This document shows, piece by piece, positions 1 through 64,000 of a DNA stretch of 64,000 nucleotides. The notes under the pieces are model-generated. The model searched no databases and was not told where the DNA came from. It was given only the letters and a program-made list of their open reading frames with translations. Within the stretch, counting starts at the first letter, position 1. Every line of letters starts with the position of its first letter. Where the stretch lies: NCBI GenBank assembly GCA_030427835.1, contig JAUICN010000008.1, positions 1-64,000 on the forward strand. The letters run 5' to 3'. Source of the DNA: Polyangia bacterium. GTDB lineage: Bacteria > Myxococcota_A > Polyangia > Polyangiales > JAUICN01. A program made the translations under genes and the position numbers.

Positions 1-792
1 CACAGAAACACCCGCCTGCATGAGAATGTTATTCCGGGTCAGCGACGCCGATTCAGAAGCCACATCCGCATCCCGGATACGCGAGTTCGCAGCCGAAAGG
101 TTCTCACGGGCCGACGCCAGGTTGGTGACCGTCACCTGAAGTCGGTTCTGGGCCGAACCCAAGGTCGAACGGGCCGTGGAGATGTCCGTAATGGCATCGT
201 CCACAATGGCAAGCGCGCTCCGAGCGGTGGTCACGGTATTCACCGCAGCATCGTTCAAGCGCGCCGTGGTGGCAGCGGAACCAATATTGGTGGATTGCAC
301 GTTGGCCATGGCCACACTGATCCGGTCATTGGACGTGTTGTCCAACCCCACCTGGAACGCAAACGAGTTCGTATTGTCGAGCAACGATGAGCCGTTAAAC
401 TCGGTGACACTCGCAATTCGATCGACTTCAGACCGCAGGGATGTGAACTCCTGTTGAATGAACGTGCGCTCCGTGGTGCCAAGCGTACCGTTGGCCGACT
501 GCACCGCCAACTCACGCATTCGGGTCAGAATGCCGCTCACTTCGTTGAGCGCACCCTCCGCCGTTTGAATGAGACTGACGCCGTCGTTGGCGTTTCGCTC
601 CGCCTGGGAAAGGCTGCGGATCTGGGATCGCAGCTTTTCGCTAATCGCCAAACCAGCAGCATCATCGCCCGCCCGGTTGATCCGTAGACCGCTGGACAGT
701 CGACCGAGACTTCGGTTTAGACCCACTTGTGTTTTCGCTAGGTTTTTCTGCGCATTGATCGACGCAGTATTCGTCATTACTGTAAGTGCCAT
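1..792 (-). CDS. fliC: Flagellin (copy 1), C-terminus cut by the window edge
   Basis: Subunit of the flagellar filament. The reading frame is open from ATG 792 to base 1 (264 codons) and carries the conserved N-terminal D0/D1 region (MALTVMTNTASINAQ, then the LSSGLRINRAGDDAAGLAISE type motif) and most of the C-terminal D1/D0 region (SAANSRIRDADVA). Only about 15-20 terminal residues are missing, judged from copies 2 and 3. The central variable region is very short, so this is a compact flagellin of about 280 residues. It is close to copy 2 just upstream and looks like a tandem duplicate. The start is fixed by a strong Shine-Dalgarno at 801-812. Confidence 0.96.
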   Translation of the reverse strand, partial: MALTVMTNTASINAQKNLAKTQVGLNRSLGRLSSGLRINRAGDDAAGLAISEKLRSQIRSLSQAERNANDGVSLIQTAEGALNEVSGILTRMRELAVQSANGTLGTTERTFIQQEFTSLRSEVDRIASVTEFNGSSLLDNTNSFAFQVGLDNTSNDRISVAMANVQSTNIGSAATTARLNDAAVNTVTTARSALAIVDDAITDISTARSTLGSAQNRLQVTVTNLASARENLSAANSRIRDADVASESASLTRNNILMQAGVSV

Positions 793-800
793 AATATCCT

Positions 801-812
801 CTCCTCCTTGAG
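801..812 (-). promoter_or_regulatory. Ribosome-binding site of flagellin 1
   Basis: The minus strand reads CTCAAGGAGGAG, ending 8 nt before ATG 792. The same 12 bases precede all three flagellin genes and decide their starts. Confidence 0.85.
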
Positions 813-919
813 TCGTGGGCCCTGTTCATCCCGAGTCGGGCCCTCCCATTCACAAATCGTTGTTCTTTGTTCTTACCGGTAGCCGCGCCCTACTAAGAAA
901 GAAGAGCGTGCTTCGATCC

Positions 920-1759
920 CTACCCGAGTAGCGACAGCGCCATGGCTGGCAACTGATTGGCTTGCGCCAAAACGGAAACGCCCGCTTGCATGAGAATGTT
1001 ATTTCTCGTGAGCGATGCCGATTCCGCAGCCACATCCGCGTCCCGTATGCGCGAGTTCGCAGCCGACAGGTTTTCACGGGCAGACGCCAAGTTGGTAACC
1101 GTCACCTGGAGTCGGTTCTGAGTCGAACCCAGGGTAGATCGCCCAGAAGACACGTCGGTAATCGCCGCATCAAGCACTGCCAGTGCACCCTGGGATCCCG
1201 CCAATGTGGAAACCGTGATGGCTGTCAGGGACGTGGTTGCGGTACCCAATGCCGCCGCATTCATATCCGTCAGCGTGACGGTAATTCGGTTGTCCGTGCC
1301 GTCCTCAATACCCACCTGAAACGTCACCGAGGTGGGCGTGCCATCCAACAGGGAAGTCCCGTTGAACTCGGTCACATTGGCAATACGGTCGATTTCAGAC
1401 CGCAGGGATGTGAACTCCTGATGAATGAACGTTCGTTCCGTGGTGCCAAGGGTGCCGTTGGCGGATTGAATCGCCAGCTCTCGCATCCGGGTAAGAATGC
1501 CGCTAATCTCATTCATTCCACCTTCCGCGGTTTGAATGAGACTGACGCCGTCATTCGCGTTTCTCTCCGCCTGGGAAAGGCTTCGTATCTGCGAACGCAG
1601 CTTTTCACTAATGGCCAAACCTGCAGCATCATCGCCTGCCCGGTTGATCCGTAGACCACTGGACAGTCGACCAAGACTTTGGTTCAAGCCAACTTGTGTT
1701 TTCGCTAGGTTTTTCTGCGCATTGATCGACGCAGTGTTTGTCATCACTGTAAGTGCCAT
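920..1759 (-). CDS. fliC: Flagellin (copy 2)
   Basis: Filament flagellin of 279 residues. The N-terminal D0/D1 motif (NRAGDDAAGLAISEKLRSQ) and the C-terminal end (QANQLPAMALSLLG) are both present, with only a small middle domain. An upstream in-frame extension to 1822 exists, but the ATG at 1759 matches the universal flagellin start and has a perfect Shine-Dalgarno 7 nt upstream. It lies 127 nt upstream of copy 1 on the same strand, and the two are nearly the same in their conserved ends. The central segments differ, so the filament may be heteropolymeric or the copies may recombine. Confidence 0.97.
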   Translation of the reverse strand: MALTVMTNTASINAQKNLAKTQVGLNQSLGRLSSGLRINRAGDDAAGLAISEKLRSQIRSLSQAERNANDGVSLIQTAEGGMNEISGILTRMRELAIQSANGTLGTTERTFIHQEFTSLRSEIDRIANVTEFNGTSLLDGTPTSVTFQVGIEDGTDNRITVTLTDMNAAALGTATTSLTAITVSTLAGSQGALAVLDAAITDVSSGRSTLGSTQNRLQVTVTNLASARENLSAANSRIRDADVAAESASLTRNNILMQAGVSVLAQANQLPAMALSLLG

Positions 1760-2061
1760 AAATATCCTCCTCCTTGAGCCAGGGTCCGGTTCCTCCCGAT
1801 TCGAACCCGAACGATCCACCATGGGTCTCCCAACCCATAAACGTAGAACGTCTAGGAACCCATTCGGTCGTCACGAAGAAGGAGTTAAGAAAAAAATCCA
1901 GTGCAATGAAAACAGCGGTTACACCTCGCCAAGACACCTACAGTGTTGACGAAGTGAACCGCGTTTCAGCGAAATCGGACTTTTTGAAACCTGAACTTCA
2001 AACCATCGGCTTCAAATTGAGAAGGCCACTGGGTAGTGCAGTCCCTTCCAGGGCCAGATTC
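1760..2061. other. Intergenic leader region of flagellin 2
   Basis: This 302-base stretch lies between the diguanylate cyclase stop and flagellin 2. On the minus strand it carries short hairpin-forming repeats in the flagellin leader (ATGGGT-N6-ACCCAT around 1817-1845) and the flagellin ribosome-binding site. A weak sigma-28-like pair (TGAAGTTC ... GTCCGATT, 1973-2000) is visible, but its spacing and its distance from the start make it doubtful. I see no gene in it. Confidence 0.5.
1767..1778 (-). promoter_or_regulatory. Ribosome-binding site of flagellin 2
   Basis: The minus strand reads CTCAAGGAGGAG, ending 7 nt before ATG 1759. It is the same 12-mer as at the other two flagellins. Confidence 0.85.
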
Positions 2062-2865
2062 TCAGGCAGCGGCGGAACGACGCTTTTCCTTGCGACTGCG
2101 CTTGTCGATGTAAAGCGCGTCATCCGCTTCCTGCAAAAGGGCGTCCGTAGCCACTTCCAGTCCCTCTCGAGTGGCCACCCCGATACTGATCCGCAGGCGA
2201 CGGCCATGGATCTGGGTGTTCTCCACCGCGTGACGCAAACGCTTGGCCACGTCCTTTGCACCCGTTTCAGGTGTCTGGGGAAGAAGGATGGCCATCTCAT
2301 CGCCACCAAACCGGGCCACGAGATCACTTTGCCGTAGCGTACGTTGGCAAACCCGGGCAACCGCAATGAGCGCCTCGTCTCCCACCTTGTGCCCCAGGGT
2401 GTCATTGATGTTCTTGAAACCGTCCATGTCCAGGAAAAGCACACTCAGGGCTTCGCCCGTGCGGCGGTGAAGGGCGACCTCCCGATCCAAGGTTTCCTCA
2501 AAGGCGCGACGGTTCGCGATCCCTGTCAGCATGTCACACCGGGCGGCACGTCGAAGTTCACGTACCTCGTAGGCCCGGTGGGTCATGGTCTCGAGAAGCG
2601 TTTGATAGATTTCAAACTCATCACCGAGTGTATCCTTGCAATCATTGATGGCTGCGATGATTTCGGCAGGGGCAGCCGCCTCAGCCAATGTGGTGAGGAC
2701 CTGCGCAATACGCTCCGTATGTTGCCTGTTGGAGTCGGACTGCGAAAGTTCATCCGGCTTTTTGCTAGCCGACACCTTTGAGCGCCCCTTACGCTGCCAG
2801 CGAAGGCGTATTTCACTATCACGGCGCTGCATTGAGTTTGTGGGTTCCATCATACTTCTAGGCAT
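2062..2865 (-). CDS. Diguanylate cyclase with GGDEF domain
   Basis: Makes cyclic di-GMP from two GTP. The 267-residue protein has a charged N-terminal part and a helical segment (about residues 45-110), followed by a GGDEF domain. The active site reads GGDEM at 187-191, so the last position of the signature varies while the catalytic GGDE is kept. An RxxD inhibitory site (RQSD, 178-181) sits the usual five residues before it, which suggests product inhibition. No sensory or membrane segment is recognisable. Its place beside flagellin genes fits motility control, but that is inference. The ATG at 2865 has no clear ribosome-binding site; the ATGs at 2853 and 2850 are alternatives. Confidence 0.93.
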   Translation of the reverse strand: MPRSMMEPTNSMQRRDSEIRLRWQRKGRSKVSASKKPDELSQSDSNRQHTERIAQVLTTLAEAAAPAEIIAAINDCKDTLGDEFEIYQTLLETMTHRAYEVRELRRAARCDMLTGIANRRAFEETLDREVALHRRTGEALSVLFLDMDGFKNINDTLGHKVGDEALIAVARVCQRTLRQSDLVARFGGDEMAILLPQTPETGAKDVAKRLRHAVENTQIHGRRLRISIGVATREGLEVATDALLQEADDALYIDKRSRKEKRRSAAA

Positions 2866-2922
2866 TGCAAACGGAATGCCAGACTAAGATTGCGGGTATT
2901 CGGTGTTTTCCCCAAGAAAACG

Positions 2923-4254
2923 TCACCCATTCGACGCCGAAGGAGGTACCGAAGGCTGTACTTTTGGCAGTCCCAATTCAGGGGCATCGCCATAGGAGTC
3001 CAACGTTCCATCTGCCCGCTCAGGGCCAAAATCGGTAGGATCAGGCATGACGGGTGGAACCAAGCTGGGCACATCCAGATCCCGAAACTGCTTTTGCACC
3101 CGCACATCCCAAACCCCCCCTGACTCAAGCACCGTGCGAAACCGCAGGTCGCTGTCTCCAGATCCAAACTCTTGACTGGGAACGAGCTGGGGTCGAACCC
3201 CATCCACAGCCGACAGGGCCCCGAGCAACGCCCCACGCTCTGCCGGGACATTCAGAATGTGGGGATTCCGACTTCGACCCTGCTGACGACTGCCCACATT
3301 GATGGTGGGCACGCCGTAGAAGGGGGCCTCGTGAATTCCCATGGAAGAGTTGCCAAGAATGAAATCCGCGTGCTTGAGCAACACCAGCATCGACTCAAAT
3401 CGCAACGATGGAAACATCTTGACCTTGGGGTCGCCCGTAAACCGATTCCGAAACACCTCCAGGATCCAATCCGATCCGTGATCGCTGTTGGGGTACACCA
3501 CCACCACCTGCCGACCGCTCGCAAGAACAGCATCTGCGATCTCGTTCGCCTCTTGCACAAGGTGCTGCAGTTCAGTGGTCACGGGGTGAAATACCACCAC
3601 ACCGTAATCTTCAAATGGAATCTCGTAGTGCTCTTTCACGCTTCGAAGGCTCGGAAGATCCGGTGAGCACATGATATCGATATCCGCCGACCCGATCACG
3701 TGAACCGTTTCTGGTTGTTCGCCCAATTGCATCAGTCGTTGCTTTGCACCCTCATTGGAAACGAAGTGCAAATGACTCAATTTCGAAACCGAGTGCCGAA
3801 TGAGTTCATCGACCGTGCCCGACAGTTCTCCACCCTCCACATGGGCCACGCGAACGTTGTTCAACGCACCCACCATCGCACCCGCGAGGGCCTCGGGCCG
3901 ATCGCCGTGGACCACAATCAAATCGGGTTCCAGCAAACGCACATAATCCCCAAAACCAAGCAGGGTGTGGGCAAGGCTCCGGTCCATCACCCCCTGGGAA
4001 GATTGATTGATGAAGCGATATACATTCTGAAAGCCACACTTCGTGATCTCTTCCACGGTGTATCCATACTTGGGCTCCATATGCATGCCGGTGGCAAAAA
4101 TATGCACATCAAACACCTCAGGAGAGTCGTGAACCGCCTTGATCAGGGATTTGATCTTCCCAAAATCCGCGCGGGTCCCCGTCAAAAACACAATCCGCTT
4201 ACGCGTGTCATTGAGCAGACGGGTCGGGTTGCCGTTCATCAATGGGTCAGGCAC
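2923..4254 (-). CDS. neuC: UDP-N-acetylglucosamine 2-epimerase (hydrolysing), NeuC/LegG type
   Basis: Hydrolyses and epimerises a UDP-HexNAc to free ManNAc (or the 2,4-diacetamido analogue), the first committed step of nonulosonic acid synthesis. The GT-B fold is recognisable from the N-terminal FLTGTRADFGK motif, HGDRPEAL, HVEGGE and a late GNSSMGIHEAP motif that binds UDP. The protein has 443 residues, longer than usual because of a proline-rich tail of about 60 residues. It starts 5 nt after the neuB stop, so the two are one operon. The start used here is GTG 4254; ATG 4239 is an equally plausible alternative. The sequence alone does not separate the sialic from the legionaminic substrate. 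Confidence 0.88.
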   Translation of the reverse strand: MPDPLMNGNPTRLLNDTRKRIVFLTGTRADFGKIKSLIKAVHDSPEVFDVHIFATGMHMEPKYGYTVEEITKCGFQNVYRFINQSSQGVMDRSLAHTLLGFGDYVRLLEPDLIVVHGDRPEALAGAMVGALNNVRVAHVEGGELSGTVDELIRHSVSKLSHLHFVSNEGAKQRLMQLGEQPETVHVIGSADIDIMCSPDLPSLRSVKEHYEIPFEDYGVVVFHPVTTELQHLVQEANEIADAVLASGRQVVVVYPNSDHGSDWILEVFRNRFTGDPKVKMFPSLRFESMLVLLKHADFILGNSSMGIHEAPFYGVPTINVGSRQQGRSRNPHILNVPAERGALLGALSAVDGVRPQLVPSQEFGSGDSDLRFRTVLESGGVWDVRVQKQFRDLDVPSLVPPVMPDPTDFGPERADGTLDSYGDAPELGLPKVQPSVPPSASNG

Positions 4255-4259
4255 CGCAA

Positions 4260-5357
4260 CTACCCCGTTGGCCCCATCGTATGTTCACACGCATCGCCTG
4301 CCACCTGGGCCCAGGTCAGTTGGGTATTCGCAGGAATGGACTCAACCACGGTTTTCCCCAGGAGGCGTGCGTAGTCCTTCGCGAGAATCTCACCCGTACC
4401 GGGCCGTTTTACCCAAAGGTTTTCTTTGGTAAGGCGTTGCCCGGACCGTACCGCCTGGGTCGTGACCACGCAGGCGTAGGCAAAATCGATGGTGGGCTGC
4501 TCTTCCTCTAAAATATCCTTACCCCCTCCCAGGGCCTCGAACACCGCACGGCTCCCCTCCACCAGTTGGCCAAGCTCCGGAGGTGTAATGGAAATCGGCA
4601 CGTCCGGCCCCGGCCAGGTGGCATCCGAAGTGAAGTGCTTTTCAAGGATTCTGGCGCCCAGGGGAATCGCTGCAAAACAGGTGTAGTTCCCAAGGGAATG
4701 GTCACTCAAGCCCACCACGGCATCGGCAAAGGCCCCCCGTAGGTCGTCGATGCCCCCGAGGCGTACCTTGTCATAGGGCGTGGGATACATGGAGGTGCAG
4801 TGTAAGAGCCCATAGGGCACACCCCGTGCGCGCAGAATCTCAACCGCAGGTGCCACCGTCTCCAGGTTGTTCATGCCCGTGCTGACAATGACGGGCTTAC
4901 CAAAGGAGGCGATGTGGTCGATGAGCGGATAGTTGTTGCACTCACCCGAACCCACCTTGTACGCACCCACACCGAGGCTCTCCAAACGGTCTGCCGCAGC
5001 CCTGGAAAAGGGGGTGGACATAAAGATAAGGCCCTTTGCCTCGGCGTAGTCCTTGAGTTCCCGCTCCTCATCCTCAGAAAGTGCACAGCGACTCATGATG
5101 TCCCAAATCGACTCGGTGGCATTGCCTGGGATCACCTGCTTGGCAGACGGAACATACTCATCCTCGATCACGTGGCACTGGAGTTTCACGCACTCCGCTC
5201 CCACCCGGGCAGCGTCGTCGATCATCTGCCGGGCCTTTGCCATGTCGCCTTCGTGGTTGATGCCAATCTCGGCGATCACAAAAGGCGAGTGTTCGTCCCC
5301 GATCCATCGACCCTGAATTTGAAACGCCGGAAATCCCGTGTCTGTAGGTGCTTGCAT
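4260..5357 (-). CDS. neuB: N-acetylneuraminate/nonulosonate synthase, NeuB family
   Basis: Condenses phosphoenolpyruvate with ManNAc or a related sugar to give a nine-carbon nonulosonic acid. The TIM-barrel domain shows IAEIGINHEGD, the KLQCHVIEDEY segment and the GLSDHS motif. The C-terminal part (about residues 305-365) is an SAF antifreeze-like domain, the normal NeuB arrangement. The 365-residue length fits the family. An in-frame extension to 5477 exists, but ATG 5357 follows a GGTGGAG ribosome-binding site and matches the family start. It is transcribed ahead of neuC and divergently from the first Maf gene. Whether the product is Neu5Ac, legionaminate or another nonulosonate cannot be told here. 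Confidence 0.92.
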   Translation of the reverse strand: MQAPTDTGFPAFQIQGRWIGDEHSPFVIAEIGINHEGDMAKARQMIDDAARVGAECVKLQCHVIEDEYVPSAKQVIPGNATESIWDIMSRCALSEDEERELKDYAEAKGLIFMSTPFSRAAADRLESLGVGAYKVGSGECNNYPLIDHIASFGKPVIVSTGMNNLETVAPAVEILRARGVPYGLLHCTSMYPTPYDKVRLGGIDDLRGAFADAVVGLSDHSLGNYTCFAAIPLGARILEKHFTSDATWPGPDVPISITPPELGQLVEGSRAVFEALGGGKDILEEEQPTIDFAYACVVTTQAVRSGQRLTKENLWVKRPGTGEILAKDYARLLGKTVVESIPANTQLTWAQVAGDACEHTMGPTG

Positions 5358-5552
5358 ACCTTGCTCCACCTTCCATTGAGCAAGTTGTGGGCCAACCCGG
5401 TTTGCGACCCGTTTCAGGCCGAGACTCACAAAGCAGACCACCGTACCCGTACATTTTTGACGGCTCCGGGGCACCACCGCCGATCCAATGACACCCGCGC
5501 CCCAACTTTAGGCGCAACCTTCCTTGGCACGGGGACTGCATAGTACGGGCCC

Positions 5553-7307
5553 ATGGAACTCAATGTCGTGGCCGCCGCCAACGGTTTACCCACCCTCAAG
5601 GTAGGGGAAGACTTTCTTGAGGATCCCATCGATCCGGTGGAGGGTGCCCGAGCATTCGTGGACCCCAAGCGATTGGAAGAAGTCGACGTGGTGGTGCTCT
5701 TCGGTGTGGGTCTGGGCTACCGGGTGGAAGCCCTCAAGGGCCTCAACCCTGAACAACTTGTGGTGTACGAGCCCAACGAGGCCATCGCGGACGTGGCAAA
5801 ATCCTTCAAGGGCGAACTCTTCGAGGACGTGGCCCTATTCACCGACCACAACCTCCTTCTGAACCATCTGTGTATGTTTTCGGCCACAGGCGATGAAACC
5901 CTATTTCTGGTTCCCCCGGCCTACTCCCGCAACTTCACCAAGGAGCATCAAAAGGTCGTGCAAATCATGACCGAGGCCGAGGCCTACAAGCAGGTTCGAA
6001 AAAACAGTGTTCGGGACCGCTACCCCCTCATCATCAAGGCGGGGCTCACGAACGTGCCCCAACTTGCCCAATGGCCGCTGGCCCTGGAAATGGGCAAACC
6101 CCTTACAGGGTGCCCCGCCTTCGTGGTGGCCGCAGGCCCATCGCTCGACAAGAATGCGCACCTCCTGGCCCAGGCCCAACACAAAGGTGCGATTTTCACG
6201 GTGAACACAGCGTCCCCAGTACTTGAAAAGGTAGGCGCGAAAATCGATATACTCACCTGCATCGAAGCCATCGACGCTACCGATGCGCTCACCCGTGGCG
6301 CCCCCAACGCCAAACTGCTGGCCTTTGACCTCTCCACCCACCCCAACAACCTGGCCGTGCAAGCCGATCGAAAAGCGATTTTCTTTACCCAGTCCCAACC
6401 CTTCTACGACATCGCCACACGGCTCGGCACACAGACCCTGGTGTACGGCTCTTCCGTGGCCACCACCGCCCTGGCCCTGGCCGTGGAGTTGGGCGCCGAT
6501 CCCGTGGTTCTGTTAGGGCAGGACATCGCCTACACCGACGGAAAGGTATACGCCAAGGGCACCGGCCGCGAACACATGACAGCCGTCACCCAGGACAACG
6601 GTGCACTCAGGATCGAGTACGGCGAGGAATACAAAAAGAAGTTCACAGACCACGGCATCAAGGGCCCATCGGAAATGAGACTCCCCCTACAGCTCGATGC
6701 CTGGGGCGGTGGCAAAGTCACCACCACCCACGACCTGGCCATGTTTTTGCGATGGTACGAAGCCTTTGCCTCCATTCACAAAAAGGACGGCCCCACCCTG
6801 ATCAATGCCACAGAGGGTGGAGTTCACATCGAGGGTTTCCACGAAATGACTCTCGCAGACGTTCTTGCCGAGCTCCCCGAAAGGCAGGAAACCCTACTGG
6901 AATCCTACGACGCCACACCACCCCTACCCATGGACATGCTGGAAAAGGTGAGGGACGACATCGTCGAGGAATGCAACGCCATCCAACGGGCCGTGCGAAA
7001 GTGCGCGAAGTCAAAACGGGGATCGGAAGCACGTATCCGAGGGGAAGACCACCTCAAGAAGGCCTGCAACGACGGGTTCATCATCAAGGTCGATGCCGCA
7101 CCGGAACTCATCAAAGTCCGGGACGACAAGGAAATGCCCATGGGTGAACGGGAGAAAAAGACCTTTGGGGCCATCGAGCAATCCACCCAGCGTGTTCGAA
7201 GCAGCATTGAAGCCGCCCTTCCCCGTGGATCACAAGCACCGCAGGGATCGCAGGCACCACCCGGATCGCAAGCATTGGAAAAAGCCCGCTCCTCCTCGGC
7301 TGCATAA
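5553..7307 (+). CDS. Maf/DUF115 motility-associated glycosyltransferase 1
   Basis: A 584-residue protein of the Maf (motility accessory factor, DUF115, MptE-like) family, which transfers nonulosonic acids to flagellin in other bacteria. The central DUF115 domain contains the AAGPSLDKN nucleotide-sugar loop near residue 200 and the LLGQDIAYTDGKVYAKG segment typical of Maf proteins. An N-terminal Rossmann-like part (VVLFGVGLGYR) and a helical C-terminal part flank it. The last 30 residues hold three imperfect GSQA(P) repeats. It lies between neuB and flagellin 3, and a strong terminator follows. The ATG at 5553 has no convincing ribosome-binding site. The role as flagellin glycosyltransferase is inferred from family and neighbours. 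Confidence 0.9.
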   Translation: MELNVVAAANGLPTLKVGEDFLEDPIDPVEGARAFVDPKRLEEVDVVVLFGVGLGYRVEALKGLNPEQLVVYEPNEAIADVAKSFKGELFEDVALFTDHNLLLNHLCMFSATGDETLFLVPPAYSRNFTKEHQKVVQIMTEAEAYKQVRKNSVRDRYPLIIKAGLTNVPQLAQWPLALEMGKPLTGCPAFVVAAGPSLDKNAHLLAQAQHKGAIFTVNTASPVLEKVGAKIDILTCIEAIDATDALTRGAPNAKLLAFDLSTHPNNLAVQADRKAIFFTQSQPFYDIATRLGTQTLVYGSSVATTALALAVELGADPVVLLGQDIAYTDGKVYAKGTGREHMTAVTQDNGALRIEYGEEYKKKFTDHGIKGPSEMRLPLQLDAWGGGKVTTTHDLAMFLRWYEAFASIHKKDGPTLINATEGGVHIEGFHEMTLADVLAELPERQETLLESYDATPPLPMDMLEKVRDDIVEECNAIQRAVRKCAKSKRGSEARIRGEDHLKKACNDGFIIKVDAAPELIKVRDDKEMPMGEREKKTFGAIEQSTQRVRSSIEAALPRGSQAPQGSQAPPGSQALEKARSSSAA

Positions 7308-7338
7308 ACCAAAAAGAGGCAAATTCATGGCATTTCAA

Positions 7339-7367
7339 GGGGAACGTTCCACGGACGTTCCCTTTTT
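7339..7367 (+). terminator. Rho-independent terminator after Maf 1
   Basis: GGGAACGT, a 7-nt loop and ACGTTCCC form an 8-bp stem followed by a run of five T. It separates Maf 1 from flagellin 3. Confidence 0.85.
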
Positions 7368-7454
7368 GCTTAATGTTTCTCCCAGAGGATCCGAAGCATG
7401 GTGTGGAACGTCAGGGCAACGACGTTACCTACGGGTCAGGATGACCTGAAACAT

Positions 7455-7466
7455 CTCAAGGAGGAG
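7455..7466 (+). promoter_or_regulatory. Ribosome-binding site of flagellin 3
   Basis: CTCAAGGAGGAG ends 6 nt before ATG 7473 and is the same 12-mer as at flagellins 1 and 2. Just upstream, TCAGG-ATGA-CCTGA can form a small leader hairpin. Confidence 0.85.
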
Positions 7467-7472
7467 AAACAC

Positions 7473-8318
7473 ATGCCTTTAACAATGGTTACAAACCTTG
7501 CCTCGATCAACGGGCAACGACACTTGCAGAACACCGAGCGAATGCTCCGAGGCAACTTCGGACGACTTTCGAGCGGTCTACGCATCAACCATGCCGGCGA
7601 CGACGCCGCTGGCCTGGGCATCAGTGAAAAGCTGAAGTCCCAGATACGAAGCCTCAACCAGGCCGAGCGCAACGCCATGGATGGCATCAGCCTCATCCAA
7701 ACGGCCGAAGGCGCCATGAACGAAGTCAGCGGCATTCTCACTCGACTACGGGAACTCGCCGTTCAATCGGCCAACGGCACCCTTGGCACCACCGAGCGAA
7801 GCTTCGTACAAAACGAGTTTACCGCCCTGGTGGCCGAAGTGGACCGCATCGCTGAAGTCACCGAGTTCAACGGGTTCTCACTGTTGGATGGATCCAACAC
7901 GACCATCACGTTCCAGGTCGGCCTTCGCAACAGCACCAACGACCGCGTGTCAGTGGCACTCACCGACGTCCATGCATCCCAGATTGGAACCTCCGGCGGA
8001 ACCACCCTATCGGCGCTGCGTGTGACCACCATCGCCGCTTCCCAAAGTGCACTGGCAGTCATCGACGACGCCATCACCGACATCTCAGCGGCCCGATCCA
8101 CGTTTGGTGCCACGCAAAATCGACTTCAAGTCACCGTGACAAACATTGCCACGGCCTCTGAAAACTTGTCTGCGGCCAACTCCCGCATCCGTGACGCAGA
8201 CGTGGCCCATGAAACGGCCCAGATGACGAGAAATAACATATTGATGCAGGCAGGGGTCTCTGTGCTAGCGCAGGCCAACCAACTGCCCGCCATGGCCCTA
8301 TCCTTACTGGGCGGATAA
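7473..8318 (+). CDS. fliC: Flagellin (copy 3)
   Basis: A 281-residue filament flagellin with conserved D0/D1 ends (MPLTMVTNLASINGQ, NHAGDDAAGLGISEKLKSQ, C-terminal QANQLPAMALSLLGG) and a short middle. It diverges more from copies 1 and 2 than they do from each other and lies on the other strand, so it is an older paralogue. ATG 7473 was preferred over the upstream in-frame start at 7398 because of the ribosome-binding site and the family start. It stands alone between a terminator and a hairpin, which suggests its own promoter, although none could be recognised with confidence. Confidence 0.97.
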   Translation: MPLTMVTNLASINGQRHLQNTERMLRGNFGRLSSGLRINHAGDDAAGLGISEKLKSQIRSLNQAERNAMDGISLIQTAEGAMNEVSGILTRLRELAVQSANGTLGTTERSFVQNEFTALVAEVDRIAEVTEFNGFSLLDGSNTTITFQVGLRNSTNDRVSVALTDVHASQIGTSGGTTLSALRVTTIAASQSALAVIDDAITDISAARSTFGATQNRLQVTVTNIATASENLSAANSRIRDADVAHETAQMTRNNILMQAGVSVLAQANQLPAMALSLLGG

Positions 8319-8394
8319 GGATAGAGCCGGGGGACGCGCCCCTCCTCATGAAGTAGGCGCACCACATCACCTAGAGAAGTAGCGATTTGCCCTG

Positions 8395-8428
8395 GCAGGG
8401 GCGGTTCACCAAAACGGACCGTCCCTGC
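8395..8428. terminator. Hairpin between convergent flagellin 3 and radical SAM gene
   Basis: GCAGGGGCGGT and ACCGTCCCTGC can pair over 11 positions (one G-T) around a 12-nt loop. There is no T-run on either side. It probably acts as a terminator or mRNA 3' end protector between the two converging genes. Confidence 0.5.
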
Positions 8429-8507
8429 AATCTAATTGTTCCTATCGAAGGGGCAAAGAAGTGATCACACTACACCCACGGGTTTCCACGAGCAGCCCCA
8501 GGGAATC

Positions 8508-10148
8508 CTAGGAAGCGACCTTGAGGCGGGTTTTGGGTTTGGGCTTTTTCACCAGGGTGGAGGGTTCGCCTTCGGCGATGTTGTGGTGCTTGCGCCACAC
8601 CTTTTCGTAAGCGTCGATGCCACGGTAGTCTCGTGCGACCATCAGTTCACGTAGGCCCAGCAGTTCCACGGCGTTGAAGTTTTCAGAAATCACTCCGGTG
8701 GCGGAAGTGGCATCCCCAAGGGCCAGAATGAAGGCTTCCAGATCACCGCCGTACTGTTCGATCAAGCGATCCCGGTACACGGTGAACCATTCAGATCCGG
8801 GGTATGGGGTAGCGATAAAGGGCTTGGATTGGATCCCCAACTTGTCCCAGGCGGCCATATTTTGGCGGATGGAATCAAAGTCCTCCACGGGAAAACCGAT
8901 GATTTGGTTGGGCAGAGGGCGAATGCCAGACTCGAGAGTCCAAAAGAAGCTTCGCTCGTTGGTGGTGGGCGAGGCGCCCTTCCCCACGGTTTTCATCACA
9001 TGGGGAGAGAAGGATTCGTAGCCGTAGATCAGGTAGGAGCACCCGGCTTCGCGCATGTCGGCAAGGATGTCCTTATCCACAAGCGTGGCGTGGCTGGTTC
9101 CGGACCAAAGCACACCCGTCCAATCCTCGGTGCGTTCTCGGCCCTCCCGAAGGTAGTCGGGCTGAAGGCCCTTCTCTTTCCAGAGCCTGCAAATCTCAGG
9201 AAGCCACGTGCCCCCGGAGGCCCGGTTCATGGTCATCAGGTTCTCATCCAAAAACGCCACAAAGTTAATGTCGAAACGCTCCTGGGCGTACTTGGCCAGG
9301 TTCACGATGTACTCGGGGCTGTGGTAGCGAATGCTCCGCGTGTAGGTGCCAGGCTTATCGAACTCCACTTGAGTCTTGCCCTCGTCGTCCTCGGTGTACC
9401 GCATGTCACCCGCGATCCCCAGGTGGTAGCAGTACCGGCAAATCATGGAGCAACCGTAGCTTCCATTGATATCGAGCCTGCGACTGGCCTGCATGCCCTC
9501 CTCGGAATAGAGCACCTGGCTGTTGGGGAAGTACACCTCCTCCAGGGGAAACAACTCCCAGGCGGGATAGGGCAAGGTATCCAAGTCCTCGATGAGCTTA
9601 CGCTCCGCACTGAACTTGAGCTCACCCTGGGCATCCCGTGAAACCGTGCCGGCAATGGCGGACCAATCGATGGTGTGCTTGAACAAGGCATTTGGACTCC
9701 CATCACCCGTAGCTTCCACGGCAGCTTCGACCGCAGCCTTGGCCTGGTCCACAGCTGTGAGCATTTCGGGAAACGTCTCAAACGCTTCTCCCACAGCGCC
9801 CACATCCACCGGGTGCAACCACGTCATCATGTCCCTGGGAAGCGAGGTCAACACCCCACCGCCCAACATCACCACAGCCCGGGGGCAGATCCGTTGTGCA
9901 ATGGAAACAATTTCCTTGATGGAACCGTAAGCCGTCGTAATGCCGCCGGTGGCAATAACATCCCAATCGTCCGCCGTGCAAACCTGCTCCAGCATGTCGG
10001 CCCCCTTGCGCCAGGCGTTGTGATCATAGACCTGCACCTGGTGCCCCTCGCGCATGGCAATGGAAGCCAAAAGCGCCATTCCATAGGGCACGTGTCGCGG
10101 CACGTCTTCCTCGCGCACCATGGGATTGATCAACAGTATCTTTGCCAT
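8508..10148 (-). CDS. B12-binding-domain radical SAM enzyme
   Basis: A 546-residue enzyme with an N-terminal cobalamin-binding-like Rossmann domain (about residues 1-135, starting AKILLINPMV) and a radical SAM core. The 4Fe-4S binding CxxxCxxC is C233, C237, C240 (CSMICRYC). The B12 part lacks a clear DxHxxG motif, as in most B12-radical SAM proteins of this class. Members methylate or rearrange unactivated carbons; the substrate here is unknown. It is downstream of Maf 2 (33-nt gap) in the same orientation, inside the flagellin glycosylation island, so sugar or glycoprotein modification is a reasonable inference. ATG 10148 has a GGAG ribosome-binding site. Confidence 0.85.
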   Translation of the reverse strand: MAKILLINPMVREEDVPRHVPYGMALLASIAMREGHQVQVYDHNAWRKGADMLEQVCTADDWDVIATGGITTAYGSIKEIVSIAQRICPRAVVMLGGGVLTSLPRDMMTWLHPVDVGAVGEAFETFPEMLTAVDQAKAAVEAAVEATGDGSPNALFKHTIDWSAIAGTVSRDAQGELKFSAERKLIEDLDTLPYPAWELFPLEEVYFPNSQVLYSEEGMQASRRLDINGSYGCSMICRYCYHLGIAGDMRYTEDDEGKTQVEFDKPGTYTRSIRYHSPEYIVNLAKYAQERFDINFVAFLDENLMTMNRASGGTWLPEICRLWKEKGLQPDYLREGRERTEDWTGVLWSGTSHATLVDKDILADMREAGCSYLIYGYESFSPHVMKTVGKGASPTTNERSFFWTLESGIRPLPNQIIGFPVEDFDSIRQNMAAWDKLGIQSKPFIATPYPGSEWFTVYRDRLIEQYGGDLEAFILALGDATSATGVISENFNAVELLGLRELMVARDYRGIDAYEKVWRKHHNIAEGEPSTLVKKPKPKTRLKVAS

Positions 10149-10181
10149 GCTCGTTCTCCTATTGCCCCTTCGCCACGGCCC

Positions 10182-11264
10182 TCATGGGCTCGCGGTGGAG
10201 GCACCTCTCTGAACTTCCGGTTCCCTGGTAAGGGGCCGAGAAATGCCACGAATAAAATCCTGAAGGGTCGACCAACGGATCCCTTCACCAAACAAAATGC
10301 CACCACCGGTACAGTTGTGGGTAGTCGCCTGCGCGTCCTGCACCATCTCCAAAAACGCCTCCCGGTACCAGCGGTAGGCCGGATCCGTAAAGAACCAGGC
10401 GTCCTCGTGGGGGTTGTGAATGCGCATGAAAAGCGATTCCAGGTGTTCCTCTCCCACCAGATCCCGCGCGGCGTAGTAGTACTGGGTGCGTTCCAAGGGC
10501 GTGCCGTCGTAGTAACCAAAATCCATTCCGGTAATGGCCACCTGGGGTACACCCAACACCGCGTCCGCCATCATCCAGGAGGCCGACCCCACGTTTCCTC
10601 CGGCATTCACGCATGGGAACCCATTGAGAGCATACAGCTCCGCGGTCAGGCTTCCTTCCCCCTCCGGATCGTCCAACATGGGGTTCCACCAATACAGGTC
10701 CATGCCCAGGTCCAACACCCGTTGCACCACCTGCGCCGACGCCGTGGTCGACAGTGCGATTCGAATCTGGGGCCCATGCGCCTTCAACGCCCGCAACAAC
10801 GCGTCGTTCGCGCGACGCTCATCCGCAAACGCGTCGTCCAAATCCTGGCGACGAAAGTAGTCATTGTTTTGAATCTCTTCATCCGAGAGCGAGGGATCCC
10901 CAAACCAGCGAGCGATGGCAGGCTGTGGATCCACGCTCACCACCAGGTCCGGCACAAGGCCGCCCCGAAGGCAGTAGTGCATGGCGCTTTCTGTGGCGAC
11001 CACCGCACCGGTGTAGCCAAAATCCTGAATCACACGCGCCGGGTCATGGCGCTTCACGGAGGGCCCCGCAGCCACCACCACAGCAGACTTGCCGTCCCCA
11101 ATCTGCAACCCTCGCAGGTCCGTAAGGGACTTGCCCCGGCAGGCCACCGCAAGGTTGCGACGGGCATTGGTCATGGCCAACTCCCCAAACCGCGCCAATG
11201 TCAGCTCGTTCATCCGCGGCAACAGCGAAAGCCCCAGCTCCCCCGGTTCGTTGGGCTTATTCAC
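10182..11264 (-). CDS. Maf/DUF115 motility-associated glycosyltransferase 2
   Basis: A 360-residue DUF115 protein, shorter than Maf 1 and lacking its N- and C-terminal extensions. It shows the VVVAAGPSVKRHDPA loop near residue 65, DLVVSVDPQPA, and the late VAITGMDFGYYDGTPLERTQYYY segment that matches the Maf signature region. GTG 11264 was chosen because GGAGG lies 5 nt upstream; an in-frame start at 11372 has no such signal. It is followed closely by the B12 radical SAM gene, so they are probably co-transcribed. The likely role is glycosyl transfer to flagellin, or sugar handling before it, by family inference. Confidence 0.85.
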   Translation of the reverse strand: MNKPNEPGELGLSLLPRMNELTLARFGELAMTNARRNLAVACRGKSLTDLRGLQIGDGKSAVVVAAGPSVKRHDPARVIQDFGYTGAVVATESAMHYCLRGGLVPDLVVSVDPQPAIARWFGDPSLSDEEIQNNDYFRRQDLDDAFADERRANDALLRALKAHGPQIRIALSTTASAQVVQRVLDLGMDLYWWNPMLDDPEGEGSLTAELYALNGFPCVNAGGNVGSASWMMADAVLGVPQVAITGMDFGYYDGTPLERTQYYYAARDLVGEEHLESLFMRIHNPHEDAWFFTDPAYRWYREAFLEMVQDAQATTHNCTGGGILFGEGIRWSTLQDFIRGISRPLTREPEVQRGASTASP

Positions 11265-11426
11265 AGGTGCCTCCAAGCCCAACTGCAACGACCACCGCGA
11301 AGCTCTCTCCGTGCGATTTGCACGGACGCAAAGCGAAGTTGGTGGGAGGTTTGAACCAAACCTCCCAACCAACAGAGTAAAGCAGGGGCCACCTGGTGTG
11401 TGCCAGGCAACCCCCAGGGAAAAAGG

Positions 11427-11615
11427 TTAGGGCGCATCCTTGCGCTCCCACATCACCTTCTTCTTAGACACAAAGCAGACGCTCCCACCCAAACGCTTGA
11501 GCGCTTCCTTCTCAAAGCGATCCTCGTCGGTTTCGTCCTGAAGCTCTGTCGTCACACTCTTTTTCGGTGTGAAGTTTCCCTTAAGAACATCGGAGCCTTT
11601 TAACGCGTTGGACAT
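11427..11615 (-). CDS. Small charged protein of unknown function
   Basis: A 62-residue ORF starting MSNALKGSDVLKGNF and rich in Lys, Asp and Glu, with a C-terminal VCFVSKKKVMWERKD segment. I do not recognise a family. The start at 11615 is supported by a GGAGGAG ribosome-binding site, better than the upstream in-frame extension. It is the first gene of the Maf 2 - radical SAM set on the minus strand (162 nt before Maf 2) and diverges from neuA, which suggests a role linked to flagellin or its glycans. Confidence 0.6.
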   Translation of the reverse strand: MSNALKGSDVLKGNFTPKKSVTTELQDETDEDRFEKEALKRLGGSVCFVSKKKVMWERKDAP

Positions 11616-11852
11616 GGGTTTCTTCTCCTCCGTGGGCCCGGCGTACCATCGCCGCTGTTCCCACACCCCAATCCATGAGCAACTGCCGTGCCAGCTCGTA
11701 AACGCCGCAAAACAAGGAACATGCAAATGGGCTTGGGGAGAAACCGCCAAAGAGCTGTCGGCCCCATCCACAACCCGTTGACAGTCGTTGGACTGCCCAG
11801 AGCACAACCCCACAGGTTCGCGCCTGGCACGGAGCCTGCAAGAGCACCGCCC

Positions 11853-12848
11853 ATGGACAAGGACCGCAACACCATGTGGGAACCCACCGAAATCGACGCG
11901 ACCGCCTACGACGACACCTCTTGCACCGAAACAGGGCCCCTAAAAGTGGTAGCCATCATTCCAGCCCGAGGGGGAAGCATGGGCCTGAAGCGCAAGAACC
12001 TGCGCGAGATCAACGGGACCCCCCTGGTATGTCACAGCATTCAAGCGGCCCAGGCATCCTGCTCGCTCGCAGGCCTCTTCGTATCCACCGAGGATCCTGA
12101 AATCGCCGAAGTTGCACAACAACAGGGCGTACAGGTCATCGAGCGCCCGGCGGCCTTCGCCACATCCGAAAGCTCCATGTTGCCCGTTCTCCAACACGCC
12201 TCCCAATGGCTACGTGATCACGGGGTGGACCACACCCACATCATGACACTGCAACCCACTTCCCCATTTCGAGCCGGCCAACATATCGACCAGGCCGTGG
12301 AACAGTTCCAGACCTCTCAAGCCCGCTCCCTTATCAGCATCACCGACATTGGCACCCACCCTTCCTGGACCTACCGCGTGGAGGGCTCCAGGGTGGAAAA
12401 ACTCCTTCCCGACTTTCCCACCGCGTTTCGTAGGCAGGATCTGCCGCCCGTCTACGCACCCAATGGGGCCATCTACATCAGTGAGGTGAACCTACTGCTG
12501 CAAGAGGGAAAGATTCTCGAACAACACCCACAGCACTACTGGATGGACCCCATCTGTTCGGTGGATATCAACATCCCCATGGAGATGATGTGGGCCGAGT
12601 TCCTGCTGCAACACCACAGTGAACTGGTGGATCCCAAACGCACCGTGGAGCCCCCAACACCCCCCCGTTCCTGGTCCGACTGGGAGGCCTCCCAACACCT
12701 CGCGCCCGTGGAACACTCGCTGCAGGCTCCGGATCAACAGAACCTAGACGGACCCAGCGACGCCCTGGAAGACACCCACATCGACAACGCCCCCTACCTA
12801 GAAAGCGTCGATGATCTAGACGACATCACGCTTCCACAGCACCCCTAA
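11853..12848 (+). CDS. neuA: CMP-N-acetylneuraminate (nonulosonate) cytidylyltransferase
   Basis: Activates a nonulosonic acid with CTP to CMP-nonulosonate, the donor used by Maf-type transferases. The N-terminal nucleotide-binding signature is IPARGGSMGLKRKN (about residues 36-49), where the usual Lys of GGSKG is Met but the later KxKN is kept. QPTSPFR and NGAIYI also fit the family. The 331-residue protein is longer than typical (about 230), with an N-terminal extension of about 30 and an acidic, low-complexity tail of about 90 residues. ATG 11853 was chosen; ATG 11874 is an alternative. It completes the neuC-neuB pathway 6 kb away. Confidence 0.88.
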   Translation: MDKDRNTMWEPTEIDATAYDDTSCTETGPLKVVAIIPARGGSMGLKRKNLREINGTPLVCHSIQAAQASCSLAGLFVSTEDPEIAEVAQQQGVQVIERPAAFATSESSMLPVLQHASQWLRDHGVDHTHIMTLQPTSPFRAGQHIDQAVEQFQTSQARSLISITDIGTHPSWTYRVEGSRVEKLLPDFPTAFRRQDLPPVYAPNGAIYISEVNLLLQEGKILEQHPQHYWMDPICSVDINIPMEMMWAEFLLQHHSELVDPKRTVEPPTPPRSWSDWEASQHLAPVEHSLQAPDQQNLDGPSDALEDTHIDNAPYLESVDDLDDITLPQHP

Positions 12849-12970
12849 TTTTGACGACCAGCCGGCTTCGAAGGCCAAAGCAGCCTCCCCACAAAGCAGG
12901 CAATTGCACTAAAAATTAAATAATACATTTACATTGAACTAATGCCCTGTTCAGCCCAAAATATAGGCAC

Positions 12971-14908
12971 ATGAACAGGAGACTTCTTCTTCACCTTTTT
13001 CCGCTGATTCTGCTGACCAGCACAGCGGCCCTTGGCTGTGACGGCGGATTGGCGGCCAGCGACGGCCCACCCCTGTCGAACCCGACCGGTGGCTGTGACG
13101 GAGAGGGGAACTGCACCCAAGGAGACGCCACCGTCAACCCAGATGGCGGCACGGACGGCGGCAACCCCGGTGGCGGGGGTGGCAACACGGGCTCAGCGTG
13201 TGTCGAAAGGGAGACCTGCGGAGCCGACGGCAAGGTGTGCCTTGGTGGGCAGTGCCAAAAAAATCCCTGCGACGAACAGGAGTACGCATGCCCCGGTGGT
13301 GAGTGCGTGGCCACCTGCATGCCCCAAAACGACCCCTGCACCGGGGTGACCTGCCCCGCAAATCACAGTTGTTCAGGCGGCGTATGTGTCGCCGGCTGTT
13401 TTCCCGAAAGCCCGTGCAAGGACGTGGAATGTGGGGCGGGTGAGTTCTGTAACCCGTCCACGGGTGGATGCGAAGCACCTGTCGATTGCGGTGGTGCGGC
13501 CTGCCCGGCGGGACACGTATGCACCATGGGTTGCGTGGCACCCAACCCCTGCGACGGAGTGCAATGTGACTCGGGTGAGTTCTGTTCCAACGGCAACTGT
13601 GTGGACAACCCCTGTTTCGCCATTCAGTGCGAAAGCGGTGAGGCATGCGTCAACGGGGTGTGCGAAGACACATGCAACTTTGGTGAATGCGCAGGGGGTT
13701 GCCCCAACGGGCGACAATGCGTGTTCGGCCAGTGCGTGTGCGAACCAGAATGCGATGGCAAATCCTGCGGTGACTTCGATGGCTGTGGTGGTTTCTGCAA
13801 AGGCCCCTGCCCAAGGCCGGGCCAGCAATGCACCTCCATACCCTACGGTGGAAAAACTTACGCGTATTGCGCGTGCACGCCAGACTGCTCCAACAAAGCC
13901 TGCGGTGCAGACAATGGCTGTGGTGGCACCTGTGACGGCAGTTGCACCTCAGGAAACTGCGTGCGCGCAGGTACCACCTACCAGTGTTGCACACCCACCT
14001 GCAATGGTGGTGCGTGCGGGCAACCGGACTACTGCGGCGGCACGTGCATGGGAGCATGCCCCGGAACGCAAGAGCTGTGCGTGCAGTACGCCAATCAACA
14101 CAGCTGTCAGTGCCAGCCCTCGTGCCAGCCAAACGGGCAGTGCGGTGCACCCGACGGGTGTGGCGGCACATGCATGGGCGTAGGCTGCGGCGCAGGAAAC
14201 TCCTGCGAGCTTGATCAGTTCGGAAGCTACAGCTGCCAATGCGACCCCTACTGCCCCCCGGATGCCCGTTGTGGTGACCCTGACGGCTGCGGCGGATCCT
14301 GCCAGGGAAGCGGTTGCGGCGCAGGGCAGGCCTGCCAGCCCGCAGGAAACAACTGGTCCTGCGGCTGCGCCCCTTCCTGCCCCCTGGACGCCAACTGTGG
14401 CGATACCGATGGGTGCGGTGGATCCTGTAGTGGTGGAGGCTGCGCCCCGGGGCACACCTGCAGGTACAACAGCGCCCAGGGCTTCTACTGCAACTGCGAA
14501 CCGACATGTGCGGGATCGACCTGTGGAGGAAGCGACGGATGCGGCGGCACATGTGATGTGGATGCGAGCTGCGGCCCAGGCCAGCACTGCACGTGGAGGG
14601 AACTCGACCAGTTCTTCGACTGCGAGTGCAAGCCAAGTTGTACAGGCGTTGCATGCGGAGGCAGCAACGGTTGCGGCGGGGTCTGCAACTCCGGGGCATG
14701 CCCCTCCGGCGAGTTCTGCGATGAGGGCACCTGCGAACCTTCCACCTGTCCAGGCGGCTGCGGCTGCGGCCAAACCTGTTCCCTCGGCCAATGTGTGGAC
14801 ATTTGCTCGCCCGGCACCACGTTGTGTGGCTGCAGCCAGTGCTGCGGATCGGGCCAAACGTGCAACGTGAGTCAGGGCGTGTGCGAAACCGTGGTTACCG
14901 TAATCTGA
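12971..14908 (+). CDS. Large cysteine-repeat lipoprotein
   Basis: A 645-residue exported protein. A signal peptide ends in a lipobox (TAALGC, Cys about residue 23), so it should be lipid-anchored. A Gly/Asp-rich linker follows, then two kinds of cysteine repeat. The first half has EGF-like or TIL-like units (C-x-G-x2-C-x3-x-C). The second half has about nine units of the pattern C-x3-C-x4-CG-x2-DGCGG-x-C-x-G-x2-C. Such proteins are common in myxobacteria-like genomes and are usually surface-exposed; their function is unknown. It sits alone in an AT-richer intergenic region between neuA and the Maf 3 operon and is convergent with the latter, so no role in glycosylation is implied. Confidence 0.85.
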   Translation: MNRRLLLHLFPLILLTSTAALGCDGGLAASDGPPLSNPTGGCDGEGNCTQGDATVNPDGGTDGGNPGGGGGNTGSACVERETCGADGKVCLGGQCQKNPCDEQEYACPGGECVATCMPQNDPCTGVTCPANHSCSGGVCVAGCFPESPCKDVECGAGEFCNPSTGGCEAPVDCGGAACPAGHVCTMGCVAPNPCDGVQCDSGEFCSNGNCVDNPCFAIQCESGEACVNGVCEDTCNFGECAGGCPNGRQCVFGQCVCEPECDGKSCGDFDGCGGFCKGPCPRPGQQCTSIPYGGKTYAYCACTPDCSNKACGADNGCGGTCDGSCTSGNCVRAGTTYQCCTPTCNGGACGQPDYCGGTCMGACPGTQELCVQYANQHSCQCQPSCQPNGQCGAPDGCGGTCMGVGCGAGNSCELDQFGSYSCQCDPYCPPDARCGDPDGCGGSCQGSGCGAGQACQPAGNNWSCGCAPSCPLDANCGDTDGCGGSCSGGGCAPGHTCRYNSAQGFYCNCEPTCAGSTCGGSDGCGGTCDVDASCGPGQHCTWRELDQFFDCECKPSCTGVACGGSNGCGGVCNSGACPSGEFCDEGTCEPSTCPGGCGCGQTCSLGQCVDICSPGTTLCGCSQCCGSGQTCNVSQGVCETVVTVI

Positions 14909-14918
14909 CGCGGGTCTT

Positions 14919-15197
14919 CTAACCAGACACCGAGCCCCGGGAAAGATTTCCCAGGCGTGGAAGCAAATCGTACTCCAGTGTGTCCGCCAAACGAATGGCA
15001 TCACCGGCCTGTTGGGCGTCCAGTAGTGCCCTCAGCACCTCGCCTACCCACTGCCCATCGGGGCCCCGGAAACGCTTTTCAAGGTCCGGGGACAGGGCTT
15101 GCAGTAGGTCGGCAAAACCCTGGGCCGCCTGGCCCGTACGCCCGGTACGCAACGCGCACACCACCGCCAACACAGAGCTCCCCATGTTCTCAGCCAT
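14919..15197 (-). CDS. Small helical protein coupled to Maf 3
   Basis: A 92-residue, mostly helical protein with a GQAAQGFADLLQAL segment and a C-terminal IRLADTLEYDLLPRL motif. I cannot name the family with certainty. The start is ATG 15197, with GGAGG 6 nt upstream; it overlaps the Maf 3 stop by 8 nt, which implies translational coupling. A two-gene unit with a Maf transferase suggests an accessory or flagellin-chaperone-like role, but this is inference. Confidence 0.7.
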   Translation of the reverse strand: MAENMGSSVLAVVCALRTGRTGQAAQGFADLLQALSPDLEKRFRGPDGQWVGEVLRALLDAQQAGDAIRLADTLEYDLLPRLGNLSRGSVSG

Positions 15198-16581
15198 GGG
15201 CAACCTCCACCCCGTGTGCGGGCCAACCGGTCAACGACTGCACACCGCGAATGCGCGCTCCGTGACCAGGCAATAGGGAAAAACCTACTGGGCTCCTGGA
15301 AATGTACGATTCCAAATCCCGCAGAAAGCCCACCCAGGTCAGGTTGGAACGCAGCGTACCACCGTCGCGCCCCAACACAGGCACCGTACCAATCCCGGTC
15401 AATGGCTGGCGGCTTTCCGGGGCCACCGCTGACGCGTGGCTCTGATCACCCACAAATGCCAAATCAAACCCGGTAAGAAGCACCGAACATTCTTTGGCGC
15501 CAGTACGCGCCTGACGCTGTGCCTGCACATGGGCCGCCAAATCCACACAGGCATGCCCCACCGACCCCTGGCAAAACAAGCGCAACCGTGGAAACTCCCC
15601 GTGCCATCGATCATGGGAAGGCAGCTGCAAATGTGCACCAAAACGGGGGCCCGGCCACCGCGCCATCAGGGTCGGATGGACCGAAGGTAAATACACCAGG
15701 GGCACATCCCTAAGGGTGGGCAGGCACTCGGAGGCAAGGTGCGCAATCAGCCCCTCCCTCGGATCCACCGCCACCACCAGATCAGGAGCAAGCCCTACTC
15801 CGTGCAAGGGCCGGATCACAGTGGTGGGCGCGACAACAAAAAGGTGCTCACGGTTCTGTCTGAGCCATTCCAGGGCCCCATCCAATGAGGGCCCCGCCCC
15901 CAATACGCACACCCGACGATCCCCCAGTCTCGACAAACCAGTGGAACCCAACAGATCGGCTGCGTCCGGGTCTTCGGAGAAAATTTCCTGATTTGCGGCA
16001 ACCGAACCCCGCATGAGCGCTTCTCGCGCAGCAAACGATCGCCTACGGAACTCCCCATGGAGATCAAACATCAACGCATCCCGAAGAGGCCATGCGTCCG
16101 GATCGGCCAATGCCAGCGACGCGGGTGAAACGCAATAGGCATCAGTTCCAAGAAAAGCGGGCGAATGACAGTCCCCAGCTAGGGACAACTGAACCCTTGG
16201 ATCCAAAAGCCACTCCCACTGCCCCACCCCCTGTTGCACCGCCGATGCGAACGCCCGGCGACAGCACACCACCCCATGCAGCACACGGGCCCCAGGGACC
16301 CTGCACATGGCCTGCCCCAGGTAACCCAACCCCAGCCCAAACGCCCACATCTCACCCTCCCGTGAACGTCGCCCCTGGAGCTGCAGTTGAGCTTCCGCTA
16401 CCGGGTCGTGGGCACTGGCCAAACGCCTCCCAGCAAAACGAACATCCTCCCGGGGCGAATATGCCCGACTCACTTGCAACTCTGGCCCATCTCCCCCAGC
16501 GGCTGCACGGTCGCAGGACTCGGCCACATCTGGAAACCGGCGAGCCACGGCAGGCCACCATTGGGAAGAAGAGTCCGTCAT
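15190..16581 (-). CDS. Maf/DUF115 family protein 3 (divergent)
   Basis: A 463-residue DUF115 relative. It has an N-terminal Rossmann-like segment (MWAFGLGLGYLGQAM, as in Maf 1) and a central VCVLGAGPSLDGALEW loop, DLVVAVDPREGL and LLTGFDLAFVGDQSHA, which align with the same landmarks in Maf 1 and 2. It is the most divergent of the three, being Ala/Arg-rich and lacking the TDGK(V/L)Y segment of Maf 1. ATG 16581 follows GGTGGGG; an upstream GTG at 16593 is possible. It lies in an apparent operon: membrane protein 16614-17336, Maf 3, and the 92-residue protein. A flagellin or surface-glycan transferase is likely, but its acceptor is unknown. Confidence 0.75.
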   Translation of the reverse strand: MTDSSSQWWPAVARRFPDVAESCDRAAAGGDGPELQVSRAYSPREDVRFAGRRLASAHDPVAEAQLQLQGRRSREGEMWAFGLGLGYLGQAMCRVPGARVLHGVVCCRRAFASAVQQGVGQWEWLLDPRVQLSLAGDCHSPAFLGTDAYCVSPASLALADPDAWPLRDALMFDLHGEFRRRSFAAREALMRGSVAANQEIFSEDPDAADLLGSTGLSRLGDRRVCVLGAGPSLDGALEWLRQNREHLFVVAPTTVIRPLHGVGLAPDLVVAVDPREGLIAHLASECLPTLRDVPLVYLPSVHPTLMARWPGPRFGAHLQLPSHDRWHGEFPRLRLFCQGSVGHACVDLAAHVQAQRQARTGAKECSVLLTGFDLAFVGDQSHASAVAPESRQPLTGIGTVPVLGRDGGTLRSNLTWVGFLRDLESYISRSPVGFSLLPGHGARIRGVQSLTGWPAHGVEVAHG

Positions 16582-16613
16582 CAACGGCCCCACCCTACAT
16601 CAAACAGACGCCC

Positions 16614-17336
16614 CTACGCGACCTTCGAACTGGAGGGCAAGAGGGAAACCCGTTCTGGCCTCTCCTTGTATTGAACCTGCACATCCACCGGCTGCCGGGA
16701 GGGCACCGGAGAGGGGTTCACCATATACACGTTGACGTTCATCCCCTCACCTGGACCTCGACTGGAAGCACGATCGGAAGAAACCCTGGGTCGCGCACGG
16801 TAGGACACGGGACTTCCCAGTTCGCAATGTGCACCTGGGGGCCGACTCACCCCGGATTCCTCAAGCTCGCCCACCAGGGCAGGAGGACGAATCGCGTCCC
16901 GCTGTTGACCCTGGCTGGCAACAAAACGATCCTCACGAAGCACTGGAAGGACCCCTGAAACATCATCCGCCACGTACCCATCACCCGCTGAAGGAGCGAC
17001 ATGGGAGGAACGCACATCCACCGCAACAGCACCCGCAGGAAGCATGGCCAGATCGGAAGCATCCATAATGGAATCCAGATTCCTACGCATTTGGCCCATC
17101 ACACTGTCGCGAACCGCCCGGGACACCCGAGCCCGTTTCTCGTCGTAGGGTTCGTTCCGTTCAACCGAGCGTTGTGCGGGACGATTCAGCGCACCGGGCT
17201 GGCGTGAAACTCGCTTGGAAGGAGCGGACACCGCAGGGGAGCGAAGCGCCACCACAAGGGAAATCCCCAACGTGCTCATTCCAAGCACACAAAGCCCGAC
17301 TGAAATTAACCACCACATTTCTATGTCCGACATCAT
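16614..17336 (-). CDS. Single-pass membrane protein with long disordered tail
   Basis: A 240-residue protein of no recognised family. One N-terminal transmembrane helix (about residues 8-30, MWWLISVGLCVLGMSTLGIS) is followed by about 200 residues rich in Arg, Ser, Pro and Val with no obvious fold, ending in a VNVYMVNPSPVPSRQP segment. The starts ATG 17336 or 17333 lie 11-14 nt after GGAG. It is first in the Maf 3 operon (32-nt gap). A membrane tether or scaffold is possible, but nothing in the sequence proves a function. Confidence 0.65.
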   Translation of the reverse strand: MMSDIEMWWLISVGLCVLGMSTLGISLVVALRSPAVSAPSKRVSRQPGALNRPAQRSVERNEPYDEKRARVSRAVRDSVMGQMRRNLDSIMDASDLAMLPAGAVAVDVRSSHVAPSAGDGYVADDVSGVLPVLREDRFVASQGQQRDAIRPPALVGELEESGVSRPPGAHCELGSPVSYRARPRVSSDRASSRGPGEGMNVNVYMVNPSPVPSRQPVDVQVQYKERPERVSLLPSSSKVA

Positions 17337-17405
17337 CGTACGTTTTACTCCATTTCTTGAGCCTAAACCACACGTCGGCACCTCCCTGCGCCCGGGACCA
17401 CGCGA

Positions 17406-17462
17406 TGTCCCTATTTGGAGTATATCAAAATATTCTAGAGACACTACCCAAAAATAGGGACA
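17406..17462. promoter_or_regulatory. Inverted repeat in the Maf 3 operon / sdh divergent promoter region
   Basis: TGTCCCTATTT (17406-17416) and AAATAGGGACA (17452-17462) form a perfect 11-bp inverted repeat around an AT-rich core. On the minus strand the core contains an extended -10 (TGATATACT, 17419-17427) suited to the 16614-17336 gene. The position suggests an operator, not a terminator, since no T-run follows. The sdhC start lies 175 nt downstream on the other strand. Confidence 0.5.
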
Positions 17463-17637
17463 TTCAGAAAGAATCGCCATGGGGTACGCAAAGTTGTCAT
17501 GAGTTCACTGAACAAAAAAAGAGTGCGGATCCGTGAGGGTGAATTTCAAAGTCGACGGAACCCCCCAAAAACGTTATGACCGCGCTGACCAAAGAAATTT
17601 GGAACGGCAATGTTCCGAAAGGAACCTAGGAGGAAAC

Positions 17638-18372
17638 GTGCCACAGGCATTCGCGCTTCATCGAACCACCATCGGACTCAAGTTCATCATGGCCCTTAGC
17701 GGCGCGGCCCTATTCGGGTTTATCGTGAGTCACCTACTGGGCAACCTTCAGCTTTTCATCGGCCCGGATGCCGTCAACAGCTACGCGGCGGGTCTGCGCA
17801 AGGTTCCTGCCCTTCTGTGGGTGGCACGCATCGGATTGATCCTGGCCGCCATCGCCCACATCGGAGCCGCCGTGAAGCTCATGGCGCGCAACAACACGGC
17901 CCGCCCCGTCAGCTACAAACACAAGCTATCGAGTAAGACCACATCCTACGCGGCCCGCACCATGACGTGGAGCGGCCCCATCGTGCTGCTCTATTTCGTG
18001 TACCACCTGATGCACCTGACCTTCGGCGTGGGGCCAAACTACGATCACCACAACGTGTACAACAATATTGTGTACGGGTTCATGGATTGGCGCATCGCTA
18101 GCGTCTACATCGTGAGCAACGTGCTACTGGGCATGCACCTGTACCATGGGGCCTGGAGCTGGCTGCAGTCCATTGGCGCAAACCATCCCCGGTACAACGC
18201 CATGCGCAGGACTTTCGCAGTGGCCCTTGCGGGCTTCATCACCATCGGAAACGTCGGCCTGCCCCTGTCTGTGCTCACCGGCATGGTGGAACCCACCGAC
18301 AAGTCCTACTGCTTTACCGAACTCGAAAAAGTTCCCGGCGAGTGCGAAGGCATTGAAACTCCCACGCATTAA
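17638..18372 (+). CDS. sdhC: Succinate dehydrogenase/fumarate reductase cytochrome b subunit
   Basis: Membrane anchor of complex II, which binds heme b and passes electrons to quinone. The 244-residue protein has about five hydrophobic segments (first one near FIMALSGAALFGFIVSHLLG) with conserved His in the SHLLGNLQ, YHLMHLTFG and LLGMHLYHGAWS contexts, as expected for the di-heme single-subunit (type B) cytochrome. The start is GTG 17638, directly after AGGAGG with a 3-nt spacer; upstream in-frame codons lack a signal. It is the first gene of sdhCAB. Confidence 0.93.
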   Translation: MPQAFALHRTTIGLKFIMALSGAALFGFIVSHLLGNLQLFIGPDAVNSYAAGLRKVPALLWVARIGLILAAIAHIGAAVKLMARNNTARPVSYKHKLSSKTTSYAARTMTWSGPIVLLYFVYHLMHLTFGVGPNYDHHNVYNNIVYGFMDWRIASVYIVSNVLLGMHLYHGAWSWLQSIGANHPRYNAMRRTFAVALAGFITIGNVGLPLSVLTGMVEPTDKSYCFTELEKVPGECEGIETPTH

Positions 18373-18449
18373 CGTTGTCCACGAACACCGCACACTCGAT
18401 CTATTCACACCGACACCACCACCGACAAGAGTAAGGAACGATCCGAACC

Positions 18450-20381
<1,932 letters not shown>

Positions 20382-20432
20382 ACCCGCGCAGTTACACGTC
20401 GATTCACCGAACGAAAGAGCAAGGAAAACACC

Positions 20433-21215
20433 ATGTCCAATCTCAACCTCACCCTGCATGTCTGGCGGCAAAACAGCCCCCATGAAAAAGGCGGATTCGT
20501 TCGCTACGAAGCCACCGACATCACCACCCACATGTCCTTTTTGGAAATGCTGGACGTGGTCAACGAGCGCCTCATCGAGTCGGGAGAACTACCCATCTCC
20601 TTTGACCACGATTGCCGTGAAGGCATTTGCGGTGCCTGCGGCATGGTCATCAACGGCGCACCCCACGGCCCCCAAAAAGCCACCACCACCTGCCAACTTC
20701 ACATGCGCCAGTTCAAGGACGGCGACGAAGTTTGGATCGAACCCTGGCGCGCCGGTGCATTTCCAGTGGTGAAGGATTTGGTGGTGGATCGATCCTCCTT
20801 CGACCGCATCATTCAGTCCGGCGGGCACATCGGCGCACGTACCGGAAGCGCACCCGACGCCAACGAAATTCTGATCCCCAAGGGCCAGTGCGACGAAGCC
20901 ATGGATGCCGCGGCCTGCATCGGTTGCGGTGCCTGTGTGGCCGCCTGCCCCAATGCCTCAGCAAGCCTATTTACGGCAGCCAAGGTCTCCCACCTGGGCC
21001 TCATGCCCCAGGGCCAGCCCGAACGAAACGATCGTGTGCGCAACATGGTCAGCCAACACGACGCCGAAGGCTTTGGTAGCTGCACCAACCACGGCGAATG
21101 CGAAACCGCCTGCCCCAAGGGCATCAGCGTCAACTTCATCGCCCGCATGAACCGCGACCTACTCAAGGCCGCCATCACCGCCCCCAACGAACTCACCGAA
21201 CGCACCAAGCCCTAG
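20433..21215 (+). CDS. sdhB: Succinate dehydrogenase iron-sulfur subunit
   Basis: Electron-transfer subunit of complex II, 260 residues. Cysteine sets for all three clusters are visible: [10 protein letters not shown] plus a later TC for 2Fe-2[13 protein letters not shown] for 4Fe-4S and [12 protein letters not shown] for the last cluster. AAGGA lies 7 nt before ATG 20433. It is the last gene of sdhCAB; a small unrelated gene converges 13 nt after its stop. Confidence 0.97.
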
Positions 21216-21228
21216 GAGTCCCGTAGAT

Positions 21229-21702
21229 CTATTTGCGCAAGGACGTCGGATCCTTTTTGAACTTGGCCAGATTGGAATCACTGTACACGCTGGTGGCGTG
21301 GGGAGCTTCACGTGCCAGAAGCGACAAACCTTTTTGGCAAAACCCTTTCTTGATAGATATCAAGGGCAATGGAAAACGATACAACTTGCCGCTGTCGAAA
21401 CCCACAACAACCTCGTACACCGACCCTCCCCGTTGCACTCCGTAGAACCAAACGATTCGCTTCGGCTCCGCCAACGCACTCATGGCCCTGGAAAACTTTA
21501 ACGAGAGCATCAACACGGCAAGCGGGGCAAACAAACCCACCACTCCAACGACAAGCAATCGTGAAGAAGCGGATGGACTATCCACCGTGGGTGCCAGAAC
21601 AAATGCGCCAACCGAAGCCGCCAGCGTCAGGACACCAGCGGTCCAATCGCCACGCTTGCGACGACGCACAACGGGTTCAAAGTAGCGTTGCAAAGAAGAC
21701 AC
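21229..21702 (-). CDS. Small membrane protein of unknown function
   Basis: A 157-residue protein with a basic N-terminus (EPVVRRRKRGDW), two transmembrane helices (about residues 22-42 and 52-72) and a C-terminal soluble domain with a WFYGVQRGGSVYEVVVGFDSG segment. The family is not recognised. GTG 21702 has GGAGG 8 nt upstream; a TTG start at 21750 would add 16 residues. It is convergent with sdhB and separated by 62 nt from the beta-propeller lipoprotein upstream. Confidence 0.65.
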   Translation of the reverse strand: MSSLQRYFEPVVRRRKRGDWTAGVLTLAASVGAFVLAPTVDSPSASSRLLVVGVVGLFAPLAVLMLSLKFSRAMSALAEPKRIVWFYGVQRGGSVYEVVVGFDSGKLYRFPLPLISIKKGFCQKGLSLLAREAPHATSVYSDSNLAKFKKDPTSLRK

Positions 21703-21764
21703 TGTGGAAACCTCCACAAAGAGTGTACTCCACAGTGTCGAACCCTTCAAATCAGGCAGAAACC

Positions 21765-23921
21765 CTAGAACTCGACCCGGGCGAGTTCGGTGTTTAGGTC
21801 AACGGCGTTGTGTACCAGGATGCCGGCGTGGCTGATGGAGTAAACGTAGTCGGTACCATCCTTGGAAATCGTTAAGCCACTGCGCACGTAGGGGCTGGAG
21901 TAACAACCGTACCAAGCCCCATCCCAATCCCCTCCGCCTCGGTTGCAATCAAAGAGCACGGTATGGTCCACCGCACCGCGCTTTGAAAAGCCGTTTTCAA
22001 GCGACACATCAAACACCTCAAGGGTGCTGGCGTAGTTTCCCTCCCAGGCAACATAAGGGAACGTCAATAGCTCCCGTGAGGCGTCGTAGTTGAACGCCCG
22101 GTGGTCTCCAGAGCGGGATCCATATTCGTTGAATACATAGGAATGGGACTGGGCCGGCATGGTGGGGTCGGTCACGTCAAAGATTTGCAACTTCACCCCT
22201 TCGGTGGCACCCGTGTTCTCGTCGGCCTCTCGACCCACGGTGAGCAGGTGCCCCTCCCCCACCGGCTGCATGTATTCACTAAAGCCTGTGATCTTAAGCT
22301 CACCCAACACGGGTAAACTCCCATTCGAAATCGCTCCGTCGTCCTTCAAATCGATGACAAACAGGGGATCCACCTGGCGAAAGGTCACCACGTAGGCACG
22401 GTCTTCCGTGAACCGTGAGGAGTACACCCGTTCCCCTGGCGCCAGGTCGTCGGTCTTCGCCAGAACCTGAAGCTGCCCGTCCACTTCTCCGATGAGCCAC
22501 ACCAGGTTCACGGTATCCCCCCAACCACGGCCCCACCAGCTGTCCCATTCGGTCACAGGGGAATGGGTGGTCGCGGCCCGAATACGCCCGTCCCGTTCGT
22601 CCATGGAAAACTGGTCAAGCAACCAACCGTCCACACCCACAGAACCAAAATAATCGGTGCTTGCCCCTTCCAGATCGAAACGGTGCAACAACGTGGTGTC
22701 GTGATCCGCCCGTCCGTCATCCCCCCGGCGAAAACGCCAGCCATAGTCCTGCTGTGCCAAAAGAAGGACGTCGTGGTTGGCGTAAATGTGGCCCGCAGAC
22801 CCCACAATCCGTGTGGACTGGGCCGGCAGCGTGGTGCCACTTACCTCAAAGGTGGTCACGGTGGTCACGCCGTAGGCGGCCGCACCGGCCGTGGGAAAGA
22901 AAATGGCGTCACATGCCAGGGCCACCTCAGAGGTTTCTTCTCCTGCAACAGAGTACTCGGTACCAAACCAATCCGTGAGCGCTGCCCTATCCACGGCCTT
23001 AAGGGCATCCCGGCGCCAATCGCGCAGGGCTTCATCTCGATTGCGGCGTTTGGCAAACACGCCGCGCGACTTTTTCTCCCGGTAGGACCAGGCATCGGGA
23101 AGGCGCGGTCCACTCGAGTATTGGCTCGAAATCAAGCGGATCACGTCCCCATGGCGACGTGCGGAATGGTAGGAACCCTCCGTGTAGTGAGCGTCCACCA
23201 CCGTACGGCTTGCCAAATCCACCTCCGTGGTCTTCACAAATCCGCCGTAGCACCCGTAGTAGTCGTCCTCCGCGATCCCGGGCTCGATGGCGTCTCCCCC
23301 ACGGGAACAATCGTCATCACCGGAACGGGTGGGATCCTGTGTGGATGAAAACACCACCGCGCGGCCGTTGAATACAAACATTTCAAGGGGAGCTCCCTCA
23401 ATCTCGATGCGTGCCAACTCAGCCGTGTCTGCGGCGGGCCAGGAATCCACCACGATGAGCACGCCATCTTCCAGCACATAAATGTGCTCACCATCGGTCT
23501 CCACGAAGTAGGCTTCGTCCACACCTTCGACCTGGGTGTTGGTATCCGTAAAGGAGTCGGGACCAGACGCTCGGCCACCCTCCGCGGCAGGTGCTGTGGT
23601 GCCAGACGAATCCTCGGCAGCATTAAAAATCACATCCACTCCGATGCCATCGTCCTCAGACCACCAATGCCTGTACTCCCGGGCCTGCATCTCCACCTTC
23701 ATGCGGGCATCCGCCTTCATGCCCTCAAGCAATCCATCGCAGGACTGGGCCTCTGTCAGGGCCACAGACGAAGAAACCGTCAAATCCCCAAAACCATCCC
23801 CCTGGCTACAACTGGCCAAGGTACACCCAACGGCCAAACCCAGCGTGGTTGCAACAGCGCCACCTAGTCTGCTCAATCCCTCGTATCTCACCCCGTATCC
23901 CACCATGTCGTACATGCCCAT
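21765..23921 (-). CDS. Secreted beta-propeller domain lipoprotein
   Basis: A 718-residue protein of the 'beta-propeller domain' family found in several bacteria and archaea. The hallmark TQVEGVDEAYFVETDGEHIY lies near residue 135, and the propeller fills most of the rest of the chain (KITGFSEYMQPVGEGHLLTV and related blades). A lipobox (TLASC, Cys about 38) follows a long N-terminal region, so it should be an exported lipoprotein. ATG 23921 has AGGAGG 5 nt upstream. The function of the family is not established; adhesion or protein binding at the cell surface is only a guess. Confidence 0.88.
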   Translation of the reverse strand: MGMYDMVGYGVRYEGLSRLGGAVATTLGLAVGCTLASCSQGDGFGDLTVSSSVALTEAQSCDGLLEGMKADARMKVEMQAREYRHWWSEDDGIGVDVIFNAAEDSSGTTAPAAEGGRASGPDSFTDTNTQVEGVDEAYFVETDGEHIYVLEDGVLIVVDSWPAADTAELARIEIEGAPLEMFVFNGRAVVFSSTQDPTRSGDDDCSRGGDAIEPGIAEDDYYGCYGGFVKTTEVDLASRTVVDAHYTEGSYHSARRHGDVIRLISSQYSSGPRLPDAWSYREKKSRGVFAKRRNRDEALRDWRRDALKAVDRAALTDWFGTEYSVAGEETSEVALACDAIFFPTAGAAAYGVTTVTTFEVSGTTLPAQSTRIVGSAGHIYANHDVLLLAQQDYGWRFRRGDDGRADHDTTLLHRFDLEGASTDYFGSVGVDGWLLDQFSMDERDGRIRAATTHSPVTEWDSWWGRGWGDTVNLVWLIGEVDGQLQVLAKTDDLAPGERVYSSRFTEDRAYVVTFRQVDPLFVIDLKDDGAISNGSLPVLGELKITGFSEYMQPVGEGHLLTVGREADENTGATEGVKLQIFDVTDPTMPAQSHSYVFNEYGSRSGDHRAFNYDASRELLTFPYVAWEGNYASTLEVFDVSLENGFSKRGAVDHTVLFDCNRGGGDWDGAWYGCYSSPYVRSGLTISKDGTDYVYSISHAGILVHNAVDLNTELARVEF

Positions 23922-24065
23922 CCTGGCCTCCTAAAAGTTAATCTACCCGGTCTCAAGTACCCTATTAAGCAACCCGTGTGCCAATCCAGGCTGTGCCTCC
24001 CTGTGCCAAACCGGCACCCAGGGGCTAGTTTTCGCGGTTTGCAGCGATCATCCTGGACAAAAATG

Positions 24066-24833
24066 TCATGGCAACAATCCAGCCACCGTAGGAACCTCAA
24101 TATCCAGCTCCTTGGCCGTTTCCAAAATTCGCAGGCACCTCTCCCGGGCACTCCTTCCAGCCGCCTTGCGATCCGGGCAGCTCTGAAGCCTCCCTAGACA
24201 CGCAGACCATACGTCCTCAGGGGATGGCACATCCTTCGGGTTTTCCCCCAGCAAATGCTGCTGTACTTTCATCACTTCCCCAAAAACAGCGCGGCACAAC
24301 GGACCCCGCTCGGAAAACAGCTGCTCCACGGTCAACTCCGTGCCCATGCCCACCAGATTCGTCACTAGAATGTAGGCGTTCTTAACCAGCAACGACCGCA
24401 ACAGTTGATCTCGACCCTGCAAACGGGTGACCGGCAGCGACAGCATCTCGAATACATCACATACACCCTCCGACAAAGGCCCGTACACCTCACTTGAACC
24501 CACTTCCCGTAGTGGAGTTCGGGGTTTCTTTTCAAACCAAACCGACACCACCGTCGGGTCTTCAATACGGCGGAACTCCCAAAGGGGGGGGAGCAACTCG
24601 TTCTGCACAAGAACCAACCGTTGTCGCCAGTGCAATGGAACACTCGGCAATGCCTTCCAAAGATCCTCCACCCCCATGGTCATCCAAACACGGGCCGGAT
24701 CACAGCTGTGCTCAGCAAGTGTGTTCAACGGAGTAGACCGCGTTACGGGAACAACCGTATTGCCGCAACACAACTCCCCACGGGCAAACATGGCCCCCAG
24801 TTCACCCACGCCCCACACCACCACCTCACTCAT
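24066..24833 (-). CDS. Ketopantoate reductase-like protein
   Basis: A 255-residue protein whose N-terminus (VVVWGVGELGAMFARG) is a dinucleotide-binding fold like that of ketopantoate reductase/ApbA. A later VQNELLPPL segment and the helical C-terminal half with LLVKNAYILVTNLVGM resemble the family's substrate-domain Lys/Asn helix. Overall similarity is weak, so catalysis of ketopantoate reduction is uncertain. The start ATG 24833 overlaps the mrfB-like stop (ATGA), making it the third gene of a coupled operon with a helicase and an exonuclease. It could be an unrelated passenger. Confidence 0.6.
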   Translation of the reverse strand: MSEVVVWGVGELGAMFARGELCCGNTVVPVTRSTPLNTLAEHSCDPARVWMTMGVEDLWKALPSVPLHWRQRLVLVQNELLPPLWEFRRIEDPTVVSVWFEKKPRTPLREVGSSEVYGPLSEGVCDVFEMLSLPVTRLQGRDQLLRSLLVKNAYILVTNLVGMGTELTVEQLFSERGPLCRAVFGEVMKVQQHLLGENPKDVPSPEDVWSACLGRLQSCPDRKAAGRSARERCLRILETAKELDIEVPTVAGLLP

Positions 24834-26110
24834 GGGGCCCCCACAGAGGCACACTTGGATTGAACCCGTACAAGGCGTCGTTCCGCCTCTTCGCTATCCT
24901 CGAGGTTCGCCAGCTGCCGGGCGTGTTCAAGCGCGCGCACAAAATCCTTGGCATGGTGCTCGTAGTGCATGGAAAGCCGGCGGTGCACCTGGGGTGCCCA
25001 GTCAGAGCCGCCCACGCCGCCTTTCTTACAGCGCAGAAGCGCCTGCCGCAAAAGTTCCGCCTCCCGCACAAAATCCCCCTGCCGCTTGGCAAGCCGTGCG
25101 GCAAGTAACAGGCCTTCCGGGTCGTCACTGGAGCTCCCCTCAGAGATCGCGTGGGTCACATCCCCTGCCCGGGCGGCCACATGGGCCACCCCTACCCGAT
25201 CCTGAGCAGCCGCCGTCTCTTCCCCACGGTAAAGCTCTGCCATGCGTCCCAAAAGCGCGGCCATGGCCACCATGTCCTGGGCGTTGTGCTCGATGACCTG
25301 ATCCAATCCCCGTGCACAACCGGTTCTTAAATAACGAAAATACAGGGCAGGAATCTCGGAGCCATCCACATCCCCCTCACGGTGGTACCCCAACACCTCC
25401 CGTTCAAGGGTCGTAAGCTTGGTTTGGGCAAGCCTGCGCCCGAACACCCGCCGCGCGCAGTGCAGTAAATCCAAGTGCACCACGGGTTCCGCAAGCGGCA
25501 TTCCGTTCATCACACCGCGGGTACGCAACAACGGCCAATCAAACGTCTTTCCGTTAAAACTCACAAGGGCACTGGCACGGCCCAACCGTTCCGAAAACCT
25601 CTGCAGCATGGGAGCCTCCTGCCCTGGCCCCTCCACAAGAAGCTGCTCCACCACAAATCTGTGCGACCCGGAAGCATCCAGTTCAAACCAACCAAGCCCC
25701 ACCAGAAACGGCAACGTTCCCGTGCCCCCGGCAAGGCCCGTGGTTTCCGTATCCATGTAAAGCACGCGGGAGATGTCCACATGGCGCAACTGTTCATCCA
25801 ACCCCAAGCAGGCCAACTCCCGGGAAGACACACGGAGCCCAGTATCGACCCGTTGATCCCCGTACAGGTGACCCGAGTCCCAGGCGCGTTGCAACCGGCG
25901 CAGCGCCCCAGCCGGAGTGTCCTCCACCGTGCCTGGAAGTGGCATGGGATCCACCACTCGGGCATCCGTACCCACCAGAGCATCCGCAGAACGGGCCATG
26001 GCCCGCCGAAGACGTTGCTGAAGCACACCACCCCCAGATTCTTCCCGCACACCAAAACGTTTGGTTGCAGGGGAACTCAACCTAGAAAGTTTGTTTGCAA
26101 GACGAGACAT
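24830..26110 (-). CDS. YprB/MrfB-like DEDD-type 3'-5' exonuclease
   Basis: A 426-residue protein with an RNase H-like exonuclease domain. The acidic residues are visible as D120/E122 (YMDTETTGL), D191 (SFNGKTFDWPLL) and H275/D279 (EHNAQDM). The C-terminal third is helical with TPR-like repeats (EAELLRQALLR, DFVRALEHARQL), as in Bacillus YprB. In Bacillus subtilis the neighbouring YprA-YprB pair (MrfA-MrfB) repairs mitomycin C damage. Here ATG 26110 overlaps the helicase stop (TGATG) and follows GGAG, so the two are translationally coupled, which supports the same partnership. Confidence 0.86.
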   Translation of the reverse strand: MSRLANKLSRLSSPATKRFGVREESGGGVLQQRLRRAMARSADALVGTDARVVDPMPLPGTVEDTPAGALRRLQRAWDSGHLYGDQRVDTGLRVSSRELACLGLDEQLRHVDISRVLYMDTETTGLAGGTGTLPFLVGLGWFELDASGSHRFVVEQLLVEGPGQEAPMLQRFSERLGRASALVSFNGKTFDWPLLRTRGVMNGMPLAEPVVHLDLLHCARRVFGRRLAQTKLTTLEREVLGYHREGDVDGSEIPALYFRYLRTGCARGLDQVIEHNAQDMVAMAALLGRMAELYRGEETAAAQDRVGVAHVAARAGDVTHAISEGSSSDDPEGLLLAARLAKRQGDFVREAELLRQALLRCKKGGVGGSDWAPQVHRRLSMHYEHHAKDFVRALEHARQLANLEDSEEAERRLVRVQSKCASVGAP

Positions 26111-28638
26111 CAATGCTCCGCAACCACTCCCATGGCAGAAAAAATCTCAAGCACCCGGTCCTTGCGCGCCTGTGGCGAGGAAACCGCCACGGGCATGTCC
26201 TGGGTATGCTCCACGCCGGGCAGGGGTTCAGCACCGATGCTAGGGCCAATACACGCAGGACAGCCCGCATCGCAATCACATCGCTCAATGATCCGGCGCG
26301 CCCGCACCGCGATGTCCTCACGCACCTCAAACAACCGGTCGGACAGCCCCACCCCGCCCGAAATCTGATCGTAGAGAAAAATGGTGGGGTCAAACCCATG
26401 GCCGCCGCCTGCCTGGGTTTTCCCCGGCAATCCACCCGGCTCCTGGCAATCGCCCATGGCACGGCCCAGGTCCCGAGGATCCACCATCAACATCGACGAA
26501 GCCACCGTGTGCATGGCCTGGGACATGCCGCGCAGGGCATCCACCACCTCGGGCCGGTCCATCTCCATGGACGCCACCAAGGATTCCGAGAAGGTGTACC
26601 AAATCCCCGTGGTCTGTTTATCAATGGCAGGCAGCCGCACTTCCCCATACCCGACATTCTCATGGGTGTGAAAACGTACCTTCTTGTAGCCCACCACCTT
26701 CTCCACCACACTAAGTTCTCCCAAACCAACACGCACACCGGCCTCAGATCGTTCTAGTTCATCTGAGACTAGCGAATTGGTCCGAGAAAAAGGAACCTGT
26801 TCTGTGGGGTCCAACACGGACACCTGGGTGTAGGTTTTTGCGGTGGTGTAGTAGTCCGGCTTCACCGGTTTCACGAAGGCCTTGAAGTTGTCGTAATCAA
26901 ACCGCTCCACCTGGTACTGGGAACCGTCGTGCTGGTAGATGGCCTGCTCATGCAGCATCGTGTGCGAAGCGTGCCAATCCAGCTCCCCAAGCACCCGATC
27001 GGTGCCCTCCTCAATGATTACCACGTTATCCCAACCCGCACTCCGCAGGGATACATGGTTGGCCGGGTAGGCTTCGTCGGCCCAGTGGTAGCGCGCGGTC
27101 CCATCCTTTTCATTCGGCACCCGGTGAACAAGGCCATGGTTTTGTAAGAATCCCATCACCTCACCCGTGGATTCCGCAGGCACCTCCCCAAAAGGTTCAT
27201 CCTCACCCACCGGCAGCTCAAAGGCGGCACACTTCATGTGCTGCACCAAAATTTCCGCATGATCCGGATCAATACGCGCCTGCTCCACCGGCGCTCCCAG
27301 CACGTACTCCGGCTGCTGCGCCACAAACTGATCCAAGGGCGCACTGGAAGCCACAAGCATGGCCAAGCTCTCCCCCTGCCTGCGTCCGCCCCGACCAAAC
27401 CGTTGCCAGAGAGACGCCACATTGCCCGGGTACCCGGCACACACCACCGCATCCAAGCTGCCAATGTCAATGCCAAGCTCCAGGGCTTGCGTCGCCACCA
27501 CCGCACGCAACTCCCCATCCCGAAGTTGCTGCTCAATCTTCCTGCGGTCGGCCGGCAAGTACCCCCCACGGTAGGCATGCACCACCCGCGGATCCACGCC
27601 CTTGCGCGACAGCCGGTCCCGCAGGTACTTGAGCATGATCTCCACACTGTTGCGCGACTGCCCAAACAAAAGCGTGGGCACCTCGGCCTGAACCAAGTCC
27701 GCCGTGATCCGCACCGAGGCCTTCAGGTAGCTCTGCCGCACCCCAAGCTCCGCGTTCACCACAGGGGGGTTGTAAAACGCCACACGCCGGGGCCCCGTGG
27801 GTGCACCGCTCTGATCCACCAACGTCACTGGCTCCCCAATCAAGCGAGACCCATGCTCCTGGGGATTACCGATCGTGGCCGAAGCCAATACAAACGTCGG
27901 ATGGGCCCCATGAAACGCCGCCACCCGCTTGAGCCTACGCATCACGTTGGCAAAGTGGCTGCCGAACACGCCACGGTAGGTGTGCACCTCATCGATGACC
28001 ACGTACTTGAGCCCCGCAAACAAACGGGCCCATTGGGTGTGGTGGGGCAGAATCCCCGCATGCAACATGTCCGGGTTGGTCAACATGACGCCGGCCCGTT
28101 CCTTGGCTGCCCGGCGCGCGTCCCCCGGGGTATCTCCGTCGTAGGTAATCGCGCCGATGTCCAACCCCGCATCCGAGAGAAGCGTGCGCAGGTTCGCCTC
28201 CTGATCCCGTGCCAGGGCCTTGGTCGGAAACAAATAAAGCGCACGCGTGCTCGGGTCCTCCGCAAGGGACTGCAGCACCGGAAGATTGTAACAAAAGCTC
28301 TTGCCCGAAGCCGTGGGTGTCGCCACGCACGTGTGCTGCCCCGCCATCACAGATCCAAACGCCTGGGCCTGATGACTGTACAGTTTGGAAACCCCACGCT
28401 TGCTCAACGCCTGCGCTACCGCTCCATGCATCTCGGGCAACTGAGCGTACGCAGCATCGGTTCCCTCGAGAAGCCGGTCCATGGTCACGTGCCGCCAAAG
28501 CCCGCTCGACCGCCACTGTTCCAACTGCGGCCCCATCCCCACAAGCGACTGCCAAGGCAAGCGTTTCCGCGCCGTCACCCCATCTGCCGCTCCCACATCT
28601 TGCGCTCCCGCGGGAGTAACCCCACCCATGACATCCAT
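26110..28638 (-). CDS. YprA/MrfA-like DEXH helicase with C-terminal Zn-binding (DUF1998) domain
   Basis: An 842-residue superfamily 2 helicase. It shows Walker A TPTASGKS (about 107-114), a DEVH box in YVVIDEVHTYRG, the SAT motif in LASATIGNP, and helicase C with QRFGRGGR. The C-terminal MZB/DUF1998 domain has four Cys at 787, 789, 793 and 796 (CDCDAGCPAC), which bind zinc or iron-sulfur in MrfA. The closest known function is MrfA, the 3'-5' helicase of a mitomycin-lesion excision system. ATG 28638 follows GAGGTAGG. Its promoter region holds a dyad shared with htrA (28717-28757). It is the first gene of the mrfA-mrfB-ketopantoate-reductase-like operon. Confidence 0.9.
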   Translation of the reverse strand: MDVMGGVTPAGAQDVGAADGVTARKRLPWQSLVGMGPQLEQWRSSGLWRHVTMDRLLEGTDAAYAQLPEMHGAVAQALSKRGVSKLYSHQAQAFGSVMAGQHTCVATPTASGKSFCYNLPVLQSLAEDPSTRALYLFPTKALARDQEANLRTLLSDAGLDIGAITYDGDTPGDARRAAKERAGVMLTNPDMLHAGILPHHTQWARLFAGLKYVVIDEVHTYRGVFGSHFANVMRRLKRVAAFHGAHPTFVLASATIGNPQEHGSRLIGEPVTLVDQSGAPTGPRRVAFYNPPVVNAELGVRQSYLKASVRITADLVQAEVPTLLFGQSRNSVEIMLKYLRDRLSRKGVDPRVVHAYRGGYLPADRRKIEQQLRDGELRAVVATQALELGIDIGSLDAVVCAGYPGNVASLWQRFGRGGRRQGESLAMLVASSAPLDQFVAQQPEYVLGAPVEQARIDPDHAEILVQHMKCAAFELPVGEDEPFGEVPAESTGEVMGFLQNHGLVHRVPNEKDGTARYHWADEAYPANHVSLRSAGWDNVVIIEEGTDRVLGELDWHASHTMLHEQAIYQHDGSQYQVERFDYDNFKAFVKPVKPDYYTTAKTYTQVSVLDPTEQVPFSRTNSLVSDELERSEAGVRVGLGELSVVEKVVGYKKVRFHTHENVGYGEVRLPAIDKQTTGIWYTFSESLVASMEMDRPEVVDALRGMSQAMHTVASSMLMVDPRDLGRAMGDCQEPGGLPGKTQAGGGHGFDPTIFLYDQISGGVGLSDRLFEVREDIAVRARRIIERCDCDAGCPACIGPSIGAEPLPGVEHTQDMPVAVSSPQARKDRVLEIFSAMGVVAEH

Positions 28639-28716
28639 CCGCCTACCTCAGGCCAACCACTGTACAGGCGCGCAGGCACACCGACAACTCGACTTCCAAT
28701 AACAACAGCCACAAAT

Positions 28717-28757
28717 GGATGCAGAAAATAAAATTCTGCCGCGCAGATAATATGCAG
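28717..28757 (-). promoter_or_regulatory. Candidate operator: TCTGC/GCAGA dyad cluster upstream of mrfA-like gene
   Basis: The core ATTCTGCCGCGCAGATA (28733-28749) contains the dyad TCTGC-CGC-GCAGA. Further TTCTGC/GCAGAA half-sites flank it on both sides, giving four half-sites in about 40 bp. The core lies 95 nt upstream of ATG 28638. The same 17-mer and one flanking half-site recur upstream of htrA (55214-55230). No T-run suggests a terminator. Confidence 0.55.
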
Positions 28758-28816
28758 AACACATGAAATCTTCCACGGAACCCCAGGGCCCCATTCGTCA
28801 GTGTGGAACAGCAGTT

Positions 28817-29200
28817 CTAGGAAACCCGGCGTTCGAGCGCGACGAACGGGACACCGCCACCGCCCAGTGCCAGAGGCTTGCGAATACGTACGTGGATGGA
28901 CTGCAACGTCATGCCGCTTTCGCCAAACCTGGTTGCAAGTTGATCGCACAGGGCCCCCGCGGCGGCTTCAAGCAATTGGAACTTTCCCTGCACCAATACC
29001 TGCTCGATCACCTTTGCCGCCACCGCGTAGTCCAACGCATCCCCCACCCCATCACTCGCTACCGCCGCGCTGAAATCCCCCCGGAACTCCACGTCCACCC
29101 GCAACTCCTGCGCCTGCTCCCGCTCACGGGCCAGTACCCCAACGATGCAACGCACAGGCAAGTCCCGTATTCCCACCCGATCCTGTGATTGAGACACCAT
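28817..29200 (-). CDS. folB: Dihydroneopterin aldolase
   Basis: Folate pathway enzyme that cleaves 7,8-dihydroneopterin to 6-hydroxymethyl-dihydropterin and glycolaldehyde. The 127-residue protein carries IVGVLAREREQAQEL near the N-terminus, DALDYAVAAKVIEQVL and FQLLEAAAGALCDQL, all typical of FolB, including the Glu of the LLE motif; the C-terminal VRIRKPLAL carries the conserved Lys-Pro. The start ATG 29200 is set by family fit; no convincing ribosome-binding site is seen, and a further in-frame start at 29236 is possible. It ends 68 nt before the dyad cluster of the mrfA-like promoter and points the same way. Confidence 0.88.
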   Translation of the reverse strand: MVSQSQDRVGIRDLPVRCIVGVLAREREQAQELRVDVEFRGDFSAAVASDGVGDALDYAVAAKVIEQVLVQGKFQLLEAAAGALCDQLATRFGESGMTLQSIHVRIRKPLALGGGGVPFVALERRVS

Positions 29201-29266
29201 GACGTCATCATGAACTGCATGACTTGGGCCTCGCAACCAGTCGAGTCACGTTCATCACCCTCTACA

Positions 29267-29426
29267 GCGCACCTCATTTGAGATGGTTGAGAATTTGGCT
29301 GCTGCAGATTTGGTTGTGGAGCGAAGAGGCGCGCGCAAGCGTAGCCAACGCTACGGCGAGCACGTACGACGCGGCTCCAGGGCCAAAGATCAAGGTCAAA
29401 ACTCGATCATCTCAAATGAGGTGTGC
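29267..29426. mobile_element. Candidate MITE or insertion-sequence remnant
   Basis: Terminal inverted repeats of 18 bp with one mismatch (29267-29284, core CACCTCATTTGAGAT; 29409-29426) flank about 124 bp. Weaker similarity extends the repeats inward to about 34 bp. The interior holds a short hairpin (CGTAG-CCAA-like loop-CTACG) and no intact ORF. I see no clear target-site duplication. The rest of the 29201-29483 gap shows nothing else. Confidence 0.5.
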
Positions 29427-29483
29427 AATAGCAACGACACCGCGTGTGTCACGTTGAGCGCCTGGGCCACACGACCACTCCGC

Positions 29484-30827
29484 TCAGTCATCGGTATTCA
29501 ACCACACCCGCCAGTAGGTCTCCATGGTGCCGTACCCATACACCTCCGCCGTGTCCGTGTACTTCGACGGCGACACCAGGTCGGGGCGCCCATCCCCGTT
29601 GAGATCCATGATCTCCCAGCGCTCGTTGTCCCGAAAGCTCGCCTGGCTGTTTGACGTCGCGTACACCCCGTGACCCGATGCGCCCTGCAACGTCGGCACA
29701 CTCCACTGGGCCGGCATGGAGGAAAAGCGATTGCCCGTATTCAGCCACACCCGCCAGTGGGTGGCTGCCGTGCCGTAGCCGTACACTTCCACGGTATCCG
29801 TGTACTTCGACGGTGACACCAGGTCGGGACGCCCATCCCCGTTGAGATCCATCGTCTCCCAACGCTCGTTGTCCCGGAAGCTCACCTGGCTGTTTGACGT
29901 CACGTGCACCCCATGGCCCGACGCGCCCTGCAGCGTGGGCACCTTCCACTGCGTCGATGCCGATGCAAACCTATCGCCTGTGTTCAGCCACACACGCCAG
30001 TGGGTAGCTGCGGTGCCGTACCCATACACCTCCGCCGTGTCCGTGTACTTCGACGGCGACACCAGGTCGGGGCGCCCATCCCCGTTGAGATCCATGATCT
30101 CCCAGCGCTCGTTGTCCCGAAAGCTCACCTGGCTGTTTGACGTCGCGTACACCCCGTGACCCGATGCGCCCTGCAACGTCGGCACCTTCCACTGGGCAGA
30201 CGTGGAGGAGAAGCGATCGCCCGTATTCAGCCACACACGCCAATGGGTAGCTGTGGTACCGTACCCGTACACCTCCGAGGTATCCGTGTACTTCGACGGC
30301 GACACCAGATCCGGGCGCCCATCCCCGTTGAGATCCATGATCTCCCAGCGCTCGTTGTCCCGAAAGCTCACCTGGCGGTTCGAGGTCGCGTACACCCCGT
30401 GACCCGACGCGCCCTGCAACGTCGGCACCCGCCACTGTGAAACGGTGTTCGAGAAATCTGTCCCGTAGGTCGCTGAAGACCGACAAAGGGCACTCGAACA
30501 ACCCAGTGCGTCGCACGTCTCCTTCACCCCTTCCCGGTTTCCACAACGATCAAACCAGTACACATGCCCTGAATCACAACGGGCCGAGTCCCTAGGCGCG
30601 CAATCCAAACCGCACTGGGTTCCGGAGCAACCTTCGCCACCACAATCCTCTTTCACCCCTTGCGCATCTCCGCAGCTGTCAAACCAATACACATTTCCAG
30701 AGTCACAGCGAAACGTGTCCTCGGATACACACACCTGTGGGCTGTAAGCCGAGTCGGAGGCTCCAGAACCACAACCCATCCAAAGTGAAGCCGCGGCCAG
30801 GAACAGGGAAAAAAGCAGGTACTTCAT
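29484..30827 (-). CDS. FG-GAP-like repeat lipoprotein
   Basis: A 447-residue exported lipoprotein. The signal peptide ends in a lipobox (LWMGC, Cys about 17). Two cysteine modules follow (each RCDSG(N/H)VYWFD(S/R)CG with four further Cys). The C-terminal 317 residues are four tandem 81-residue repeats, each with the calcium-binding-like MDLNGDGRPDLVSPSKY motif of VCBS/FG-GAP proteins. The last unit stops 7 residues short. The upstream in-frame extension to 31133 is ignored because the signal peptide begins at ATG 30827. It is probably a surface protein; no ligand is evident. Confidence 0.85.
   Translation of the reverse strand: MKYLLFSLFLAAASLWMGCGSGASDSAYSPQVCVSEDTFRCDSGNVYWFDSCGDAQGVKEDCGGEGCSGTQCGLDCAPRDSARCDSGHVYWFDRCGNREGVKETCDALGCSSALCRSSATYGTDFSNTVSQWRVPTLQGASGHGVYATSNRQVSFRDNERWEIMDLNGDGRPDLVSPSKYTDTSEVYGYGTTATHWRVWLNTGDRFSSTSAQWKVPTLQGASGHGVYATSNSQVSFRDNERWEIMDLNGDGRPDLVSPSKYTDTAEVYGYGTAATHWRVWLNTGDRFASASTQWKVPTLQGASGHGVHVTSNSQVSFRDNERWETMDLNGDGRPDLVSPSKYTDTVEVYGYGTAATHWRVWLNTGNRFSSMPAQWSVPTLQGASGHGVYATSNSQASFRDNERWEIMDLNGDGRPDLVSPSKYTDTAEVYGYGTMETYWRVWLNTDD
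29487..30437 (-). repeat. Four tandem 243-bp coding repeats
   Basis: The period is 81 codons. Units are almost the same at DNA level, with stretches of more than 90 bases unchanged between the first and third units, including synonymous positions. This points to recent amplification or gene conversion. Confidence 0.92.
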
Positions 30828-31000
30828 CTCGTCTTTTCCAAAACAACCGGCAACTTGAACCCAAGCGCCGCGTCCATGGCTTCCACAAACATACCCCAAA
30901 TTACAGCAACGGGCCATTATTACAGAAGAGCTACCCTCGCCGCCCCACAGGCACCGCCCCTCGCGACGCACCGTGACAACTGCTACATCCACCGTTCGCC

Positions 31001-32242
31001 ATGATTGACATGTTTCGAGAAGTGCCCCGAACTGGGGTGATTTATGTGACCACAGAGGCCCAAAAGAAGGGGTTCCATGTGGGTCACCCGGATTGGTGCA
31101 ACCTGGGCCAGGGCCAGCCCGAAACGGACGCACTCCCCGGTGCTCCCCCTCGGGTCCTACGCATGGACATTCGTCCGGACGACCAGGACTACGCGCCCGT
31201 GCCGGGCCTGTGGGAACTCCGCGAGGCCGTGGCCAACCTCTACAACCAAATGTACCGCAAGGGTTTGCCCTCCCAATACGGGCCCCAGAACGTGGCCATC
31301 TGTGGCGGGGGCCGCGTGGGCCTCATGCGCGCCTGCGCCGCCATCTCGCCAGTGCACATGGGCCACTTCCTGCCCGACTACACCGCCTACGCCGAACTGC
31401 TCGACGTATTTCGCCGCTTCTCCCCCATTCCCATCCTGCTCGATCCAGAACAGCAGTACGCATTCACCGTCGATCAGCTCCGCCGGGAAATCGAAGGCCG
31501 CGGCCTGGGTGCCCTGCTCGTCAGCAACCCGAGCAACCCCACGGGCAAAGTGGTTCGTGGCAATGAACTCAAGGGCTGGGTCGACACCTCCCGGGAGCTT
31601 GGCTGCGCACTCATGCTCGACGAGTTCTACTCCCACTACATCTGGCCCACCACAGAACACCCCAACCCCCAGCCCATCAGCGCTGCCGCCCACGTACAGG
31701 ACGTGGAGCAAGACCCGGTCGTCATCGTGGATGGCCTCACCAAGAACTGGCGCTACCCCGGCTGGCGCGTGGCCTGGGTACTGGGCCCAAGCCACGTCAT
31801 CGACGCGGTCTCCAGTGCCGGCTCCTTCATGGACGGCGGCGGCGTACGCCCCATCCAACGGGCCGCCATCGATCTGGTCAACATCGATCATGTACGGGCT
31901 GAAAGCACCGCCATCCGCAACGCCTTCCTCCCAAAACGAGATCGACTCATCCACGGCTTGCAGGAACTGGGCATCGAAGTGGAACTTGAGACCCAGGGCA
32001 GCTTCTACGTCTGGGGCAACCTTTGCAAACTCCCAGAAGGCTTGCGCGACGGCGAAGCCCTCTTCCGCGCTGCCCTCGAAGAAAAAGTCATCTGCGTGCC
32101 CGGCGTCTTCTTCGACGTGGACCCCGGCCAACGCAGAAGCGGCCGCCCCTCCCGTTTCCAACACCATGCAAGGTTCTCTTTCGGCCCCGAGATGGAAGTG
32201 ATTGAAAAAGCCCTCGCCCGGCTCAAAGCCGTCATTCGCTGA
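31001..32242 (+). CDS. Class I/II pyridoxal-phosphate aminotransferase
   Basis: A 413-residue fold-type I aminotransferase. VSNPSNPTGK, a MLDEFYSHY segment and the DGLTKNWRYPGWRVAW motif carry the expected PLP-contact Asn/Pro, Asp and Schiff-base Lys, with the substrate Arg near the C-terminus (RFSFG). The N-terminus (VTTEAQKKGF, CNLGQGQPE) also fits aspartate/aromatic-type enzymes. The substrate cannot be assigned. It stands alone, diverging from the FG-GAP lipoprotein; a hairpin with GCGGAAC/GTTCCGC arms (32253-32280) follows its stop. Confidence 0.88.
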   Translation: MIDMFREVPRTGVIYVTTEAQKKGFHVGHPDWCNLGQGQPETDALPGAPPRVLRMDIRPDDQDYAPVPGLWELREAVANLYNQMYRKGLPSQYGPQNVAICGGGRVGLMRACAAISPVHMGHFLPDYTAYAELLDVFRRFSPIPILLDPEQQYAFTVDQLRREIEGRGLGALLVSNPSNPTGKVVRGNELKGWVDTSRELGCALMLDEFYSHYIWPTTEHPNPQPISAAAHVQDVEQDPVVIVDGLTKNWRYPGWRVAWVLGPSHVIDAVSSAGSFMDGGGVRPIQRAAIDLVNIDHVRAESTAIRNAFLPKRDRLIHGLQELGIEVELETQGSFYVWGNLCKLPEGLRDGEALFRAALEEKVICVPGVFFDVDPGQRRSGRPSRFQHHARFSFGPEMEVIEKALARLKAVIR

Positions 32243-32252
32243 GCATAAACGA

Positions 32253-32280
32253 GCGGAACACGGAGCGCTCCAGGTTCCGC
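32253..32280 (+). terminator. Hairpin after the aminotransferase
   Basis: GCGGAAC and GTTCCGC pair around an inner GGAGCGCTCC palindrome, 10 nt after the stop. There is no T-run, so termination is only probable. Confidence 0.4.
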
Positions 32281-32382
32281 ATCCGGAACTTTCCCTGTAC
32301 CACACCGGTGAGTCGGCCTGAAATCATTCGATTTTCTTCACTAGAAACATAGGCACGCGATTTGCACTGTTGACTCGTCTAT

Positions 32383-33612
32383 ATGAAAACGAGCTCACAT
32401 TCCCATCCACGTTTCCATGCCTACACAACGGCCCTCTTCCTCGCTGGGCTGCTGGCCTGCGACGCTCCAGGGGCCAACGCCGCCGGGGCCAAGAGCAGCT
32501 TCCAGAATTCTGAGTGGGTCCAGCACTACCCTCTGTGCCAAACCGATTTCCTCACAGGCCCTGCGCTTTCAGAGGCACTTGAGGACATGCTCCACAACGC
32601 CGTGGACGGTGAAGCCAACGCCCACCTCCTCGCCAAAGCCATCAAGGACTACGCCCAGGACCACCCCACCCTGCGGCTACCCCGGTCCTTCGGAAGCCAA
32701 AGTTTCGGCAACGTAGACACCACAACGCAAACGGTCTCGCTTCCAGTAGAAGGAATACACGTTGCAAACGAATCACTCAATCTCGTCATGACATTTCACG
32801 CAACAAACAACGGCAAGATCGAACACACGGTCGTCCAGGGAGAAACATCCTTTGCCTGCGACTCAAAGGGAAGCCTCTCCGCCCCACAAAACCTGGTGTT
32901 CTACACCCCCCAAAAAGTCACCCCATCCCTGAAGCGTTCCTTTGCGGAACAGTGGGGACACTGGGTCGATCCATCCACTCCCTCTATCCTGTTCATGGAC
33001 CTGAAAGACTCACGCAACCGCACCAACCTACAGCTCATGGTTGAAACCTTCTTCCCTCCAAAAAAAGGCAAAGCGCCTTTCCCCGATGGCGTGGCATTTC
33101 ACCCTTTTGGAAACGAGCGAAGCACGGCATTCTATCTTGCAGAGGGGCAACTGGTGGAGGGTGTCTTTGGAAGACTGGCCAGTTCCTCGAACCCGCTGCC
33201 GTCCGTGCAGTTCGACATCCCTCACCTCTTTTTCGGAGATAGAAACGCAACCACGCCCCCCACAACATGCCAGTCCTGCGTCTTTGCAATCAGGGGCGTC
33301 GAAACATTCAAAAGCATCGACATGGTGGCCATACTGCATCCTTTGGCCGTCAGCGAATCCTACGACTTTCTTGTTAAAACCCTTGAGAAATCCATCTCAA
33401 CTTCGATTCAAGCCCAACGACTTCACCCCAAGCTAGTAGTGAAACTCCACATCGTGATGGACGTACATGCACACTACGACTGGAACGTGACGAACGAGCA
33501 AGATATCCGTGACTGGGCCGATCGAAAGTTTCAAATCGACTTTGATCATCCACACGTACAAATCTCGCCTGTCATCGCCATCTATGAGCCCTCGTCCACC
33601 AACGAAGACTAA
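32383..33612 (+). CDS. Exported lipoprotein of unknown function
   Basis: A 409-residue protein with an N-terminal signal peptide and lipobox (AGLLAC, Cys about 26). The mature part contains a few Cys (including a CQSC pair), a VDTTTQTVSLPVEG strand region and a C-terminal VVKLHIVMDVHAHYDWNV segment. No family is recognised. It has its own upstream region of about 140 nt and is followed by a REP-like inverted repeat; nothing nearby suggests a pathway. Confidence 0.7.
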   Translation: MKTSSHSHPRFHAYTTALFLAGLLACDAPGANAAGAKSSFQNSEWVQHYPLCQTDFLTGPALSEALEDMLHNAVDGEANAHLLAKAIKDYAQDHPTLRLPRSFGSQSFGNVDTTTQTVSLPVEGIHVANESLNLVMTFHATNNGKIEHTVVQGETSFACDSKGSLSAPQNLVFYTPQKVTPSLKRSFAEQWGHWVDPSTPSILFMDLKDSRNRTNLQLMVETFFPPKKGKAPFPDGVAFHPFGNERSTAFYLAEGQLVEGVFGRLASSSNPLPSVQFDIPHLFFGDRNATTPPTTCQSCVFAIRGVETFKSIDMVAILHPLAVSESYDFLVKTLEKSISTSIQAQRLHPKLVVKLHIVMDVHAHYDWNVTNEQDIRDWADRKFQIDFDHPHVQISPVIAIYEPSSTNED

Positions 33613-33631
33613 CCGCACCCCGCTCACCCAC

Positions 33632-33721
33632 GGGGTCAGGCCCCATGCCCTATCTCAAACATCGAGCTTGAAAATCCTCACTTCAAGTACAAGAGCCATC
33701 AACGGACGTGGGCCTGACCCC
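33632..33721. repeat. REP-like inverted-repeat element
   Basis: GGGGTCAGGCCC (33632-33643) and GGGCCTGACCCC (33710-33721) are a perfect 12-bp inverted repeat enclosing a smaller CTTGAA/TTCAAG hairpin. Nested hairpins of this GGGTCAGGCC type resemble the ends of IS200/RAYT-mobilised elements. No transposase is present. Confidence 0.5.
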
Positions 33722-33762
33722 TGTCTGCCGACAAAGCCACGACGCAAATACAGAGAAGTCCT

Positions 33763-34668
33763 TCAAACGTAATTGCGAACCACAACCTCAGTCACATGCC
33801 CGCGGTTGCGCGCGTTGCAGTTGATGGCCCGTAGGGCGGCTACTTGGTCAAACTGATAGCCCTTGTACAAATCATGAATCAGCGGCGCGTTGCTGTTGGA
33901 AAGCATGAGCTTGCACCCCCGGCGATCCAGCTCCGCAAATACATCCCGAAGGTGCTCCTGATCGCGCGGCCCAAAACCCTCCTGGGTGTAGCTCGTGAAG
34001 TTTGCCGTGGCCGACACCGGTGCGTAGGGCGGATCCAGGTACACAAAATCACCCGCCCGGGCGCGCCCGAGCAAGCCCTCAAACGGCCCATGAACAAGCT
34101 CCGCACCACGCAGCAAATGGCTTGCCGCAAGCAAGGTCTCTGGATTCAGAATCCCAGGGTTCTTGTACTTGCCAAAGGGCACATTGAACTGCCCCTTCTT
34201 ATTCACCCGGTGAAGCCCATTAAAACAGGTCTTGTTCAGGTAGATAAAATGAGCCGCGTGGGAAACATCCTGCAGACGCCCACGGTTGTAGCGCTCCCGG
34301 GCTTCGTAGTAGTGGGGCTCGGTATGGGCACGGGCAAGCTTGCCCAGGGCACGAACCACCCCATGCACGTCATCTCGCACGGTGGCGTAGGTCCGCACGA
34401 GCCCCCCGTTGATGTCCATCAGTAGGGCCTCCGCCGGACGACGCGAGAAATACAGGGCACCGCCCCCAAAAAAGGGCTCCACATGCCGGCGTTGCTCCAC
34501 ATCCCGAGGCAACAACAGGGCGAGCTGCGGAATCAACCGCCCCTTGCCACCGGCCCATTTCAAAAAGGGAGACGGCCTGCTCGAAGGCTGCTCCACGGAA
34601 CGCAAAGCGGACCCAAAGGCAACGGCGGCTCCTGGAAGGGATCGCTTACGTAGGGCAGAGGTGCTCAC
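33763..34668 (-). CDS. DNA adenine (Dam/D12-class) methyltransferase
   Basis: Methylates adenine N6, most likely in GATC by family. The 301-residue protein has the D12-class order: FLKWAGGKG (35-43, SAM binding), VEPFFGGGALYF, FIYLNKTCFNGLHRVNKKGQ and the catalytic DPPY at 212-215. An N-terminal extension of about 30 residues precedes the core. No restriction enzyme is adjacent, so it looks like an orphan regulatory or repair-type methylase. The start is GTG 34668, without a strong ribosome-binding site. Confidence 0.92.
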   Translation of the reverse strand: MSTSALRKRSLPGAAVAFGSALRSVEQPSSRPSPFLKWAGGKGRLIPQLALLLPRDVEQRRHVEPFFGGGALYFSRRPAEALLMDINGGLVRTYATVRDDVHGVVRALGKLARAHTEPHYYEARERYNRGRLQDVSHAAHFIYLNKTCFNGLHRVNKKGQFNVPFGKYKNPGILNPETLLAASHLLRGAELVHGPFEGLLGRARAGDFVYLDPPYAPVSATANFTSYTQEGFGPRDQEHLRDVFAELDRRGCKLMLSNSNAPLIHDLYKGYQFDQVAALRAINCNARNRGHVTEVVVRNYV

Positions 34669-34809
34669 GAAACCGACATTATCCTACATCAGCACACACC
34701 CCCATTTTTTGGCACAGGAAACCCGTCCTGCCACGGCAGGTGCTTCTTGGGCCATGAGAGAACCGTCGAAAATCAAGCCCGCACTGCCCCTTGGCGTTGG
34801 CTCAACCGG

Positions 34810-35607
34810 TCAGCCATGGGCGGCGACAGCGGCCGCATCCACACCCGAAGCACGAAGAAACTCGAGCAATGGAGGGTGGGAGGAACCCGCGATCTCTGCA
34901 GGGGTTCCGCTAACCTCCACCCTCCCCTTGTAGAGAAAGTGAATTTGGTCCGCGATGTGAAACACCGAAGCCATGTCGTGGCTGATCACAAGGGACGTCA
35001 CCCCAAAGGATTCCTGGGTCTGCAGGATCAACTCATCCACGGTCCGTGAGGTCACCGGATCGAGCCCGGTGGTAGGCTCATCATAAATCAGGATCGCAGG
35101 TTCCAACACCAGGGCCCGGGCCACTGCCACGCGCTTTTTCATCCCCCCCGAAAGCTCCGAGGGCATTTTGCGGTGTGCCGCGCCCACCCCGAGCTTCTCA
35201 AGCCGATCCATCACCTTCTCGCGCACGGCCCTGGCGCGCAGCCGAGTGTGCTCCCGCAGGGGAAAGGCCACATTGTCAAAAACACTCATGGAGTCGAACA
35301 GGGCCGACATCTGAAACACCATGCCGAACTTCTTGCGCACCTGACCGAGCGCAAGCTCACCCAGGGGAACAATGTCCTGCCCATCCACCACAATGGTACC
35401 CGTGTCCGGCCGCTCTAAACGGATGATTTGCCGCATCAATACGGTCTTGCCCGCACCCGACGCACCGATCACCACATTGGTCTTCCCACGGAGCACGTCA
35501 AAGGACACCCCGTGCAAAATCTCAAAGGATCCATAGGCCTTCGTGATGTCACGAATACTCACGTGAACCTGGGAATCCCCTCCCTCGGGCACGGGATGAT
35601 CCACCAT
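34810..35607 (-). CDS. mlaF: MlaF-like ABC transporter ATPase
   Basis: ATPase of an Mla-type phospholipid (retrograde lipid) transporter. The 265-residue protein has Walker A GASGAGKT near residue 49, the signature LSGGMKKRVAVARAL and Walker B LIYDEPTTGLDP. The GMKKR form of the signature is typical of the MlaF/Ttg2A group. ATG 35607 overlaps the mlaE stop (TGATG), so the pair is translationally coupled. The usual substrate-binding MCE protein MlaD is not in this window and may be encoded elsewhere. Confidence 0.88.
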   Translation of the reverse strand: MVDHPVPEGGDSQVHVSIRDITKAYGSFEILHGVSFDVLRGKTNVVIGASGAGKTVLMRQIIRLERPDTGTIVVDGQDIVPLGELALGQVRKKFGMVFQMSALFDSMSVFDNVAFPLREHTRLRARAVREKVMDRLEKLGVGAAHRKMPSELSGGMKKRVAVARALVLEPAILIYDEPTTGLDPVTSRTVDELILQTQESFGVTSLVISHDMASVFHIADQIHFLYKGRVEVSGTPAEIAGSSHPPLLEFLRASGVDAAAVAAHG

Positions 35608-36461
35608 CAACCCGCCCCCACAATGATCGTGGTCAACACGTAGTCGAGCACAAGAATCGTCACCGCGCTCTGCACCACCGCACGGTTGGTGGCCTGCCCC
35701 ACCCCCGCGGCCCCGCCCGTGGCGTAAAAGCCGTGCCGACAGGCCACAAGCGAAATCGCAAAACCAAAGACTGCCGCCTTCAACAGCCCCTGCAGAATGT
35801 CATCCCCATCCACAAACCAACGGACCTTGTCGATGAAGATCCCGGAGTCGAGACCCAACAACTGCACACACACAATCCAGGCGCCCACAATCCCCACCAG
35901 GTTGAACATCATGGTCAGCAGCGGCAGCATGATCAGCCCCGCCAAAACCTTGGGCACCACCAGGTACTGGATCGGGTTCACGGCCATGGTGGTCATCGCA
36001 TCGATCTGATCACTGACCCGCATGGATCCAAGCTCCGTGGTGATGGCACTCCCTGCCCGGCTGGAGACCATAAGCGCCGAAAACACCGGCGCCAACTCCC
36101 GGGCCAGGGCGAGGCCCACCACGGCCCCCACCTGATTCTCCGCCCCAAACTCCTTAAAGCCGTCCACCAGCTGAATTCCGAACACCATCCCCACAAACAG
36201 GCCCGTGAGCCCCACAATGAAAATCGAGCCCACACCCACAAAATCCATGGCGGCAATCCAAAGCCGCGTGCGGTAGGGGGGGCGCAGGCCCCAGTACACC
36301 GCCTCCCCCAAAAGCCGTGCAAGCACGCCGATCTCCGCAAGAAACCGGGTGGGAACCATCAACACCGCGTCGGCCAAGGCAACCAACGCCGCCACCCAAC
36401 GGCGGGGCTCCCTGCGGTCGGCAGCAGCAGAGCCCGGGGATTCTGGGGTCGTTTCAGACAC
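35607..36461 (-). CDS. mlaE: MlaE-like ABC transporter permease
   Basis: Permease of the Mla-type lipid transporter, 284 residues with about five or six membrane segments. Family landmarks are GLTGLFVGMVFGIQ, the cytoplasmic ELAPVFSALMVSSRAGSAIT stretch and ELGSMRVSDQIDAM. The N-terminal 25 residues are charged and poorly conserved. The start is GTG 36461. It is the first gene of mlaE-mlaF and diverges from the histidine kinase. Confidence 0.9.
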   Translation of the reverse strand: MSETTPESPGSAAADRREPRRWVAALVALADAVLMVPTRFLAEIGVLARLLGEAVYWGLRPPYRTRLWIAAMDFVGVGSIFIVGLTGLFVGMVFGIQLVDGFKEFGAENQVGAVVGLALARELAPVFSALMVSSRAGSAITTELGSMRVSDQIDAMTTMAVNPIQYLVVPKVLAGLIMLPLLTMMFNLVGIVGAWIVCVQLLGLDSGIFIDKVRWFVDGDDILQGLLKAAVFGFAISLVACRHGFYATGGAAGVGQATNRAVVQSAVTILVLDYVLTTIIVGAG

Positions 36462-36614
36462 GTGAGCACCGAGCCTGACACAGGCCGGCAGGGAGCTCCA
36501 CAGGAGCGCACCCCATTTGCCACCTGCCCTTCAACTACCGAAAAACCCAAATGATCGCACTGGATTACGTGGTCACCCTGTGGCACCGTTAGCTATGGGG
36601 GCAAATTAGACGCA

Positions 36615-38129
36615 GTGGCTGGGGGGCATTCAACGGGGGGCGAACAGGACGCTCGGTGGTTCATGGACGTACTCGACGCCATGACCGAACTGGTGCTTGT
36701 GAAGGGGGATCGCTCAAAGCTCCTGTGGGCAAACAGGGCGTTCCGCGAGATCTACGCAATGAGCAACGAGGATCTCCACCATCTCATCGACTCCGAACAC
36801 AGCGACCCCGACGACACCGTGCAATACGTCAAGGATGACCACCACGTATTCACCACCGGCAACGTGTTGGATATCCCGTCGGAAGCCATCACCCATGCCG
36901 ACGGAAGGGTTTCCTACTTTCACACCATCAAAAGCCCCCTGTTCAACGCCGAAGGAAAGGTAGAACGCACCGTGGGCGTTTCGCGCCCAATATTGGACCC
37001 AAGCCTTGTGCAAACCTCTGAACTCCACAGGGAAGCCCACAAGGCCACACTTGGCGAACTACGAAGCCTCATCCAATACATACCCTTTCCAGTGGCCATG
37101 TTGGACGTCAAACAACGGTTCCTTTCCCACAGCGCATCCTGGCCCGGGCTCCTTGAGTACGATGGAGGGCCCCTGTCCGGTCACTTTTTCGACGATGTAT
37201 TCGACACACAGCTTCCCCTGGCCCAGGAAATCGAACAGGCCATCACCACCGCCACCGCCGTTCATTGCCAGGCCCTGGAAATACAAAACCCCTCCGGGCG
37301 CCGGATCTATTGCGACGTGACCATTCAGCCCTGGTGGATCCGGGACGGACAGGTGGGCGGGGTGGTTGTCCACGTCCACGACGTCACACGACTCAAGGAA
37401 TCCGAAGAAGCCCTAAAGCAAAGCTACGACGAACTCTCCCAGTTCAACTACCGAGTCTCCCACGATCTAGTAGCTCCCCTGCGCACCATCCGTGGTTACC
37501 TCAACATGTGCTTAGAACAGTTCGCCGAGAACCCGCAGCTCGTGCAGGACCTGCACCGCAAAATGGTGCACCGGGTGGACCACCTGAGCGAACTGGTACG
37601 CGATGTTCTGAATCTCACACAGATGGGCCAGGACAACCACTCCGTGGAAGCGGTCAACCTCAACGAGTTGGTGGACGGCATCGTGCGCCTTCACCTGGAT
37701 GAGCTCGCCGCCAACCGAATGGAAGTCACGGCCACCGGAAATGAACTGGTCATGTACACCGAAAGGGTTCGACTTCAGCAAATCCTTGAAAACCTCATTT
37801 CCAACGCCGTGAAGTACCACGACCCCGCCGAGAAAAAGCGCACCCTAAACGTCACCTGGGAGCTCTCAGACGGCCAAGCACGCATCCTGGTCGAAGACAA
37901 CGGCCTAGGGGTGGACCCCTCGATTGAAAAAAACCTGTTTGATCTGTTCATGCGCGGAAGTGCCCAGCACCCCGGCAACGGCCTGGGGCTCTATTTGGTT
38001 CAAAAGCACGTGCAACGGTTGGGAGGGGATATTGTTCTTTCCTCGCCACGTAAAAACACCCAGTTCACGGTTCGGCTTCCCCAGCACCCGGCCCGTATTC
38101 CCACCCCACACCAAAATATGGACGGGTAA
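36615..38129 (+). CDS. PAS-domain sensor histidine kinase
   Basis: A 504-residue soluble histidine kinase with no membrane segment. Two PAS-like domains (about 14-125 and 150-262) precede the dimerisation/phosphoacceptor region with H283 in FNYRVSHDLVAPLR, the phytochrome-like H-box form. The ATPase domain shows ILENLISNAVKYH, VEDNGLGVD and GNGLGLYLVQKH. The start used is GTG 36615; ATG 36663 is an alternative. A response regulator begins 3 nt after its stop, so the pair is one signalling operon. The ligand and output are unknown. Confidence 0.92.
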   Translation: MAGGHSTGGEQDARWFMDVLDAMTELVLVKGDRSKLLWANRAFREIYAMSNEDLHHLIDSEHSDPDDTVQYVKDDHHVFTTGNVLDIPSEAITHADGRVSYFHTIKSPLFNAEGKVERTVGVSRPILDPSLVQTSELHREAHKATLGELRSLIQYIPFPVAMLDVKQRFLSHSASWPGLLEYDGGPLSGHFFDDVFDTQLPLAQEIEQAITTATAVHCQALEIQNPSGRRIYCDVTIQPWWIRDGQVGGVVVHVHDVTRLKESEEALKQSYDELSQFNYRVSHDLVAPLRTIRGYLNMCLEQFAENPQLVQDLHRKMVHRVDHLSELVRDVLNLTQMGQDNHSVEAVNLNELVDGIVRLHLDELAANRMEVTATGNELVMYTERVRLQQILENLISNAVKYHDPAEKKRTLNVTWELSDGQARILVEDNGLGVDPSIEKNLFDLFMRGSAQHPGNGLGLYLVQKHVQRLGGDIVLSSPRKNTQFTVRLPQHPARIPTPHQNMDG

Positions 38130-38132
38130 CCC

Positions 38133-38561
38133 GTGGAGCCGACCGAGGACAAAGTAGCCACCGTGCTTGTGGTGGAAGACAATGAGGGGGATCGCTTTTT
38201 AGCCAACCACTACCTCACGTCCTCCGGGCGATTTGAGCATATTCTTCACGCCGAAGACGGGCGTGTGGCGCTGGATCTATTTGAACAGTGGGCAGATCCA
38301 AACCGAGAAAATCCAGATCACTTTCCGCCTGACGTCGTACTGCTTGATATCAACATGCCGCGCGTGGATGGATTTGAGTTTCTCAAGCAGGTCCAGGCCA
38401 TGGGCCTCCCGCCCGTTCGTGTGGTGGTATTGTCTTCGTCGGAGTTCAATGAGGACATTCAACAGGCCCGTAGCTTCCCCATGGTAAAGGACTACCTGGT
38501 CAAACCACTCTCCGGGAAAACCGTAACAAAAATGGCTGACGAAGTTCTTGGCTCCCGGTAA
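38133..38561 (+). CDS. Single-domain response regulator (Rcp1-like)
   Basis: A 142-residue receiver domain without output domain. Acidic residues E15/D16 (VVEDNEGD), the phosphoacceptor D72 (LLDINMPRVDG), S/T in VVVLSSSE and the KPL lysine are all present. Rcp1-type regulators partner with phytochrome-like kinases that share the FNYRVSHDL H-box, and the kinase gene is directly upstream (3-nt gap, GTG start). It probably relays the phosphate to another protein. Confidence 0.92.
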   Translation: MEPTEDKVATVLVVEDNEGDRFLANHYLTSSGRFEHILHAEDGRVALDLFEQWADPNRENPDHFPPDVVLLDINMPRVDGFEFLKQVQAMGLPPVRVVVLSSSEFNEDIQQARSFPMVKDYLVKPLSGKTVTKMADEVLGSR

Positions 38562-38564
38562 CCC

Positions 38565-39836
38565 CTACCACCAGAGGCGAGGAACACGTGAAGAGACCCC
38601 CGTGAGGACTTCGTAAACACTGGTGCCTCCCCCGTGGGCCACATCCCGCGCCGACCACACTGCCCCCTGCTGGGATCCAAACACCACGGCCTCATCCCCC
38701 GGGCACACCCCATCCACCCCACTCACGTCCACGGTGGTAAGATCCATCGACACCCGCCCAACCACAGGACATCGCACGCCGCGAATCAACACCTGGCCGC
38801 CAGCGCCCCAGCTTCTCTGAAACCCGTCCCCGAACCCAAGCGCTAACGTCGCCACCTGCATGGGTTGCTCGGCCACAAACCCACACCCGTAGCCCACTGA
38901 ATCGCCTGGGGACAATCGGCGCAGGGCCAACACCTCGGTTCGAAAACGCATGGCGGGTTGCAATCCCTGCTCACGGTCCTCGTGGCCGTCCACGTAGCCG
39001 TAAAGCCCCAACCCACACCGCACCATATCCAAATGGCTCTCCGGGTGCCGTGCGGCCGCGGAGGTATTGGCCGCATGAACCACACATCCCCTGTGGTGGC
39101 CCAACAGCCGGTGGTCTCCCCGGCGACTGTCCACCCGCCCGTCACCCACTGGGCGCCCCACTCCGAAGCAGGCTTGAACCCTGGAGAACCTCTCCATTTG
39201 CAGCGCGGTGAACTCGGGGTCCCCATCTGCGCTTGCAAAATGGGTCATGAGACCCGCCACGCGAATACCAGGCAAAGCACTCACGTGCGCCGCAACGGCG
39301 CTCGCGCTCGACCAATCAAACCCAAGACGACTCATTCCGGTATCAAACTTCAGGTGTACCGGAGCCACGCCCCGTCGGGCCGCCAAATGAAACGCCTCCA
39401 GATCGGACTTCAGATGCACCATGGGGGTGATGGCCTGCTCCAACAGATCACGATGCTCACGACCATAGGCCCCATTCATCACCAACACGGGCGCGGAAAC
39501 CCCCACCCCACGCAACTCAAGGGCCTCCTCTGCCAGGGCCACGCCCAACATATCCACGCCGGACTCCTGCAATACCCGGGCCATGGACGTGGCACCATGG
39601 CCGTACCCATCGGCCTTAATCACCCCCAACAGCCGCGTACCCGAACCCAACCAGGACCGCACTTGCACAACGTTGTGGCGAACCGCCCGGGCAGACACCT
39701 CCACCACGGCCCCCCGGGAAACGCTCCTACGGTGCGCCGCATCCACAGGCTCCCCATGCACCTCACTACGGTGCCACCAGGACCCAAGGGAGGAGCCTGA
39801 ACTGGAACCCAGAGCTGAAACCTTTTTTTCAGACAT
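38565..39836 (-). CDS. alr: Alanine racemase
   Basis: Interconverts L- and D-alanine for peptidoglycan. The 423-residue protein has the PLP Lys74 in VIKADGYGHGA, KFDTGMSRLGF and the SVGYGCGF segment with the catalytic-Tyr region near the C-terminal domain; VVGRVSMDLTTVDV closes the signature. It carries an N-terminal extension of about 40 residues and a variable Arg/His-rich insertion (GDGRVDSRRGDHRLLGHHRG). ATG 39836 was chosen over an in-frame start at 39935. It converges on the response regulator with only 3 nt between stops. Confidence 0.92.
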   Translation of the reverse strand: MSEKKVSALGSSSGSSLGSWWHRSEVHGEPVDAAHRRSVSRGAVVEVSARAVRHNVVQVRSWLGSGTRLLGVIKADGYGHGATSMARVLQESGVDMLGVALAEEALELRGVGVSAPVLVMNGAYGREHRDLLEQAITPMVHLKSDLEAFHLAARRGVAPVHLKFDTGMSRLGFDWSSASAVAAHVSALPGIRVAGLMTHFASADGDPEFTALQMERFSRVQACFGVGRPVGDGRVDSRRGDHRLLGHHRGCVVHAANTSAAARHPESHLDMVRCGLGLYGYVDGHEDREQGLQPAMRFRTEVLALRRLSPGDSVGYGCGFVAEQPMQVATLALGFGDGFQRSWGAGGQVLIRGVRCPVVGRVSMDLTTVDVSGVDGVCPGDEAVVFGSQQGAVWSARDVAHGGGTSVYEVLTGVSSRVPRLWW

Positions 39837-39850
39837 CGACCTGCTACAGC

Positions 39851-40468
39851 ATGGTCCGGTTTCAAACCCAGGGCCAAATGAACACCACACACACGCTCGA
39901 TCCCCCGCAGGCGCCTTCCCCAGCGGCGCCCCCAAAACTGGGGCAAGTGACCTTCATTTGGGCCATCCTGGGGATAAGTGCCCTGCTGCTCCAGGCCCTC
40001 TTTCGGCTCACCCCAAGGGCCCTGGAACCATTTCACATCGGCCTTTCCATTCCCCTGTGGGCACTCTACTTCGCCTGGGCCCTCTTCAACGTCTATGCCG
40101 AAGGCTACCGGGGGTTTCATCTGCGGTTTGTGCCAAGGGTCGTGAAACGGGCCCGGGACCTTGCCACCCAACCCCACCCCAGGGCCATCGACCTGTGGCT
40201 TGCCCCCGCCTACGCCATGGGCCTCTTCCACGCCCCCAAAAAACGAATCATCGCCTCCTGGATCACCGTACTCGCCATCACCGCCCTCGTGCTGCTCGTA
40301 CGCCTCATGCCCCAGCCCTGGCGCGGCATCCTAGACGCCGGCGTAGTCACCGGCCTCGCCGCCGGCCTACTCTCCCTTCTGTACCAAGCCGCCAGACCCA
40401 AAGAGCCGCCAGCCCCAAAGAAGAACGCAGGCGCAACGCTCAAAGCAGCTTGTAGTCGACGGGCATGA
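39851..40468 (+). CDS. Integral membrane protein of unknown function
   Basis: A 205-residue protein with a Pro-rich N-terminus and about four hydrophobic segments (near 32-50, 62-82, 128-148, 152-172). I do not recognise a family. It diverges from alr, 14 nt away, and its 3' end overlaps the convergent TonB-family gene by 29 nt. The starts ATG 39851 and ATG 39878 are both possible. Confidence 0.6.
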   Translation: MVRFQTQGQMNTTHTLDPPQAPSPAAPPKLGQVTFIWAILGISALLLQALFRLTPRALEPFHIGLSIPLWALYFAWALFNVYAEGYRGFHLRFVPRVVKRARDLATQPHPRAIDLWLAPAYAMGLFHAPKKRIIASWITVLAITALVLLVRLMPQPWRGILDAGVVTGLAAGLLSLLYQAARPKEPPAPKKNAGATLKAACSRRA

Positions 40469-41177
40469 GCAACGGGCGGCCGGAGCGGGCGAAGGCGGCC
40501 GGCGGGGAGGGGATGCGGCGGACGCGGGAGAGTGCGCTGAGGGCAGCGGCATCCAATGCTGGGTAGCCCGAGGAATTGTGCAACCGAACCGCCTTCACAC
40601 GGCCTCCGGAAGAAACCTCAATGGCCACCACCACGCGCCCCTCAAGCCCGGCACGCCGAGCCGCGGCAGGGTACCGGCGGACGGCCCGACCAGAAAGCAA
40701 GTGGTGCACACTGGACATCCAGCCGCCCATACCTTCCGTGACCACAACCTCGGGGATTTCCACAGGAACAGGGGCCTGAGAAGAAGGTACTGGAGAAGAG
40801 GGTACTGGAATAGAAACCCCAGCAGGCGACTCCGCACTTGCGGGGCGAACCATCGCCCCGGTGGGCTCGTCCACAGTAGATAGAACCTCTGGAGGAACTT
40901 CCCGGGCCACCCGAAGAGGTGTTCGAGTCGCCCGGGCGCTTGCACGCACAGACCGCACAACAACCTTTGCAGGGGTTGGCGCCAATGTGGGCTCCGCCAT
41001 CTCCACGGGAGCTTCCGTCGCCCCAAAGTCCAACCAAGTCGCCATTTCCAGGGCCATATCCTCTGAAGCGGAGGCCACGGGCGAGGCACCAGGGCCAGGC
41101 ACCCACCCAAGGGAAACCGCAGCCACCACGTGGGCGCTGGCAGAGGCTCCCAGGAGCGCAATGGACTTCAAAGCCAT
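40440..41177 (-). CDS. TonB-family energy transducer
   Basis: Couples the proton gradient to outer-membrane receptors. The 245-residue protein has one N-terminal membrane segment, a Pro/Val/Ala-rich periplasmic linker and a TonB C-terminal domain (about 165-245; RYPAAARRAGLEGRVVVAIE, ALDAAALSALSRV). The start ATG 41177 gives a normal short cytoplasmic end; an in-frame ATG at 41222 would put a palindromic operator (41196-41220) inside the gene. The nearby fbpABC iron transporter fits a metal-uptake role. Confidence 0.86.
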   Translation of the reverse strand: MALKSIALLGASASAHVVAAVSLGWVPGPGASPVASASEDMALEMATWLDFGATEAPVEMAEPTLAPTPAKVVVRSVRASARATRTPLRVAREVPPEVLSTVDEPTGAMVRPASAESPAGVSIPVPSSPVPSSQAPVPVEIPEVVVTEGMGGWMSSVHHLLSGRAVRRYPAAARRAGLEGRVVVAIEVSSGGRVKAVRLHNSSGYPALDAAALSALSRVRRIPSPPAAFARSGRPLLMPVDYKLL

Positions 41178-41195
41178 GTCCCCTGTGTAGCCCGA

Positions 41196-41220
41196 GAAAA
41201 CGAAGTTGACAATCGTTTTC
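41196..41220. promoter_or_regulatory. Palindromic operator between tonB-like and ahpC genes
   Basis: GAAAACGA-N9-TCGTTTTC is a perfect 8-bp inverted repeat, 19 nt before ATG 41177 and 122 nt before ATG 41342. A TTGTCA/TACACA promoter pair with 17-nt spacing (minus strand) overlaps it. Fur or PerR-type control is possible, but the repeat is not a canonical Fur box. Confidence 0.5.
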
Positions 41221-41341
41221 ATTAACAAAACTTGGGGACCCTAGGGGTTGGCAGATGTTCCCGCCCGCACTACATCTCGGTCTCACAAGAGCAACCGCCC
41301 CCTCCCCCGACGGGGCTGAAACCCACATAGAGAGAAACGAC

Positions 41342-41872
41342 ATGTTAACCGTACAAGACAAACTCCCCGCCTTTGAACTCACCGCCTGCGTCAGCCGAGA
41401 GCCCGGTCAGGAATTCAAGACCGTGACCGACAAGGACTTTTCAGGAAAATGGAAAGTGCTTTTCTTCTGGCCCATGGACTTCACGTTCGTCTGCCCCACG
41501 GAAATCGCAGAGTTCGGCAACAAGACCGCAGCATTCGCTGAAAACAACGCCGTGGTCCTGGGAGCCAGCACCGACAGCCACTTCGTGCACTTGGCCTGGC
41601 GCGAGAGCCACCCCGACCTCAAGGAACTGCCCTTCCCCATGTTGGCGGACACCAAGCGTGAGCTTTCCAGCGCCATGGGCATCCTGCACCCCGATGCCGG
41701 CGTGGATCTCCGAGCCACCTACATCATCGACCCCGACAACGTCATTCGCCACGTCACCGTCAACGACCTCAACGCGGGCCGCAACGTGGACGAAACCCTC
41801 CGCACCCTCCAGGCCCTACAAACCGACAAACTGACTCCCTGCGGCTGGAACCCGGGCGACGCCACACTCTAG
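41342..41872 (+). CDS. ahpC: AhpC-type 2-Cys peroxiredoxin
   Basis: Reduces hydrogen peroxide and organic hydroperoxides. The 176-residue protein has the peroxidatic C51 in MDFTFVCPTE and a resolving C167 in TPCGWNPGD, with the catalytic Arg in VDLRATYIIDP. ATG 41342 was preferred to the in-frame 41255 start because it fits the family N-terminus. No dedicated reductase (AhpF/AhpD) is adjacent. A strong terminator follows. A palindrome upstream, shared with the divergent TonB gene, suggests redox- or metal-dependent control. Confidence 0.93.
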   Translation: MLTVQDKLPAFELTACVSREPGQEFKTVTDKDFSGKWKVLFFWPMDFTFVCPTEIAEFGNKTAAFAENNAVVLGASTDSHFVHLAWRESHPDLKELPFPMLADTKRELSSAMGILHPDAGVDLRATYIIDPDNVIRHVTVNDLNAGRNVDETLRTLQALQTDKLTPCGWNPGDATL

Positions 41873-41895
41873 AACAGACAAGAAATCAAAAACAC

Positions 41896-41920
41896 AGGGC
41901 GGCCCTCGGGTCGCCCTTTT
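41896..41920 (+). terminator. Rho-independent terminator after ahpC
   Basis: AGGGCG and CGCCCT form the base of a stem with an inner CCC/GGG, followed by TTTT, 24 nt after the stop. Confidence 0.8.
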
Positions 41921-41960
41921 CAATTCAGCGATAAAGAAAACTACAGCTGCCCACAGAAAA

Positions 41961-42305
41961 CTACAGCTGATTGTCGGGGTTGAGCAACACTGCCAAACCT
42001 CGAAAAGTTCTAGCTTCTTCCTGATCCATCATGGCGTAGCTGATGATGTGAACCCGGTCGCCCACCTGCACCAAGCGCGCAGCGGGGCCGTTGAGGCAAA
42101 CCACCCCGGATCCCGGATCCCCTTGGATCACATAGGTTTCAATCCGAGAACCGTTGCTCATGTTCACGATTTGAACCCGTTCCCCATCCACAAGGTTGGC
42201 CGCTTCCATCAATACACGATCAATGGTGATACTGCCCTCGTAGTGGAGTTCTGCCTGGGTCACCGTGGCCCCATGCAGTTTTGACTTCATCACTGTAATC
42301 AACAC
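41961..42305 (-). CDS. panD: Aspartate 1-decarboxylase
   Basis: Makes beta-alanine for pantothenate. It is a 114-residue pyruvoyl enzyme precursor, self-cleaved at the Gly-Ser of YEGSITID. The K-L-H-x-A-T-V-T start, NMSNGSRIETYVI and LNGPAARLVQVGD segments match the family. GTG 42305 (with AGTAGG 9 nt upstream) gives the family N-terminus; the nearby ATG 42290 would remove five residues. It starts 2 nt after the fbpC stop, at the end of the iron-transport operon, a context with no obvious functional link. Confidence 0.93.
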   Translation of the reverse strand: MLITVMKSKLHGATVTQAELHYEGSITIDRVLMEAANLVDGERVQIVNMSNGSRIETYVIQGDPGSGVVCLNGPAARLVQVGDRVHIISYAMMDQEEARTFRGLAVLLNPDNQL

Positions 42306-42307
42306 GT

Positions 42308-43375
42308 TCAAGTACCTACTTCCAACCTGTTCTGTCGCGCACCCGCCACCGGCGCCACCGGGCGTGTGACATGAGCACCGCAAACCTGACCTGCCTCAAA
42401 ACGCACATCCCCCCGGGTACGTGCCCGAACCACCCCCCCAGGCAGGTCCAACTCCCATACCCGGTCCACACCCATGGCACGGCTGGAGACCACCCGTGCC
42501 AGGTCACCCTGCCCCTCGGACAGAATGGAAATCCATTCGGGACGGACCACCACATATCGATCAGAGGACCCCGGCTCCCGAATCAACGGCAATCGACCAA
42601 GGCACGTGTCCGCACACACAGAAGCGCCTTCCTTCACCCAGGTAGCCTCCAATACGTTTGCATCCGCCACGCTCACCGCCGCCTCAAGGGAGGTGGGCGC
42701 AGAATAAATCTCTTCGGGCGTCCCCGTTTGAACCATGCGCCCCCCGTGCATGACGCTCATGCGGTCGGCCGCAAAAAAAGCATCGTCGGGGTCGTGGGTC
42801 ACAAGCAAGGTGGTCACCCCTTCCCTGCGCAGCCAGCTCAACACCTCCTGGCGCAACTGTTGGCGCAGGCCACGGTTCAGGCTGGCAAAGGGTTCGTCCA
42901 GCAACACAAACCGTGCCCCCTGGGCAAGCACCCGGGCCACCGCCACACGCTGCTGCTCGCCGCCACTGAGTTCACCCACCCGCCGTGGGCCGTAGCCCCC
43001 CAAACCCACCCGTTCCAAAATTTCACCCCCACGTCCACGATCGTGAGCGGCCATTCCAAACTGTACATTTCCAAGCACATCCAGGTGCGGGAACAGGGCA
43101 TGATCCTGGAAAACCAACCCCACCCCCCGGTCCTCCGGCGCCACATGCACAGGCCCCGCATCCACCACCTGGTCGCCCAAACGGATACTCCCCGATGCCA
43201 ACCGCTCCAGGCCCGCCACCAGCCTCAGCACCGACGTTTTTCCGGACCCCGATTCCCCCAGCAACACATGGACCTCACCCGGCGGAATATGGAGGTTCAC
43301 ATCGCGCACGCAGGGGGCCCCACCGTAGGAAAACTGGGCCGACTCCATCGTCAACGACACCGCGCGACTATCCAC
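42308..43375 (-). CDS. fbpC: Ferric-iron ABC transporter ATPase
   Basis: A 355-residue ATPase with Walker A GESGSGKT, Q-loop VFQDHALFPHL, signature LSGGEQQRVAVARVL, Walker B LLDEPFASL, and a C-terminal TOBE-like domain of about 110 residues. GTG 43375 follows GGAGG and overlaps the permease stop by 8 nt (GTGGATAG), so the genes are coupled. It powers iron uptake with FbpA and FbpB by family and context. Confidence 0.9.
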   Translation of the reverse strand: MDSRAVSLTMESAQFSYGGAPCVRDVNLHIPPGEVHVLLGESGSGKTSVLRLVAGLERLASGSIRLGDQVVDAGPVHVAPEDRGVGLVFQDHALFPHLDVLGNVQFGMAAHDRGRGGEILERVGLGGYGPRRVGELSGGEQQRVAVARVLAQGARFVLLDEPFASLNRGLRQQLRQEVLSWLRREGVTTLLVTHDPDDAFFAADRMSVMHGGRMVQTGTPEEIYSAPTSLEAAVSVADANVLEATWVKEGASVCADTCLGRLPLIREPGSSDRYVVVRPEWISILSEGQGDLARVVSSRAMGVDRVWELDLPGGVVRARTRGDVRFEAGQVCGAHVTRPVAPVAGARQNRLEVGT

Positions 43376-45005
43376 GGCCCCTCCCCGGGATCGATCCCAG
43401 ACGTTGCTGAATGAGCAACCCCGCAAATGCGCATAGGACCATGATCACCACCACCGGTGCCACTTGGGCGAAATAGGCATCCTCCGCAAGGCCCCACACT
43501 TCGGTGGAAAGTGTACGAAACCCCACAGGCCCCAGGATCAAGGTGATGGGAAGCTCTTTAATCACCATCACCCACACCGCCACCGCCGTGGCGCCGATGG
43601 CAGGCCAGGCATTGGGCAACACCACGTCACGAATCACCCCCAGGGGGCTGCGCCCAAGGGTACGCCCGGCCTGGACCCAACTGCGGGGTTGTTGTGCCAT
43701 GCCGTTGCCCATGGTCTGCACCCCAAGCGCCACAAACCGAATCACGTACGCCGCACCAAGAAACAACAGGGTTTGGTACACCCAGAACATGTGGCGGGTG
43801 GCAAAGGATACCAGCGATAGGGCCACCACAATGCCCGGAAGCGCATAGGCCACGTACACGGACCCCTGCAGGCCCCACTCCTTGACTGCACCAAAGAAGT
43901 GACGTGGGTGGCCTTCATCCTTTCGAACCGGCTCCAGCGTGGAACCCATCACAACGCTTCCAGACAGAACCACCACCACAACCGCCGTCGCCGCACCCAG
44001 GGCGATGGAGTGAAACGCCGCGTCGCCCCACACGGCTCCCACACCCGACACGGTCCCAAGCGAGATCCCCCGCCACCACCATTGCACCACCAGGCCCACG
44101 GGCAGCACCACTCCAAGCAACACCGCAGCACCACACACCGCCAGCACCGGCCATTTCCAGGCACCCAACGGGATCCTTGGCGGTCGCACATCCACGTGCC
44201 TGTGCGCCGACGCCTGCCGCCGCTCAAACCAAACCAGGGCGACCACAAGCAGCAACGCCAGCACCACCAACAAAAGCCCGTAGGCCACCGCCTCGTCCCG
44301 ATCAAAAAGGCTCCGGTGCCGCAAATAGATGAGCCGGCTCAAACTGTTGAACCGCATCAGGGACACGGCCCCAAAATCCCCAATGACGTACAGGGCCACA
44401 AGGGCTGCACCGGCCCCAATGGACGGCCCCAACTGAGGCAACACCACCCGAAAGAACGCCGTGAACGGCCGCGCACCCAGGGATCGGGCGCAATCCCACT
44501 GCCGCCAATCCACACGATCCAAGGCCGCAAACACCTGCAGAGAAACCAAAGGGAACGAAAACAGAAGTGCCACAGTCGCCCCAAGACCTCCGTAGATATC
44601 CTTCCCCAGCACACGCCACAGGGGTTCAAGCACGCCACCCGGCGCAAAGGCGAGCATCACCACAAACCCGGTCACGTAGGAGGGAAAGGCCAACGGCATG
44701 AACAGCAGCGCGCGAAACCAGGAGGCCCCAGGAAGATCCGTCATGCGCGTCCACCAACACAGGGCCACCGCGAACACCACAGATGCCCCTGTCACCCCAA
44801 GGGCAAGCCCCACCGTTCGCCCAAGGGCCCACCAGGTCTGGGCGCGCCCCCACACCCCAAGAATATCCTGGATCCCCACGTCCAACGCCTGGAACCCCAA
44901 CAGCACCAGGGGGAGCGCCGTAAGCCCAAGTACAACCCAGGTACCAAGCCCCAAAAGCAGGCCCGGCCCATTGTGACGAAGGCTACTGGAGGGCACCCAC
45001 GTCAC
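43368..45005 (-). CDS. fbpB: Ferric-iron ABC transporter permease (fused double-domain)
   Basis: A 545-residue permease with about twelve membrane segments and two binding-protein-dependent permease modules. EAA-like loops lie near DCARSLGARPFTAFFRVVLPQ (about 172-192) and AGRTLGRSPLGVIRDVVLP near the C-terminus, as in FbpB/SfuB iron permeases. The start is GTG 45005, inside the end of fbpA (23-nt overlap). It is the middle gene of fbpA-fbpB-fbpC. Confidence 0.9.
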   Translation of the reverse strand: MTWVPSSSLRHNGPGLLLGLGTWVVLGLTALPLVLLGFQALDVGIQDILGVWGRAQTWWALGRTVGLALGVTGASVVFAVALCWWTRMTDLPGASWFRALLFMPLAFPSYVTGFVVMLAFAPGGVLEPLWRVLGKDIYGGLGATVALLFSFPLVSLQVFAALDRVDWRQWDCARSLGARPFTAFFRVVLPQLGPSIGAGAALVALYVIGDFGAVSLMRFNSLSRLIYLRHRSLFDRDEAVAYGLLLVVLALLLVVALVWFERRQASAHRHVDVRPPRIPLGAWKWPVLAVCGAAVLLGVVLPVGLVVQWWWRGISLGTVSGVGAVWGDAAFHSIALGAATAVVVVVLSGSVVMGSTLEPVRKDEGHPRHFFGAVKEWGLQGSVYVAYALPGIVVALSLVSFATRHMFWVYQTLLFLGAAYVIRFVALGVQTMGNGMAQQPRSWVQAGRTLGRSPLGVIRDVVLPNAWPAIGATAVAVWVMVIKELPITLILGPVGFRTLSTEVWGLAEDAYFAQVAPVVVIMVLCAFAGLLIQQRLGSIPGRGRG

Positions 45006-46101
45006 GTAGCAGTTTCACCGCACCGCCCAAGTCCCCCAACTTTGCGTAATCCATCTCCGGCGCTTGAAGAAGCTCAATCGCGGGCAAGCCATCGGGGCTA
45101 GCCACACCCGTGGCCGTAGGGAACTCATGGTTCTTTTGAACGAAGTGTGCCTGGCCTTCTGCGCTCAACAGGTACGCCACAAACCTGCGGGCCAGCTCCC
45201 CATGGGATGTGCTGGCAATCACACCGGCACCGGACACATTCACAAGGGACTCGGCATGCCCATTCTTGAAGTAGTGGTTTGCTACTGGGAACTCCGCCCC
45301 GTGCTCCTCACGAAGCCGGTACAGGTAGTAGTGATTGGTCAATGCCACAGCGATTTCCCCGCGACTCACCGCCAGCACTGCGGGGGTGTTGGAGGGGTAC
45401 GCCCTAGGGGCGTTGGCATGCATGGCGGTGAGCCACGTGCGGGTGGCGTCCTCACCACGCAACAGCACCATGGCGGCCACAAAGGACTGAAACGATGCGT
45501 TCTCCGGTGCCCAACCCACAAGGCCCTTCCATTGGGGCTGGGTGAGTTCATCCACAGACGCCGGGAGATCCACCGACTTCTCTTGATTCACGGCATAGGC
45601 CAGTACCCGGGCCCGGCCCGTCAGGGCCACCCACCGGGAGGAGCTGCTGCGAAAGCGCGGATCCACCCTGGACACCACGTCACCGGGCAAGCTGGCAAAG
45701 ACCCCACGGTCCTCAAGCAACTGCAGGGTGCTGGCATCCTGGGCAATGAACACATCCGCTGGGGAGCGTTTGCCCTCCTCCATTAAAGTCGCGGCAAGCT
45801 GCGCGGTATCTGCGTACTTGACCGATACCTTCACCCCAGAAGCCTGCTCAAACGCGGCAATCGCCCCGCTGACCAATTTCTCCGAACGACCGGAGTACAC
45901 CACGATCCCGTTGTCGGCAGATGCCGCAGCCGCGGACCCACCTTCCTGTGCGGGGGCCACCGCCCTACCGTTGGCCGCGGCGCCTCCTCGGGATGCACCC
46001 GGGTTGCACTTACAGCCAGCGAGGAAACTCCCAAGCACCAACAGGGGCACCAGCGCAGCACATGGGGAAACCAACGGGGAAATCAGCCCAGCGCGCAACA
46101 T
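44983..46101 (-). CDS. fbpA: Ferric-iron substrate-binding lipoprotein
   Basis: A 372-residue periplasmic binding protein. The signal peptide ends in a lipobox (SFLAGC, Cys about 30), followed by an Ala/Gly linker. The binding domain begins IVVYSGRSEKLVSGAIAAFE and includes the paired tyrosines of the iron site in ALTNHYYLYRL. Fe3+ as ligand is inferred from this motif and the family. It starts 3 nt after the upstream small gene and overlaps fbpB. Confidence 0.91.
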   Translation of the reverse strand: MLRAGLISPLVSPCAALVPLLVLGSFLAGCKCNPGASRGGAAANGRAVAPAQEGGSAAAASADNGIVVYSGRSEKLVSGAIAAFEQASGVKVSVKYADTAQLAATLMEEGKRSPADVFIAQDASTLQLLEDRGVFASLPGDVVSRVDPRFRSSSSRWVALTGRARVLAYAVNQEKSVDLPASVDELTQPQWKGLVGWAPENASFQSFVAAMVLLRGEDATRTWLTAMHANAPRAYPSNTPAVLAVSRGEIAVALTNHYYLYRLREEHGAEFPVANHYFKNGHAESLVNVSGAGVIASTSHGELARRFVAYLLSAEGQAHFVQKNHEFPTATGVASPDGLPAIELLQAPEMDYAKLGDLGGAVKLLRDVGALQ

Positions 46102-46104
46102 CGT

Positions 46105-46446
46105 CTAGGAGGCGGCGCGAACGCGCTTTTCAAGAGCCTTAAAGTGATCCCAAAGCCGTGGGGTCGACCATGCCTCAAACCGTGTGCGGTAGTCCTTGTC
46201 CTTCGATCGCTTTTCAAGCGTAAGAATCTCATCGATGAGCGAATCCCGCTTGCCGAAACGCGCCTTAACGGTTTCCAGCACACTGTGAAGGTGAAGAAGC
46301 TTGGCGTTGGAAACGCGCCCTAGCCCCTTATCTTCATTGAGCCGGTCGATCCAAAGACCTCCCTTGGAAAGGGATTCCAACGCCTTCACGAGCGCGCCCT
46401 TGGTTTCAAACCGTTCTTTTACCTGTTGTAGGGGAGTTGCCATCAT
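46105..46446 (-). CDS. Small helical protein of unknown function
   Basis: A 113-residue basic, helical protein (MATPLQQVKERFETKGALVK..., ending RLWDHFKALEKRVRA) with no recognised domain. ATG 46446 was chosen; ATG 46458 and 46443 are alternatives. It is the first gene of the fbpA-fbpB-fbpC-panD series and ends 3 nt before fbpA, so it is co-transcribed, but a role in iron transport is not evident. Confidence 0.6.
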   Translation of the reverse strand: MMATPLQQVKERFETKGALVKALESLSKGGLWIDRLNEDKGLGRVSNAKLLHLHSVLETVKARFGKRDSLIDEILTLEKRSKDKDYRTRFEAWSTPRLWDHFKALEKRVRAAS

Positions 46447-46847
46447 ATTCACCGTCATCTTCCCACGTCTTTACCAACGACCGCAGGGCCGCCAGGACTA
46501 CCACACCGCACTGGAGCTGTCCAAGCTGGGCATCCGAGCTGGGCACACAAGCGAAGTACCCGAGCTCGACTGTCCAATCCAGCCGGCCACCCCGGGCGTT
46601 CGGGCCACAGCAATTAAAATGGGTCCTAGACTCAACAAAAGGGCGGAGGGAGGGGGGGAGTTGAGCCTGGACCCGGTAGACGTCGAGAGGGGATCTCGAG
46701 GCGCCACCTCCATGTAAAGCAAGCCACGTGCCAATCCAAAACCTCCGACAAACGAGCACATCAACCCACTCCGCCCCCCACCAGGTGCGACATCCGCCGC
46801 CACCCCGCCGGCGACCGCCGACCCCATTGGCTAGAAAATTCCAGCAA
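46447..46847. other. Intergenic region without a recognisable gene
   Basis: These 401 bases lie between the small gene and the aspartoacylase-like gene. A GC-rich stretch, an AT-rich segment near 46615-46640 that may hold the promoter of the minus-strand operon, and a G-rich tract near 46650-46665 are visible. ORFs here are short and lack ribosome-binding sites. Confidence 0.5.
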
Positions 46848-47966
46848 CTACGGGCTTCCCATGCGGCCCAGGTGAAGGATCCGCCCCCCCTTCATTTGAA
46901 CAGGGTTTACCTCCCGACCGATCACGATTCCCGGCTCGGGCGCCTGGTAACGACGCAACTCATCGCCAAAAACCGATCGCACCACCGCAATGTCTTCCCC
47001 CCCACGCACCGTGGCCCCCAGGGGCACCAGCACCTCAAGCAAGCCTCCCACATCCGTGTGGATCCAGGCGGACTGCCGACACAGAACCCCGGGTGGGGAG
47101 GAGGGCACGTGGCGACGCACCATTCCCATGGCCACCATCTGGCGCCACACCCCTTCAGCGCCCCGTCCCACGATCTCGGATTGATGCACCTGCGGGTTGC
47201 CGTACTCCACCGTAACGGAATGCACCCCGTTTTTCTCGGCCACCTGCCGCAGAATGGCTCCCGAAGTCCCCTCTCCAACGGAGCCCACACCCGCGGAGGG
47301 CCCCACACCCACAGAGGGCCCAAGGCTGTGAAGCACGATGTCCGCTCCCTGCCTATGCGCCATGGCCGCCGTCGTCGGGTTCGTCATGTCTGCCCGAACA
47401 TAAAACGTATTCTCTCGACCAAAGCTGGCGGTGTGCATGTCGATCAGAAAATCCACCTTAGAAACCACCCGCTCAAACAGAGAATGCACGTACTGCGCAC
47501 TCACGCTGCCAGAGGGCTTTCCTGGAAAACTTCGATTCAGGTCCTCTCCATCCAAAAAGCGCCGCTGGTGCCGCAGCACCGCCGGAACATTTGCCGCAGT
47601 CACCCCCACCAAGGTCCCGCGAAGGAAAGACACCTCCAGACCCTCAAACACCCGATGGATCACCGCCATCCCGTTCAGCTCATTGCCGTGGAGTGCGGCC
47701 ACCAATCCAAGTGTCGGCCCAGGGGTGGTACCGCGGGCCACCAAAACAGGCACCTCCACAGGCCGCCCAAGGCCATCCTCAGAGACCTTCACCCAAAGGC
47801 GGTGCACCCGCCCGGCGGCAAGCGAATCCAACTCCAACGACAACACGTGAACCGGTACGGCCCCAGGCACCTGACCAAGTCCAGGCCCAGCCCAACCGAG
47901 AGCAGCCCAGCCGACCGCAGCCACGACCGCACCACAACACCACATCCTTGTTCCCAATATCGACAT
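46848..47966 (-). CDS. Succinylglutamate desuccinylase/aspartoacylase-family zinc carboxypeptidase
   Basis: A 372-residue M14-type hydrolase with an N-terminal signal-like hydrophobic segment (about 8-27). The zinc-binding HGNE lies in AALHGNELNGM and the second His in FLIDMHTAS; the VEYGNPQ segment near 245 probably supplies the catalytic Glu. Family members deacylate amino acids or trim peptides. An exported peptidase is possible but the substrate is unknown. ATG 47966 is clear. It has no operon partners. Confidence 0.82.
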   Translation of the reverse strand: MSILGTRMWCCGAVVAAVGWAALGWAGPGLGQVPGAVPVHVLSLELDSLAAGRVHRLWVKVSEDGLGRPVEVPVLVARGTTPGPTLGLVAALHGNELNGMAVIHRVFEGLEVSFLRGTLVGVTAANVPAVLRHQRRFLDGEDLNRSFPGKPSGSVSAQYVHSLFERVVSKVDFLIDMHTASFGRENTFYVRADMTNPTTAAMAHRQGADIVLHSLGPSVGVGPSAGVGSVGEGTSGAILRQVAEKNGVHSVTVEYGNPQVHQSEIVGRGAEGVWRQMVAMGMVRRHVPSSPPGVLCRQSAWIHTDVGGLLEVLVPLGATVRGGEDIAVVRSVFGDELRRYQAPEPGIVIGREVNPVQMKGGRILHLGRMGSP

Positions 47967-48267
47967 CCCCCAGATGTACGCCCGCCTACCCCGCCATGTC
48001 CATGGGGACCCATAGGCACCGTACCCAGGAAAAATACTAGGTGAAGTACTTCAACCGGCACCCGGCAGTACAAGCCTCGGGCGGCGCTGCGATGTCACCG
48101 GCACAACCGCAGTGGCCGCCACCCTAACGAAAACTCTCAACATAAACATCGGCCGGCACACATCTTTGCGTTCTTCCAGTTCTTCTAATACGGAAAATTG
48201 CTTCCGGTTGAAATACAGGTTTGGTCATCGGCCCGGCACAGAACGTGCATTGAAGACAGCGCCCCCG
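47967..48267. other. Intergenic region
   Basis: These 301 bases lie between the divergent aspartoacylase-like gene and the pseudogene. They are presumably promoter DNA for both. I see no gene, repeat or terminator that I could support. Confidence 0.4.
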
Positions 48268-49517
48268 ATGCGTCAACCCCAATGGATCACACCCATAGCT
48301 TGTCTTTTCCTATTCTCCTGCGGCCTCGTGTCGCGCGCTGAGCCGAAATCGGCCGATGTTGCAGACAGAGTAAACGGTGCCGCGCCCGTCCATTCCATGC
48401 CCGTGCTGCACACATCCAAGGAACACGACCAGGCAAGAGCACTAAGCCACGAACCACTTCAGGGGGACGCCAACGCCGCCCGGCAGCGCTCCATGGCAGA
48501 GTGGATCGGCCGCAAACTCACAGCATGGATGGCACAGGCTGATCTTGACCGCAACGCCACCTGCGCCGCCCAGGACGGCACCCACACAAACTACACTGCT
48601 GGCGCCAATGGGTACGCCGAGTTTTGCAAGCACCCCCTCTCCAAAACCTGCAGCATCTACCGCCTGCAGGCCTTTCACGGATTTCCCACAGAAGCGAATA
48701 TTGGGCCCGCCCACGTCCAGACCCTTGTCAACGCTTACAAGCAAACCAAGGACCAAGTCCTGGACTACGTAGACGGCATCATCGCCAAATCCAGACACAT
48801 TGGGTACGAGCACAACCAGTTGGCCAATGGTGCACTCTTGCACCTTCGCGATGAATTATGGGCCGATTCCATCTGGGACTGGCGCATCGCCTCCAGCATG
48901 GGAGAGGCCCTCGCCTTGGCCGGGTGGGTCATTCCGTAAATCGTCGATGGCGAGCTCGTCTTCCATGTCATCCCCAATCCCGCGACGCTCCGCCTCTATT
49001 CCGGAATCCCCCTGGGCTCCCCCTCAAACTTGTACTGAAACACGCAATAGCCAGGTTGCTGAAACGAGCTCCGTGCTGAGCGCCATAGGTAACGGCACCT
49101 ACGCCAGTTTCGATGAGGCAATGAAAGCGGCAAACGATTTGCCATGGCACCTCCGAGGAGCCGACAAAACCACGTCCACCATCATCATGCGAGTCAGCGA
49201 AGAAGGGCATTGGATCATTCTTCGAAAGGAATCCATGTTGGGCGGCTCGGTATCACTGGTACAACGTGCCCAGGCGACCAACCGTCCAGGGTATCGCACG
49301 CATCGTCGAACACGGCACCGTACAACTCCAAGGCTCAAGCGTCGCCGTGGATCAACGGCTGGCAACCACATCACCCGCCTACCAGGTTTCAGGGGCGGGG
49401 TACATGGCAAAGCTCACAAAAACAGAGAAACGCATGGCGATTCGCGGCTACGTGGCCAGCGCAGAGCAGGGCAGAAGCCGCGCCCTCGACAGTGCCTCGG
49501 AACACTTGCCGTGCTAG
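48268..49517 (+). pseudogene. Broken lipoprotein gene
   Basis: A signal peptide with lipobox (LFLFSC) starts at ATG 48268. The frame is then interrupted by an in-frame TAA (48937-48939); coding-like sequence continues in the same frame (IVDGELVFHVIPNPATLRLY) to a TGA at 49036, then moves to a second frame (about 49022-49250, NSQVAETSSVLSAIGNG...) and a third (about 49255-49517, VQGIARIVEHGTVQL...). Together these give a plausible exported protein of about 415 residues of no known family. One nonsense and two frameshift lesions suggest decay; clustered assembly errors are the alternative. Confidence 0.65.
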
Positions 49518-49527
49518 GTTTCAGAAC

Positions 49528-49824
49528 GTGAACAAAGTTCTATTCGGCATCCTGTTTCTCGTTCCAATAGTCTGTTTCACTGTTTCCGTTCTTGCCGCCG
49601 CCATGTTCTGGGAAGAACCCGGATCCAACGATCTTGCACCCTTGATTGGATGGTTCACAGCCCTGCCCTTCATTGTGTTCTGCGCCTACAAGGCCATCCA
49701 CCACATGCGTAAAAAAGGGGACCCCATCACCATATTCATGTGGGTGTTCTTTTTGCCCCTGCTCGGCCCCGCATTTGGATTTGGTTACTGCTTGGTCGCC
49801 CTGAAGCCCATCTCTTACATGTAA
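49528..49824 (+). CDS. Small three-helix membrane protein
   Basis: A 98-residue membrane protein with about three hydrophobic segments (near 4-26, 40-56, 70-94) and a basic loop (HHMRKKGDP). GTG 49528 has TAGG 9 nt upstream. No family is recognised. The stop is directly followed by the ATG of the Lgt-like gene, so it heads a three-gene operon with Lgt-like and Tes-like proteins and may be a membrane partner of them. Confidence 0.65.
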   Translation: MNKVLFGILFLVPIVCFTVSVLAAAMFWEEPGSNDLAPLIGWFTALPFIVFCAYKAIHHMRKKGDPITIFMWVFFLPLLGPAFGFGYCLVALKPISYM

Positions 49825-50517
49825 ATGCATTCTCTCTTTGAACTCGCAGGTGTGGCGTGTGCCTTCGGCGTCACGTGGTTTGTGCGGCGCAACCTCCATC
49901 CGCCAAAGACATCGTTTCGTACGACCCCTCTTTGGACCTCTGCAACTGTGGCCGGGTCCATTCTCGGCGGCTTTCTTTTCGGCAGCCTCAATGCACACCT
50001 GTCCAGTCACCCAGGGGCGATTGCCCGCAGCATTCTCGGGGCATTGGTCGGTGCCATCGTCGTCGTTGAAACAGTCAAACATCGAAACGGGGTCAAGGAA
50101 TCCACGGGCGCCGTACTTGTGCCTGGCCTAACGATAGCCATCATAGTCGGGAGGCTCGGCTGCTTTGTGGACGGGCTTCGTGACTTTACCTACGGCACCG
50201 CCACCACCCTACCCTGGGCCGTGGACTTTGGAGACGGCATACTGAGACACCCCGTACAGCTCTATGAAGCAAGTTGCATGGCAGCATTTCTGGCAGTTAC
50301 CGCACTGGGCCTATGGATACGGCCACAGCAGTGGCTCAGGAATGGGTTTTACCTATTCACCCTCGCCTACGGCACGCAACGCTTCCTCTGGGAGTTTCTC
50401 AAACCCTACGAAAGGATCGCAGGCCCACTCAATCTCTTCCACCTGCTCTGCCTTGCCCTCATCGCCTACGCCATCCACATGTTGATCCGTCAACGACATC
50501 AAGGAACGCACCCATGA
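49825..50517 (+). CDS. Prolipoprotein diacylglyceryl transferase (Lgt)-like membrane protein
   Basis: A 230-residue integral membrane protein with the Lgt layout. GRLGCFVDGL (109-118) corresponds to the GRxGNF(I/V)N signature, YGTATTLPWAVDF and HPVQLYEA (142-149) follow in the family order, and YGTQRFLWEF (R186) matches the late essential Arg region. True Lgt has a His-Gly-Gly loop, which is not evident here (RSILGALVGA instead). The protein is also short, so it is probably a paralogue with an altered acceptor, not housekeeping Lgt. The radical SAM gene overlaps its stop (ATGA). Confidence 0.75.
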   Translation: MHSLFELAGVACAFGVTWFVRRNLHPPKTSFRTTPLWTSATVAGSILGGFLFGSLNAHLSSHPGAIARSILGALVGAIVVVETVKHRNGVKESTGAVLVPGLTIAIIVGRLGCFVDGLRDFTYGTATTLPWAVDFGDGILRHPVQLYEASCMAAFLAVTALGLWIRPQQWLRNGFYLFTLAYGTQRFLWEFLKPYERIAGPLNLFHLLCLALIAYAIHMLIRQRHQGTHP

Positions 50518-52031
50518 GCTCCGCAGACCCAAACTACACTGACGCAAACTACAAAGAGGAAAGGCGCAATAAACGACCTTATCTCTTTTACTCCGCCACC
50601 CGCGCGCTCTGCTCCAAATGCCTACTGGTTTGCGATGCAAAGGAGCTAGTCGAAGACGGCAAAGTCTACCTATGGAAACGGTGCCTGCAACACGGTCCAG
50701 AGCGCGTACTTCTCTCGGATGACGTGGACTACTTCAAACTCTGCCGCGAGGTGTACCTCAAGCCTCCCGAACAGGTGGAGCAGTACAATACTGGGGTCAA
50801 GTACGGCTGCCCCTACGACTGCGGCATCTGCCCCGACCACGAACAACACGGGTGCGTCAGCCTCGTGGAAGTAACCGACCACTGCAACCTCCGTTGCCCC
50901 ACCTGCTTCGCGTCAAGCGGGCCAGAACGCCAGACCGTCCGTTCCATGGAGCAAATCGAAGCCATGCTCGACCGCGTCGTCGCCAACGAGGGCACCGCAG
51001 AGGTCGTGCAAATATCGGGAGGCGAACCCACCACGCACCCCCAGTTTTTCGACATCCTGGACGCATGCAGGCAACGCCCCATCAAACACCTCATGGTCAA
51101 CACCAACGGCCTACGGATCGCCAGGGAACAGGGCTTCGCCGAACGGCTCGCCCAGTACCAACCCGGGTTTGAGATCTACCTGCAGTTCGATGGCCTCACG
51201 GACGAAATCACCCAGGACCTCCGTGGGGCAGACCTCACGGAGATCAAATACAAGGCCATCGAACGGCTCAACGAGGTGGGCCTCTCCACCACGCTTGTGG
51301 CCACGCTCAAGCGTGACGTCAACGACCACGCCATCGGGCAAATCATTGAGTTCGCGGCCAAACAACCCGCCGTGCGCGGCGTCACGCTGCAACCCATCCA
51401 CGACTCCGGGCGCAATGAGGACTTCAACCCCGATGCCAACCGCTTCCCCCTATCTGAAGTCCGGCGCCGGCTTGTGGAACAATTCCCCACGTTCACAGCC
51501 GCCGACGTGCTTCCCGTGCCTTGCAACCCAGACTCCATTGCCATGGCCTATGCACTACGCGGAGAGGGCGACGAGCACAGCACACTGACACCCCTGACCC
51601 GCTATATTCCCCCCGAAGTACTTCTCGACGCAGGCGGAAATACCATCGTGTACGAGGGGGACAAACCCCTGCTGGGCGCCGCCATGAAGCAGATTTTTGA
51701 AACCTTCTCCACAAGCCACGGCCCCGAAGGCGCTGGCAACGCCCTGCGCGACCTGCTCTGCTGCCTACCCCAGGTAGAGGCCATGCCCAACCTCGGCTAC
51801 GAGCGCGTCTTTCGAATCATCATCATGGCGTTCCTGGACAAACACACCCTCGACCTTCGTTCCGTCCGAAAAAGCTGCGTGCACGTCCCTTCCCGGGACG
51901 GATCAAAAATGATCCCGCTCGACACCTACAACATCTTCTACCGCGACGAACCCGAACGACAACACCTACAACAACTCCGCCAAATCACCACAACCGGTCT
52001 TCGCAAAACCCAGACTTACGGAGCCGTGTAA
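50514..52031 (+). CDS. Tetraether lipid synthase (Tes)-like radical SAM protein
   Basis: A 505-residue radical SAM enzyme. The radical cluster motif is C124-x3-C128-x2-C131 (HCNLRCPTC). Extra cysteine sets precede it: C33/C36/C40/C57 and C99/C103/C106/C114 (CPYDCGICPDH). The C-terminal part has a lone Cys in KSCVHVPSRDGSKMIPLDTYN. This cysteine plan and the CPYDCGxCP...H linker are those of the MJ0619/Tes family, which joins lipid chains through unactivated carbons in archaea; bacterial homologues are tied to membrane-spanning lipids. ATG 50514 overlaps the Lgt-like stop and follows AAGGA. The substrate here is inferred, not shown. Confidence 0.83.
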   Translation: MSSADPNYTDANYKEERRNKRPYLFYSATRALCSKCLLVCDAKELVEDGKVYLWKRCLQHGPERVLLSDDVDYFKLCREVYLKPPEQVEQYNTGVKYGCPYDCGICPDHEQHGCVSLVEVTDHCNLRCPTCFASSGPERQTVRSMEQIEAMLDRVVANEGTAEVVQISGGEPTTHPQFFDILDACRQRPIKHLMVNTNGLRIAREQGFAERLAQYQPGFEIYLQFDGLTDEITQDLRGADLTEIKYKAIERLNEVGLSTTLVATLKRDVNDHAIGQIIEFAAKQPAVRGVTLQPIHDSGRNEDFNPDANRFPLSEVRRRLVEQFPTFTAADVLPVPCNPDSIAMAYALRGEGDEHSTLTPLTRYIPPEVLLDAGGNTIVYEGDKPLLGAAMKQIFETFSTSHGPEGAGNALRDLLCCLPQVEAMPNLGYERVFRIIIMAFLDKHTLDLRSVRKSCVHVPSRDGSKMIPLDTYNIFYRDEPERQHLQQLRQITTTGLRKTQTYGAV

Positions 52032-52399
52032 TCCACCACGTGGCTCTTCTCCACCACGGTCTTGAGGTGGGCCACCACTTCCTGGTGTTTGGGGTGGGTG
52101 CGGTAGGCGTCCAGGTCTTCCATGGAGGCAAAGCGGGTGAGCAGTGTCATGTCGAAGGCCCGGTCAGAGGGCACCTGGTTGATACCCACCTCCAACGCTT
52201 TCAGGGTGGGCACCACACCCATCAGTCCACGAAGTTTCTCGGCTGCGGTCCCTAGGTTTTCCGCAGTGGGATCCTTGAACTTAAATAACACAACGTGTGT
52301 AACCACAGCGCTTCCTTTCGTACTCGACCCACAACCCACAACGCCGAACAGAATCGCCAGCGCCACAGCCACTCGCCACCGCCGAAACGGACAGCCCAC
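52016..52399 (-). CDS. Dabb-domain lipoprotein
   Basis: A 127-residue protein with a lipobox (FGVVGC, Cys about 23) and a stress-responsive alpha/beta-barrel (Dabb) domain: THVVLFKFKDPT, NQVPSDRAFDMTLLTRFAS and YRTHPKHQEVVAHL. Such domains are dimeric and often bind small ligands; the function is unknown. GTG 52399 shares one base with the stop of the upstream lipoprotein (TAGTG), so the two are coupled. Its 3' end overlaps the convergent Tes-like gene by 16 nt. Confidence 0.85.
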   Translation of the reverse strand: MGCPFRRWRVAVALAILFGVVGCGSSTKGSAVVTHVVLFKFKDPTAENLGTAAEKLRGLMGVVPTLKALEVGINQVPSDRAFDMTLLTRFASMEDLDAYRTHPKHQEVVAHLKTVVEKSHVVDYTAP

Positions 52400-53574
52400 T
52401 AGAGATTCTTCAAACGGCCTTCACAGTCCACCACACGGGGGCCACCGCCGTCCTTGGGGATCCTAGAAACATTCAACCGAAACAGGGTGAACTTACTGTA
52501 CCCCGGGGCCACAAAGGGATCCCTTGCCTGGCCCGCACGGGTGCCACCAGCCTTGTAAATCATCCAACGGGGGTGCACACCCATGGGGCCCTGCCGGCAG
52601 GCCTCGGGGAACACATTGCCCGGAGCCTCAGGAGGCGCGCCCCCCACCACCCGGGTGCGGTTGCCCACGTTGGGCTCTCCCACGGCCACGCAGTTTCCGT
52701 CCGCGCTTGAAGCGCACTCCCCTACCCAGCCCTTGCTGTCGGTGTTGCCTTCTGCGCCTAGGTTGCATTGGCCAATCAGTTCATTGAGGCGCACATCGTT
52801 GGCGGCGCCCAGGTTCACGCCAGTCGCACATGCCTCCCAGGCCTTGTCCCCGGAGTACACAGGCGTACTACCATTGCGGGCCACACGAAACAGGGCCCCC
52901 TGGGAGGTGCTCAGGTCCGCTTCCATCCCAGCAAACAGGTACTGGGCACCTGCGAGGGAAGACGCATCGATCCTGTAGTGTTCCACACTGCCACAGCCAA
53001 AGATCTCTGCCGCCGTACGATTGGTGACCCAATCGGTGCGACCCGTCACGCCCTCAAGCCCGTAGAGCCCCACCACCCCGCTGTTGTCAAACGTGGAAAC
53101 CACATGAATGTCGGAATCCAAAAGCGGCACGGCCATGCCTTCGCCCGCCGCAAGCTGGCCATCCACCTGGGTGTAGTGGCATCGAGTGATGGGAACCACA
53201 GGAGAAGGAGTGGGGCCCGACCCAGGCATGCTGCCCGTCCCAGAGGAACCCGTGCTGGACGTGCCCGTGTTTGCGGTGTCCGAACCAGGTTGCTGCACCA
53301 CAATCGTCTGGGACGACGGCCCCTGATTCATTTGGGAGGCTCCTGAACCCTGGGAACCCGAGGACTGGGAACCCGAAGACTGGGAACCGGCCGAACCCGA
53401 TGCACTGCCCGAAGCGTGGGCAGACGCGTGACCACTGGCCCCGCAGCGCACCGTGCAGCCGGCCAGCGTCAAGCCCGACAACATCACGCCCGGCAACAAC
53501 ACACCACAGAGCAGGAGCCCTGTGGAAACCACCGGACGCCGCACAGAAGAATCAGACCCGAGAAACATATTCAT
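52399..53574 (-). CDS. Exported lipoprotein with Ser/Gly-rich linker
   Basis: A 391-residue protein with lipobox (TLAGC, Cys about 40), then a low-complexity Ser/Gly/Ala/Thr region with SQSSGSQSSGSQ repeats, then a folded domain with several Cys (ITRCHYTQVDG, AEIFGCGSVEHYR, VVDCEGRL). No family is recognised. The start ATG 53574 is chosen by the signal peptide; an upstream in-frame extension exists. It is directly followed by the Dabb lipoprotein with a one-base overlap and lies 71 nt downstream of htrA, possibly in the same transcript. Confidence 0.72.
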   Translation of the reverse strand: MNMFLGSDSSVRRPVVSTGLLLCGVLLPGVMLSGLTLAGCTVRCGASGHASAHASGSASGSAGSQSSGSQSSGSQGSGASQMNQGPSSQTIVVQQPGSDTANTGTSSTGSSGTGSMPGSGPTPSPVVPITRCHYTQVDGQLAAGEGMAVPLLDSDIHVVSTFDNSGVVGLYGLEGVTGRTDWVTNRTAAEIFGCGSVEHYRIDASSLAGAQYLFAGMEADLSTSQGALFRVARNGSTPVYSGDKAWEACATGVNLGAANDVRLNELIGQCNLGAEGNTDSKGWVGECASSADGNCVAVGEPNVGNRTRVVGGAPPEAPGNVFPEACRQGPMGVHPRWMIYKAGGTRAGQARDPFVAPGYSKFTLFRLNVSRIPKDGGGPRVVDCEGRLKNL

Positions 53575-53645
53575 GGGCCGTATTTGGCACGCGGCTCCAT
53601 CCCCATCAAGGCCCTTCCAAAGCACGGTTAGGTGAAGCAAAGTAT

Positions 53646-55127
53646 TTACGGTCGAAGCACCACGTACCTGAAACCGTTTCGGGTTTGAACGCGCAGAAGC
53701 GCAGAGCCACCCGCAAGGGCCTGTCGTACCTGGGCCACGCTGCGCGCAGGGCGATGGTCCACCCCCACAATCACATGCCCAGGCTCCAGCCCAGCCCGGG
53801 CCGCCACGCTCCCCGCCTCCACACGACGCACCAGAACCCCCGTGGCTCCTTCCATGCCCAATCGCCGTGCTTGCTCCTCGGAAAGGGGTTCCAACTGCAG
53901 CCCCATGCTGTCGGCCCCAGGACGACTAGGGGCTCCAGAAGTTCCACCGCGCACATCCTGCGGGCGCTCTACCGCCTCCATGGTCGATGTTCGGTAGCGA
54001 CCGTTGCGCCACACACGAAGGCGCACCCGTTGCCCCACCGATTTCTTGAGGATCTCCCGAAGCAAATCCCGGCCCTCCCCCACCTGCGCCCCATCCACAC
54101 GCACCACCACGTCTCCTGGTTGCACACCCGCCTTTTGTGCAGGCCCGTCTGGCACCACCTCGCTCACAAGCGCGCCCTGACTTGGCGCAGGTTTCGGCCC
54201 CGCACCCGTGCCGTTCCCAAGCGCCCCCGCGAGCTCCGGTGTCAACTCCTGAAAGGCCACACCGATCCAGGGTCGCCGCACCTGGCCACCCTCCATGATT
54301 TGCGCACTGACCCGTTTCGCTAGGGACGAGGGCACCGCAAACCCAATGCCCGTACCGCGGCCAATGATCATGGTGTTGATGCCCACTACCTGACCGCGCA
54401 GGTTCACAAGAGGCCCGCCCGAGTTGCCCGGGTTGATGCTCGCGTCGGTCTGAATGTAGTCTTCAATCTCGTTCGCACCCAATCCACCACGGCCCACCGC
54501 ACTCACCACGCCCGTGGTCACTGTGTAGTCGAGGCCAAAGGGTGAACCGATGGCCACCGCCCACTGCCCGGGCCGTACCCCATCCGAGTCCGCCAACTCA
54601 AGCGCAGGCAACCCCTGGGCCTCCACCCGAATCACGGCAAGGTCCGTGGCCGGGTCCTTGCCCACCAACTGCGCTTCAAACACACGACCGTCCTTAAGCC
54701 GAACATCCATGCGCACGGCATCCTTCACCACATGGTGATTGGTAAGAATGTAACCGTCCTCACGGAGGATGATGCCCGAGCCCGCACCCTGCACTGGCGG
54801 GGGTTGCCCTCCCTGCTGTTGGGGACCAAAGGGCACGGCAAAGGGCCGACCAAAGAAAAACATCCCCGGCCCCTGGGCCCCAGACGGAGCAGCAGCCTGC
54901 GCCTGCACACGGATATTCACCACCGCGGGCGACACGGCCTCCGCCACTGCCACAAACGCATCTCCCAGCTGCTCGGCCGCCGCAATGGCCGCTGCGGCCC
55001 TTGGCTCCTTCAATGCAGGGTGCCCGCCCTCCGGCGGCGGCCCCGCAAGCAGCTTCGCCGGAACGGCCACCAACACGAGTGCCGCAAGCAATAGGCCCAG
55101 TGAAAAACCCGTTCGTTTCATACCCAT
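53646..55127 (-). CDS. htrA: HtrA/DegP-type periplasmic serine protease
   Basis: A 493-residue quality-control protease with an N-terminal signal segment, a trypsin-like domain with catalytic H132 (ILTNHHVV), D162 (DPATDLAVI) and S236 (INPGNSGGPL), and two PDZ domains (about 290-385 and 400-490). A Pro/Gly/Gln-rich loop (FFGRPFAVPFGPQQQGGQPPP) sits in the LA-loop position. It starts at ATG 55127 (ATG 55121 alternative). Its promoter region carries the TCTGC/GCAGA dyad also found upstream of the mrfA-like gene. Confidence 0.94.
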   Translation of the reverse strand: MGMKRTGFSLGLLLAALVLVAVPAKLLAGPPPEGGHPALKEPRAAAAIAAAEQLGDAFVAVAEAVSPAVVNIRVQAQAAAPSGAQGPGMFFFGRPFAVPFGPQQQGGQPPPVQGAGSGIILREDGYILTNHHVVKDAVRMDVRLKDGRVFEAQLVGKDPATDLAVIRVEAQGLPALELADSDGVRPGQWAVAIGSPFGLDYTVTTGVVSAVGRGGLGANEIEDYIQTDASINPGNSGGPLVNLRGQVVGINTMIIGRGTGIGFAVPSSLAKRVSAQIMEGGQVRRPWIGVAFQELTPELAGALGNGTGAGPKPAPSQGALVSEVVPDGPAQKAGVQPGDVVVRVDGAQVGEGRDLLREILKKSVGQRVRLRVWRNGRYRTSTMEAVERPQDVRGGTSGAPSRPGADSMGLQLEPLSEEQARRLGMEGATGVLVRRVEAGSVAARAGLEPGHVIVGVDHRPARSVAQVRQALAGGSALLRVQTRNGFRYVVLRP

Positions 55128-55199
55128 GACCACGCAACATCCCACACCCTCAGTTCATTCCAACCCTCAGTTCATTCCAACCTTGGGCGAATCACCCTG

Positions 55200-55231
55200 T
55201 CTGCAGAAATACCATTCTGCCGCGCAGATAT
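55200..55231 (-). promoter_or_regulatory. Candidate operator: TCTGC/GCAGA dyad upstream of htrA
   Basis: The core ATTCTGCCGCGCAGATA (55214-55230) is the same 17-mer as at 28733-28749. A TCTGCAGA half-site pair lies just before it. The core is 87 nt upstream of ATG 55127 and 92 nt upstream of hisC on the other strand, so either or both could be regulated. Confidence 0.55.
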
Positions 55232-55321
55232 TTTCATGTGGAATTTATTTTTCTGCCGGGTGTTTTTTAAGCATAATCTACACCTGGATTCCAAGCGCCT
55301 TGCACATCACACTGGGCACCC

Positions 55322-56410
55322 ATGCCGCTCACCCAACTTGTCGCAGATCACATCCAGCCCCTGCACGCCTACGACCCACCCCCACGCAGGCCAGGCATCT
55401 GGCTCGACGCCAATGAATCCCCCTGGCCCCTACCAGAACAGGCCCGGCAACGAATCACTTCGGTTCTCGCTGAAACCGCCTTCCAAAGGTACCCGGACCC
55501 GGGCGCCGCCCAACTTCGGGAAACCCTCGCGACCACCCAGGGCGGTCACTCCCGGGAATACGTGCTCGGCAGCGGTTCCGACGAACTCATCGCCCTCATG
55601 CTCCATGTGCTGTCAAAACCCCGTGAGGGCGCCGCCTCCGCGTCAGTCGCATTTCCGTGGCCCACCTTCGTCATGTACGAGCTCGGCGCCCAGGCCCATA
55701 GGCTTACACCCCTGCGCGTCCCTCTCGATAAGCAATGGCAGCTCGATCCATCGGCATGGGCACAGGTGCTTACCCAAAAGCAACCGAACCTCGTCTTTCT
55801 CGCCACCCCCAACAACCCCACGGGCAACCGCTTTGACCTGCAAGTCATGCGTTCCTTCATCGAAGCACATCCACACATCCTCTTCGTGTTGGATCAGGCC
55901 TACGGCCCCTACGATGACCAGGCACCCCAGGTGGCCGCACTCTTCGAACGCTTTGAGAACGTCGCGCTGCTGGGTACCCTCTCCAAAATCGGCCTTGCCG
56001 CCATCCGCCTGGGCTGGTGCCGCATTCGCCCTGCACTGGCTGCAGAACTACACAAGGTACGCCAACCCTACAACGTCAACGCGCTCACCCAGGCCACCGC
56101 CCGCCTGGCCCTCACGGAACTCAAGCCCACCCTAGATCAACACGTGCAAGCCGTGGTCACAGAACGCACCCGTCTCACGGAGGCCCTCTCCAACATCCCA
56201 GGCCTCACGGTCCACCCCTCCCACGCCAATTTCCTTGTCGTACAATCCCCAAAAGCCAAAGAGCTTCACGCCACACTGCAAAGCAAGGGCATCTACACCA
56301 AGCACCTGGCCAGCATGGACCCCCGCCTCACCAACGCCCTACGCATCACCGTAGGCACACTTGACGAGAACAATGCTTTGCTGGAAACACTTTCTTCGGT
56401 TTTTCAATAG
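55322..56410 (+). CDS. hisC: Histidinol-phosphate aminotransferase
   Basis: PLP enzyme of histidine synthesis, 362 residues. The family landmarks are LDANESPWPLP near the N-terminus, LGSGSDELI, TPNNPTGN, LDQAYGPY and the Schiff-base Lys in GTLSKIGLAAIRLGW. The C-terminal RITVG carries the substrate Arg. ATG 55322 is the only good start. It is not in a his operon here; it diverges from htrA and overlaps the convergent lipoprotein stop by 7 nt. Related enzymes may use other imidazole or aromatic amino acids. Confidence 0.9.
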   Translation: MPLTQLVADHIQPLHAYDPPPRRPGIWLDANESPWPLPEQARQRITSVLAETAFQRYPDPGAAQLRETLATTQGGHSREYVLGSGSDELIALMLHVLSKPREGAASASVAFPWPTFVMYELGAQAHRLTPLRVPLDKQWQLDPSAWAQVLTQKQPNLVFLATPNNPTGNRFDLQVMRSFIEAHPHILFVLDQAYGPYDDQAPQVAALFERFENVALLGTLSKIGLAAIRLGWCRIRPALAAELHKVRQPYNVNALTQATARLALTELKPTLDQHVQAVVTERTRLTEALSNIPGLTVHPSHANFLVVQSPKAKELHATLQSKGIYTKHLASMDPRLTNALRITVGTLDENNALLETLSSVFQ

Positions 56411-57375
56411 CGATCAGCAACGCGAACCGGATTGCATTCCAACCAATCCGGCCCTGCAAAAGAAGCTACCTGATACTGCTCACTACCCCAAACCAGATCC
56501 AGTTCAACCACGGGAGATTTGTTACCAGCCTCATCTTTCGTGATGTAGCTGGCACAAGAAAACTTGAAAAATTCATCTTCCTGCACGTCTAGGGACACTC
56601 GAACCTGTCGGTTCAAACTGGGCCCCACCAAACGGCGACCACACCCCCCTTGTGCCTCAAAGTGCGCAGACAGACGTGCCACAAGAAAAGTACGATCAAG
56701 TGAACAGGATGGGTCCGACGTCGACGCTACCAGTGGAGATCCCACAGCCGTAGGATCCTCCAATCCAGTGGCCTCCGAGAAAACACGTTGGAGCTTTGAG
56801 GCGGCATCCACGTTGACTTCCCACAGAATAGGCAAACCTTCCTGAGACGCCAACGGATCAGGCAACGCAAAGAAAGGGTAAGAAACCGCAACGGGCGCAC
56901 CCAACGTCGGTTGCAAACGCACCTTGCCGTTAAACTCCTCGTAAGAACCAGAGGACCAGCGCACCTCTAGCCCCCAATCTGAATAGTTTGCAGGCAATAC
57001 ACCCAACTCGCTCAGCTTCGCGCCAAGAGCCTCAAGCACGGCCTCACCGGGTTCCAACATGGCCCAGCCATCGGGCTCTTCTTCACCTTCCCCGTCGTTC
57101 TCGGGCCCAGGGTTTTCGGACCCAGCGTGCTCGGGCACAGTATTCTCGGGCGCGATGTGCTCTGGCAACGTGTGCTGCAGAACGGAATAATCCTGGAAGT
57201 CGAACATCACCTTAAGAGCAGCTTGCAATGCCCACGCCATCTCCACTTCACTGAGCGCATCCACGTCAAAAGCGGTGAGTTGAAGGCGAGACTTAGAATC
57301 AGGTTCCCCGACAGACGCCGAACAGGCCACCAAGGAAACACAACAAACAACACCGATACCTATCCATTTTTCCAC
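56404..57375 (-). CDS. Exported lipoprotein of unknown function
   Basis: A 323-residue protein with lipobox (VSLVAC, Cys about 18). Near residues 70-95 is a short acidic proline-rich stretch of PEH/PEN repeats (LPEHIAPENTVPEHAG). The rest shows no known domain but has scattered Cys (SCSLDRTFLV, GGCGRRL). GTG 57375 follows AGAGGAG. It overlaps the hisC stop by 7 nt and shares its upstream region with purB. Confidence 0.7.
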   Translation of the reverse strand: MEKWIGIGVVCCVSLVACSASVGEPDSKSRLQLTAFDVDALSEVEMAWALQAALKVMFDFQDYSVLQHTLPEHIAPENTVPEHAGSENPGPENDGEGEEEPDGWAMLEPGEAVLEALGAKLSELGVLPANYSDWGLEVRWSSGSYEEFNGKVRLQPTLGAPVAVSYPFFALPDPLASQEGLPILWEVNVDAASKLQRVFSEATGLEDPTAVGSPLVASTSDPSCSLDRTFLVARLSAHFEAQGGCGRRLVGPSLNRQVRVSLDVQEDEFFKFSCASYITKDEAGNKSPVVELDLVWGSEQYQVASFAGPDWLECNPVRVADRY

Positions 57376-57541
57376 GGTCGCTCCTCTACAACTCCAACAC
57401 CCGAGGGAAACCTATCACATTCACCCAGGACTGCCTCCACCCAGCCCAAGCCCCCTGGGGCCCAAGACTCCGCCACCACTTCGCCAACCGAATCAAACCC
57501 GAATTGCCCTCGCAACCACAAAGAGCTAGTACCTGCGCCCC

Positions 57542-58852
57542 ATGATTCCTCGCTACACACCCACCGATTTCACTGAACTCTGGTCTGACGACCGTAAATA
57601 CCAGGGCTGGTTCGATGTTGAGCTTGCGGCCTGCCGCGCCATGGAAACGGCCGGCATCGTGCCCAGGGGCACCGCCGACCAGGTTGCCCCCTTCCGGGAC
57701 AAGCTCGAGACCGCCACCATCGACGAAATCGAAAAGGAAACCCGTCACGACGTGATTGCGTTCCTCACCCATGTGGAAAAGCTTGCCGGCGCGCCCGCCC
57801 GTTGGCTGCACCGGGGCATGACCTCCTCCGACGTGCTCGACACCGCCATGGCCCTGCGCATGACCGAAGCCCTGGACCGCATCATCGAGCGTGGCGACAA
57901 ACTGGTCGCCGCCTTTGCCGTACGGGTCAGGGAACACCGCAGCACGCCTGCGATTGGCCGCTCCCACGGCATCCACGCCGAACCGGTGACCTTTGGCCTC
58001 ATCCTCGCCGGCCACATGGCGGAGATCCACCGGGCCGTCGCCCAGCTCAAGGCCACGCGACCCACCATCGCGGTCGGCAAAATCGCCGGCGCCGTGGGTA
58101 CCTACGCCCACCTCACGCCCGCCATTGAAAAGGAAGCCCTGAACGCCCTCGGCCTTGAGCCCGAAACGGTCTCCACCCAGGTGGTCTGCCGCGACCGCTA
58201 CGCCCAGTACTTCGCCGCCCTCGCCCAGTTTGCCGCCGCCATTGAACGGTTCTCCACCAACGTACGCCACTGGCAACGCACCGAACTCACCGAAGCCGAA
58301 GAAGCGTTCCACAAGGGCCAAAAGGGCTCCAGCGCCATGCCCCACAAGCGCAACCCCGTGCTCAGCGAAAACCTCTGCGGCCTGGCCCGCATCGTACGCG
58401 CCGCCGTCACCCCCGCCCTCGAGAACGTGGCCCTCTGGCACGAGCGCGACATCAGCCATTCCTCGGTGGAACGCATGATCGGCCCCGACGCCACCGCCAC
58501 CACCGCCTTCATGGCCGACCGGTGCACCAAGCTCATCGAAGGCCTGGTGGTCTACCCCGAAAACCTCCTCACCATCCTCAACCGCACCGGGGGCCTCTGG
58601 GCAAGCGAAGGCATTCTGCTCGCCCTGGTCGGCACCGGCATGGGCCGGCAGGACGCCTACGTGCTCGTACAGCGCAACGCCATGAAAGCCTTCCACGGCG
58701 AAGGCGACTTCCAAACCCTGCTCTGCGCAGACGCCGACATCACCGCCAAAATCCCCACCGAAACCATCGCGAGCCAGTTCGATCTAAACCACGCCCTCGC
58801 CCACACCAGCACCATCATCGACCGCGCCCTTGCCCTCGCTGGCCAAGCCTAA
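57542..58852 (+). CDS. purB: Adenylosuccinate lyase
   Basis: Purine enzyme acting at two steps (SAICAR to AICAR, adenylosuccinate to AMP). The 436-residue protein has MTSSDVLDTA, GRSHGIHAEP with the catalytic His, and the fumarase-family signature GSSAMPHKRNP. Length and order match PurB. It is followed with no gap by purC, so the two form a purine operon. Confidence 0.97.
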   Translation: MIPRYTPTDFTELWSDDRKYQGWFDVELAACRAMETAGIVPRGTADQVAPFRDKLETATIDEIEKETRHDVIAFLTHVEKLAGAPARWLHRGMTSSDVLDTAMALRMTEALDRIIERGDKLVAAFAVRVREHRSTPAIGRSHGIHAEPVTFGLILAGHMAEIHRAVAQLKATRPTIAVGKIAGAVGTYAHLTPAIEKEALNALGLEPETVSTQVVCRDRYAQYFAALAQFAAAIERFSTNVRHWQRTELTEAEEAFHKGQKGSSAMPHKRNPVLSENLCGLARIVRAAVTPALENVALWHERDISHSSVERMIGPDATATTAFMADRCTKLIEGLVVYPENLLTILNRTGGLWASEGILLALVGTGMGRQDAYVLVQRNAMKAFHGEGDFQTLLCADADITAKIPTETIASQFDLNHALAHTSTIIDRALALAGQA

Positions 58853-59875
58853 ATGGACCGCCCCGTCCCCAACCCTAAGCTCACGGCAACACTCGAACAG
58901 GGCCTCACCCATTGCATCGAGTCCACCGACTTTGACCTGGGCGCCCTCAACAAAAGCACCAAGCAATCTGGCAAGGTACGCGACAGCTACCTACTCAACG
59001 ACCGTGAACGCCTGCTCGTCACCACCGACCGCATCAGCGCCTTTGACCGCGTGCTCGGCACCCTCCCCTACAAGGGCCAAGTCTTAAACCAACTCTCCGC
59101 CTGGTGGTTTGAACACACCAAGGGCATCGTCCCCAACCACCTCATCCAAGTTATCGACCCCAACATCACCCTCGCCCACAACTGCACGCCCCTACCGGCC
59201 GAGTTCGTGGTCCGCGCCTACCTCACCGGCGTCACCGACACCAGCATCTGGAAACACTACGAGCGCGGCGCCCGCTCCTTCTGCGGCCACACCCTGCCAG
59301 ATGGCATGCGCAAGAACCAACCCCTCGCCAAACCCATCCTCACGCCCAGTACAAAAGCTGGCAGCACCCAAGAAGATGGGGGCGGCCACGACAAATCCGT
59401 CTCCCGCGAAGAAGTCCTCGCCCAGGGCCTCATCACCCCGGAAGACTTCGACCAGGCCGCCGACTACGCCCTCAAACTCTTCCACGCAGGCCAACAGTGG
59501 TGCGTGCGTCAAGGCCTCATTCTCGTGGACACCAAATACGAGTTTGGGAAAACCCCCGACGGCCGCATCGTCGTCATCGACGAAATCCACACCCCCGACT
59601 CGTCGCGCTACTGGTTCTCCAACTCCTACGAATCCCAACTGGCCCAGGGCGCCGAACCCGAATCCTTCGACAAGGAACACGTCCGCAAGTGGCTCGCCGG
59701 ACAGGGCTTCACCGGCGACGGCCCCATCCCCACCATCCCCGACCACGTCCGCACCGAAGCCTCTACCCGCTACATCAAGGCCTGTGAGACCATCCAAGGC
59801 ACACCCTTCATTCCCAACACTGACGAGCCACAGGCACGCATGCAACAGGCCCTGGCGTCTCTCACCGTTGATTAG
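58853..59875 (+). CDS. purC: SAICAR synthetase
   Basis: Phosphoribosylaminoimidazole-succinocarboxamide synthase, 340 residues. Landmarks are GKVRDSYLL at the ATP site, [29 protein letters not shown] and [13 protein letters not shown]. The long form includes an insertion rich in Gly/Lys/Ser near residues 160-185, as in eukaryote-like PurC of several proteobacteria. It starts directly after the purB stop. Confidence 0.96.
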
Positions 59876-59881
59876 CAGCAC

Positions 59882-60574
59882 TCAGTCGCGGCGGCTGAAT
59901 AGGCCGGCGCGCATGAGGAAATACAGCAACTGCATCACCGCACCGATGGCAGCCGCCACGTAGGTGAGCGCAGCGGCGTCCAGCACCTTTTTTGCACCCA
60001 CCGCCTCGGCACCCTGCACCAGGTTGTACTCTTGCAACGTGGCAATGGCCCGCTTGGAAGCATCAAACTCCACCGGCAGCGTGATGAGCGTAAACACCAC
60101 AAAGGCGGAGAACAGCACAATCCCAACCCATACCAGGGGGGTCACGCTAAGAGCAAACCCCGCCACGCTAAGGATCATGCCCAGGTTGGAACCAATGCTC
60201 GCGGGCTTCACCACCCAGGATCGAAACTTGAGCGGCCCGTAGGCTTTGGCATGTTGGATGGCGTGCCCCGCCTCGTGGGCCGCCACACCGAAAGCCGCCA
60301 GGGAGCGCCCGTCGTACACATCCGCCGACAGCCGCAGCACCTTGGCCCGAGGATCGTAGTGGTCACTCAAAAACCCCTGCACCCGCTCCACCCGCACCCC
60401 GGGCACACCCTTTCGCTCCAAGAGCAGACGAGCGATCTGCGCCCCACTCATCCCGCTGCTTGCCGCCACCTGGCTGTACTCCCGAAACGTGGATTTCACC
60501 TTGGAACTCGCCCAAAAGCTCAACAGCATCCCCGGCGCGAGAAACAACATGTACACAGGATCAAAGTGAAACAT
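59882..60574 (-). CDS. Neutral zinc metallopeptidase, YugP-type membrane protein
   Basis: A 230-residue membrane protein with an N-terminal hydrophobic segment, a zinc-binding HEAGH in GVAAHEAGHAIQHA near residue 100, and two or three C-terminal membrane helices (about 130-165 and 205-222). This order matches the bacterial 'neutral zinc metallopeptidase' (YugP) family of unknown substrate. It is convergent with purC, 6 nt apart. ATG 60574 is used. Confidence 0.88.
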   Translation of the reverse strand: MFHFDPVYMLFLAPGMLLSFWASSKVKSTFREYSQVAASSGMSGAQIARLLLERKGVPGVRVERVQGFLSDHYDPRAKVLRLSADVYDGRSLAAFGVAAHEAGHAIQHAKAYGPLKFRSWVVKPASIGSNLGMILSVAGFALSVTPLVWVGIVLFSAFVVFTLITLPVEFDASKRAIATLQEYNLVQGAEAVGAKKVLDAAALTYVAAAIGAVMQLLYFLMRAGLFSRRD

Positions 60575-60702
60575 AGGTTCACCGTAAGGCTGGATTCAGG
60601 CCGCGCAACACCCCTACAACGAAACTTGCTCCCTGACCAAACCCGCAAAGGCTCACGTGGGCGGGAGCTTAGCAACCCGCCCGCAACAGGAACGAGAACT
60701 CT

Positions 60703-61497
60703 CTAGCGAGTCGTAAGCTCCGCAGACGCGACCTTTCCGCCGGTCCAGACGATGGTGTGCGTTTCAGTAGAAATGCCGCGCTTTGCCAAGAAACGATACT
60801 CTTCATTTCCGCCACGCTTTTTTGCTGAAAGAAACTGTGTGAACTGGGTATCTCCCGCAATCGCAATCTTGTCGTGGGCCCCATGCGCCGCAACCCAGGC
60901 GAGCACCTGCGGAGGGTGCTTCCCATCGCACAGCTTCACCAGTTCACGCATCGCAGCCAACGTACTTAGCTTGTCGGCGCTCTCCTTCATATCAAGCGCT
61001 GCAATCGCAGAAGCCTCAACCTCGGCCAGCGGAGCAAAGTCGATCACAAGCTCCACGTCCTTGGTAGCCAAAGGCCCAAACACGAGCTCCAAACGGTGGG
61101 GAGACGAGGTGGACATGGAGTCGAGGTAAGCGGAACCCTTACTGGTGTACCAAGATGCATCTGCCATCTCTGCAAAAATCGTCTTACTATCGCCCTTCTT
61201 TTGCAGGCGAGGTTTGTAGTTGCCGTAGACAGAAACGCTTCCGCCTTCCTTCGCTGTGACGGTTGCAAAAACCTTAATGAAGAACATGCCCTGATCTGCC
61301 ACCGCATCCGGATTGATATCGTTGGTCGCGTTCAACACTTCATAGATCTCCGCTCGATCCACTTTCCAGGTCGTCTCTTCAAATGCGATATCTTGCCCAA
61401 CGGAATACTTGGCCACGGTGTTCTTCTTGTCCTTATCGCAAGCCACGCCCGCAACGCACAGAAACACCATTAGCCATGAAATATGATTCGTTTTCAT
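60703..61497 (-). CDS. Exported lipoprotein of unknown function
   Basis: A 264-residue protein with a lipobox (VAGVAC, Cys about 20). The mature protein begins DKDKKNTVAKYSVGQ and has a predicted beta-rich first half (FIKVFATVTAKEGGSVSVYG) that recalls the DUF4352/immunoprotective extracellular fold, but the match is not sure. ATG 61497 was preferred to the in-frame 61533 start because of the signal peptide. It stands alone. Confidence 0.68.
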   Translation of the reverse strand: MKTNHISWLMVFLCVAGVACDKDKKNTVAKYSVGQDIAFEETTWKVDRAEIYEVLNATNDINPDAVADQGMFFIKVFATVTAKEGGSVSVYGNYKPRLQKKGDSKTIFAEMADASWYTSKGSAYLDSMSTSSPHRLELVFGPLATKDVELVIDFAPLAEVEASAIAALDMKESADKLSTLAAMRELVKLCDGKHPPQVLAWVAAHGAHDKIAIAGDTQFTQFLSAKKRGGNEEYRFLAKRGISTETHTIVWTGGKVASAELTTR

Positions 61498-61667
61498 ATC
61501 CGTACTTTTTGAGCACTCTGGCCGGAAAGTCAAGAATTTTTTCTAGGCACCCAAAGTCCTCGTGATTCAACCAGAGTGCGATGAGCCTACCGCATTCCAG
61601 CAATCAGGGGCGGCTGCCGACAATCAATCCCATTGCCCGGGGCCCTTCCCCAACATAGACCTGGGGC

Positions 61668-61912
61668 ATGCGCGCGCACATTCACGTGACCTTGAAACCC
61701 GAAGTCCTGGATCCCCAGGGGGATGCGGTCACCCGATCCCTCAAGCAACTCGGCCACGGGGCCGTGAAATCGGTGCGGATTGGCAAGTTCATCGACGTGG
61801 ATCTGGGCCAGATCGACCGCAACACCGCCGAGTCCAATGTGCAGGACTTCTGTAAAAAACTCCTGGCCAACCCCGTCATGGAAGACTTCCGCTTTGAACT
61901 GGTAGAAAGCTA

Positions 61913-61913
<1 letters not shown>
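61668..61913 (+). CDS. purS: Phosphoribosylformylglycinamidine synthase subunit PurS
   Basis: An 81-residue bridging subunit of the PurSQL complex, which makes FGAM in purine synthesis. The landmarks are VTLKPEVLDPQGDAVTRSL, a VKSVRIGKFIDVDL strand and a C-terminal NPVMEDFRFELVE. Usually purQ follows; here the overlapping next gene is proS (TAATG), so purQ and purL must lie elsewhere. The start is ATG 61668. Confidence 0.93.
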
Positions 61914-63160
<1,247 letters not shown>

Positions 63161-63165
63161 TCGAC

Positions 63166-64000
63166 TCAATAACTTCCGCGGCGTTTTCCGTAACGGGATC
63201 GTGTAACCACACCCGCCCCACGATTCACAAAAGCATCGATCCAGGCCGCCTTGTCACCAGCATTGCGTTCCGCCTGCCACGCGTAGCGAAGTTCCACGTG
63301 TTGCAGGGCGGCACGAACGGCGGCTTTTTCGTTGTTGCCGTAAAAACTTTCCCCATCGGGTTTCAAAAACGCCCTGGCGGCATTGTCGCATGCCACCACA
63401 TCCGCACGCTTGCGCCCCGAGCGATCAGACAGGGTCGTATTCACACATTCGGAAGACAACTGCTGCAACATCTGCTGCTTAGGCCACTCGGGATCCACAT
63501 ATCGGCTTTCTGCGCTGAATGTTGGATCGTCCTCTTCCATGACATCACAGAAGTAGTCCACCAAAAACGGAATACCCCCGCAAAGAGCACTCAGCGCGCC
63601 ACCAGAAAGACCAGCGGTCACGGCCAAACACACAGGGGTGCCAATCCCGGCGGAAAGTGCACAGTTGCGCTGCAGCTTGCGATGGGTATCCGCGTAGTCC
63701 TTCGGGTCCCATCCCTCGGCATCGTTGGCCGCAATGGAAACATCCGGGTCCACCCGAGCGCCGTAGTCATTGGAAAGCAATTCCAAATCCTCCGCACTGT
63801 AGGACACCCGGTCCTCCCGCACGATCACCTTTGCACCTGCGTTCAATCGCTCGGCGTAGGAAGCCATGAAGTCGCTCAACTGCAAGGTGTTCAACACCGT
63901 CGCCACCGAAACCACAATCGCGTCCGTGTCCGCCTCCGAGTCCGGCAAGTTCAACGCGTCTTCAATGGCGTCCACAAGCAGGGTAGCCCCATCCAACTCA
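63166..64000 (-). CDS. Protein of unknown function, N-terminus cut by the window edge
   Basis: The minus-strand frame is open from the right edge to a stop at 63166, giving at least 278 codons. Codons at the edge continue (GAG beyond the TTG at 63996), so the true start is outside the window. The visible part has a VCLAVTAGLSGGALSALCGG hydrophobic stretch, several acidic segments and four to five Cys; the tail is Arg-rich (RYGKRRG). No domain is recognised. It converges on proS with 5 nt between. Confidence 0.65.
   Translation of the reverse strand, partial: ELDGATLLVDAIEDALNLPDSEADTDAIVVSVATVLNTLQLSDFMASYAERLNAGAKVIVREDRVSYSAEDLELLSNDYGARVDPDVSIAANDAEGWDPKDYADTHRKLQRNCALSAGIGTPVCLAVTAGLSGGALSALCGGIPFLVDYFCDVMEEDDPTFSAESRYVDPEWPKQQMLQQLSSECVNTTLSDRSGRKRADVVACDNAARAFLKPDGESFYGNNEKAAVRAALQHVELRYAWQAERNAGDKAAWIDAFVNRGAGVVTRSRYGKRRGSY

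Follow-up and report, generated by a model that had tools for sequence, protein, structure and literature searches.

A recurrent bacterial gene cassette associating a Tes-like radical SAM enzyme, an Lgt paralogue and a small cysteine-bearing membrane protein

For GDGT-MAS (Tes, MJ0619; PDB 7tol), the archaeal synthase of tetraether lipids, the ligands of three sites have been described (PMC9433317): a rubredoxin site, an N-terminal [4Fe-4S] site and the radical SAM site. Bacterial Tes homologues have been counted as membrane-spanning-lipid genes at 28-42% identity (PMC8941075) and have also been counted at 30% or more identity (PMC11868695). In the prolipoprotein diacylglyceryl transferase Lgt of Escherichia coli, His103 is the proposed base and the replacement of Asn146 by Ala inactivates the enzyme (PMC8689077). 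The locus described here associates relatives of both enzymes with a small membrane protein.

The window, i.e. the whole stretch of 64,000 nucleotides that was analysed, belongs to a 3.3 Mb, 98% complete assembly of a Polyangia bacterium. It carries three tightly packed genes, all on the + strand. The first (49528..49824, +) has a GTG start and encodes a protein of 98 aa with three predicted transmembrane segments and its N-terminus inside. The second (49825..50517, +), which follows the stop codon of the first with a zero-base gap, encodes an Lgt paralogue (PF01790) of 230 aa. The third (50514..52031, +), which shares an ATGA overlap with the Lgt-like gene, encodes a radical SAM protein of the Tes superfamily (505 aa). 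The three-gene operon proposed by the first-pass annotation is therefore present, with its gap and its overlap, and the codon-position G+C is coding-like in all three genes. For the small gene it amounts to 0.50/0.38/0.66, versus 0.55/0.62/0.59, which is not coding-like, in the open frame that precedes the GTG; the GTG start is thus plausible. A second, unrelated radical SAM domain is found elsewhere in the window (8865-9467, -). A reading of the locus as a defence system was dropped, since PADLOC gave only weak viperin matches that come from the common radical SAM core.

The radical SAM protein matches PF04055 (87 bits) and PF23545 (Zn_ribbon_HMPTM, 46 bits), and its sole full-length relative of solved structure is GDGT-MAS 7tol (E 3.8e-57). 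Its AlphaFold model (31 aligned sequences, pLDDT 84.6) matches 7tol over the full length (TM 0.77/0.79, E 1.5e-36). The next fold matches are peptide-modifying radical SAM enzymes, for the core domain only. Judged from the aligned sequences, its cysteine plan is that of GDGT-MAS at all three described sites. Indeed, the rubredoxin-like metal site C33xxC36-x20-C57xxH60 (50610..50693, +) is identical in motif to that of GDGT-MAS and keeps its cysteines in 108/108 homologues; the N-terminal [4Fe-4S] site C99xxxC103xxC106..H109 (50808..50840, +), equivalent to C73/C77/C80/His of GDGT-MAS, is kept in 106 of 107; and the radical SAM motif CX3CX2C (C124, C128 and C131; 50883..50906, +) is present in all 108. 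C114 is also invariant in the homologues. The Tes-like architecture that had been read from the sequence is therefore supported by both motifs and fold. The C-terminal part carries C337 (51522..51524, +), which is a Ser in GDGT-MAS, and C455 (51876..51878, +), which corresponds to C476 of GDGT-MAS, each conserved in 108/108 homologues, as well as a C416-C417 pair (51759..51764, +) whose two residues are kept in 98 and 101 of the 108 and are missing mainly where there is no Lgt partner. These cysteines suggest a re-arranged C-terminal cluster in the cassette enzyme, of which C337 would be a candidate ligand.

The Lgt-like protein scores above the gathering threshold of PF01790 (LGT; 69.5 bits for a cut-off of 24.9, E 3.6e-19) and falls below every NCBIfam lgt equivalog cut-off. 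A PDB sequence search gave no genuine match, and Foldseek found none in the PDB at E <=0.001, Lgt 5azb included, for its AlphaFold model (pLDDT 84); its relationship with Lgt therefore rests on sequence profiles. Relatives were also absent from the viral contigs scanned with this protein. Its residues R110, E148, Y182 and R186 correspond to R143, E202, Y235 and R239 of E. coli Lgt (5azb); R110, Y182 and R186 are kept in 98-100% of 77 homologues, in which E82, K85, R110, C113, R141 and R186 are invariant. By contrast, the position of H103 is occupied by Val, Met or Leu, the His-Gly-Gly loop being absent as first noticed, and that of N146 by the invariant C113, within a GRLGC site (R110...C113; 50152..50163, +) that retains the Arg143 equivalent. 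The protein thus keeps most of the residues by which Lgt holds phosphatidylglycerol and may still bind this lipid, but its chemistry is probably altered, given the replacement of His103 and Asn146. It is not the housekeeping Lgt, since a further and stronger PF01790 protein was found in 15/15 genomes tested (14 with the pair and a Shewanella with the radical SAM gene alone). In the genome of the window, the only other PF01790 protein (G000:C22:277543-278274, L009) is also odd, with YGG for HGG, GRTGCF for GRLGNF and 77 bits versus an lgt cut-off of 118.9. A canonical Lgt was not found in this genome, even though the window encodes many lipoprotein-like signal peptides.

The small membrane protein, to which the first-pass annotation had paid too little attention, is a recurring part of the cassette. 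Small transmembrane proteins of 55-150 aa are found by the pair in Flavobacteria, Sphingobacteria, Paenibacillus, Acidobacteria, Proteobacteria and Myxococcota, upstream of it, downstream or between its two genes, and sometimes in two copies. They are too diverged across loci for one common Pfam or NCBIfam family and share a motif that is roughly [GS]-[LF]-[GAST]-x-C-[GFA] (for example LGICG, FSTCW, NAACFG or LTICGA), with the cysteine in the last third of a helix or just beyond. The protein of the window, which has no Pfam or NCBIfam match in profile searches, agrees with those of other phyla in position, topology and cysteine motif, and it is on these features, including its Cys88 (codon TGC, 49789-49791, +; motif GFGYCLVAL at the outer end of the last helix), rather than on overall sequence similarity, that it was assigned.

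A protein with this motif, encoded at <=450 bp, occurs in 67 of the 85 Lgt-positive loci with full flanks and in 59 of 518 control transmembrane ORFs taken elsewhere in the same loci (11%; p 9e-47). This p-value is only indicative, because these very loci served to derive the regular expression and because related ones among them do not count as independent. As the proteins were picked by the motif, conservation of the cysteine inside the picked set is circular and only the excess over controls counts. Several of the 18 loci without a match, including the window, do match with trimmed start codons or a looser motif. The small protein was also found again at loci collected without the DNA-pattern scan and, in the two genomes in which the pair is split, it stays beside the Lgt-like gene. 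Positive charges lie on the N-side of the cysteine helix in 66/71 small proteins, and none lies past the helix in 63/71; the cysteine should therefore face the periplasm, like that of a lipobox. The motif itself is, by its sequence, not a lipobox, only 3/80 small proteins fitting the classic [LVI][ASTVI][GAS]C. In several Bacillota (L099:4826-5083, L183:161-457, L090 and L107), a B-box-like zinc ribbon precedes the cysteine-bearing helix.

Relatives of the radical SAM protein with about 48-64% identity are found in Bacteroidota, Bacillota, Pseudomonadota, Acidobacteriota, Myxococcota, Elusimicrobiota, Planctomycetota and Melainabacteria, and a scan of genome contigs gave 80 radical SAM loci at 50-60% identity in many phyla. 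An Lgt-like gene flanks the radical SAM gene in 81/98 loci and, after duplicate removal, lies within 2.5 kb on the same strand in 87/108, frequently with an overlap. Both genes were also searched independently and genome-wide in the same samples, with an Lgt-like threshold of E below 1e-40 and radical SAM orthologues cut at a gap in the score list, both set after the lists had been seen. With these thresholds, the Lgt-like gene is present in 13/13 Bacteroidota genomes that have the radical SAM gene versus 1/135 of those that lack it (Fisher p 9e-18), and in 14/15 versus 3/174 Myxococcota genomes (Fisher p 2e-17). This co-occurrence is not due to linkage alone, since several Myxococcota pairs lie on separate contigs. 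The conserved functional pair suggested by the first-pass annotation is supported, and the absence of co-occurrence elsewhere that would have refuted it is decisively contradicted. Furthermore, since both the pair and the small protein are found again in one phylum after another, the locus is more than a chance arrangement, and it is almost certain that the three parts belong together. The sulfate permease, chloride channel and acyltransferase-MFS genes, considered as further parts, are recurrent neighbours but lineage-specific and were rejected.

Of the three Myxococcota genomes in which the Lgt-like gene stands without the radical SAM gene, two have a more distant radical SAM relative; the Bacteroidota genome without partner carries its Lgt-like gene at G220:C10:163730-164440 (L207). 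The Myxococcota exception that has only the radical SAM gene (G126) groups in one subclade with Shewanella and a Woeseia/Ectothiorhodospiraceae group, and the members of this subclade have neither an Lgt-like neighbour nor a small protein nor the C416-C417 pair. They perhaps perform a different reaction. Among the loci of this subclade (L092, L098, L106, L101 and L052), L106 lies beside DUF547 and methyltransferase genes, and related genes are found in others.

In phylogenetic trees with Tes, and in later ones also TrsS, as references, which were quick, midpoint-rooted and not free of long branches, the cassette clade forms a single compact group (39 rows, support 100/100). In the fuller tree, a branch with 100/99 support separates this clade and its nearest relatives from GDGT-MAS and long Myxococcota homologues; when TrsS and Acidobacteriaceae sequences are added, the split between the cassette clade with its relatives and TrsS with Tes has an SH-aLRT of 99. 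The Acidobacteriaceae are rich in iso-diabolic acid. The cassette clade occurs in 7/80 of their genomes, whereas a long Tes-side homologue (frames of about 700-760 aa) is present in most of the 80. This near-universal homologue is therefore the better candidate for diabolic-acid synthesis. Such long Tes-side proteins (frames of about 630-760 aa), found in most Acidobacteriaceae and in several Myxococcota (L231-L243, L034-L040), are candidates for iso-diabolic acid or Mss activity. In some other Myxococcota loci (L056, L057, L058, L060 and L063), two or three tandem radical SAM genes of the Tes superfamily lie by SDR genes, with adjoining ketosynthase genes in L057, possibly forming a separate fatty-acyl pathway. 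In one further locus, a distant radical SAM relative (L064:5596-6408) adjoins a fatty-acid hydroxylase gene, with an Lgt-like gene nearby.

The reading that we favour, while giving it somewhat less than an even chance, is that of a three-part membrane modification cassette: its Lgt paralogue would attach a lipid to the cysteine of the small protein, or place one nearby, and its radical SAM enzyme would couple or modify the lipid tail. In more detail, the Lgt paralogue would move a diacylglyceryl-type group from a phospholipid onto this cysteine or load the lipid alongside. The radical SAM enzyme, acting from the cytoplasmic side on a tail reaching in, would then take a hydrogen from an unactivated tail carbon and form a C-C or C-S bond, leading to a tail-coupled lipid or to a lipid covalently bound to the small protein. 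Several lines of evidence favour this cassette mechanism: the linkage of the Lgt-like gene, its genome-wide co-occurrence and the excess of small proteins over controls; the charge geometry of the small protein, which matches that of a lipobox cysteine; the joint loss of the Lgt gene, small protein and C416-C417 in the G126/Shewanella/Woeseia subclade; the small protein that stays by the Lgt-like gene in the two split genomes; the GDGT-MAS fold of the radical SAM protein, whose distant relatives lie near SDR/ketosynthase and fatty-acid hydroxylase genes; and the separate, stronger Lgt-family protein in all genomes tested. It is weakened by the near relatives L041 and L043, in which no small protein was seen adjoining the pair. 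Moreover, ordinary diacylglyceryl transfer is doubtful, because the motif of the small protein is not a lipobox and the catalytic His of Lgt is gone. The more specific version, a pan-bacterial system in which the Lgt paralogue lipidates a cysteine at the membrane interface and the Tes-type radical SAM enzyme joins its tail to another lipid or to the protein, is unlikely as it stands, but would be the most novel.

The rival that we rank first, and regard as possible though rather doubtful, is a pathway acting on free lipids, in which the radical SAM enzyme would, like Tes, couple or modify the tails of phospholipids, the Lgt-like protein would move the modified glyceryl group to another acceptor and the small protein would be an anchor or docking subunit with a structural cysteine. 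The GDGT-MAS fold with its lipid precedent and the phosphatidylglycerol-site residues kept in the Lgt-like protein agree with such a pathway, and the zinc-ribbon N-termini of some small proteins could serve docking. However, a structural role leaves unexplained why one cysteine motif is kept amid the divergence of the small proteins, and in the tree the cassette clade does not fall on the Tes side. Next comes a RiPP-like maturation, in which the radical SAM enzyme would modify the small membrane peptide around its cysteine, through a thioether or a C-C link, and the Lgt-like protein would serve it as a partner in the membrane or as a transporter. This is improbable: a fast-diverging small peptide, sometimes in two copies, does adjoin a radical SAM enzyme whose next fold matches act on peptides, but these matches are limited to the core domain, the full-length match is a lipid enzyme and not a SPASM peptide maturase, and the cysteine is predicted at the outer face whereas the enzyme is cytoplasmic. 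The last rival, the diabolic-acid or membrane-spanning lipid synthesis by a bacterial Tes/Mss enzyme that the first-pass annotation had in mind, has a superfamily and a fold in its favour but is very improbable, as the tree, the curated cut-offs, the C-terminal ligands and the distribution of the two homologues in Acidobacteriaceae disagree with it, even if lipid chemistry as such is still conceivable.

A description of this cassette was not found in the open-licence literature, and searches of that literature for Lgt with radical SAM, TrsS or COG1964 likewise gave nothing relevant. What is new is the combination of three parts and its breadth, rather than any fold: the cassette occurs in ordinary bacteria from soil, fresh water and the sea, over at least eight phyla. 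If the cassette modifies lipids, it represents a new branch of radical-SAM lipid chemistry; if lipidation is indeed followed by tail joining, mesophilic bacteria would have a new class of modification that links lipids and proteins covalently. In addition, where bacterial Tes homologues are counted as membrane-spanning-lipid genes at the identities quoted above, several pathways may be lumped together, a caution that matters when producers of the brGDGTs used in climate proxies are sought.

Two described radical SAM proteins, TrsS and Tes, were compared in sequence with that of the cassette; a third, Mss, shares the catalytic architecture of Tes according to a 2026 paper (PMC13274423). TrsS (NF045646) provides the best-scoring curated model, with 309 bits, but its cut-off of 490 is not reached; the proteins above this cut-off score 530-690, form a separate clade and have no Lgt-like gene in their retrieved flanks. 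Tes (GDGT-MAS) resembles the cassette protein in its full-length fold and its rubredoxin, N-terminal [4Fe-4S] and radical SAM sites, but differs from it by an identity of only about 27% and by a score of 238 bits against a cut-off of 450 for NF045702 (285-299 for relatives). In a comparison made at the cysteine positions of GDGT-MAS, in whose structure 7tol Met439 is a described cluster ligand, three of the four C-terminal cysteines are missing in the cassette protein, C458, C475 and C490 being replaced by Ile, Ser and Asp, while the fourth, C476, is kept as C455. Conversely, the cassette protein has C337 and C416/C417, and Lgt-like and small-protein partners. Therefore, contrary to its initial assignment to the Tes group, the cassette radical SAM protein is Tes-like but lies outside both Tes and TrsS, as indicated by tree, curated cut-offs and C-terminal ligands.
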